Shown in pieces: positions 1 through 31,955 of a stretch of 31,955 nucleotides of DNA. Where the stretch lies: positions 1 through 31,955 of the IMG/VR virus record IMGVR_UViG_3300024520_000324. One strand, written 5' to 3'. Position numbers and translations under genes: made by a program. Every line of letters begins with the position of its first letter. Within the stretch, counting starts at the first letter, position 1. This DNA is from a virus. The notes under the pieces were generated by a model, which was not told the DNA's origin, made no database searches, and worked only from the letters and a program-made list of their open reading frames with translations.

Positions 1-125
1 CTGTGAACGAGACGACCTGTGCGGCGATCGGGTCCGCCATGGCTAGCGAGGGGACCAGGACGCGCCGCAGGACCCTGGCGGGGGTCGAGGGGACGGACCT
101 GCCTGCCAAGGGCGTCGAGGCTTAG
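1..125 (+). CDS. 3' end of an unidentified gene (partial)
   Basis: This frame is open from the left edge of the window to a TAG at 123-125. About 90% of its codons end in G or C, which matches the clearly coding genes here. The opposite strand also has an open frame (about 58% G/C at third positions), so the + strand reading is preferred. The visible residues are about 40, basic in the middle (a GTRTRRRT stretch), with no motif I recognise. The true start lies outside the window unless the GTG at 3 is used. Confidence 0.4.
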   Translation, partial: VNETTCAAIGSAMASEGTRTRRRTLAGVEGTDLPAKGVEA

Positions 126-135
126 GATCACAGCT

Positions 136-152
136 ATCCCCGCGACCAGAGC
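136..152. repeat. 17-bp direct repeat, copy 1 (copy 2 at 552-568)
   Basis: ATCCCCGCGACCAGAGC occurs here and again at 552-568. Both copies lie a short distance downstream of a + strand stop codon (TAG at 125 and TAG at 533). On the minus strand both copies read as a hydrophobic ALVAG segment, and the copies differ just outside at a synonymous position (GTT versus GTC), so copy 1 may be a remnant of the small membrane gene at 530-664. The stretch 126-203 otherwise shows no gene I can support. Confidence 0.6.
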
Positions 153-203
153 AACCCCGCAAAATAAAAGTGTTCCGAGCACGCCCTGAAAGCACCAAAC
201 ATC

Positions 204-533
204 ATGGAAGCAAGCAAACAATACATACCAGCCGTAAAGCTCGGCCTGGACACCCACCACTCCAACACCAACACGAGCGCGGCCGAGTTCCTCGCTCGGC
301 TGTCCTATGCGCGCGAACGGATTCACACCACGCGCGTGATGCCGCTCTGGTCCGGCCTCAGCCATGAGACGCGACGGGCTCGACAGGACGCCGTGTGCGC
401 CGTGCTCGACATCGTCTACCACCACTCGCGCGCCGAGCTTCACCCCGCCGACCTGTTCAAGCGGCTCACCATCGAGGCCGGGAGTCCTGAGGGCGCGGGC
501 ATGATGGCACGGCACGAGGCGGCGGCCCCCTAG
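204..533 (+). CDS. Hypothetical protein, 109 aa
   Basis: The ATG frame runs 109 codons with high G/C third positions. No known domain is recognised. The protein begins MEASKQYIPAVKLGLDTHHS, is soluble, and its middle (about residues 27-95) reads as alpha-helical with many Arg and His residues; no signal peptide or membrane segment is visible. Only a weak purine stretch (GAAAG) lies 12 bases before the ATG. It precedes the lysis cassette on the same strand, but the gap of about 170 bases, with a small minus-strand gene in it, means co-transcription is not certain. Confidence 0.6.
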   Translation: MEASKQYIPAVKLGLDTHHSNTNTSAAEFLARLSYARERIHTTRVMPLWSGLSHETRRARQDAVCAVLDIVYHHSRAELHPADLFKRLTIEAGSPEGAGMMARHEAAAP

Positions 534-664
534 GGGCCTTGCAGCGCGACCATCCCCGCGACCAGAGCGACGGCGACCAGGACAGCCAAGGCCAGCAAGA
601 GCGGGCTGCGCTCCCATAGGCGGGCTGTGACGGCGGTGGTGAAGCGCACGGCCTGGACGGTCAC
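530..664 (-). CDS. Small one-TM membrane protein, 44 aa
   Basis: A GTG frame on the minus strand encodes 44 residues: about 20 N-terminal residues with several Arg, then a strongly hydrophobic segment (LLLALAVLVAVALVAGMVAL, residues 22-41) ending almost at the C-terminus. About 89% of codons end in G or C, the best sign that it is real. Its stop overlaps the end of the convergent 204-533 gene by four bases. A TGCTACGGT extended -10-like sequence lies 9 bases upstream of the GTG. Function unknown; a small lysis or membrane protein is possible from its place next to the lysis genes, but this is only positional. Confidence 0.45.
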   Translation of the reverse strand: MTVQAVRFTTAVTARLWERSPLLLALAVLVAVALVAGMVALQGP

Positions 665-694
665 TTGCGGGGGACCGTAGCACGGGGCTATGCT
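665..694 (+). promoter_or_regulatory. Candidate promoter for the lysis cassette
   Basis: TTGCGG at 665-670, an 18-base spacer and TATGCT at 689-694. The start codon of the first lysis gene (GTG 701) follows only 6 bases after the -10, so the transcript would begin at or beside the start codon. A divergent extended -10-like sequence (plus-strand ACCGTA at 674-679) may serve 530-664. Confidence 0.4.
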
Positions 695-700
695 TGGGGC

Positions 701-871
701 GTGATCGCCGAGATCGTCAGCGCCGCCTTGACCGGGACGATCGTCATCGCGGCCCTTGCGGTGCGCGGATGGTTCCACGGCTTGGACAAGCGCGTCCTCA
801 TCATTGAGACCAAGATGGAGGCGTCGGCCAAGTCCGGCGTTTGGAAGGGGTCGTCCAGTGACCACGAGTAG
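701..871 (+). CDS. Small membrane protein, holin candidate 1 (56 aa)
   Basis: From GTG 701 (GGGG just upstream) the frame encodes 56 residues. Residues about 5-22 (IVSAALTGTIVIAALAV) form one membrane segment; the tail GLDKRVLIIETKMEASAK is charged and helical. This short N-terminal TM plus charged helix resembles small phage holin or XhlA-like lysis proteins. A longer frame is possible from 665, but 701 has the promoter and purine-rich spacing. It overlaps the next gene by 14 bases and leads a cassette ending in an endolysin, which supports a role in permeabilising the inner membrane. The exact holin family is not identified. Confidence 0.6.
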   Translation: MIAEIVSAALTGTIVIAALAVRGWFHGLDKRVLIIETKMEASAKSGVWKGSSSDHE

Positions 872-1028
872 CTTTGTTGACCTCCGCCGAGCTCGCGCAG
901 TGCAGCGCGTCTGGTCGGCTGCCTTCTTCGTGGCCATGGCGGTCGCGGTCGTCCTCGCCCTCTCGAGGACCGGGCTCTGGCCTCCCCGCTTGTCCTCGGA
1001 CGCCATGAGCGGTATCACGCCCCAGTGA
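858..1028 (+). CDS. Small membrane protein, holin candidate 2 or lysis accessory (56 aa)
   Basis: GTG 858 is preceded by GGAAGGGG with 8-base spacing. The 56-residue product has a basic N-terminus (DLRRARAVQRVW), one hydrophobic segment at about residues 19-36 (SAAFFVAMAVAVVLALS) and a short proline-containing tail predicted outside. It overlaps the gene before it by 14 bases and the gene after it by 4 (GTGA), so all three are probably translationally coupled. It could be a second holin, an antiholin or a very short inner-membrane spanin partner; it lacks the long periplasmic coiled coil of a typical Rz protein. Confidence 0.55.
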   Translation: MTTSSFVDLRRARAVQRVWSAAFFVAMAVAVVLALSRTGLWPPRLSSDAMSGITPQ

Positions 1029-1195
1029 ACGCCCGCGCGCGCATCATCATCGCCACTGCCCTGCTCGTCTCTGCGTGCCCAGGCCACGACGAGACCCGCA
1101 AGCCAGACGGCCCCGGCCCTGCAGAGGACGAGACTGGCCAGCATGCCGAGCCGCCCGCGCCTGGCCCCGAGTGCGCCAAGCCTCCATGCCCATGA
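1025..1195 (+). CDS. Short proline-rich lipoprotein, outer-membrane spanin (Rz1-like) candidate, 56 aa
   Basis: The GTG overlaps the upstream stop as GTGA. The product has a basic N-terminus (NARAR), a hydrophobic core and a lipobox LVSAC with the lipidated Cys at residue 18, then about 38 residues rich in Pro, Glu and Gly ending in a CAKPPCP segment with two more Cys. Short proline-rich lipoproteins encoded beside holin and endolysin genes are the hallmark of Rz1-type outer-membrane spanins, which fuse the outer and inner membranes in the last step of lysis of Gram-negative hosts. If right, the host is Gram-negative. No classical Rz partner is seen, so the assignment rests on the lipobox, composition and location. 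Confidence 0.6.
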   Translation: MNARARIIIATALLVSACPGHDETRKPDGPGPAEDETGQHAEPPAPGPECAKPPCP

Positions 1196-1200
1196 CACCG

Positions 1201-1209
1201 TGGTAGGCT
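1201..1209 (+). promoter_or_regulatory. Extended -10-like element before the endolysin gene
   Basis: TGGTAGGCT (TG-N-TAnnnT form) ends 8 bases before the ATG at 1218. No -35 match is visible. Near-identical elements occur at 2059-2067 and, on the minus strand, at 7892-7900. Confidence 0.35.
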
Positions 1210-1217
1210 GACGCCCC

Positions 1218-1976
1218 ATGGGCCGAATCCTCGCTATCGGCGCGCTTGCCCTCGCAATCCTTGCGCCCGTGAGCGTCCGCGCGGGCGACCCCGCTGTCCG
1301 CGAGCTCGAAGCCGCTGGCCTGCCCAAGGTGGCCCGGGCCTACCGCGTAGCCACGCCCGAGTACCGCGAGGCGATCGAGGCCGCGTATGCCGAGGTCGAC
1401 CCCGAGCGGACAAGGCCTTGGTGGCGGTACGAGCTCTATCGAATCTGCATGCGCGAATCCCGGTGCGGGCAGTACGGGACGCCGACCGTGCACCCGGGGG
1501 ACAGCTGGACCGGGCCCAAGAGCTACGCACGAGCCGTGGGGCGCGGGCGGCTCGACCCCGAGGGCTGCCCCGAGCACCGCCTGGGTGAGCGGACGCAAGC
1601 CGAGTTCGCTACGCGAGGCGGCTGGGGCATGAATGCGGCTCGAGGCCTTCACCTGCTCGGCGGGTGTCGCGGGCCCGAAGCGCTCGACGTCCCCGCAAAC
1701 GCCGCGCGCATCGCAGCTCTGACGCTCGCTGCCTGCGAGGTCGACGGGCGCCCGTGCATGTGCTCCGAGCACACCGCGCTATGGGTGGGGGCTGGCAGGC
1801 TCAGGAGCCGGCCCCTGCTCGCCTGGGGTGCGAAGTCGAGGGTCTCGACCGTGGCCGTCCAGTGCGGGCGGAGCGTGGCCCTGGGCTACCTGCTCGCCGA
1901 GGTCCTGGCTGCGCCATCGAGGCTGGCTCAGGCGGGGTGGTGCCGGTGGCAGACGCCGACCGATGACCACTGCTGA
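1218..1976 (+). CDS. Secreted lysozyme-like endolysin, probable lytic transglycosylase (252 aa)
   Basis: The product starts with a signal peptide (hydrophobic residues about 4-20, cleavage likely after VRA at 22). The mature part looks like a soluble lytic transglycosylase (SLT) fold: a helix ending in ICMRESRCG with Glu80 as candidate catalytic acid, RGGWGMNAARG at 133-143 in the place of the family GLMQ motif, and LDVPANAARIAALTL at 156-170 matching the conserved segment with Asn and helix. It would cleave peptidoglycan glycan strands in the periplasm. About ten Cys in the mature part suggest disulfides, fitting export. With a Sec signal, holins may only trigger release or membrane depolarisation. 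A virion-associated muralytic enzyme is the alternative, but the neighbours favour lysis. Confidence 0.65.
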   Translation: MGRILAIGALALAILAPVSVRAGDPAVRELEAAGLPKVARAYRVATPEYREAIEAAYAEVDPERTRPWWRYELYRICMRESRCGQYGTPTVHPGDSWTGPKSYARAVGRGRLDPEGCPEHRLGERTQAEFATRGGWGMNAARGLHLLGGCRGPEALDVPANAARIAALTLAACEVDGRPCMCSEHTALWVGAGRLRSRPLLAWGAKSRVSTVAVQCGRSVALGYLLAEVLAAPSRLAQAGWCRWQTPTDDHC

Positions 1977-2058
1977 ATTGTAAAGCTGTGACGGTCGCCC
2001 CCCGCTGTGGCACTATGCAGGCACCCCGCGTCACCGGGGCTCACCTAATTGCGGCATA

Positions 2059-2067
2059 TGGTAGGGT
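2059..2067 (+). promoter_or_regulatory. Extended -10-like element before the portal gene
   Basis: TGGTAGGGT ends 6 bases before the GTG start at 2074. It matches the elements at 1201-1209 and 7892-7900 (minus). The 97-base gap 1977-2073 also contains a 5-bp GC hairpin (CCCCG 2024-2028 with CGGGG 2035-2039) without a T run. Confidence 0.35.
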
Positions 2068-2073
2068 AGCGAC

Positions 2074-3834
2074 GTGGGCGCGACAGCCAAGACCCCCGGC
2101 ATGACCAGGCACCAGGCTCAGCGCCTCGATGGGGTGCTTGAGAACGCCCTCACCGGCATGGGCGTGGCCGGCGTGGATGTCGCCGAGTCCTCGGAGCTGT
2201 CCATGGTGGCCTACACGCCAGCCTTGGCGCGGGCACATGCGCGGTATTCGTGGGCCGCTGCACAGCAGATCGACCAGCCCGCGGGCGACATCATCCGCGA
2301 GGGGTACGATCTCGAAGACCTCCCGGAATGGGCCGACGCCTCGGCGATCAAGGCCTACCTCGCGGACATCGGCTCAGACTCGCACATGCCCGAGGATCGC
2401 GGGGCGCTCCAGGCCCTGTCGCGGCTCTACGCCGTTGGCAACATCGACGGTGGCGCAGCTGCGGTGATGATCATCGCCGATGGGCTGCCCGCGTGGATGC
2501 CGGTGGATCTCGAACGCGTCGAGTCGCTGGTCTCGATTGAGGTGCTCGAGCGCGATGAGATCACGCCATGGCGCAACGATGGCGGCGCCGTTGAATTCTA
2601 TGTGATCGGGACCTCGCGCACCAAGATCGGCCCCGCGTCGATCGTCCATCACTCGCGCGTGATCCTCAGCCGAGGCAAGCGGCTGATGCCCTCGGACGAA
2701 TGGCGCGCCAATGGCTGGGGGGCGAGCGTGCTCGAAGCGAGCCATGGGCCGCGGATGGCTCTGCACAGCACTGCCCAGGAGATGGGTTCGCTGGTGCTGA
2801 AGTCGATGCAAGATGTCGTCTATCTCGCCGAGCTCGAAGAGATGATGTGCGCCGAGGAGACCGGTGCCACGAACAAAGTTCCGATCGATGAGAGGATCGC
2901 GCTCATCGCTCGCAGCCGAGGACAGCACAGGCTGATCCCTCTCGATGCGGGCAGGGACGGAGGCGAGGGGGAAGCGGGCAGGCCGTCGGACAACATGACG
3001 TCAATAGCCCGACCCGTGCGCGGCGTGGCAGACCTCGCGGAGCCGGTCGAGAATCACTGGGCATCGAGCATCAAACAGCCCCCGAGCATCGCCCTGCGCA
3101 AGACCCCCGGCGGCTGGAACAACGGCACCAACGCGGGCGACTGGCAGGCGTGGGGCGGCTTCATCTCGAGCGAGCGGACCACGTGGCTTGACCCGCGCCT
3201 CGCCCGAATCATCGAGGTCGCATGCGCAGCTGCGGACGGCCCCACCGGTGGGCGGGTGCCAAAGTCGATGAAGCGCACCTATCCGCCGCTTTGGCGTCCG
3301 ACCGATAGCGAGCAAGCCGACACGGCCTCCAAGTGGGCGGCGACGGACACCGCCTACAGCGCAATCACGCCGCTGACCGGTGCGCAGATCTACGAGCAAC
3401 GACTCGTGCAGGGCGCGACGGGCATGCTTCACCTCGACCCGCTCCCCGTGCCGGATGTCGACCCCGAGACCGGGGCGCCCCTCGACCCTGAGACCGGCGA
3501 ACCGGTTCCCGAGGATGAACCCGCGCCAGAGCCCACCGAGGACGAGATCGCATGGAGCGAGGCGGAGCCGCCCGCCGATGCCGAGACCGCGCGCGCCCTC
3601 GTGGACACCGGCGAACTCGGGAGCACGACAGCCCAGGCGATCCACTCAATGGCCAGGAAGGGCGAGATCACCGCGTATCGCGGGCGGTCGGCGACGAAGG
3701 CCCCGCTATACTCGATGGTCGAGGTCAAAAACGCGATCCTCGCTCGCAACGCAGACCCCGAGCCGGACGTCGAGCTCGATGACAAACAGGACGCCAGCCT
3801 ATGGCGCCGGCTCATGGCGAGGCTGCGAGGGTGA
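2074..3834 (+). CDS. Portal protein, DUF1073 type, with extra C-terminal domain (586 aa)
   Basis: The portal forms the dodecameric ring at the head vertex through which DNA is packaged and leaves. Residues about 40-440 read like the DUF1073 (anti-CBASS-Acb1-unrelated) portal family: helical entry with SWAAAQQIDQPAGDIIREG, a beta region VHHSRVILSRGKRL, the long stem helix near 228-258, and PGGWNNGTNAGDWQAW at 345-360. Residues 460-500 are an acidic Pro-rich linker with a duplicated DPETG unit. Residues about 504-557 (TTAQAIHSMARKGEITAYRG then YSMVEVKNAIL) resemble a winged-helix excisionase-like fold, which is unusual. GTG 2074 is chosen for the AGGG 8 bases upstream; ATG 2101 is the alternative. 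Terminase genes follow directly. Confidence 0.8.
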   Translation: MGATAKTPGMTRHQAQRLDGVLENALTGMGVAGVDVAESSELSMVAYTPALARAHARYSWAAAQQIDQPAGDIIREGYDLEDLPEWADASAIKAYLADIGSDSHMPEDRGALQALSRLYAVGNIDGGAAAVMIIADGLPAWMPVDLERVESLVSIEVLERDEITPWRNDGGAVEFYVIGTSRTKIGPASIVHHSRVILSRGKRLMPSDEWRANGWGASVLEASHGPRMALHSTAQEMGSLVLKSMQDVVYLAELEEMMCAEETGATNKVPIDERIALIARSRGQHRLIPLDAGRDGGEGEAGRPSDNMTSIARPVRGVADLAEPVENHWASSIKQPPSIALRKTPGGWNNGTNAGDWQAWGGFISSERTTWLDPRLARIIEVACAAADGPTGGRVPKSMKRTYPPLWRPTDSEQADTASKWAATDTAYSAITPLTGAQIYEQRLVQGATGMLHLDPLPVPDVDPETGAPLDPETGEPVPEDEPAPEPTEDEIAWSEAEPPADAETARALVDTGELGSTTAQAIHSMARKGEITAYRGRSATKAPLYSMVEVKNAILARNADPEPDVELDDKQDASLWRRLMARLRG

Positions 3835-4328
3835 GCGACTCCCCGCGCGACCTGATCCGCCGCGTGATGGGGGCCCTCGCTCCGGGCGCCTCGGGCAAGG
3901 CGATGCAGACCGCCGAGCGCGACCTGATCAAGGCGGTCGTGCTGGTGCTCGCGCGCGACGGCTACACCCTGAACATGGCCGCGCTCGCGCTTGAGGTCCC
4001 GGTCACCACGCTGAGGAGCTGGCGGGATAAGGACGCGGTGTTTGCGGGCGACCTCGAAGGGTCCGATGGGCTCCACCGCAAATGGCTGCTCGGCGAGCTG
4101 CGTGCGAGGCTTGAGCTCGACGGCAAGCGCGAGGGCCTGTCCGGGGTGGGCCAGTCGATCAACGTGCTCTCGAATCTGGCGTTCCCCGAGCTGCGCGAGT
4201 CGAAGGTTCAGGTCAGCCCGCCGCCGCCGACACCGGACGAGAGCAGGGAGGCTGTGCTGGGCATCCTGAACAAGTCCAAGCCGAACGAGCTACCCGGCAC
4301 AACGCCGGCACCCGCGGACGCGATCTGA
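3831..4328 (+). CDS. Probable terminase small subunit (165 aa)
   Basis: GTG 3831 overlaps the portal stop (GTGA); an ORF start at 3801 inside the portal is unlikely. The middle of the protein has a helix-turn-helix, about residues 46-68 (TLNMAALALEVPVTTLRSWR), of the kind that recognises packaging sites in small terminases. A helical region follows to about residue 120, then a flexible proline-rich segment (SPPPPTPDE) and a short C-terminal part. It lies directly between portal and large terminase and overlaps the latter by one base. In the family the small subunit binds pac/cos DNA and stimulates the large-subunit ATPase. The call rests on the HTH and position, not on a strong family match. 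Confidence 0.65.
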   Translation: MSDSPRDLIRRVMGALAPGASGKAMQTAERDLIKAVVLVLARDGYTLNMAALALEVPVTTLRSWRDKDAVFAGDLEGSDGLHRKWLLGELRARLELDGKREGLSGVGQSINVLSNLAFPELRESKVQVSPPPPTPDESREAVLGILNKSKPNELPGTTPAPADAI

Positions 4329-5914
4329 TGCCCTACAACTCCACGCGCGAGGTGGTCGACGCCCTGCGCGAGGGGACCGACGAGGACCGGGCGCAGATCC
4401 TCGATGCCCTCGAGGGTGAAGAGGTCGGCGAGGGGATCACCGCGCTCGATGTCCTGCGCTACGACTGGTCGGCGTGGGGCCGGGATGAGCAGCTCATGCC
4501 AGGGCCGGACGTGCTCTGGCGCTTCCTCGCGCTCCGAGCTGGGCGCGGCGGCGGCAAAACCCGAGCAGGCGGCGAGGCCACCAACGAAGCTGGGCAGAAC
4601 CCGGATTCATGCGGCGGCAAGATCTGCCTGATCGCCCCCACGCACGGCGACATCCGGATCACCATGGTCGAAGGTGAGTCGGGCGTGCTCGCCTGCGCGC
4701 CCCCGTGGGCGATGCCCCAATGGCAGCCAGGCTATGGGCACGGTGGCCGGCTGCGGTGGGCGGGCGCACCCGTGGCCGCTGGTCACTCGACCGGGGCGGG
4801 CGACACCTGCGAGGCGCTTTGCTTTTCGGCTGAGAAGCCGGGTCGCATCCGGGGGCCCCAGTTCGGTTTCGCGTGGGGGGATGAGTTCGCAGAATGGGGG
4901 ACGCGCGGCCAACAGGTCCACGACCTGCTCAACCCTGCCCTGCGCCTCGGGCGGATGCCTCGCGCGGTCTACACCTCGACGCCCAAGCCCACGCCGTTCG
5001 TGGAGTTCCTCGACGGCGAAGCGACCCGCGAGCAGGAGGAGATCGCGGACGGGGATCGTGACCCGCGCAACCGCAGCTACATCCAGCGGATCTGGTCGAC
5101 CTTCGCGAACGCAGACAACCTGCCCGCGGCGACGATCGAGGAGTTGCAGCGGCGATACGGCAACACCACCCAAGGACGCCAGGAGCTCCTCGCCGAGCTG
5201 CTCCTCGACGACCCTGACGCGCTCTGGTCCTACGGTCTGATCGCCAGCGGAAAGGTGCTTCCCTCGCAGGTGCCCGAGCTTGAGCTCGTGGCCGTGGGCG
5301 TCGATAACGCGACCACAACCAGCCCACCGGGGTTGATCGATGATTCCACGATCGCAGGCCGTAACAAGGACGTCGGCAGCAACGACACCGGGATCGTCAC
5401 GGCCGGCCTCGGTGTCGATGGCCATATCTACATCTGGCGCGACGACACCTTGAACGCGTCCCCGGCGAAGTGGGGCAAGCGCGTGATCGAGGTGTTCGCC
5501 GATGCATGGCCAGGCCGGCGCGCAAATTACATCGTCTGCGAGAAAAACGCGGGCTACGACCTGATCAAGCGCAACCTCGACGTGTGCCTGCGCGACGAGG
5601 GGATCAACCCGGCCCTCGTGCCGATCCGGTATGTGACCGCTCGAGACGGCAAGGACGCGCGCGCCGAGCCGATCCATGCGCTCTACGAGCAGAAGCGGAT
5701 CCACCACGTGCAGTGGCCAGCGGGCGCGCCGGGATCGATCGCGCCCCTCGCTGACCTCGAGTACCAGCAGACACGATTCCGCCGCGGGCGCACAGGCTAC
5801 AAGAAGGACCGCGTCGACGCCGAGGTCTGGGCCGTCACGAGCCTGATCAGCGGACCGACGCCAGGCGGGCGAGCGAAGCGGGCGAAGAAGCGGCTGGCGA
5901 CCTACGTGAGCTAG
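4328..5914 (+). CDS. Terminase large subunit, packaging ATPase and nuclease (528 aa)
   Basis: This is the DNA-packaging motor. The ATPase half shows Walker A AGRGGGKTR at residues 71-79, Walker B hydrophobics with GDE near 184-186 (FGFAWGDEFAEW) and a coupling motif TSTPK at 216-220. The C-terminal RNase H-like nuclease half begins about residue 320 (ELVAVGVDNA, first candidate acidic residue), carries CEKNAGYD in the middle and ends with KDRVDAEVWAV, the expected late Asp motif. The nuclease half has a longer-than-usual loop (TTTSPPGLIDDSTIAGRNKD) after the first strand. The stop overlaps the convergent minus-strand gene (both TAG within CTAG, 5911-5914), so no terminator separates the two transcription units. 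Confidence 0.9.
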   Translation: MPYNSTREVVDALREGTDEDRAQILDALEGEEVGEGITALDVLRYDWSAWGRDEQLMPGPDVLWRFLALRAGRGGGKTRAGGEATNEAGQNPDSCGGKICLIAPTHGDIRITMVEGESGVLACAPPWAMPQWQPGYGHGGRLRWAGAPVAAGHSTGAGDTCEALCFSAEKPGRIRGPQFGFAWGDEFAEWGTRGQQVHDLLNPALRLGRMPRAVYTSTPKPTPFVEFLDGEATREQEEIADGDRDPRNRSYIQRIWSTFANADNLPAATIEELQRRYGNTTQGRQELLAELLLDDPDALWSYGLIASGKVLPSQVPELELVAVGVDNATTTSPPGLIDDSTIAGRNKDVGSNDTGIVTAGLGVDGHIYIWRDDTLNASPAKWGKRVIEVFADAWPGRRANYIVCEKNAGYDLIKRNLDVCLRDEGINPALVPIRYVTARDGKDARAEPIHALYEQKRIHHVQWPAGAPGSIAPLADLEYQQTRFRRGRTGYKKDRVDAEVWAVTSLISGPTPGGRAKRAKKRLATYVS

Positions 5915-6165
5915 TGGAGGCCGTGCGAGTCCCACGCTGTCCGGTCGCCGTCGATCAGCTTGGACCGCAGCGCAGCCGCAAACTGATCGGCCGTGATGCC
6001 AGCGACGGTGGCCCAGTGCACGTACGACCGCAGGGCCGTGTTATTTCGCAGCGAGCCGTCAGCGTTGGGATGGGACGAGTCACGCACCACAACGCCCGCG
6101 CCGCTCACCCGTGCCCAGCAGACGCCCGCGGCGGTCATGGCCGCGTTCATTTCTTCGGGTGTCAT
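5911..6165 (-). CDS. Hypothetical protein at end of tail operon (84 aa)
   Basis: The last gene of the minus-strand structural block, overlapping the fibre gene before it by four bases (ATGA). It is small, soluble and without a family I recognise; VHWATVAGITADQFAAALRS in the C-terminal half looks helical. Placed directly after a fibre gene, it could be a fibre chaperone or small fibre-binding protein, which is only a positional guess. It is convergent with the large terminase and their stops share the sequence CTAG. Confidence 0.6.
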   Translation of the reverse strand: MTPEEMNAAMTAAGVCWARVSGAGVVVRDSSHPNADGSLRNNTALRSYVHWATVAGITADQFAAALRSKLIDGDRTAWDSHGLH

Positions 6166-7481
6166 CGTGTCTCCGGGGTCAGGAGGATCTTTGTGATGCT
6201 CACGCTGTCGGTTGATTCGGAGGCTACGATCACGCGGAACTCGTCGTCCGTCGACGCGACAGACGACGCCATTTCAACGGTCGTGTTGATGCGCGTCGAG
6301 ATGTCAAACTCTCCTGCCGTAGAATCGACATCGATCCACAGCCCAGCCCCGCCGATCTGGCGTTGCCATTTTACGGCGTAAGCGCGAGCGGATCCTGATT
6401 TGGAGGTCGTTATAGACCACCTAAGGTGCATGGTCTCATTATCGATCGGGCCTAGATACCGAAGACTCCACACCTGGGGTGATGTGAACTTCAGCTCAAA
6501 GCGAGCTGCCGCAGGCGTTAGGGCGAGCGTCGACGTCGGGCCCACATTCTCGACTGGCAGCACCTCAAAACTTGTAATGTCGGCAGCGGCCGGCGAGAAG
6601 ACGATTGGCGTGACGCTGTCCTGAAACAAGGACTCGCCGGACGCATGCCACTCGGGCACGTCGCTGTCAGCTTTCGAGATGACGCGGAGGTCACTCGGCC
6701 CAATGCTCCCAACGCTGTCGTCTAGCGTCTTTCCCGGGCCCGTCTTGGAGTTTGCTAGGAGCTGGATGCCGCCGCTCAGAACGGTCATCGCGTCGTCAAG
6801 CTTGACACCTCGGTCCGAGGCGTCTGTGGTCACGAACGTGTTTGCGGTGATCGAGCACAGAGCGATAACGGTGGATGCGGCCGTGAAGTGGTAGTTCACA
6901 AACCCCGCCGGCGTCGCCTTACTGAATGCTCCCAGGATACGGATCGCGCCGATCGACGTGCTGACTACAAACCCGGTTGTGTTGCCGTCCTGGACGAAGT
7001 CCGCGAGACCGATCCCGCCAGCCATAGGTCCGGCCCCGCCCGACCCCGTGCCGAACGATGTGCACTGGTTGAGGTGTAGCGTGCGGCCGCTGGTGTCCGT
7101 GAGATCGTAATCCGTCCCGCTCGCGTGGATGTTCTTGCTGAAGATCGCAACGCACGTGATGGATCCGCGGATGAGCGGACCCGCTTTATTGCCGTTGAGG
7201 CCGCACGCCTCGAGGCCACTCACCCCGTTGAGCGTGGCGATCCCCCCGTCGACGCCCTCGACGTGAACGCCGTCGCCGAGGTCGATCGGTCCTGTAAGCG
7301 CATAGCGACCGTTGATGGTGATCACGCCTGCCACCGGTGTGCCCAGGTCCGCCTGTGACCTCACGATGGTGGTGTGTTCCGGCGCGGCGCCGAGGGCTGC
7401 GACGGAAAGATCACCGGCGATGATCTCGATCGATCCGTCGGTGCTGGTAATCGCCCCCGCCCCAGGTTGCACCCAGGTCAC
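6162..7481 (-). CDS. Tail fibre or spike protein with beta-helix-like region (439 aa)
   Basis: The start is taken as GTG 7481, overlapping the previous stop (GTGA); the longer frame to 7607 reads as basic low-complexity sequence. Residues about 20-200 have short repeating beta strands such as ITINGRYALTGPIDLGDGVH and LIRGSITCVAIFSKNI, typical of right-handed beta-helix (pectate-lyase-like) phage spikes. The C-terminal half (from about 280) is beta-rich with Ser/Thr and may form receptor-binding domains. Codon third positions and overall GC are visibly lower here (roughly 6180-6900) than in neighbours, which suits a host-range gene exchanged between phages. No catalytic residues can be assigned. 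Confidence 0.6.
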   Translation of the reverse strand: MTWVQPGAGAITSTDGSIEIIAGDLSVAALGAAPEHTTIVRSQADLGTPVAGVITINGRYALTGPIDLGDGVHVEGVDGGIATLNGVSGLEACGLNGNKAGPLIRGSITCVAIFSKNIHASGTDYDLTDTSGRTLHLNQCTSFGTGSGGAGPMAGGIGLADFVQDGNTTGFVVSTSIGAIRILGAFSKATPAGFVNYHFTAASTVIALCSITANTFVTTDASDRGVKLDDAMTVLSGGIQLLANSKTGPGKTLDDSVGSIGPSDLRVISKADSDVPEWHASGESLFQDSVTPIVFSPAAADITSFEVLPVENVGPTSTLALTPAAARFELKFTSPQVWSLRYLGPIDNETMHLRWSITTSKSGSARAYAVKWQRQIGGAGLWIDVDSTAGEFDISTRINTTVEMASSVASTDDEFRVIVASESTDSVSITKILLTPETR

Positions 7482-7885
7482 TGAGCGTCCTCCACCTCGA
7501 CCCAGATCCGGTACGAGACGGCGCCGGCCGCGTCGTCTGGGGGGCCTTGCTGCGCCGCGACGACCTCCACCCTGGACATCCCACCGAGCTCCACGATCGT
7601 CTCCCATTTCCCGCCCGCGAGCAACATGGTGGTCACCCCTGTACCCTCCATGAGCGCGGCGGTCTCGAGATACGGCGTCTCGGCATCACCGGTCGCGCTC
7701 GCACGCTCGACCAGCCTGTAGGACCCGTCCCGCACGCCGCCCGCCGATGCCGGGAGCTTGGCAGCTGTGGACCCCGCGGCGTCGGAGTAGAAATTCACGC
7801 CTACCTTGGTGTACTCCCGGAGCACGAACGGCCCCGGGTCCCATGGCGTGTCCGCCTCGATTAGGATTGGCTCGGAGATGCGCAC
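7478..7885 (-). CDS. Hypothetical tail-appendage protein (135 aa)
   Basis: This is a 135-residue beta-rich protein without a recognised family: N-terminal MRISEPILIEADTPWDPGPF, a middle with LLAGGKWETIVELGG and a C-terminal YRIWVEVEDAQ strand. It heads the short distal fibre unit (7885 down to 5911) and overlaps the fibre gene by four bases, so it may be a fibre-attachment or adhesin-associated protein. The GTG start has no ribosome site; instead a TGGTAGACT -10-like element ends 6 bases upstream, suggesting a leaderless transcript that starts here after the inserted + strand gene. Confidence 0.6.
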   Translation of the reverse strand: MRISEPILIEADTPWDPGPFVLREYTKVGVNFYSDAAGSTAAKLPASAGGVRDGSYRLVERASATGDAETPYLETAALMEGTGVTTMLLAGGKWETIVELGGMSRVEVVAAQQGPPDDAAGAVSYRIWVEVEDAQ

Positions 7886-7888
7886 GCG

Positions 7889-7900
7889 GGTAGTCTACCA
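7889..7900 (-). promoter_or_regulatory. Extended -10-like element overlapping an 11-bp palindrome
   Basis: On the minus strand TGGTAGACT (plus 7892-7900) ends 6 bases before GTG 7885. The plus-strand sequence GGTAGTCTACC at 7889-7899 is a palindrome around one central base, so a regulator could bind exactly over the -10. Confidence 0.35.
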
Positions 7901-7943
7901 CGCCGGCGCGCGGGCGTTTGCGCACCCTGAACGCGTGCGCCGG

Positions 7944-7972
7944 TTGCGTGGGCGCGGGGTTGGCGGGACACT
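7944..7972 (+). promoter_or_regulatory. Candidate promoter for the antisense lipoprotein gene
   Basis: TTGCGT at 7944-7949, a 17-base spacer and GACACT at 7967-7972, six bases before ATG 7979. The hexamers are weak matches (3 of 6 each), but spacing and distance to the start agree with the other unit-leading genes of this window. Confidence 0.25.
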
Positions 7973-7978
7973 TCGCAC

Positions 7979-8383
7979 ATGCGCATCACCCTCGCCCTCG
8001 CCTGCCTGCTCACCCTTGCCGCGTGCGACGCCCCCGCGCATGATACCGTGTGCCACGACGACGGGCGATGCTGGTCCTACGCCGCCGGTTGGGGCGACTG
8101 GGCACAGTCCTCTGAGGGCGCGGGGATCAGCGAGGGCGTCGAAGCCGGCACCCTCAGCCCCGTTGGCGGCGGGTGCTACGCCATCGACGGTGGGGGCCGC
8201 GTGTGCGAGGTCGAGGTCGACGGCGTGCCCTTGATCGGGCGACCGGTGGCCGAGCTCGAGCTTGAGCCGTCCGAGTGTGGCGGTGCTGGCCCTTGGACTG
8301 TCCACTCCGCGGTGGTCGGCGGCGAGCTTGAGAACTGCTTTGGGGTCCTCGCTGGGTTGGCGATCCGCCTCCTGGACTACTGA
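7979..8383 (+). CDS. Cysteine-rich lipoprotein, moron-like (134 aa)
   Basis: A + strand gene inside the minus-strand tail block. The product has a lipoprotein signal (MRITLALACLLTLAAC) with lipidated Cys16 and Asp at +2, a residue that in enterobacteria retains lipoproteins in the inner membrane. Six further Cys (25, 31, 66, 76, 100, 120) suggest up to three disulfides. No family is recognised. It has its own candidate promoter, ends overlapping the convergent appendage gene by 7 bases, and interrupts an otherwise continuous operon. Such independent single genes (morons) often change the host envelope; phage lipoproteins such as T5 Llp block receptors and exclude superinfection. That role is inference from architecture only. 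Confidence 0.7.
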   Translation: MRITLALACLLTLAACDAPAHDTVCHDDGRCWSYAAGWGDWAQSSEGAGISEGVEAGTLSPVGGGCYAIDGGGRVCEVEVDGVPLIGRPVAELELEPSECGGAGPWTVHSAVVGGELENCFGVLAGLAIRLLDY

Positions 8384-9666
8384 GCCGGAACGATCACTAG
8401 CGTCGCCTCTTCGATGTCGACGGTGCTAGCGCCCGCGGTGGCCACCACGCGAAAACGGCGCTCCGTCGTGTCTACGCCGATAACAAACCGTGAGAACGTG
8501 ACGAGGGTCTGAGCGGTCCCCACGTTTGGCTCCGTGAACCCATTGCCGAGGTTTGACCAGGTCGACACGCCGTCGTCCTGCTCTACCTGGAACGACACCG
8601 ACCCCGCGGCCGTGCGTGTCGCATACAGCGTCACCGTCACCATGAGGGTCACCGGTGCGTCTTGGCGCTTGGTGGTCTGGAGTGTCGTGTTGGGCGAACT
8701 CGCCCCCGTGGCGCTTTCCTGTGACTGGTAGACACGCAGCCCGGGAGCCTTGATCCGATCACCGTTGTGATAGAGTAGATCCCCGTTTGAGCTGCGCCCA
8801 TACTGGCCAACCGTGGCCGGCGTGAATGCCGAGAGATCCCCTCCCTTTGACAGGTTTAGGGTCTCTTGCGCCGTGACGGTGCCGGGGATGATGATTGAAT
8901 CGCCAGCCGCGTCGCCGAGAGTCACGTCACCGTTGGCGGTGAGCGTCTGGCCAGCCGAGACCGTCAGCCCGCCGTCGAAGGCGGCGTCCTCTGCGAACGT
9001 CGCCGTACCAGTCACGGTGACGGCGTTCGCCGCGGTCCCGCCAAGGGTGGGCAGCTCGATCACGGCCTTGCGGATCCCGATCCCCGAGGAGGTCGTTCCG
9101 AGACACGGAAACGGGGCCACTCCGCTTATGAGCGTCGCCGAGTCCAGCTGGGTGCCATCTGTGACCAGGAGCCAGATCGCCACATAGCCCGCGGTGGGCG
9201 TGGGGGCAGGGTCTCCGTTGCCTACCACTTGCAACTCGTAGGCCCCGGCCTCGTTTAGGTTTAGGTAGGTGTCGCGCAAGGCCGTCAGGGTCTCGGGCGA
9301 TCCTACGGGGGCCTTGATCTCGAGGACGATCCCGCCGGTGTCGTCATCGTCGACCACTACGCGCGTGGGCGTAAGAGTGATGTTTAGGGTACCCCCGGCC
9401 ACATTGAATGTGCCCGCGCTGAGAATGCACGTCGACAGGAACCCCTCATCACCCAAGACCATACGGTTCATGGTCGAGCGACTCACGCGGCCGCTCTTTT
9501 GAGCGTTGAAATTCACCGTGGCGGCGGCGAGCACCTGCGCGACCAGGCCCGCGCCTTCTTCGGCGGGGGTGGCGATCGTGCCCGCCCCCTCTGCCCAGGT
9601 CTCCTGGTCTTGGGATCCGTCGCCGTCGACGGGTACTGCGGTGGGTGCGGTGACTTGAAATCCCAT
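8377..9666 (-). CDS. Tail appendage or fibre protein (429 aa)
   Basis: This beta-rich structural protein follows the distal tail gene. Residues about 1-200 hold short strands and a VTDGTQLDSA region; about 205-270 read as repetitive GTATFAEDAAFDGGLTVSAG and LTANGDVTLGDAAGD strands typical of fibre shafts; the C-terminal part (from about 300) is a compact beta domain. An AAGGA lies close to the ATG. It is last in the main baseplate series before the + strand lipoprotein gene. No enzymatic motif or chaperone domain is visible. The final strand VDIEEATLVIVPAQ is similar in style to the end of the 6162-7481 fibre, so the two may share a C-terminal fold. Confidence 0.6.
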   Translation of the reverse strand: MGFQVTAPTAVPVDGDGSQDQETWAEGAGTIATPAEEGAGLVAQVLAAATVNFNAQKSGRVSRSTMNRMVLGDEGFLSTCILSAGTFNVAGGTLNITLTPTRVVVDDDDTGGIVLEIKAPVGSPETLTALRDTYLNLNEAGAYELQVVGNGDPAPTPTAGYVAIWLLVTDGTQLDSATLISGVAPFPCLGTTSSGIGIRKAVIELPTLGGTAANAVTVTGTATFAEDAAFDGGLTVSAGQTLTANGDVTLGDAAGDSIIIPGTVTAQETLNLSKGGDLSAFTPATVGQYGRSSNGDLLYHNGDRIKAPGLRVYQSQESATGASSPNTTLQTTKRQDAPVTLMVTVTLYATRTAAGSVSFQVEQDDGVSTWSNLGNGFTEPNVGTAQTLVTFSRFVIGVDTTERRFRVVATAGASTVDIEEATLVIVPAQ

Positions 9667-9673
9667 GATGTCC

Positions 9674-10249
9674 TTAGACGATCTCAGCGAGTATGTCGGG
9701 GCCGTCGAGCACGCTCGTGTCGAGCACGAAGGTATCGGCCTTGGCTACGGTAGAGTAGAGCATGTAGAAGCCGATCCCCTTGGGTCGGCCCCACTCCATG
9801 ACGTCGCGGTAGGTCAACGCCTCGTCGGCCGTGATCGCGTAGAAAACGACCACGTAGGCCGCGGGCGCAGCCTGTAACATTTCCCAGGTCTGCCCCACTT
9901 GCGCGAGCCCATCCGCGAGGGCGGCGGTGCGACCTGGAGTCCTGTATGCGCCGGCAACCCCGTCGATCGCCACGACTGCCGAGCGGTAGCGGTCGTCGGA
10001 CCAGCCGTCTGGGCGCAGCAGGTAGTCCGAGGCGAGCGCATCGAGGTGGACGCCGAGCGCAGTCGACACCGACTTACACCGCCACCGCACCTGCCAACTA
10101 GAGTCCAGGATCTCCTGACCCGCGGCGGTGTAGACCGCGCGCCAAGAGTTGGTCTCGACGTCGTTCGCCAGCGGCGGGCGGATCAGCTGGTACCAGCGCA
10201 GATCGAGGTCGATCGGGTTGCTGCCGTAGGTGGGGTCAACGAAGGCCAT
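9674..10249 (-). CDS. Distal tail/baseplate protein, DUF2612 or gpI-like (191 aa)
   Basis: The protein directly follows baseplate J, the position of Mu gp48/P2 gpI-type or DUF2612 proteins that link the baseplate to the fibres. Sequence features agree: an N-terminal helical part with LRPDGWSDDRYRSAVVAIDG at about 79-98, followed by a helix (ALADGLAQVG) and beta strands (AAYVVVFYAITADE), then a C-terminal segment with GRPKGIGFYMLYS. A GGAG ribosome site lies 7 bases before ATG 10249. The family name is by resemblance only. Confidence 0.6.
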   Translation of the reverse strand: MAFVDPTYGSNPIDLDLRWYQLIRPPLANDVETNSWRAVYTAAGQEILDSSWQVRWRCKSVSTALGVHLDALASDYLLRPDGWSDDRYRSAVVAIDGVAGAYRTPGRTAALADGLAQVGQTWEMLQAAPAAYVVVFYAITADEALTYRDVMEWGRPKGIGFYMLYSTVAKADTFVLDTSVLDGPDILAEIV

Positions 10250-10252
10250 GGG

Positions 10253-11470
10253 TCACGCTCCGATGACGTCGATGTCCGCGAGCGCGACGGTGAATTGTTC
10301 GCGGGTGTCCGGCGTCAGGGTCCCGTCGGTCAGCGGTGGGTCTGCGAGGCCGAGGAGCACCTGAACGTCGTCCATGCCGGCGATCCCAGCGTTGTCCTTG
10401 GTGTAGCAACCCACCTTGAACGAGCTCGTAGACTGGCCCCCTGCGATCGTGTCGAAGTGGGCGTCTACGGCGGCCTTGATCGCGTTGGTTCGAGCTGTGA
10501 CCGCGTCGGTGCTGGTGTCCGTGGGGTAGGTCTGACCTTTGACGATCGTGACCTCGACGTGAACCGGCACGAGGGCGATGCGAGAGAATCGCTCGGTGTA
10601 GGTCCCGCCCACGTAGTCCGCGTCAGCCACGGCAACGGACGTGTTGCCCATCGTGTTTACGCCCTTCGCGCGGGAGGCTTCGGTCGCGGTCCCGTGGATG
10701 GCCGCGGCGATCTCAGCGTCGACGCCTCCAACCACGAGATACTCCACCCAGTGCGTGGAGCCGAACACCGGGTCGGAGAAGCCCCACGGCCACTCATTCA
10801 AACTGACGCTGGTCACGCCTGTGAGCCGAGCGATCGCGCTGAGGGTGGAATCTCCGAGGCTTGCGCGGTAGCGGTCGCGGTACTGGGCATCGGTCTCGGT
10901 GAGACGCCCCGGGGTCGCGTCGAGCACGTTGGGGCCGACCGATGCCCATCCGGTGATCGCGTTGACGATCCCCCACGGCGAAGATGCGATCGCAGTCTTT
11001 GGCCCGTCCTCGGAGTAGGAACAGGTCCCGTTGATCTGCCCGCCGCCGGGGATCACGATCGGCGCGTCGAGGGTCCACAGCTTGAGCTCGGTTCCCAGCC
11101 TCACAGCCGTGCCGGCGGGTATGTTGATGTTCGGACCGGCGTCGGCAAAGAACGGCAGCACGACCGACGATGCGGCCGCGAGGACCTTCGCGCCGATCTT
11201 GTCCACGAGCAGGTTCTCAAGCGCCGCCCCGCCGGGGACGCCGTTGGTGCCGGGTGCGCCATTGATGAAGCTCGCCTCATACGCGCCCTGTTGGTCGTCC
11301 CAAAGGTCCACGAACTCCGCCGCCATGGTGCGCAGTATGTCGGCTGGCGGGCCGTTCTCCACGTCGACGAACGCGGTGGTCTCCCCGGCGTAGCTCGCCT
11401 GCATGTCGGCGAGCTCGACCGGGTAGGTGACGGCGTTCCAGCCGGTGACGGTGTCATATCCTTTGGCCAT
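10253..11470 (-). CDS. Baseplate J-like wedge protein (405 aa)
   Basis: This matches the baseplate J family (Mu gp47, P2 gpJ), which forms the wedges around the hub. The diagnostic order is visible: an N-terminal helical region with an AAEFVDLWDDQQGAYEASF helix, beta strands IPAGTAVRLGTELKLWTLD, the linker RLTETDAQYRDRYRASLGDS at about 206-225, then SAIARLTGVTSVSLNEW, and VVGGVDAEIAAAIHGTATEASRAKGVNT, followed by strands resembling PVHVEVTIVKG. Usual length for the family is 300-400 residues. It lies between gp25-like and distal tail genes, the normal order. Confidence 0.85.
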   Translation of the reverse strand: MAKGYDTVTGWNAVTYPVELADMQASYAGETTAFVDVENGPPADILRTMAAEFVDLWDDQQGAYEASFINGAPGTNGVPGGAALENLLVDKIGAKVLAAASSVVLPFFADAGPNINIPAGTAVRLGTELKLWTLDAPIVIPGGGQINGTCSYSEDGPKTAIASSPWGIVNAITGWASVGPNVLDATPGRLTETDAQYRDRYRASLGDSTLSAIARLTGVTSVSLNEWPWGFSDPVFGSTHWVEYLVVGGVDAEIAAAIHGTATEASRAKGVNTMGNTSVAVADADYVGGTYTERFSRIALVPVHVEVTIVKGQTYPTDTSTDAVTARTNAIKAAVDAHFDTIAGGQSTSSFKVGCYTKDNAGIAGMDDVQVLLGLADPPLTDGTLTPDTREQFTVALADIDVIGA

Positions 11471-11476
11471 GGGTGC

Positions 11477-11842
11477 TCAGATCGTGGCGCCGACGGTGAT
11501 GGACGCGCTCGTGATGGTAACGAAGGTCGCCGAGATCGAGACCTCGAGGCCGTTAGCGCTCGTGGTGACCTCGGCCTCGGTCACGTCGACGACGCGCGGG
11601 TGGTCGAGCACGAGCTCGATGACCAGTTGCTCGCGCTCGATGTCGGTCGTGGTGGGCAGCAGCAGCCGCTCGTGGTCGAGGCCGTCGCTGGTCCTGAGCA
11701 GCATGGTGCCCAGGTCCGTAGCCAGCGAGAGGTACACCTGCACGCGCGTCGCCTCGTCCTCGCTGGTCGTGTAGGTCGGCGGGGCGATCACGGTGCCAGC
11801 CGTGGCGCCGCTCGTGACCATGTCCCAGGTGAGGCCCGCCAT
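11477..11842 (-). CDS. gp25-like baseplate wedge protein (121 aa)
   Basis: The protein is about the size of gp25/GPW lysozyme-like wedge proteins and lies immediately upstream of baseplate J, their constant neighbour. It contains the typical DLGTMLLRTSDGLDHERLLL region followed by a helix (DIEREQLVIELVLDHPRVVD) and strands at the end (LEVSISATFVTITSASI). In contractile tails this subunit joins the sheath to the baseplate and starts sheath assembly. A GGGG stretch precedes the ATG. The sequence match is moderate. Confidence 0.7.
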   Translation of the reverse strand: MAGLTWDMVTSGATAGTVIAPPTYTTSEDEATRVQVYLSLATDLGTMLLRTSDGLDHERLLLPTTTDIEREQLVIELVLDHPRVVDVTEAEVTTSANGLEVSISATFVTITSASITVGATI

Positions 11843-11849
11843 GAGTCCC

Positions 11850-12893
11850 CTATACCACGCCCGCGATCAGCAGCGCGTCGAGCTTGGCGTCGGTCTGGGC
11901 GCCGCTGTAGGTGTCGAAGGGCGTGGAGCTCTCGTCCACGCGGTAGGAGGTCTGGATGGTCTCGGTGCTCACGTCGAGGGGGCGGCCGGGGAGGACCTCG
12001 GTGTTTGCCGTGGTGCTGACCTCGAGCTTGTCGCCGCCCACGCGCTTGGGCTGGCCCACGATGTTGCCGAGCTCGCTCGACAGGATGATCGGCGGGAAGC
12101 CTGGGATAACGCTGTTGTCATCGAGCACGATGAATTCCCCGGCTTGGATGGTCCAGCGAAGGTCCAGCGACGTCATGAGCTGGCGGATCTGGGGAGCCGC
12201 GGGGCCGCTCGAATTGCGCCCGCCGCCGATCGTCGACTTGGCGCCAGGGTACTTGGCCGCGAGGGCCTGCACGATCTGCGCGTCGAGGTTGTTGGCATCG
12301 GCTCCGAGGCCCAGCGAGTTGATCAAGTCCGCGAGGATGTCCGCGATCCTCGTGCCGGGCTCGTACGCCTTGCCGCGGTAGGCAGCGGCGCCGCCCCCGG
12401 CCTGCTGCACGACCTCCCCAGCTCCGAGGGCCTGGCCCCCGTCGAGGGCGAGCATGGTGACGATCTGGTCCTGCCCGCTCGTGACCACGGTGGGGCCGCT
12501 GGCGATCTGCCCCACGAAAGCCTGCGAGAGAGCGGCGATGATCGCGGGTCGGCTCAGGTCTTGGCTGTCGGCATACCCATAGGACAGCTCGACGTTGACC
12601 AGCCCGAAGCCCGCGGACGTGGTCTCAAATGGCGCGGTGCTCGCCCCTTTGGCCATGAGCTCAGCGCGCTCGGCCGGGGTCCAGTCGTGGCGCACGCTGA
12701 CTTTGCCGGTGATGTCCTGGACGGTCTCGGGCGCGAGGTTGTAGATCTCCAGGGCGAGCTCGTTCGGGTCCTCTTTCAGCGAGAACGTCGCCTTGCCCTT
12801 CATCCGCGGGCTGGTCCCGTCGGGCCCGAGCGAGTCCCACGACCCGGCCTCGTTCGTGATGACCGCGCGCGCGACGAAGACGGCCTCACCCAC
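11850..12893 (-). CDS. Baseplate hub protein (347 aa)
   Basis: GTG 12893 overlaps the plug gene by eight bases; upstream extension to 12947 lies inside that gene. The product begins with strands then LEIYNLAPETVQDITGKVSV (about 47-66) and YGYADSQDLSRPAIIAALSQ followed by FVGQIASG, the pattern of phage hub proteins (gp27/gpD/XkdQ class) that form the ring to which the spike attaches. A helical insert with AAAYRGKAYEPGTRIADIL and two beta domains follow. The hub guides the tape and DNA through the baseplate. It sits between plug and gp25-like genes, consistent with the role. Confidence 0.7.
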   Translation of the reverse strand: MGEAVFVARAVITNEAGSWDSLGPDGTSPRMKGKATFSLKEDPNELALEIYNLAPETVQDITGKVSVRHDWTPAERAELMAKGASTAPFETTSAGFGLVNVELSYGYADSQDLSRPAIIAALSQAFVGQIASGPTVVTSGQDQIVTMLALDGGQALGAGEVVQQAGGGAAAYRGKAYEPGTRIADILADLINSLGLGADANNLDAQIVQALAAKYPGAKSTIGGGRNSSGPAAPQIRQLMTSLDLRWTIQAGEFIVLDDNSVIPGFPPIILSSELGNIVGQPKRVGGDKLEVSTTANTEVLPGRPLDVSTETIQTSYRVDESSTPFDTYSGAQTDAKLDALLIAGVV

Positions 12894-13245
12894 TGTCCGC
12901 CTCGACGTCTGCGCGTGGCGAGTAGACCAGCCGCACAGGACTCTCACGAGCGAGGTCGTCGCGCCCCGGGTCGTTGCCCTGCCCCGTGGAGTCCCAGGCC
13001 TTCATGCGGCCGAAGCCGTCCCCGGGAAACTCGGCGCCGCCGTAGGGGGCAAGCATGTCCTCGCCGTGGCGCACGACCAGGCCAGCCCGCATGAGCACGC
13101 CCGAGGCATCGTACAGGTTGACGCCCCACCTGGACTCGCCCTCGTTCCAGATGGCCTCGATGCTGTAGAAACGGCCGTCGAGCTTGGTCCGGGCTCGCGG
13201 CCACCCTCGAGGGCCCTTGGCTAGGTTGACGTATTCGAGCGCCAT
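12886..13245 (-). CDS. Baseplate plug protein, DUF6983-like (119 aa)
   Basis: A small beta protein with the features of the baseplate plug family found next to hub proteins: strand FYSIEAIWNEGESRWGVNLY, then ASGVLMRAGLVVRHGEDML, and a later FPGDGFGRMKAWDSTG segment. A GGAG lies upstream of ATG 13245, which overlaps the previous stop by one base; the C-terminus overlaps the hub start. In related phages it sits inside the hub lumen. The call rests on pattern and neighbourhood. Confidence 0.6.
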   Translation of the reverse strand: MALEYVNLAKGPRGWPRARTKLDGRFYSIEAIWNEGESRWGVNLYDASGVLMRAGLVVRHGEDMLAPYGGAEFPGDGFGRMKAWDSTGQGNDPGRDDLARESPVRLVYSPRADVEADSG

Positions 13246-13799
13246 CAGACCGGTACTCCTGCGCTTGCGGGGACGGCCGATGTGCTCTGCGTGCCGTTGT
13301 CAACGACCCCGTCGAGGCCATCGCCGAGGCTGGGGTCCATCTCGGTGTCGACCCCGGTGAACTGCGCTTGGTGCTCCGCGCGCTCGCCCAAGGTGATGGT
13401 GGCGCGCCAAGCTCCCTTCTCGAGCGGGTTCACCACGGGGGCGATCTCGTCGACCACCCAGACCGAGCGGCCACCAGGAGCCGTCCAGAACCGCGCGCCG
13501 TCGAAGAAGTCCACGGCCTCACCGCTCGCCTGGAGGGCCTCGAAACGCTGGCGAGTTTTCTCCGCGTGGTTGTTTTCCCAGACCTTGAACGCGACCGCGA
13601 AGGGCATGCTGGCCACGTCCGAGATCAGGATCGTCACCGAGAGTGAGAACGGCACGCGCTGACGGTGGACGCCGATCGGCGCGCCCGACTCGATCGCGGT
13701 CGAGGTCCTGTCGTATCGGCGAGGAGCTGCGATCGCCTCGATGACGTCGATGTGCACGTCTCCGATGCGGCCGGGGCTCCCTGTCGAGACAAAGTCCAT
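13245..13799 (-). CDS. Dit-like distal tail protein (184 aa)
   Basis: The N-terminal domain shows the Dit-like pattern: an opening with DRTSTAIESGAPIGVHRQRV, strands FSLSVTILISDVASMPF, the helical WENNHAEKTRQRFEALQASG, then VDFFDGARFWTAPGGRSVWV and EIAPVVNPLEKGAWRATITL (about 95-140). Dit-like proteins are the ring at the tube-baseplate junction. The last about 40 residues are flexible and Gly/Ser/Asp-rich. It sits between the spike and plug genes. Confidence 0.65.
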   Translation of the reverse strand: MDFVSTGSPGRIGDVHIDVIEAIAAPRRYDRTSTAIESGAPIGVHRQRVPFSLSVTILISDVASMPFAVAFKVWENNHAEKTRQRFEALQASGEAVDFFDGARFWTAPGGRSVWVVDEIAPVVNPLEKGAWRATITLGERAEHQAQFTGVDTEMDPSLGDGLDGVVDNGTQSTSAVPASAGVPV

Positions 13800-14545
13800 C
13801 ACGCCCCCTTCGCTATCTGCGAGGCTATCGCACTTTTGGCGCCGTTCCAGGCGGTCTGGGCGGTAGCTGCCCCGGTGAATGCCGGGCTGGCCCCGGCTGC
13901 CACGAGCGCGGTCAGCATCGCATCGATGGCCGTGATCAGTGGATCGTTGAGCGCGAGCGTCGCCACCCCGCCCACGTTGACGGACTGGCCCGACTCTGGC
14001 GTGAGGGTAATCTCGCCGGCCGCCGATAGCGTGATCGTGGCAACACTCACGCCAGATTTGGTCAGGGTGACGGCGCCGTCCGTGCCTCCGACCCGCATGC
14101 ACTCGCCCTCGGGCCCGGTCATCACCCAGTCATCGCCGGGGTCGGCGGGTGCCCCGGTGGGCGCCGTGATGCTCACCGGGAGCACGACAGCGTTGGAGAC
14201 GTCGTGGGGCAGCTGCTCGTGGTGAGCCTCGCCGACCGCCCGGTTGGCTCGCCAGAGTTCGGGGTTGCGGTCGCACACGAGCGCGAGCCCCTCGTCTCCG
14301 GCGACCAGCGGCCACACCTGCGAGAAGCCTCCGCCCGCGGGATACAGGACGGGCGCGCTCGGCACGGTCCCATCGGCCGTGTCCTCGGCGGCGACCTTGC
14401 GGCCGATGCCGGGCGCGAAGTCGACGTCACGCTCGCGGTCAGCAGCTCGGGCGACCTTGTCGACGGTGCCCGGGACAACGGCGCGCATGTTGGCGAGGCC
14501 ATCGGCGATCAGGTCGAGGACGGCGTCTGAGTATGGGTCGCTCAC
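13799..14545 (-). CDS. Membrane-puncturing baseplate spike, Gp138/gpV type (248 aa)
   Basis: An N-terminal OB-like domain (residues about 20-130) matches the Gp138 N-terminal family: VPGTVDKVARAADRERDVDF, then PVLYPAGGGFSQVWPLVAGD and GLALVCDRNPELWR. The middle (about 140-195) is a beta-stranded shaft (MRVGGTDGAVTLTKSGVSVA and ITLTPESGQSVNVGG), as in gpV/gp5-type spikes. The C-terminal 50 residues are Ala-rich and helical, so the tip differs from the common metal-binding apex. The spike at the tail tip pierces the outer membrane on contraction. Confidence 0.75.
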   Translation of the reverse strand: MSDPYSDAVLDLIADGLANMRAVVPGTVDKVARAADRERDVDFAPGIGRKVAAEDTADGTVPSAPVLYPAGGGFSQVWPLVAGDEGLALVCDRNPELWRANRAVGEAHHEQLPHDVSNAVVLPVSITAPTGAPADPGDDWVMTGPEGECMRVGGTDGAVTLTKSGVSVATITLSAAGEITLTPESGQSVNVGGVATLALNDPLITAIDAMLTALVAAGASPAFTGAATAQTAWNGAKSAIASQIAKGA

Positions 14546-16434
14546 CCGGCACCCCGCGGGGTCTGCCCGCCGCCGGCCCGAGCTCGGAGCGCCTTGGCTT
14601 TCGTGGCCAGGAGCAGGTCGAGAGCTGGCGCGATGTCCGAGATCTTCGCCATCATCGTGTCCCTCGCTTGGTTGCCGGCGTCCTGTAGGGCCCGCTCCTG
14701 CTCGGGGGTCCCTGCGTGCTCGACGTGGATCGTCATCCCGGTCCCAATGTTGAAGACCGTTGAAAACACGTATGTGAGCGTTTGGGGCAGCGGGCGTGCA
14801 GCTGCCACGGTCCCGGGCGCCGTGAGACCGAGGTTCTCGAAAAGTCCCGTGGACTCGGTTGGGGCAGCCGCACCCCTGCCGCCGCCACCACCGCCGCGCC
14901 GGCCCCGTCGCCGAGCTGTGCGACCAAGGGCCCCGGCCTCGCCACGAGCGAAGGACTCGGCCCCCTGCTCGCGCGCCGCGGCCTTGTCCTTGCGCCGGTC
15001 CTCCTGGTCACGCTTGCGCTCGGCTGCGTTGCCCTGGCGCTGCTGTGCGTCCCGAAACGCCTGGGTTGCGGCCGAGGTCGAGGCGAGACCGCCCCCGCCG
15101 GAGCCGAGGCCGATCGCGCTCTTGATGTCGTCGACCGTGTCGCTCACCCCCTCGAGCTCGCCCGCGGCCTCGCTGATGAAGTCGAGGATCTCCCCGATGA
15201 CGTTGCGCGCGGTCTCCAGCGGCGTGAGGAACACGTCGATCACCGAGGCCGCTTTCTCCCATGCGCCTGGCCAGCGGGTCTCGAGCTCGCCGAGCAGCTC
15301 GCGGATCCACCCGAGCAGCTGCCCGCCGACCTCGAGGATCGTGGCCATGACGTCGGCAAAGAATGCGGCGCGCTCGACCATATCTGCGAGCGGCTGGACC
15401 GCCTGCTCGAGCAGCCCGATGAAGCCAGGCCCGAATTCATCGATGAAGGGTTTGAGCGCGTCGATCAAGCGCTTGAACGGTTTGGCGACCTCGCGCGCCC
15501 ACGCTTCGACCTTGGGAATGATTTCGTCGATGATCTCAAGCGCGCGCTCGAAGATCGGCACGAGCCCCAGAGCTAGGCGGCCCTTGAGGTCATCGGAGCG
15601 CTTGGACATCCCCGCGAGGGCGTCCTGGTAAGCCTCGGCTTTGGCCAGCTCCTCGCGGGTGAACACTTTGCCGGTCGCGTCGACCATGCCTTGGATCGCG
15701 TCGGTTCCGCTGTTGAAGAGGGGGATCAGTTCCCGCCCCTCTTCGCCCATGAGCTTGAACGCGATCCGGCTGCGGTCGGTGGGGTCCTTCACATCCTCAA
15801 GCGCGGCTGAGACGATCTTGAGCTGTTCGGTTGGGTCCTGGTCTTGTAGCTGTTTGTAGCTGAGGCTTAGCTCATCGAGTGCCTCAGCCGCAGGTCCGGC
15901 GCCGCCTCGCCCGATCACGTCAAGCTGGATCTCGAGGTTGGTGATGCCCTTTGTCAGCTTCTCTACGTCGGTGCCCGAGAGGGTGGCCACATGCGAGAGG
16001 CGCTGGAAATCCTCGACGCCGAACCCGGTCTTTTGGGCGGTCTTTGCGATCAGGTCGAGGCCGGCGGTCTGCTCGCCTACGAAAGCGATCGCCGTGGCGA
16101 TGCCCTCAAGCACTGCGGCGATCCCAGCGGACGCGAACGAAGCCGCGATGCCAGCCGCGGCGCCCGACATGAGCTTGTCCATCCGTCCGACCTCGCCGCC
16201 GGATTTCTTGGCGGCCCCGCCGACGTCCTTGATCTCCTTGCCGGCCTTGTCGGTCTCCTTGGCCGATTTCTTGGCAGCCTTGGACTCGGCATCGAGGGCC
16301 GTGCCGAGCTTCTCGACCTCGGCCTCGGCCTCTTTGGCGCCTTTTTTCAGCTCATGGGCGGCCTTTTCAGCGTCGTCGAATCCCTTGTCGTCGAAGACAG
16401 TGGCGATCTTGAATAGCAGCGTGCGGATCAACAT
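14542..16434 (-). CDS. Tape measure protein (630 aa)
   Basis: The longest minus-strand structural gene, directly after two chaperone-like genes. The N-terminal about 75 residues are a highly charged Lys/Glu/Ala coiled coil, followed by a glycine- and alanine-rich hydrophobic segment (about 85-118, AAAGIAASFASAGIAAVLEG and following), then long amphipathic helices to about residue 440, and a Lys/Arg/Gly-rich tail. This is the tape measure design: it sets tail length and its hydrophobic part may help DNA cross the membrane. At about 0.15 nm per residue the tail would be near 95 nm. A one-base overlap couples it to the preceding gene. Confidence 0.85.
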   Translation of the reverse strand: MLIRTLLFKIATVFDDKGFDDAEKAAHELKKGAKEAEAEVEKLGTALDAESKAAKKSAKETDKAGKEIKDVGGAAKKSGGEVGRMDKLMSGAAAGIAASFASAGIAAVLEGIATAIAFVGEQTAGLDLIAKTAQKTGFGVEDFQRLSHVATLSGTDVEKLTKGITNLEIQLDVIGRGGAGPAAEALDELSLSYKQLQDQDPTEQLKIVSAALEDVKDPTDRSRIAFKLMGEEGRELIPLFNSGTDAIQGMVDATGKVFTREELAKAEAYQDALAGMSKRSDDLKGRLALGLVPIFERALEIIDEIIPKVEAWAREVAKPFKRLIDALKPFIDEFGPGFIGLLEQAVQPLADMVERAAFFADVMATILEVGGQLLGWIRELLGELETRWPGAWEKAASVIDVFLTPLETARNVIGEILDFISEAAGELEGVSDTVDDIKSAIGLGSGGGGLASTSAATQAFRDAQQRQGNAAERKRDQEDRRKDKAAAREQGAESFARGEAGALGRTARRRGRRGGGGGGRGAAAPTESTGLFENLGLTAPGTVAAARPLPQTLTYVFSTVFNIGTGMTIHVEHAGTPEQERALQDAGNQARDTMMAKISDIAPALDLLLATKAKALRARAGGGQTPRGAG

Positions 16435-17111
16435 CAGCCGCCCCCCGCTGTTGCCGCGTCGCTCGCCCGTCGTTGGCGCTCACAGTCGGCGGCCGCGATC
16501 TCGACCAGGTCGATCATGCGGTCCGGCGTCCACGAGCGGAGAACCTCGTCGACGCTGCCCACGTAGCCCGAGGACGCCAGGGCAGCCGCCCATTGGACCG
16601 TGCGCGACGCACTGGGTTGGGGGACGCCGTAGTCCTTATGGGGCCGCTGCCCCGCGCTGTAGGGCGAGCGCGTCCACAGGGGGCCAAAGGTCTGCGTGAG
16701 CTGGGCTGCGAGCGCCTGCCACTTGGCGAACGGCGAGAGCCCCAGGCGGCCCCACTCGCGCCACGATCCCACCGGCGTCCCGTCGACCACGAGCCGATCG
16801 AAGATCGTCCGCTCGATGACCTCGACCACCCAGGGGCCATCGAGGCCGGGGGCGGACAAGAGCCCGCGCGCGAGCTGGGCCAGCTGCTCTAGGGCAGCGG
16901 TGGCGGTCGTGATCCTGGCCTCGCCGGAGATGACCTCGCGCACCGACTTCGCCACGGCGCCCGGAGCTGTGACCGAGAGCAGCAGCGCCTCGCCGACTCG
17001 CTCGATGATCTGGGGCTCGAGCTCAAACGCGAGTTCGGGGTCGAGCACCTGCAAGCGACACGGTCGGTCGCCGACCAGGGCAAAGTTTGCCGGCTGGCCC
17101 CACTGGCTCAC
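16434..17111 (-). CDS. Tail assembly chaperone, second frame or DUF-type neighbour (225 aa)
   Basis: GTG 17111 overlaps the stop of the previous gene (GTGA). The position, just before the tape measure, is that of the second tail assembly chaperone that coats the tape during tube assembly. The product is helical, with RVGEALLLSVTAPGAVAKSV near the start and WREWGRLGLSPFAKWQALAA later. Its frame is -1 relative to the upstream chaperone gene and stays open upstream to 17288, so a -1 frameshift fusion is geometrically possible. I found no canonical X XXY YYZ slippery heptamer in 17108-17288, so a separate coupled start is preferred. Confidence 0.6.
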   Translation of the reverse strand: MSQWGQPANFALVGDRPCRLQVLDPELAFELEPQIIERVGEALLLSVTAPGAVAKSVREVISGEARITTATAALEQLAQLARGLLSAPGLDGPWVVEVIERTIFDRLVVDGTPVGSWREWGRLGLSPFAKWQALAAQLTQTFGPLWTRSPYSAGQRPHKDYGVPQPSASRTVQWAAALASSGYVGSVDEVLRSWTPDRMIDLVEIAAADCERQRRASDAATAGGG

Positions 17112-17728
17112 GCGGCCTCGCTCGCAGCGGGCTCCTCGGGTTTGCGCAGTAGCGGGCGGTAGGTGTGGAGCAGCGAGGCCATGAGCAGGCCCCACTTTGT
17201 GCCGGGGTTGGCCTTGGTGAAGCCGGTGAGCGTTCCCCAGTTGGCGATCTTCTTGGTCTCCCCGCCGACGACCACGAACAGCCGGCACGGGGCGCCGTCC
17301 TTGCCGCCGAATAGGGCGAGGTCGAATAGCCGCATGATCTGCGCATGGTCGAGCCGGTCTGTGAGCTCAGGGATCGAGTCGGCGACCATCTGGCCCACGA
17401 ACTCTGGCACCCGCTTGCAGAGCGCGTCCCATGCTCGCTCCATGTGCTCATCCTTGGAGTCGGAGACTTGCAGGACCCGGTACAGGCGGGCGAGGTCGAA
17501 GCTCGCAGGTGCATCGCTGGCCTCGCCGTCCCATGCCGGGTCTGCCACGATGACGCGCGCGGCCTTGACGGCCTCGACCGCGAGGGAGCTGAGGATCGCC
17601 GCGATACCAGCTCCGATCGAAGGGCCGAGGTGGCGGCCGAGGATCATCTCGACGCCGACCTGCTCGCGGTCGTCGATCGCCACGAGCACGTACTCATGGC
17701 CGCCGATCTCCTGGCGCAGCTCGCTCAT
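17108..17728 (-). CDS. Tail assembly chaperone (206 aa)
   Basis: The gene sits between the tube and the second chaperone and overlaps both by four bases. The product begins with strands (HEYVLVAIDDREQVGVEMIL), then a mostly helical body, a pattern common in proteins encoded between tube and tape measure in this phage class. FDLALFGGKDGAPCRLFVVV and NWGTLTGFTKANPGTKWGLL in the C-terminal half suggest a conserved core. Such proteins bind the tape measure and recruit tube subunits. The call is by gene order and general features; no firm family match. Confidence 0.6.
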   Translation of the reverse strand: MSELRQEIGGHEYVLVAIDDREQVGVEMILGRHLGPSIGAGIAAILSSLAVEAVKAARVIVADPAWDGEASDAPASFDLARLYRVLQVSDSKDEHMERAWDALCKRVPEFVGQMVADSIPELTDRLDHAQIMRLFDLALFGGKDGAPCRLFVVVGGETKKIANWGTLTGFTKANPGTKWGLLMASLLHTYRPLLRKPEEPAASEAA

Positions 17729-18183
17729 TCGAAATCAGACGCTCCGAGCGAGGTGGGCGCCAGCCAGATCCCGACCGACGCGACAACGAAGGTCCCGCGG
17801 AGCACGTAGGGCACGAATTCCGCGCCGTCTTGGACGGTCACGGTCGGGTTTCCGACGATGGCAACGGCCGCAGACACCCACTTCGCACTGCCGTAGCTGG
17901 CGGCAAACGTGAGCGCTCGCCCGTCGTCGACCGAGCGACGGCGCCGGATGTCCATCTTCGAGTGGTCAGACGAGTGCGCGAGCACGTTTACGGTGACCTC
18001 ATACGCAAAGTTGGGTTTGAAGATGATCGCGCTACACCGATTCATGCCGCTGGTGAAGGTCGATTCATCGTTCAGTGGCGCGCAACTCATGAGCGCGCCG
18101 GTGTCTGGGAAGCATGTGAGCGAGAGCCCGCCGACGTTGACCGCGAACGTGCCCAGATTGAGAACTGTCGTTACGTTGCTCAT
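17725..18183 (-). CDS. Tail tube protein, DUF3277 type (152 aa)
   Basis: This 152-residue beta-rich protein directly follows the sheath, the usual place of the tube. It shows NVTTVLNLGTFAVNVGGLSL at the start, a central FAYEVTVNVLAHSSDHSKMD segment and a C-terminal PYVLRGTFVVASVGIWLAPT, which agrees with the DUF3277 family that accompanies DUF3383 sheaths. An AGGAG lies 4 bases before the ATG. Stacked hexamers of this protein form the inner tube for DNA. Confidence 0.75.
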   Translation of the reverse strand: MSNVTTVLNLGTFAVNVGGLSLTCFPDTGALMSCAPLNDESTFTSGMNRCSAIIFKPNFAYEVTVNVLAHSSDHSKMDIRRRRSVDDGRALTFAASYGSAKWVSAAVAIVGNPTVTVQDGAEFVPYVLRGTFVVASVGIWLAPTSLGASDFE

Positions 18184-18190
18184 GGTGCTC

Positions 18191-19567
18191 CTAGAGGGCG
18201 AGGTAGACCGAAACGTTCGCTTTGACGAGCTTGGGCGTAACGTTGACGTTGATTATCCACCCACCCGTGGTCTTGAGGTCGCCCGCCGAAACCTCGCCCG
18301 CTGGGATGTCGGCGATCGGCACATGCGAGACGGTGAAGTCGTCCGCGATCACGTCGTTGTTGACCAGCGGCGCGAGCATGGCCTCGAGCTCCTGGCTCAC
18401 AGCCTGGAGCCCAGCTTCATTGATGTTGACCCCGAGCGCCGAGGCTAGAGCCTGGTCAATGATCGCCATGGCGGCGAACCAGATCCAATCCTCAGCGTGG
18501 CGATGGTAGATGAAGGCCGGCACCCCCGTGGTGTTGGCCGAGGTGACCCCGTTGAAGAACTTGAGCGCCGAGGTGGGGCCATCGAGCCGCTCAGTGTAGG
18601 AGATCGACCGGTCGCGCATCGTGAGCGTGTCGGTCTCCGACCGCGCGCTCGTGATCGTGGTCTCTGTGAACCCGGAGATCGCCAGGTAGTGCCACTGCCG
18701 CGACCCGGGGAACGCTCCGCCGAGTCGCCCGATCGATGCGGGCTGCGTGTAGTCCGTGGCCGTCGGGTGCGACCTCAGGTTGACCCGCGGGTGAGCAGCT
18801 GTTTTCCAAACCGCGGCTAGGTTGTCCGTGTCCAGGGGGTCATAGACGCCGACGTCGTTGTTCTCGGCGAAGTAGAAATTGCGCCGGGTGGTCGTGTTGC
18901 CCTGGACCCACCGCAGCGCCTCGGCGAGCTCGAGGTCAACCGCGCCGGGAGTGAGGACGCCCCAGAACGGCGAGGCCAGGTAGGCGGCCACGAGGTCATC
19001 GTAGATCCCCACCGAGGCGATGGTCGGGGCGGTGCCGATGTCCATCTCTGTATTCGATGTCGGCGATGTCTGCGTGAGCACGATCGGGATCCCCGCGACA
19101 TCCTGGGTCATCGTCAGGGTGTCCGTGTCGACCGTCGCCGCGGTGTACCCCGCGATCGTGGCCGCGATCAGACCGTCCTTGATCTGCGTGGCGGTCGAGG
19201 TCGAGGCCGTGAACGTGGCAATCACCACGCCGCTATCGTAGAGCGCAAACACGCCATCGGTGGTCCCGGTGACGTCGATCGACCACTCTTCGGCCACCGC
19301 GCTCTGACGCGTGATCATGCGGATCGCTGACACCTGATTCGCGGTCGCGGTCTGCGCGAGTAGGTCGCCCATCGCGTTGTACGCGACATGAGACGTGGTC
19401 CAGCCGTCGTCCTCCATGGCGGTGAGCGTGGAGTACAGCGTAACCGGCCCCGTGACACCCGCGGGCGAGACGGGGGCGACCATCGAGTAGATCCGCGCCG
19501 TGTCTGGCGGTGCGACGGTGGCGGGAACCGTGAAGGTCTGAACTGATAGCCAGTCTGATTTGGGCAT
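18191..19567 (-). CDS. Tail sheath protein, DUF3383 type, with inserted module (458 aa)
   Basis: The contractile sheath: an N-terminal segment LYSTLTAMEDDGWTTSHVAY, a central PFWGVLTPGAVDLELAEALR, NFYFAENNDVGVYDPLDTDN and a C-terminal NEAGLQAVSQELEAML then GGWIINVNVTPKLVKANVSV match the DUF3383 sheath pattern. Residues about 94-186 (from WSIDVTGTTDG to GTAPTIASVG) form a separate beta module with STATQIKDGLIAA and LTMTQDVAGIPIVLTQT, also seen in the head decoration protein and tail terminator. It sits where the sheath can carry surface domains. An AGGAG precedes ATG with 6-base spacing. Contraction drives the tube through the envelope. Confidence 0.85.
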   Translation of the reverse strand: MPKSDWLSVQTFTVPATVAPPDTARIYSMVAPVSPAGVTGPVTLYSTLTAMEDDGWTTSHVAYNAMGDLLAQTATANQVSAIRMITRQSAVAEEWSIDVTGTTDGVFALYDSGVVIATFTASTSTATQIKDGLIAATIAGYTAATVDTDTLTMTQDVAGIPIVLTQTSPTSNTEMDIGTAPTIASVGIYDDLVAAYLASPFWGVLTPGAVDLELAEALRWVQGNTTTRRNFYFAENNDVGVYDPLDTDNLAAVWKTAAHPRVNLRSHPTATDYTQPASIGRLGGAFPGSRQWHYLAISGFTETTITSARSETDTLTMRDRSISYTERLDGPTSALKFFNGVTSANTTGVPAFIYHRHAEDWIWFAAMAIIDQALASALGVNINEAGLQAVSQELEAMLAPLVNNDVIADDFTVSHVPIADIPAGEVSAGDLKTTGGWIINVNVTPKLVKANVSVYLAL

Positions 19568-19576
19568 CGTGGGCTC

Positions 19577-20383
19577 CTAGATACTGACCGTGATGGCCGG
19601 AGGGCCGGCCAGGCGGGCGGCGGGGTCTTGGTATGCGCGGGTGGCCCAGCCCTCGAGGGACAGGTCCAGCGTCGCCTGTGAGGTCGAGTCGCCGCGGGTC
19701 GGCGATGGGGTGAGCGCGGCGAGCACGGCGACCTTGTCCCACCCGAGCGCGCGGATGGCTGGGCGCAAGATTCGCTCAACATCCTTGCGAGCGCGCAAGA
19801 GCAGGTCGCCGGCGGTGAGAAACCCGCGGGTCTGGCTTGACCGCCAGCTCGTTCGCCAGGTCATGCGGCTCCATTCGGCCTCGAGCTCGGGGTACCGCTG
19901 GACCACGGTGGTCACGCTCGTGATCCCCAGGGCCGTCGACGCAAAGAGGGGCTGAGCCGTGGAGCCGGTGACCAGCACGCTCGCGGTGTCCTCGGGGTCG
20001 GCTGCTGCGGTCACTCCCGCGGGAAGCTCGGCGGTGAGCTCGGCGAGGAGCGCGGCTGCGCTGGTGTCCTCGGTGTCTCCGCCGCCTGCGGTGATCGAGA
20101 TCGCGGTGGGCGTCTCGGTGAACCCGAGCGAGAAATCGACGCCCACGGTCCCCGCGCCTGCGGCCGTGACCGTGTAGCGCTGGACCATGATGCTTGGGAT
20201 CTTGACGATCTGCGGCTTGGAGATCTGGACCAAGCCGAACCAGGAGATCTGCGCAGCCGGTGGCGCGGGGATGGGCGCCCCCGAATCCGCGGGCTCCACG
20301 AAGTAGGGCGCGGCCCCGGTGCTCGAGGTGACCCACGTGGAGAACGCGGTCTCCAACTGCTCTAGTGCGATCGGCGCGGTCAT
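19577..20383 (-). CDS. Tail terminator, LIC_12616-like, split by an inserted module (268 aa)
   Basis: ATG 20383 overlaps the previous stop (ATGA). Gene position before the sheath and the two outer parts (residues 1-68 and about 161-268, the latter with LLRARKDVERILRPAIRALG) fit the small neck/tail terminator family that caps the finished tail. Between them residues about 69-160 carry a beta module like those in the sheath and decoration protein. The module is flanked by a repeated VQRY (67-70 and 161-164), whose DNA (20174-20185 and 19892-19903) matches at 11 of 12 bases. This looks like an insertion with duplicated ends. Confidence 0.65.
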   Translation of the reverse strand: MTAPIALEQLETAFSTWVTSSTGAAPYFVEPADSGAPIPAPPAAQISWFGLVQISKPQIVKIPSIMVQRYTVTAAGAGTVGVDFSLGFTETPTAISITAGGGDTEDTSAAALLAELTAELPAGVTAAADPEDTASVLVTGSTAQPLFASTALGITSVTTVVQRYPELEAEWSRMTWRTSWRSSQTRGFLTAGDLLLRARKDVERILRPAIRALGWDKVAVLAALTPSPTRGDSTSQATLDLSLEGWATRAYQDPAARLAGPPAITVSI

Positions 20384-20793
20384 GGTGTCGCCCCGATCTC
20401 GGTGCCGGTGTAGCGGCGGAACGGGTCGAGGAGCGGGCCCTGCCCGTCGTGAGGCTCTGCGGCGGTGATCTCGTAGTCTCGCCCGCCCCACTCGATCCGG
20501 TCGCCTGGGGGGCCCTCGTCATAGTTGGAGGGGGCGATCTGCAAGCCGGTCCAGCCCACGAGCGCGAGGTCTTCAGCGGTGGCCCACACATCGATCGTGC
20601 CGGAGCTGGAGTCGCCCTCGGTGGCGCGGGTCAAGCTCTTGCCGGTCGACTGGACCGAGAGCGTGACGACCGTGCTGGCCTCGGCGCCGGGGGTGAAGCG
20701 GCCGTCAGCATCGCGAGTGCCAGCGGGCCGGCGTCGGACCGTGTACGGCAGGCGGCCGGTCGTGATCGAGTCGTCTAGCAGGCTGAAACTCAT
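20380..20793 (-). CDS. Head closure/adaptor-type connector protein (137 aa)
   Basis: This small beta protein sits between gp10-like and terminator genes, where head-closure proteins lie. It has LPYTVRRRPAGTRDADGRFT at the start, an internal SVQSTGKSLT strand and a C-terminal IEWGGRDYEITAAEPHDGQG, with a GRDYEI strand typical of adaptor/closure beta barrels. It overlaps both neighbours by four bases. The function is inferred from order and size. Confidence 0.55.
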   Translation of the reverse strand: MSFSLLDDSITTGRLPYTVRRRPAGTRDADGRFTPGAEASTVVTLSVQSTGKSLTRATEGDSSSGTIDVWATAEDLALVGWTGLQIAPSNYDEGPPGDRIEWGGRDYEITAAEPHDGQGPLLDPFRRYTGTEIGATP

Positions 20794-21236
20794 GTCTCGG
20801 CCTCGCTGGTCTTGACGATCTTGGACTCGACGGCCTCGACCATGTCGCCATCGTGGATCAGCTTGCGCGAGTCCTTGCGCTTCGCGGCGTCTGATAGCGC
20901 CTTGCCCTTGACCTCGCCACCTTCGACGTAGAGCTTGATCGCCTGCGCGGCCTGGTCGCCAACATCAGTCACAGCGCCTCGGGCGGTCTGGGCCCCGTCG
21001 CTGACCTTGCCGGCTTCGGCCTCCATGCGCGTGGTCAGCTTGGGCACGGCGAGGTCAGCCGCGGGTCCGATCCATGGCCGCCGTGCGACCCCGTCTCCAT
21101 CCTCGTGACGCCAGCCGATCGTTGCAAGCTCCTCATCGTGCAGCCCGACCATAGCCGCGAGGTCAAACCCGGCGAGGCGCTTGCGCACCGCGTCGAATTC
21201 CTTGCGGTCATCGGTGACTGTGATCGTGACGGGCAT
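20790..21236 (-). CDS. HK97 gp10-like neck protein (148 aa)
   Basis: The protein matches the general plan of gp10-like/virion morphogenesis neck proteins: an N-terminal helix, then GWRHEDGDGVARRPWIGPAA at about 41-60, a long helix with TDVGDQAAQAIKLYVEGG and a C-terminal LSDAAKRKDSRKLIHDGDMV near 113-132, which corresponds to the conserved LIDTG-type segment. These proteins connect the connector to the tail terminator. It overlaps the next gene by four bases. Confidence 0.7.
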   Translation of the reverse strand: MPVTITVTDDRKEFDAVRKRLAGFDLAAMVGLHDEELATIGWRHEDGDGVARRPWIGPAADLAVPKLTTRMEAEAGKVSDGAQTARGAVTDVGDQAAQAIKLYVEGGEVKGKALSDAAKRKDSRKLIHDGDMVEAVESKIVKTSEAET

Positions 21237-21610
21237 CAGGCGGGCTGGGGGCTGGGGGGCATGCGGTTGCGGCGGGTGCCGCGAACGCGAGCGATGATGT
21301 TGTCCAGGGCCTGGCCGTAGACCGTGGACCCGTGCTCACCGGTAGCAGCTGCACCGGCAGCTCGAGAGACCGACTTCCCGCCGCGGGACTCGCCGGTGAT
21401 CGAGCCAGCCGGGACCGCGGGGCCAGTGCCCTCGCCGTCCTCTTTCAGGAGGTGGCAGGCTTTCAAGAGCACGCCTTCATCGGGGTCGACTCCAGCGCAC
21501 AGCCACTTGCCAGCCGGGATCGCAGCGACCGCCCGATTGATCCAGAATTGCGCCGTGTCGGGGTCGACGGCGGCGAACTCTGCGGGCAGGTCTGCGATCA
21601 CTACGGTCAT
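21236..21610 (-). CDS. DUF4054-type head-tail connector (124 aa)
   Basis: The pattern of DUF4054 is clear: an N-terminal FAAVDPDTAQFWINRAVAAI, then W with LLKACHLLKEDG (the AHLL position), a central GSITGESRGGKSVSRA (the conserved G-S-S-G-S loop) and STVYGQALDNIIARVR at about 94-109. DUF4054 proteins are head-tail connectors found with DUF1073, DUF2213, DUF2184 and DUF3383 genes. A one-base overlap links it to the gp10-like gene. Confidence 0.75.
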   Translation of the reverse strand: MTVVIADLPAEFAAVDPDTAQFWINRAVAAIPAGKWLCAGVDPDEGVLLKACHLLKEDGEGTGPAVPAGSITGESRGGKSVSRAAGAAATGEHGSTVYGQALDNIIARVRGTRRNRMPPSPQPA

Positions 21611-21613
21611 GGG

Positions 21614-22207
21614 TCACACGATCGTCTGGGCGCGCTCGGCTGCGCGGAACTGCTCCTGCGGCGAGACCAAGGGGGGGCGCTTCCTGGCGAGCTCGCCGAG
21701 GGCCGAGAAGTCGACGGGCGCCTTTTTCTGGATGCGCTTGAGCGCGCGCGCGAGCAGCTCCACGATCTTGGGCTGGCGACGCTCACGGCGACCGGCGGTC
21801 ACGGGGCGCTGGTCTTCGAGGTCATACATCCACGCGACGGCCGCGGGGTCGGTCGAGATTTTGGCTAGCAGCGTACGCGCGGACACGCTGGTGTGACCGG
21901 TCAGGTGCTCGTCGGTGGTCGTGATCTTGCCGTCCGCGATGAGCTCGGCGACGCGCTTGTTAGCCTCGCAGCCGGCCCATTGCTCGGCGGTACGGATGTT
22001 CAGGCCGGGGGCGAGGCCCACGAAGTCCTCGCCGATCTGCCAGGTCTGGGGGCCCTCGTGCGTCGGCTGCCAGTGACCCTCGGGGCCAGTGGTGCCGGCG
22101 TAGACCAGCCACACGCGGTCGGTGGGCGCGGCGTCCTGGGCCTCCTCGGAGGGGGCGGCGCCGGAGCGTAGGCCAGTGAGCTTGTCGTTTTTCTTGCTCT
22201 TGCTCAT
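21614..22207 (-). CDS. Hypothetical protein between capsid and connector genes (197 aa)
   Basis: Directly after the major capsid gene (ATGA overlap) and before the DUF4054 connector. The first 30 residues are charged and flexible; VWLVYAGTTGPEGHWQPTH starts an ordered part; a helical C-terminal region is rich in Arg/Lys (RRERRQPKIVELLARALKRI). No family is recognised. Position suggests a head or neck component, for example a head-tail joining or capsid-associated protein. There is no membrane segment and no catalytic motif visible. Confidence 0.65.
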   Translation of the reverse strand: MSKSKKNDKLTGLRSGAAPSEEAQDAAPTDRVWLVYAGTTGPEGHWQPTHEGPQTWQIGEDFVGLAPGLNIRTAEQWAGCEANKRVAELIADGKITTTDEHLTGHTSVSARTLLAKISTDPAAVAWMYDLEDQRPVTAGRRERRQPKIVELLARALKRIQKKAPVDFSALGELARKRPPLVSPQEQFRAAERAQTIV

Positions 22208-23295
22208 ACCATCTCGAATCGCATGATCAGGGAGGCGTCGCGGCAGATGACCGAGGCGGTCTGCGCGATCAGGATGAAATCGGTGTCAAACTCGACATCG
22301 AAGGGCCCGAAGAGCTGGGGCGGAAGCGCGTCGATGTAGAGGTCCTCGGAGTCGGCGGACCAGAGTTGCCACATGGCGCCGTCCGAGCTCGAGGCGGTCA
22401 ACATGCGGTTGTCCCTGACCGGGTTCGCCAGCCAGGGGAACTCTTCCACGAGCAGGGCCGAGATCAGCGAGTTGCCGCCCGGCATGAATATCCGCTGGAT
22501 GTGCGCCCAATGGCTCCGGGGCATGATGACGCCGGACGGGGCCCGGTTCGGGTTGGCGAGGTACCAGGCCTCATCGATGATCTGGAGGTTGATCAGGAGC
22601 TGATCAACGGTCGTCACGCTGAGGAAGTCGAGCGGGAGCGCGAAGGTGTAGGCGCAGCCGTGAGTGAAGAACCCTGGCTGCTCGCGCTCATCCGAGCCGA
22701 AGCCAGCGGCGCGCTCGAAGTGCTGGTCCATCGCATCGACGGCGCCGGCTTGCTGGTCGGCGGGGATGTTCTGGCCGATCAACTCGGCGCGCCAGAGGTC
22801 GAAGCTGTTCCAGCCGAACCGCGCACCGTAGAGCGCGACGGGCTGCTCCTTCTTTTCGTTGGCCTGGCTCGAGCGAGTGAGACCGCGAAGCCCGCCCGCG
22901 CCGATCCATCGCGCCTCGCCGGAGATCGCGTCAACCTCCCACTCGATCGTGGTCTGCCCGAGCTTGGCCTTGCTGCTCACCGGGAGCAGGCCGCCGCGCT
23001 CGCCCGTGCGACCGGGAGCGAACAAGAACTGCTCCTTACTGATCTTGCGCTTGCTGGTGAGCACCGCTGCGAGGGGAGATGTGGTGAACACGCTCGCAGC
23101 GTCGTGACGCTGTTTGGCGTCCATGCGCTTCCCAGCCGGCCGCTTCGCGTCGTGTTTGGCGATGTGGCGGTCCATCACCGCGACGGCGCCAGCGACGTCG
23201 TTTTCGAGGTCGAGGTGCGAGTCCATGACCTGCGCCGTGGACATGCCAAAGGCGCGGCAGATCTCGGACAGTGATCCGTTGACGAGTGTGCTCAT
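22204..23295 (-). CDS. Major capsid protein, DUF2184 type (363 aa)
   Basis: The product reads like the DUF2184 major capsid family (HK97 fold): an N-terminal helical segment to about residue 95, then beta strands, then ALYGARFGWNSFDLWRAELI with the typical GYS-DEL-RA position near 160, a long helix DQQAGAVDAMDQHFERAAGF, and later MPRSHWAHIQRIFMPGG and a final strand LIMRFEMV. Two ATGs are available; 23301 overlaps the decoration stop, but ATG 23295 has GGAG 7 bases upstream and is preferred. The prohead protease encoded nearby is expected to trim the N-terminal delta-like part. Confidence 0.8.
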   Translation of the reverse strand: MSTLVNGSLSEICRAFGMSTAQVMDSHLDLENDVAGAVAVMDRHIAKHDAKRPAGKRMDAKQRHDAASVFTTSPLAAVLTSKRKISKEQFLFAPGRTGERGGLLPVSSKAKLGQTTIEWEVDAISGEARWIGAGGLRGLTRSSQANEKKEQPVALYGARFGWNSFDLWRAELIGQNIPADQQAGAVDAMDQHFERAAGFGSDEREQPGFFTHGCAYTFALPLDFLSVTTVDQLLINLQIIDEAWYLANPNRAPSGVIMPRSHWAHIQRIFMPGGNSLISALLVEEFPWLANPVRDNRMLTASSSDGAMWQLWSADSEDLYIDALPPQLFGPFDVEFDTDFILIAQTASVICRDASLIMRFEMV

Positions 23296-23297
23296 GA

Positions 23298-24533
23298 TCA
23301 TTCTCCGGCGCTGTGCGCGATGACAAGGGCCGCGATGCCGGCGGCCGTGGTGGTCTGTAGAAACTTGGCCCCGACATAGATGTCGTGGTCCGAGGCGGCC
23401 GCGGTGGTCGTGACGTCGGCCAAGGTGCCGGCTTCGGTCTGCTCGAAGGTGAGCTCAAAGCCCGCGTCCTGGGTCATGATCATGGTCGCGGTCCCGGTGG
23501 GGGTGATCAACGCGCTGAGTGCGACGTTCTCCGCGAGGCTTGCGACCAGGCCGGTGACGATCTCGGTCGCGGTGGCGGTGCCGTCCGAGGTCATGCTGAT
23601 GAAGCCATCGGCCGCGACCACGCCGGTGTGCATGTTGGTCACCGTGAGTCGCGCCCCGTACAGGGTGTCGTTGACCGCGGTGGGGGTGATGGTGATCACC
23701 TCCTGCGTGTGGTTGTCCGGGGTGTCGGTCAGGGCGCCGTTGATCTCGGTGCCCGCGGCCGTGGTCCGGAAGTAGGCTTGCGCATCGATCGCGCAGGACG
23801 ATTCGGCGTAGACGGTGCACGAGCCCCATGCGGCGTAGAGCACTTCAGCCTTGCGCAGGTAGAACTTGTGAGCGTCGCCGGGGCTCGATGCTTCGACGAA
23901 GTTGGAGTCCAGGGCGATGCCGAGGACGGTGTCTCCGGCGACAGCGTTGGCGCACTCGCGGGACCCATTGGGGTTGACGGTGCCCTGCGCGATGACCGTT
24001 CCGAGGCGGATCGGAGCGTCGGCGGTGCCCGTGGTGACCGAGCTTGAGGTCAGGTTGCCATCGGTGACCAGCGTGAATGTGAACGACGCGCCAGGAAGGC
24101 GAGCGGTCAAGATGACGTCGTCGCCCGAGCTCGTGACCAGGACGATATCGCGGATCCGGTCGTAGTTCGACAGGTCGTCGAGGGTGGCGATCTTGGTCTG
24201 CGCGGTCGCAGCAGCCTCGAGGCCAGCGGCCACGGCCGCGAGGGTTTGGGTGCCCGCGGTGACGAATGCGATCGACACGGGGCCGATGTCGTCGGGCCAA
24301 GCCGCCCCGGTGGCCATCAGGGTCGGCGTCACGGTCAGCGTGGTGATGTCCGCGGTAGCCGTCGAGGTCAACAGGGTGATCGTGGTGACCTGCCGAGTCG
24401 ACGGGTACAGCGCGAAGTCGTCCTCATGCTGCCGTCCGTCGAGGCGGTTGCCGGGCTGGGGGAGGGGGTTGAGCTCGCGGCTGCCCGAAGTGAACGGGGC
24501 CTGCGCGAGGGGGCGGATGATGAATTGTGACAT
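23298..24533 (-). CDS. Head decoration/cement protein with two inserted modules (411 aa)
   Basis: Located between protease and major capsid, the standard place for a cement/decoration protein. The central residues about 171-272 (RLGTVIAQGTVNPNG, AGDTVLGIALDS, EVLYAAWGSCTVYAESSC) look like the cement beta barrel. On either side lie two copies of a beta module: residues about 50-170 (TVTP, VSIAFVTAG, LTARLPGASFTFTLVTDG) and about 278-383 (ITITP, DGTATATEIVTGL, MIMTQDAGFELTFEQT). The second copy is closest to the sheath module (MTQD followed by alternating hydrophobics). Family length without inserts would be near 190, so inserts more than double it. Exposed domains on the capsid are likely. Confidence 0.65.
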   Translation of the reverse strand: MSQFIIRPLAQAPFTSGSRELNPLPQPGNRLDGRQHEDDFALYPSTRQVTTITLLTSTATADITTLTVTPTLMATGAAWPDDIGPVSIAFVTAGTQTLAAVAAGLEAAATAQTKIATLDDLSNYDRIRDIVLVTSSGDDVILTARLPGASFTFTLVTDGNLTSSSVTTGTADAPIRLGTVIAQGTVNPNGSRECANAVAGDTVLGIALDSNFVEASSPGDAHKFYLRKAEVLYAAWGSCTVYAESSCAIDAQAYFRTTAAGTEINGALTDTPDNHTQEVITITPTAVNDTLYGARLTVTNMHTGVVAADGFISMTSDGTATATEIVTGLVASLAENVALSALITPTGTATMIMTQDAGFELTFEQTEAGTLADVTTTAAASDHDIYVGAKFLQTTTAAGIAALVIAHSAGE

Positions 24534-24536
24534 GGG

Positions 24537-25898
24537 TCAGGTGCTCCCTACGACGTTGTTTGCGGCGTCCTCGCGCTGCTTTCGGATTTTGTCTTGAAGT
24601 GCGACGAATTCCGCGTTCGCGGTCTCGCGCGAGTCCTCGCGGGTCGCATTGATGCGCTCGAGCAGCACTGCGCCGTGGTCTGGGGCGGCGTCGATCTGGT
24701 CGCGCAGGCGCGAGAACTCCAGCGCTGTGCCGGTGGGCTTTTGCTTCGCGTCGAGCTTGTCGACGCGCGCGCTCGCGGTGGGGTCGAGCTTGAGCACGAC
24801 CGCGGACCGGATCTGGTCAACGGTGAGGCGCTTGTAGCCCTTGGCATCGCTGCGCTGGTACTTGACCGCGAACACGCGTCGAGCGACCTCGAGCACGTCC
24901 GAGCGCTCGTCCTCGCGGCGTATGCGGGCGTCCATCTTGGACTCTACCTCTTCGGGCTCCTCTTCCTCGGGCTCCTCTTCGCCCTCGCTCGGGGGCGGGG
25001 TCTTCTCTTCGGGCTCCTCTTCCTCGGCGTCAGCGACCGGCGCCGGCGCAGGGGCGGGGGCCTCGGGTGCGGCTGGGCTGGCGCCCTCGGCCCCGAGCGC
25101 GCTCATGGCGGCCATCATGTCGGGGTCGTTGCTCTCCCCGTAGATGTCGACCCATGCGTCCATGGCGGCTTTGCGGGCCTTGCCATCGAGGCGCATGAGC
25201 ATTTTTGCGTATTGCTTGGGGTCCATGGTGGTCGAGTCCTGTTTGGGTTGGCGCTTGGGCCAGCTGCCGAGGTCGAAGATGAGGGGGCGCGCGTCCATGC
25301 GAGCGCTGGCGATGTCCGCGAGGGCCTTGCGTGTCACCTGCGCGTACTTGGCGGCATCGGCGACGACGCGGGCGGTCCCGGCGTTGCCCTCGGGTACGCC
25401 TGCGCAATGGTCGCCGATGATCTGGGTCTGGCTGAGAACGTAGTCCGCGCCGAACTCGGCGACGCCGGGGGCGTCGCTCGGGGCTGTCCCGGGCGTTTCG
25501 TCCGCGAGGATCGAGTACCCGAGGCTCAGGTCGGCGGCCTCAAGCGACGCGATCGCCGCGTTCCACTCGTCGTCCCACACCATGATCTTGCCGGATGCGT
25601 GGATCCCGTCCTCGTTCATGACGGCGGTGTCGCCGGTCGCGCCGCGGACCGGATAGGACCCCTCGCCAAAGGTCGTGCCGAAGTTGGTTTCGGGGTGCAG
25701 CAGCACCCCGGGGAGTAGTGAGAGAGTCGGGAGCGATGCCTCGACCTCCTCGAACGACCTGAACTCGTTTCCGTCCTTGCCGGGCTGGATGCCCCACCGC
25801 CCGAACAGCGCATCGTACAGCACGCGGCCGTTGGAGAGAGTCTCCGAGGCGTCGCGGCGCACCTGGAACGCCCATCGGCGGTGTAGGAGTGCGCTCAC
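24537..25898 (-). CDS. Prohead protease fused to scaffold, DUF2213 type (453 aa)
   Basis: The GTG overlaps the previous stop (GTGA). Residues about 1-180 match the DUF2213 prohead protease: GIHASGKIMVWDDEWNAAI at 98-116, LSLGYS at 124-129 with candidate nucleophile Ser, and QIIGDHCAGVPEGNAGTARV with His164 as candidate partner. An acidic, proline-rich stretch (about 271-320) then leads to a helical C-terminal part (321-453) that resembles a scaffold. One polypeptide would thus direct assembly and then digest it. The reading frame holds a 23-bp repeat in the acidic part (24948-24970 and 25005-25027). Confidence 0.8.
   Translation of the reverse strand: MSALLHRRWAFQVRRDASETLSNGRVLYDALFGRWGIQPGKDGNEFRSFEEVEASLPTLSLLPGVLLHPETNFGTTFGEGSYPVRGATGDTAVMNEDGIHASGKIMVWDDEWNAAIASLEAADLSLGYSILADETPGTAPSDAPGVAEFGADYVLSQTQIIGDHCAGVPEGNAGTARVVADAAKYAQVTRKALADIASARMDARPLIFDLGSWPKRQPKQDSTTMDPKQYAKMLMRLDGKARKAAMDAWVDIYGESNDPDMMAAMSALGAEGASPAAPEAPAPAPAPVADAEEEEPEEKTPPPSEGEEEPEEEEPEEVESKMDARIRREDERSDVLEVARRVFAVKYQRSDAKGYKRLTVDQIRSAVVLKLDPTASARVDKLDAKQKPTGTALEFSRLRDQIDAAPDHGAVLLERINATREDSRETANAEFVALQDKIRKQREDAANNVVGST
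24948..25027. repeat. 23-bp in-frame direct repeat in the acidic scaffold region
   Basis: Positions 24948-24970 and 25005-25027 are identical over 23 bases, 57 bases apart (19 codons), so they keep frame. They encode Glu/Pro-rich EEEPEE units. Such repeats in linkers arise by slippage and can vary in copy number. Confidence 0.85.
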
Positions 25899-26077
25899 CC
25901 CCGACGCTCCTGTCGTGGCTCATCGAGGGACCAACTGCGTGCTGGGTCTCGCACCGCGCCGCAATTCCGGCACATGTTGCCGTCGAGGTCGTGGCCGGTG
26001 GGACTGCACAGGACCACACGACCACCGCCGCCACCTTGACGGGGCTCGCGGTCGTCCTTGGGCTCAGGGGCGGGCAC
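25895..26077 (-). CDS. Small zinc-ribbon-like protein (60 aa)
   Basis: A GTG frame of 60 residues heads the structural block. The middle has a LCSPTGHDLDGNMCRNCGAV run with Cys at 24, 36 and 39 and a His at 29, which looks like a small zinc-binding site, between charged flexible ends. Its role is unknown; it could be a regulator or packaging-related protein. It ends overlapping the protease GTG by four bases. A weak TGCCATTCT extended -10-like element lies 10 bases upstream of the GTG (plus 26088-26096). Confidence 0.5.
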   Translation of the reverse strand: MPAPEPKDDREPRQGGGGGRVVLCSPTGHDLDGNMCRNCGAVRDPARSWSLDEPRQERRG

Positions 26078-26299
26078 TACGCGGGAGAGAATGGCACACG
26101 TGCACCAATCTATGCAAACCGCGACGTCGGCGCCGTGTGGTACGCGTCGTGCACTACTCGCGCGCGCGTAGGCTGGTACGGGTGGACCACTCTATCCATC
26201 ATGCCAGCGTTGGCAATCAGGACGTTTGGATAAGCCAACCCAGCGGGCGACTTATCCCAGAGTCCACCGCCCAGCATAAACCCGAACACCCGTACCAGC
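26078..26299. other. Intergenic region with nested inverted repeats
   Basis: About 220 bases without a gene, with fewer G/C than the surroundings. It holds an outer inverted repeat (26169-26302, separate entry), a GCCAGCGTTGGC near-palindrome at 26203-26214, a GGATAAG / CTTATCC pair (26228-26234 and 26251-26257) and a GGTGGAC / GTCCACC pair (26181-26187 and 26262-26268) that overlaps the outer arm. The structural operon must be switched on here or by readthrough. The region between 26097 and 26168 shows no further pattern I can name. Confidence 0.6.
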
Positions 26300-26302
26300 C
26301 TA
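26169..26302. repeat. 134-bp element bounded by perfect 16-bp inverted repeats
   Basis: TAGGCTGGTACGGGTG (26169-26184) and CACCCGTACCAGCCTA (26287-26302) are exact reverse complements, with three more pairs just outside after one mismatch. The right arm contains the stop codon of the minus-strand gene 26300-27679. As RNA it would fold into a long closed stem with internal hairpins. It could be a terminator or processing element, an operator, a replication or recombination site, or a small MITE-like insertion (the arms start and end with TA). The sequence alone does not decide. Confidence 0.75.
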
Positions 26303-27679
26303 TGCGGCAGGGCTCCATGGCTCAGCTCGGAACGCTGTCACATCGGTCACAGGCAGGTCACCCTGCCGCATCTGCATGCTCTCCACGAACCATGTCCCCT
26401 CCGGCAAGCCCGGGACCATCTCCCCAATGGGCAGGTTGGCCTCCATGGCCTGCGAGAGCTGGCGGAACGCGGTTTCACCCAAGACAGCGAACCTCGCGGT
26501 CTCAGGCACCCCTCGGGCCCGCCGGATGACTGGGTGCTCGCGCGTTCGCCTTGCCTCCCGCCCCCTTTGTTGGTGGGCGTGCTCGATTTCACCCCTGCGC
26601 CAGCGTGGCGTGCACGCGTGCACTGGCTTGTCGTGCGTCGTCCTGGGGCGCCATCGTCCCTTGCCGTAGCCACGGACCCGAACGCGCTCACCGGCCTTGT
26701 ATCCGCCTATGTCGTGCTCCGCGCGCATGCCAGTGAACCCCCACGCTCGCTCACCTTCGCTGGCCCTGTGTTCCCCGCGGGGGCAGACCCGCGTCTCCGT
26801 TCGGCGCAGCGTCAACGACATCAGGCCGGGCTCGAAGGTCCCGGCGGCAACCTGGCGCTCGACGTGTGCCAGGCGCTTGAACCCGACGCCGTGCACGCGG
26901 TTCTCCGTCACGGTGGCGAACTCCCGGTTCGTGCTCCCGACGATGCGGTCAAGCCACTGGGGCTGGTACACGTTCGCGCGCAGGCCAGCGTCGGCATCGC
27001 GCATCTCGCACTTCCGCCTCCACACAGCCGGGCTCCACTCCTGGGCCGGGAGCTTGCCGGCGAGGTTGTGTCCGGTGCCGTGGCAGTCCTCGCAGGGGCC
27101 AGGGAACATCGCCTCCCAGGACAACGACGTCCCGTCCATGAGCCGGTCGAAGCTCAGCGGGCCTGAGTCCTTCGTCCCGCGACCGCTGCAACCCTGGCAC
27201 GTGCTGGGCTGCCCCTCGAGCATGTCGAGGATGCGCTGCCCCAGTCGTGCGAGGGAGCGGCCCATGGGAGCACGGGAGTCCCCAGGCCACTCACGGGCGA
27301 GCTTGCCGGGCCAGCCGCCGTCGCGCTCGCCGATGAGACAGCGCCCCTCCATCCCCGCACACCAGACGCACCCGGTGCACGGGTCGAACGCCCCAGGCTC
27401 CCGGTTCTCCGGGCCCAGCCCCTTGGCGCGGGTCCAGTCCTCAAACACGGCCTGCTCATCTGCGAGAGCCACGAGGGTCTTGGCGTGCTCACGGGCTGCG
27501 TGGACGTCGATGGCGACCTGGTGGTCGGCGGACAGAAGCAACCCCACATGCCCAGAGCACTCGGGCACATGCGGCATGTCAGCACGTGTCCAGCGCACAC
27601 ACCCGGCGCTCAGCAGCTCAACGGCCACCGCCCTCCGGTGTCGCTCGGCTGCACGGGTCTTGGATTTGAGGGTGCTCAT
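26300..27679 (-). CDS. Accessory protein with paired DnaJ-type zinc motifs (459 aa)
   Basis: ATG 27679 overlaps the previous stop (ATGA); the frame extends further upstream but inside the neighbouring gene. The protein has a Cys cluster CTGCVWC at 101-107 with Cys114, then CQGCSGRG at 161-168 and CEDCHGTG at 196-203, two exact CxxCxGxG units as in the DnaJ zinc domain. The following 220 residues are basic (RGYGKGRWRPRTTHDKP region) and the end (400-459) has helix QLSQAMEANLPIGEMV and a strand ITS-like tail. No J domain, nuclease or helicase motif is visible. It may be a nucleic-acid or protein binding accessory factor. Function unknown. Confidence 0.65.
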   Translation of the reverse strand: MSTLKSKTRAAERHRRAVAVELLSAGCVRWTRADMPHVPECSGHVGLLLSADHQVAIDVHAAREHAKTLVALADEQAVFEDWTRAKGLGPENREPGAFDPCTGCVWCAGMEGRCLIGERDGGWPGKLAREWPGDSRAPMGRSLARLGQRILDMLEGQPSTCQGCSGRGTKDSGPLSFDRLMDGTSLSWEAMFPGPCEDCHGTGHNLAGKLPAQEWSPAVWRRKCEMRDADAGLRANVYQPQWLDRIVGSTNREFATVTENRVHGVGFKRLAHVERQVAAGTFEPGLMSLTLRRTETRVCPRGEHRASEGERAWGFTGMRAEHDIGGYKAGERVRVRGYGKGRWRPRTTHDKPVHACTPRWRRGEIEHAHQQRGREARRTREHPVIRRARGVPETARFAVLGETAFRQLSQAMEANLPIGEMVPGLPEGTWFVESMQMRQGDLPVTDVTAFRAEPWSPAA

Positions 27680-27924
27680 GTCGTCACCGTCCAAGCCTGG
27701 TGGGACTCGTCGTCTGGCCACGTGATGCACCACTCGTCCGCGCCACCGGTCACCGTGAACCCGTGGATGGCCGCGAGGCGGTCGATGTCCTCGCGCAGCC
27801 CCTCGGGTGTTCGGCCGCGGGCAACCCAGCGACGGTCCAGGCGCAGCACCATGCACAGCCAGCCGACCACCGGCCAGTGCATCCACCGAGGCGCGTCGAA
27901 AGCGACCATGTACCAGCCGCTCAT
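27676..27924 (-). CDS. Hypothetical protein (82 aa)
   Basis: A coupled small gene (ATGA at both ends). The first half is aromatic and moderately hydrophobic (WYMVAFDAPRWMHWPVVGWL), then LREDIDRLAAIHGFTVTGGA and a Trp-rich end. The N-terminal part might touch a membrane, but no clear TM is present. No family recognised. Part of the early-type operon reading from 30457. Confidence 0.6.
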   Translation of the reverse strand: MSGWYMVAFDAPRWMHWPVVGWLCMVLRLDRRWVARGRTPEGLREDIDRLAAIHGFTVTGGADEWCITWPDDESHQAWTVTT

Positions 27925-28019
27925 CGCTCCCCCTTGGTCGCCTGCCACGCCCACACGAGGATGCCCAGCGGGGTCATCATGACCAAACACACAACCATGA
28001 ATGCGCGGATGAAAATCAC
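27921..28019 (-). CDS. Very small membrane protein, 32 aa
   Basis: GTG 28019 overlaps the previous stop (GTGA) and the TGA overlaps the next ATG (ATGA). The 32-residue product is nearly all one membrane segment (IFIRAFMVVCLVMMTPLGIL) with a short basic tail (WQATKGER). Its perfect coupling on both sides supports it as a true gene despite its size. Role unknown; small TM peptides in early phage regions can modulate host membrane proteins. Confidence 0.55.
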   Translation of the reverse strand: MIFIRAFMVVCLVMMTPLGILVWAWQATKGER

Positions 28020-28492
28020 TGTCCGCTCTCCTCGGGGTACAGGTAGCCCCAGCCGAGAGCTTTGGCGACCTCGCGGATATCATAGCGCCCACCGGTGAGC
28101 TTTCGTTGCGCTTGCCTTGCCATGCGACAGACCTCGCGCCGTGCGTCGTCCCGCTCCCGGGTGCGCTCTGCTAGCTCCCGGTTCGCACGGTTGGCGTCGT
28201 CGTGCTCCATCTTCCAGCAGCTCTCCACGCTCTTGAGCTGTTCGTACGGCGTGAGGCCGTCGGGTGCATCCGGGTCCTCTCCGTAGCACTCGGCGATGGC
28301 CTTGGTGAGTGTGTCGAGCTCACGGTTTCGGTCGGCGAGGTGCCCGAGGTCGCGGGCGTGCTCGGTGCCGGCCTCGATGAGACTTCGCTGTGCGGCTGCT
28401 AGCTCCTGGGTGAGGCGGTCGACCTCGCGCTCGAGCTGGCCGATGCGCAGCTCTGCAACCTCTTCGCCGAAGCCGATGCCGTCGCCGCTCAT
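28016..28492 (-). CDS. Coiled-coil protein (158 aa)
   Basis: ATG 28492 overlaps the previous stop. Residues about 8-65 (ELRIGQLEREVDRLTQELAA and following) and about 100-135 (NRANRELAERTRERDDARRE) have heptad spacing for coiled coils; the end YDIREVAKALGWGYLYPEES could be a small wing-like motif. No catalytic motif is seen. It lies in the minus-strand accessory operon between two unknown genes. Confidence 0.6.
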   Translation of the reverse strand: MSGDGIGFGEEVAELRIGQLEREVDRLTQELAAAQRSLIEAGTEHARDLGHLADRNRELDTLTKAIAECYGEDPDAPDGLTPYEQLKSVESCWKMEHDDANRANRELAERTRERDDARREVCRMARQAQRKLTGGRYDIREVAKALGWGYLYPEESGQ

Positions 28493-30096
28493 GACTCCCC
28501 CAGGGCAGCCCGGAGCCGCCTGATAGAGTTCAGGAGGTTGGCCTTGTGGGTGAGGCGGGCGCTTGGACTTGCGTCGAAGTCGCGTGTCATCTCGTGCTCT
28601 AGCTCCGTGAGAAAGTCGACCTCGGCCTCCACCCTCCCCCGTAGGCCAGCGTCCCCAGGGGTGCACCGGCCGCCCCACGTTACCGTGTCGCCGGACAACG
28701 CGCATGCCCCACCGGCGTAGACGGGCCTCCACTGGTGCAGGTCATCGCGATACCATTTCAGCCCGACACCTCGGTTCTCCACACGGACACGCTCGCCTCC
28801 GAGCAACCAGTCCCCTGGAGTATCCGGGACCCCGCTGGGCTCGTTCGCGGTCACCGTGAACGCAAGTCCGCCAGCGCCGTCGTGAGGCTCGATGGTGTAG
28901 CCGGGACCGGTGAGCTGATCGGCTGCGAGCTTGCCGAGGCCATCGCGCGCGATGGCCTCGGTGTTGCTCGGCTCGGGCTGCGGTGGGGGAGCGGCCCCAT
29001 CGCTTGCCCGGTCGAGGTCGGCGAAGAACTCAGCGAGCATGGAAGGGATGGCGTCGGCTTCGATGTAGCCCACGCTGGTCAGGTAGCGGTCACCGTTACG
29101 CGCGGCGTCAGAGCCGAGGCATCGCAGTGCATCGGACCATCGCGGCCTCTTGGCCGGCTCTGTCCCGGCCTCCAACTCGCGCGCCCTGACGCGGTCCCGC
29201 TCATCGTTCCACCTTGCATCTAGGTCCGCCCGGAGGTCGTGGCGGCGGACGGGTACGCGGACCTCGTTGGCCTCGAAGTAGGTAAGCCCGGAACTGCTAT
29301 CCGCGTAGGCGATGGCCTCGTCTCGGCAGGCCAGGACGTGGCTGCCGAGCGGGGGCGAGAAGACGACCACGGCGCTAGGGCGCAGCCCCGGCTCTGCCCC
29401 ACCCTGGGGGCGGCTGGCCTCCAGCTCCCGGATTAGCTCGTTTAGTCGATGGACCTCGGCCGCCAACTCCTCGGACTGCGTCTCCGCTTCGCTGTGCCGC
29501 CTGCGCCAGTAGTCCGCGCTCGGCTCAGTCGGTGCGGTCCCACCCAATGACCCAAGCCACGCGAGCGCCTCGCCCACGCTCATGGCCTCTCGCCCGCTGG
29601 CCTTGCATGCGGCGCGGAGCAACGCGTCCCGGTCGTGTGATGCCGGCGACGGCCGCTCAGTCGGTGCGGCCCCACTGCCTATGTCTCGTTCGCCCGTGCG
29701 GGACAGGCTCTTGCGCTTGACGAGGTCATCGATGGCGCGCTCGTCGTTTTCATCGATGGGCGGCCACGGTGCGGCCCCACTGGGGAGGCACCCGGAGATG
29801 GCGGCGGACATTGCTCGCACGCACTTGCCTCGGTTTCCCTTGGTCATCGTCTTCAGCGCCCCGCTGGCCGATGTGCTCACCCCCGCGATGGCGTCGAAGC
29901 ACGCCTCAGCCGCCCCGTCACAGTCGGTCGGGGCACTGGGGATGCGCTCCCGGTCCACAAGGTCAGCGAGGGAAGCCGACAGCCTGTCGAGCGCGCGTGC
30001 GTCTGCCCCATTGCCCTCCGGGTCCGTGTGGAGGCGTATGAGGGCGAGCACGGCGCGGGCTACACCCTGCGCGGCGTCACTGGGGGTGATGGTCAC
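28489..30096 (-). CDS. Multi-module accessory protein with GAAP linkers (535 aa)
   Basis: GTG 30096 overlaps the previous stop. No single family is recognised. The protein looks like a chain of small modules joined by similar linkers: SGAAPWPP (106-113), SGAAPTERPS (141-150), GTAPTEPS (186-193) and DGAAPPPQPEPS (367-378). Between them are a helical N-terminal part, a coiled-coil region (about 195-230), a beta region (VVVFSPPLGSHVLACRDEAI) and a C-terminal helical part (LLNSIRRLRAALGES). The linkers appear as DNA repeats on the plus strand. A perfect 28-bp palindrome lies within the gene. Confidence 0.6.
   Translation of the reverse strand: MTITPSDAAQGVARAVLALIRLHTDPEGNGADARALDRLSASLADLVDRERIPSAPTDCDGAAEACFDAIAGVSTSASGALKTMTKGNRGKCVRAMSAAISGCLPSGAAPWPPIDENDERAIDDLVKRKSLSRTGERDIGSGAAPTERPSPASHDRDALLRAACKASGREAMSVGEALAWLGSLGGTAPTEPSADYWRRRHSEAETQSEELAAEVHRLNELIRELEASRPQGGAEPGLRPSAVVVFSPPLGSHVLACRDEAIAYADSSSGLTYFEANEVRVPVRRHDLRADLDARWNDERDRVRARELEAGTEPAKRPRWSDALRCLGSDAARNGDRYLTSVGYIEADAIPSMLAEFFADLDRASDGAAPPPQPEPSNTEAIARDGLGKLAADQLTGPGYTIEPHDGAGGLAFTVTANEPSGVPDTPGDWLLGGERVRVENRGVGLKWYRDDLHQWRPVYAGGACALSGDTVTWGGRCTPGDAGLRGRVEAEVDFLTELEHEMTRDFDASPSARLTHKANLLNSIRRLRAALGES
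28934..28961. repeat. Perfect 28-bp palindrome inside the 28489-30096 gene
   Basis: CCGAGGCCATCGCG at 28934-28947 is followed with no gap by its exact reverse complement at 28948-28961. It is in frame with the gene and encodes EAIARDGL. Fully matched 28-bp palindromes are rare by chance (about 1 in 2000 windows of this length under the GC content estimated by eye). Confidence 0.9.
29523..29782. repeat. Short direct repeats encoding GAAPTEPS-like linkers
   Basis: The 21-base string at 29523-29543 recurs at 29655-29675 with one mismatch, and its 16-base core (CGGTGCGGCCCCACTG) recurs at 29767-29782. They encode the Gly/Ala/Pro/Thr linkers between modules on the minus strand. Repeated linker DNA is a natural target for recombination that shuffles the modules. 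Confidence 0.8.
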
Positions 30097-30263
30097 AGCG
30101 CACCCCCGGCCTTTGCGGCGTCATAGCCCAAGAGCCACTGCCGAACGCCCCACGGGTCATACATCGGCGGGGTGCGGGCGTGGCGGTCAGCGAAGGCCTC
30201 GGCGCCAATCTGCCGCAAGCGCTCACCGCGAGGGCGACTCTCGGACGGGGATAGGACGCTCAT
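30093..30263 (-). CDS. Small phage protein, RMF/CrpP-like (56 aa)
   Basis: ATG 30263 overlaps the previous stop and GTG 30096 of the next gene overlaps this stop, so it is coupled on both sides. The 56-residue product has a basic N-terminus, then IGAEAFADRHARTPPMYDPWG and VRQWLLGYDAA, close in plan to small ribosome-modulation-factor/CrpP-like phage proteins (G-x-x-A ... PPY ... W-x-x-G-Y). If correct it would act on ribosomes or a related host target, but the likeness is limited. Confidence 0.5.
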   Translation of the reverse strand: MSVLSPSESRPRGERLRQIGAEAFADRHARTPPMYDPWGVRQWLLGYDAAKAGGAL

Positions 30264-30457
30264 CGCACACCCCCGGGCAGACCCTCGCGCAGGGCAAGCA
30301 TGCTGAGGTTGGCGCCGAGCTCCTGACGGGCCTGCTCGGGCGCGTTGACCTTGAACCGCCGCAACATGGCGATGATCTCCGCGCGGCCGATCATGGGCGC
30401 GTCACTGATGTCGCGGGGGGCAGGCTTGGGCTCGCGGTCGTCGTCGTGGTCTTGCAT
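30260..30457 (-). CDS. Hypothetical protein, first of the minus-strand operon (65 aa)
   Basis: The first gene of the minus-strand accessory unit. The 65-residue product has a charged N-terminus (MQDHDDDREPKPAPRD) and a helical C-terminal half (AEIIAMLRRFKVNAPEQARQ). No family recognised. Its ATG stands 9 bases after a good -10 hexamer and has no ribosome site, so it is likely translated from a leaderless or nearly leaderless message. It overlaps the next gene by four bases. Confidence 0.65.
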   Translation of the reverse strand: MQDHDDDREPKPAPRDISDAPMIGRAEIIAMLRRFKVNAPEQARQELGANLSMLALREGLPGGVR

Positions 30458-30466
30458 CGTGAGACC

Positions 30467-30495
30467 ACTCTAGGCGGGCATCGTATTATTGTCCA
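30467..30495 (-). promoter_or_regulatory. Divergent promoter, minus strand
   Basis: On the minus strand TGGACA (plus 30490-30495), a 17-base spacer and TAGAGT (plus 30467-30472), matching sigma70 consensus at 5 of 6 and 4 of 6 positions. It drives 30457 and the accessory operon. Confidence 0.55.
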
Positions 30496-30503
30496 GATTT
30501 TAT

Positions 30504-30532
30504 TTGACCTCGGCCGCACAATCCTGCATCAT
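30504..30532 (+). promoter_or_regulatory. Divergent promoter, plus strand
   Basis: TTGACC at 30504-30509, a 17-base spacer and CATCAT at 30527-30532, ending 6 bases before ATG 30539. It is back to back with the minus-strand promoter in the 81-base intergenic region, so both units could be controlled together. Confidence 0.5.
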
Positions 30533-30538
30533 CTCCTC

Positions 30539-30844
30539 ATGGCCAACCCGCCCACCGTCACCGAGTCCTTCGCCGTGTTCTGCGAGCAGGGTTCAGTCGT
30601 CCTCGCCCTGGGCGCCGCTCTCGCGAGTGGCCGCTACTCCAACCCCGTCGACGCGATGGTCGCTGCCTGCAAGGCGCCTGTCGTGCCCTCGGCCCCTCGC
30701 ATCTTCACCGGCTACAGCCCCAAGGGGCAGCGCAACGCGGCTGCTCACGGCCTGTACAACCTCGGGGTGCGCAAGGCTCCTCGCCGGGCTACCGCAGCTG
30801 ACAAGGCCAAGGACGAGGCCGTTCGCTGGGGACTTGCCTCGTGA
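30539..30844 (+). CDS. Hypothetical basic protein (101 aa)
   Basis: The ATG lies 6 bases after the -10 of the divergent promoter. The product has a helical N-terminal half (ESFAVFCEQGSVVLALGAAL) and a basic C-terminal region (IFTGYSPKGQRNAAAHGLYN then RKAPRRATAADKAKDE). A DNA- or RNA-binding role is possible from the charge and the small size, but no family is recognised. It leads the plus-strand accessory unit. Confidence 0.65.
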   Translation: MANPPTVTESFAVFCEQGSVVLALGAALASGRYSNPVDAMVAACKAPVVPSAPRIFTGYSPKGQRNAAAHGLYNLGVRKAPRRATAADKAKDEAVRWGLAS

Positions 30845-31047
30845 ACGGCCACAAGGACGAACTGCCCGATTGGGCGCGCGAGCGGCTGGCAGACCAGGAG
30901 CGCATGGGCGACCTCAAGACCACAGCGAGCGCGGGCGACTTCGCGGGCGGTGCCCTGGTCCTGGTCATCACGGCCGCGTGGTGGGCTCTGGCCATCGGCT
31001 TCGTGGGCTCGTGCATCTGGGGCCTGGTCTGGCTGGTGTCCTCATGA
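30841..31047 (+). CDS. Small membrane protein (68 aa)
   Basis: GTG overlaps the previous stop (GTGA). The first about 30 residues are charged and soluble (ELPDWARERLADQERMGDLK), followed by a hydrophobic region about 35-66 (ALVLVITAAWWALAIGFVGS and following) that could form one or two membrane segments. Topology suggests an N-terminus in the cytoplasm. Its role is unknown. Its stop overlaps the next ATG. Confidence 0.6.
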   Translation: MNGHKDELPDWARERLADQERMGDLKTTASAGDFAGGALVLVITAAWWALAIGFVGSCIWGLVWLVSS

Positions 31048-31466
31048 GCGCCGACCTATCCGCCCTTGTGGCGTCTCCGCACTTCCGTTGGCTGCCTGGG
31101 ATGCGCACCAAGGGCCACAGCGTGTGCGTTGGCCTCGACTATGACTCGGGCCGGCCGCTCTTCGTGTCCATGTGTGGCAACTACTCGGATGGACGCAAGC
31201 TCACCACGCACTATCTGGCGGCTGGCTTCGGTGTCCCCGACTTCGACCACGAGGGGACTCGCGGGTGTCTCCTCTCTCTTGTAAGGGAGGCGTGGGGGGA
31301 CCCAAAGTCCTACGTCGTACCAATGACAGACGGGTCTGGTAGGTGGAAGGTCATTGTCAGGTTACGAGGACGTGAGACACGCGAGGGCATCACTGGCGGC
31401 ACCGAGGCCGAAGCCCTCACCGCTGCCCTGCTAGCCGCCCCTCCCCGAACGGAGGTGGAGCTGTGA
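31044..31466 (+). CDS. Phage ABA-sandwich-like accessory protein (140 aa)
   Basis: The product reads like the small phage ABA sandwich family: an N-terminal SPHFRWLPGMRT, then DYDSGRPLFVSMCGN, VPDFDHEGTRGCLLSLVREAWG at about 73-94, strands (GRWKVIVRLRG) and a final helix with TEAEALTAALLAA. The family is common in early phage regions and has no proven function. It overlaps both neighbours by four bases and belongs to the plus-strand unit. Confidence 0.55.
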   Translation: MSADLSALVASPHFRWLPGMRTKGHSVCVGLDYDSGRPLFVSMCGNYSDGRKLTTHYLAAGFGVPDFDHEGTRGCLLSLVREAWGDPKSYVVPMTDGSGRWKVIVRLRGRETREGITGGTEAEALTAALLAAPPRTEVEL

Positions 31467-31687
31467 GCGGCCGACTGTTCGTGGTCTACGACTCGCGTGC
31501 CATCTCGTGTGTCGACGACGCTGCAATCATGGAGACGTGCGGGGGCTTGGCGGGGGCTGTGGCCGCTGCGCCATCTCACGGTGCGTGCGTGGTCTACAGC
31601 TACGCCGACGATGGCCGCGAGTTGACCGACGAGCGACTGGAGTGGTCGGACCCGAGCCTAGCCGCCCCTCCCAAGGGGGGAGAGTAG
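31463..31687 (+). CDS. Hypothetical protein (74 aa)
   Basis: GTG overlaps the previous stop. The 74 residues start with a strand (GRLFVVYDSRAISCVDDAAI), then a Gly/Ala-rich turn and a second strand (GACVVYSYADDGRELTDE). The pattern recalls small beta-alpha-beta folds without a recognised family. Function unknown. Confidence 0.6.
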   Translation: MSGRLFVVYDSRAISCVDDAAIMETCGGLAGAVAAAPSHGACVVYSYADDGRELTDERLEWSDPSLAAPPKGGE

Positions 31688-31689
31688 CC

Positions 31690-31875
31690 ATGCCCACCCG
31701 AGTCACCATCACAGTCCGAGGCGTGTTCCAGGGCCAGGAGGGCGAGCTGCGCATGCCCAAGTGGCGGCGCGCCGTGGCTCAGTATCACTGCGTGCGTCTC
31801 GATGACGACGACCGCGACAGGGGCTTCCGGCCCACCGAGTACACAGTCAACCCCCGAGCACAGAGGACCACATGA
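31690..31875 (+). CDS. Hypothetical protein (61 aa)
   Basis: ATG 31690, 2 bases after the previous stop, with a GGGGGGAGAG stretch as ribosome site. It has strands at the start (RVTITVRGVFQGQEGELRMP) and a basic/acidic mix after (DDDDRDRGFRPTEYTVNP). No family recognised. Confidence 0.6.
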   Translation: MPTRVTITVRGVFQGQEGELRMPKWRRAVAQYHCVRLDDDDRDRGFRPTEYTVNPRAQRTT

Positions 31876-31955
31876 GCGACCAACCTACAGACAATTTCTA
31901 CTGTCCGCGCGCGATAGCCGGCAACGCGCTGGCGTGCCTCGCCCATTATCGCCGG
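31872..31955 (+). CDS. Start of a gene running off the window
   Basis: ATG overlaps the previous stop (ATGA) and the frame is open to the right edge. The 28 visible residues include FYCPRAIAGNALACLAHYRR. Too little is visible to name it. Confidence 0.5.
   Translation, partial: MSDQPTDNFYCPRAIAGNALACLAHYRR

Follow-up and report, generated by a model that had tools for sequence, protein, structure and literature searches.

Additional domains in tail sheaths have already been described (PMC9230969). The sheath extension domain (SED) of Agrobacterium phage Milano gp20 comprises residues 91-203 and is external (PMC10811340), and equivalents exist in DUF3383, Mu/SfV, PhiTE, Bas63 and Sf14 sheaths. 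The module analysed here resembles these domains in profile homology, predicted fold and sheath position, but it additionally occurs outside the sheath, with two copies in a head cement protein and probably one in a tail terminator. A curated sheath beta-sandwich domain, Phage_sheath_domII (PF17481), matches the Milano SED weakly (E 0.034) and gave no match at E ≤ 1 to any protein of the window, by which we mean the whole 31,955-base IMG/VR virus contig that was analysed. The second relevant precedent is the promiscuous Ig-like domain of phage virion proteins (Fraser et al. 2006, as cited in PMC9230969). The likeness lies in one optional domain type on several unrelated virion proteins, with weak surface adhesion as the proposed function; a search of the window proteins with the Pfam Ig families gave no match at E ≤ 1. 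Ig-like domains are mostly appended at protein ends, whereas the present module is inserted in loops and has a predicted helix that separates strand 3 from strand 4. It is best read as a promiscuous optional surface-insertion domain, a variant of the Ig-like-domain phenomenon.

The domain in sheaths, promiscuous Ig-like domains on phages and a survey of extra sheath domains are already known. The use of a sheath domain in head cement, terminator or baseplate-J proteins was not found in the non-subscription literature searched. The initial annotation knew of no description of the distribution, which agrees with that search; however, additional sheath domains are on record (PMC9230969) and close architectures are present in public phage contigs.

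The contig is a fragment from a contractile-tailed phage of the DUF2213/DUF2184/DUF3383 type. Its minus-strand morphogenesis operon encodes, in order, a DUF2213 protease, a 411-aa protein, a DUF2184-type capsid protein, neck proteins, a 268-aa protein, the sheath (phrog_205), the tube, the tape measure and the baseplate (Table 1), and this order is matched in Klebsiella phage Mulock, Elizabethkingia phage EKP1, Bordetella phage IFTN9 and others. The portal and the terminase large subunit lie at 2074-5914 (+), on the other strand from the rest of these morphogenesis genes; among phages the terminase is matched best by Pseudanabaena phage Pan1, at about 36%.

Table 1. Features of the morphogenesis operon and the four module copies; residue ranges are approximate.
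Feature	Position	Strand	Basis
Capsid maturation protease (DUF2213)	24537..25898	-	family assignment
Head cement/decoration protein, 411 aa	23298..24533	-	slot between DUF2213 protease and DUF2184-type major capsid protein, filled in relatives by PF22758/PF23982 cements of 162-166 aa
Module D1 (likely), cement residues ~47-176	24006..24395	-	hhalign against sheath-SED profile, shuffles, L030 counterpart
Module D2, cement residues ~275-386, predicted beta3-alpha-beta4	23376..23711	-	tblastn, hhalign, AF2, Foldseek
Major capsid protein	22204..23301	-	PF09950, phrog_264
Tail terminator, 268 aa	19577..20383	-	gene order (directly before sheath), N-terminal alignment
Module T (probable), terminator residues ~66-162	19898..20188	-	combined HMM, control ORFs, tree grouping
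Tail sheath, 458 aa	18191..19567	-	phrog_205/DUF3383 type; phrog_205 E 1e-16
Module S, sheath extension domain (SED), sheath residues ~89-190	18998..19303	-	SED slot in sheath alignment, AF2, hhalign
Probable tail tube protein, after sheath	17725..18183	-	phrog_280; DUF3277 position in relatives

The virion proteins of the window are strongly diverged. Searches of phage records by tblastn gave no match for the sheath, capsid and terminator proteins, for S or T alone, or for the D1 segment of the related cement from the L030 phage, and locus scans with the window sheath, capsid protein and baseplate J returned zero or almost zero usable loci of close relatives. For this reason the relationships of the window module were linked via D2. 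With the whole head protein as the query, tblastn matched just two phage records, both at the second module (residues 281-380), and both matches were tail sheaths, of Vibrio phages 1.170.O (E = 2e-5) and 1.121.O (E = 0.04).

A first profile, made from an alignment of these matches, recovered 20 IMG/VR loci in which the module nearly always lies in the sheath, at residues ~85-200; module-bearing loci were found via the module itself, and no frequency is derivable from them. Against the PDB the same profile matched the solved sheaths gp76 (9zdk, 3.7e-12) and Phi92 gp130 (2e-10) and those of Bas63 (9e-5) and Sf14 (0.0067), all at residues ~85-200. A second profile, of Milano/Mu-type sheath domains, matched the Milano, 7-7-1 and Mu (chain 9khy) sheaths in the PDB. 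It also recognized one cement protein (5e-13) and one sheath (2e-6) of the first group, and the two groups are therefore one family.

Homology between D2 and the outer SED of tail sheaths is evident from several directions. Aligned by hhalign to a profile of modules from other phages, D2 gave a probability of 98.7% (E 2e-16). In the AF2 model of the whole cement it is the sole confident part (pLDDT about 84-96 over residues ~281-360), with strands at 279-284, 291-300 and 306-315, a helix at 322-335 and strands at 343-346, 351-355, 359-365 and 371-377. Foldseek with this model returned the Milano tail sheath (8foy) as the top PDB match, together with the PhiTE, 7-7-1, Bas63 and Sf14 sheaths. 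S is likewise homologous to sheath SEDs. It lies in the SED slot between the two core halves in a full-length sheath alignment, it aligned to the SED profile (37%, E 3.6e-4), and the AF2 model of the window sheath matches solved sheaths by Foldseek (E 1e-15). At moderate confidence S is predicted to contain strands at 92-98, 105-111 and 114-121, a helix at 126-140 and strands at 144-147, 150-155, 162-168 and 171-175. These elements equal those of D2 in order, one for one; both models were built from alignments with SED rows, and the agreement tests compatibility and is not wholly independent proof. The common fold that the initial annotation looked for is predicted for D2 (high confidence) and S (moderate confidence); D1 is modelled poorly, with low confidence and only a helix (98-116) visible. 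Weak fold neighbours of the models were flagellin FliC (4nx9) and its D2/D3 domains (8erm_A), a crAss001 unique-vertex protein (7qoh_f) and a Bxb1 capsid chain (9d9x_Ha). A link between the module and the flagellin variable domain is no more than possible.

All four segments noticed by the initial annotation are present at the proposed places (Table 1). Compared directly with each other, they gave shuffle p-values of 0.008 (D1-D2), 0.0065 (D2-S), 0.017 (D2-T) and 0.08 (D1-S), and T-S and T-D1 were at chance level. This similarity is modest, and by itself suggestive. The pair singled out as best, MIMTQDAGFELTFEQT and LTMTQDVAGIPIVLTQT, does align, but the MTQD letters of the proposed strand are not a conserved feature of the family, whose consensus reads LILTADxAG. 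Scored with a combined module profile from which window sequences were left out, D2 reached 33.3 bits, T 9.4, S 4.1 and D1 1.5; among 2777 unrelated control ORFs, 1 scored as high as T, 15 as high as S and 69 as high as D1. In hhalign every segment beat 100/100 composition-preserving shuffles. A profile search therefore detects homology outside the window, beyond chance, and with these outside sequences the case is strong for D2 and S; D1 and T are least certain.

One could hold that D2 and S are the only true homologues and that D1 and T reflect a coincidence of Thr/Ala-rich beta-strand composition, in keeping with the chance-level comparisons of T with S and D1 and with a D1 HMM score that is not rare among control ORFs. 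We regard this as improbable, since no composition-preserving shuffle (0/100) reaches the hhalign score of either segment. D1 aligned to the sheath-SED profile (68%, E 4.7e-5), and its counterpart is the N-terminal module of the two-module L030 cement (406 aa), which carries its inserts in the same two places; D1 is likely, if less certainly than D2, a member of the SED-type family. T groups with Milano/Mu-type sheath SEDs (support 96/80), scores best after D2 among the 25 window proteins with the combined HMM (iE 0.0014) and aligns to the combined profile in hhalign (24%, 8e-4), which suggests that it is probably a module copy in the terminator. Residues 5-54 of this protein align to the terminator family above shuffles, and it gave no direct HMM match to PF23961. 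Its C-terminal core is too diverged to align to relatives, and the reading of T as an insertion is therefore based on where it lies, on protein length and on the N-terminal match.

Homologues lacking the module were found for all three proteins. PF22758 (E217 gp24, Pam3 gp6) and PF23982 (XM1 gp53) cements share the gene slot of the window cement, but the standard members are ~160 aa long and have no module; XM1 gp53 has 160 aa and the XM1 terminator 161 aa (PMC10457771). Cement relatives of 162-166 aa contrast with 255 and 275 aa for cements with one module (L026 and L032), 406 aa for the two-module L030 cement and 411 aa in the window. The window cement has no direct HMM match to PF22758, but it occupies the PF22758 gene slot and aligns to the L030, L026 and L032 cements, which match PF22758 themselves and yet carry the module. 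The L026 cement is divided between a head family (phrog_563, residues 5-147) and a tail-sheath family (phrog_165, residues 137-226, E 8e-7), and this core/module split independently expresses the sharing of a domain between head and sheath. Terminator family members have 161-213 aa compared with 268 in the window. Some sheaths also do without the domain: such DUF3383 sheaths have 381-382 aa and the Pam3 sheath 382, compared with 458. The sheath copy is not peculiar to this phage. Many DUF3383 and Mu/Milano-type sheaths carry this common optional domain, the SED, and short ones lack it. DUF3383 sheaths of the Manatee Spring and Bordetella phages (L019, L021) carry an insert at ~100-205 in the SED slot that profile comparison did not clearly connect to the module; it is perhaps another domain, or else a copy that has diverged very far.

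The module also recurs on several virion proteins of other phages. Both the cement (two copies) and the sheath carry it in the L030 phage, as do cement and sheath in L026 and L032; sheath and baseplate J carry it in Vibrio phage 1.170.O and the L042/L043 phages; and sheath, probable terminator and baseplate-J protein carry it in Vibrio phage 1.121.O, where the terminator copy is weak (E 0.036; hhalign probability 65%, but 2% with the combined profile). The protein at the terminator position of the latter phage (L025:2624-3619) has 331 aa and belongs to phrog_8405. A sheath-type module (E 4.5e-7 to 1.2e-4) is also present in Baseplate J-like proteins, from Vibrio phages and from two IMG/VR phages (L135:1316-2746, L136:1240-2685, L133, L134), and the Baseplate_J match of L133 is split into two stretches. 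Whole-model matches in BFVD include proteins of 466 and 323 aa with near-adjacent accessions, which we tentatively take to be the sheath and terminator of one Vibrio phage. The proposal that head, neck and tail proteins share one domain type is supported, more firmly for D2 and S than for T and D1; in the cement and the terminator the domain is an insertion absent from the family baseline.

A second, unrelated cassette of ~93 residues (GTYTLRI...AFTLADGSTDFVVGDTFTV) occurs in cement-position proteins, encoded upstream of the capsid gene, of L037, L038 and L042 (233-240 aa) and is missing from that of L036 (146 aa). Because this cassette is cleanly present or absent, cement-position genes seem open to several kinds of insert.

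The suggestion that the domain is spreading recently does not fit the data. Copies in the window are mutually ≤32% identical, and the best partner of each is always another phage's copy (D2 48%, to the L030 cement; D1 32%; S 30%; T 29%). Recent duplication within the genome was rejected on this divergence, which instead indicates old exchange or old duplication; the tree left the number of transfers among copies unsettled.

Taken together, we consider it probable that one autonomous SED-type domain, an optional surface accessory gained and lost by domain transfer, is copied in all four segments. The domain would comprise ~95-110 residues (three strands, one helix, four strands) and would occupy the SED slot of the sheath, two loops of the trimeric head cement and probably one loop of the neck terminator. 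As the family cores of the host proteins are intact and relatives lack the insert, the module would be an accessory on exposed loops and not assembly machinery. Copies would have been exchanged over long times among virion genes. E217 gp24 and XM1 gp53 are trimeric and sit at three-fold axes, and module-bearing cements should therefore present their modules in groups of three across the capsid; the terminator forms a hexameric ring, and the sheath is a helical stack (PMC10457771). All module positions would be compatible with outward loops; surface exposure on head and neck, like the function, is inferred. The module would most likely act from the virion surface, by adhering weakly to polymers of the host or the environment and/or by lateral stabilization between neighbouring subunits.

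What the copies do is a choice between adhesion, stapling and near-neutral persistence, which we rate about equal; the exposed accessory position is common to all. A shared adhesion tag, by which head, neck and tail would all attach to one host-surface or environmental ligand bound by every copy, is unlikely: the surface location of the sheath SED is documented (PMC10811340), and help with adhesion or stability has been proposed for additional sheath domains (PMC9230969), but conservation tracks core hydrophobic and helix positions with no evident shared site, and the divergence of the copies argues against one shared ligand site. It is rather unlikely that the module instead staples neighbouring subunits laterally in cement trimers, sheath ring and terminator ring. 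Capsids are reinforced by cement proteins and Domain II of the phage 812 sheath touches its neighbour (as cited in PMC9230969); against this, relatives build the same structures without the module, and the insertion sites differ in symmetry, making one shared contact unlikely. A near-neutral cassette that folds on its own and that surface loops tolerate, with no common function, would explain the patchy presence across relatives, the unrelated ~93-residue cassette that other phages carry in this type of protein, and the supposed non-essentiality of the additional domains in the T4 sheath (PMC9230969). We find this rather unlikely too, as a two-module cement persists in the L030 phage as well as in the window, deeply diverged though the two are, which suggests selection.

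Returning to the optional SED-type accessory, we would tentatively extend it, as a reading slightly less likely than not, to a virion-surface cassette in general use among tailed phages, moving between cement, terminator, sheath and baseplate-J genes and coating some virions over their full length with one domain type. The finding ties the poorly understood extra domains of sheaths to inserts of head, neck and baseplate proteins and so defines a single family to annotate, express and assay, and capsid cement proteins may offer a natural set of insertion sites that tolerate an extra domain of ~100 residues.
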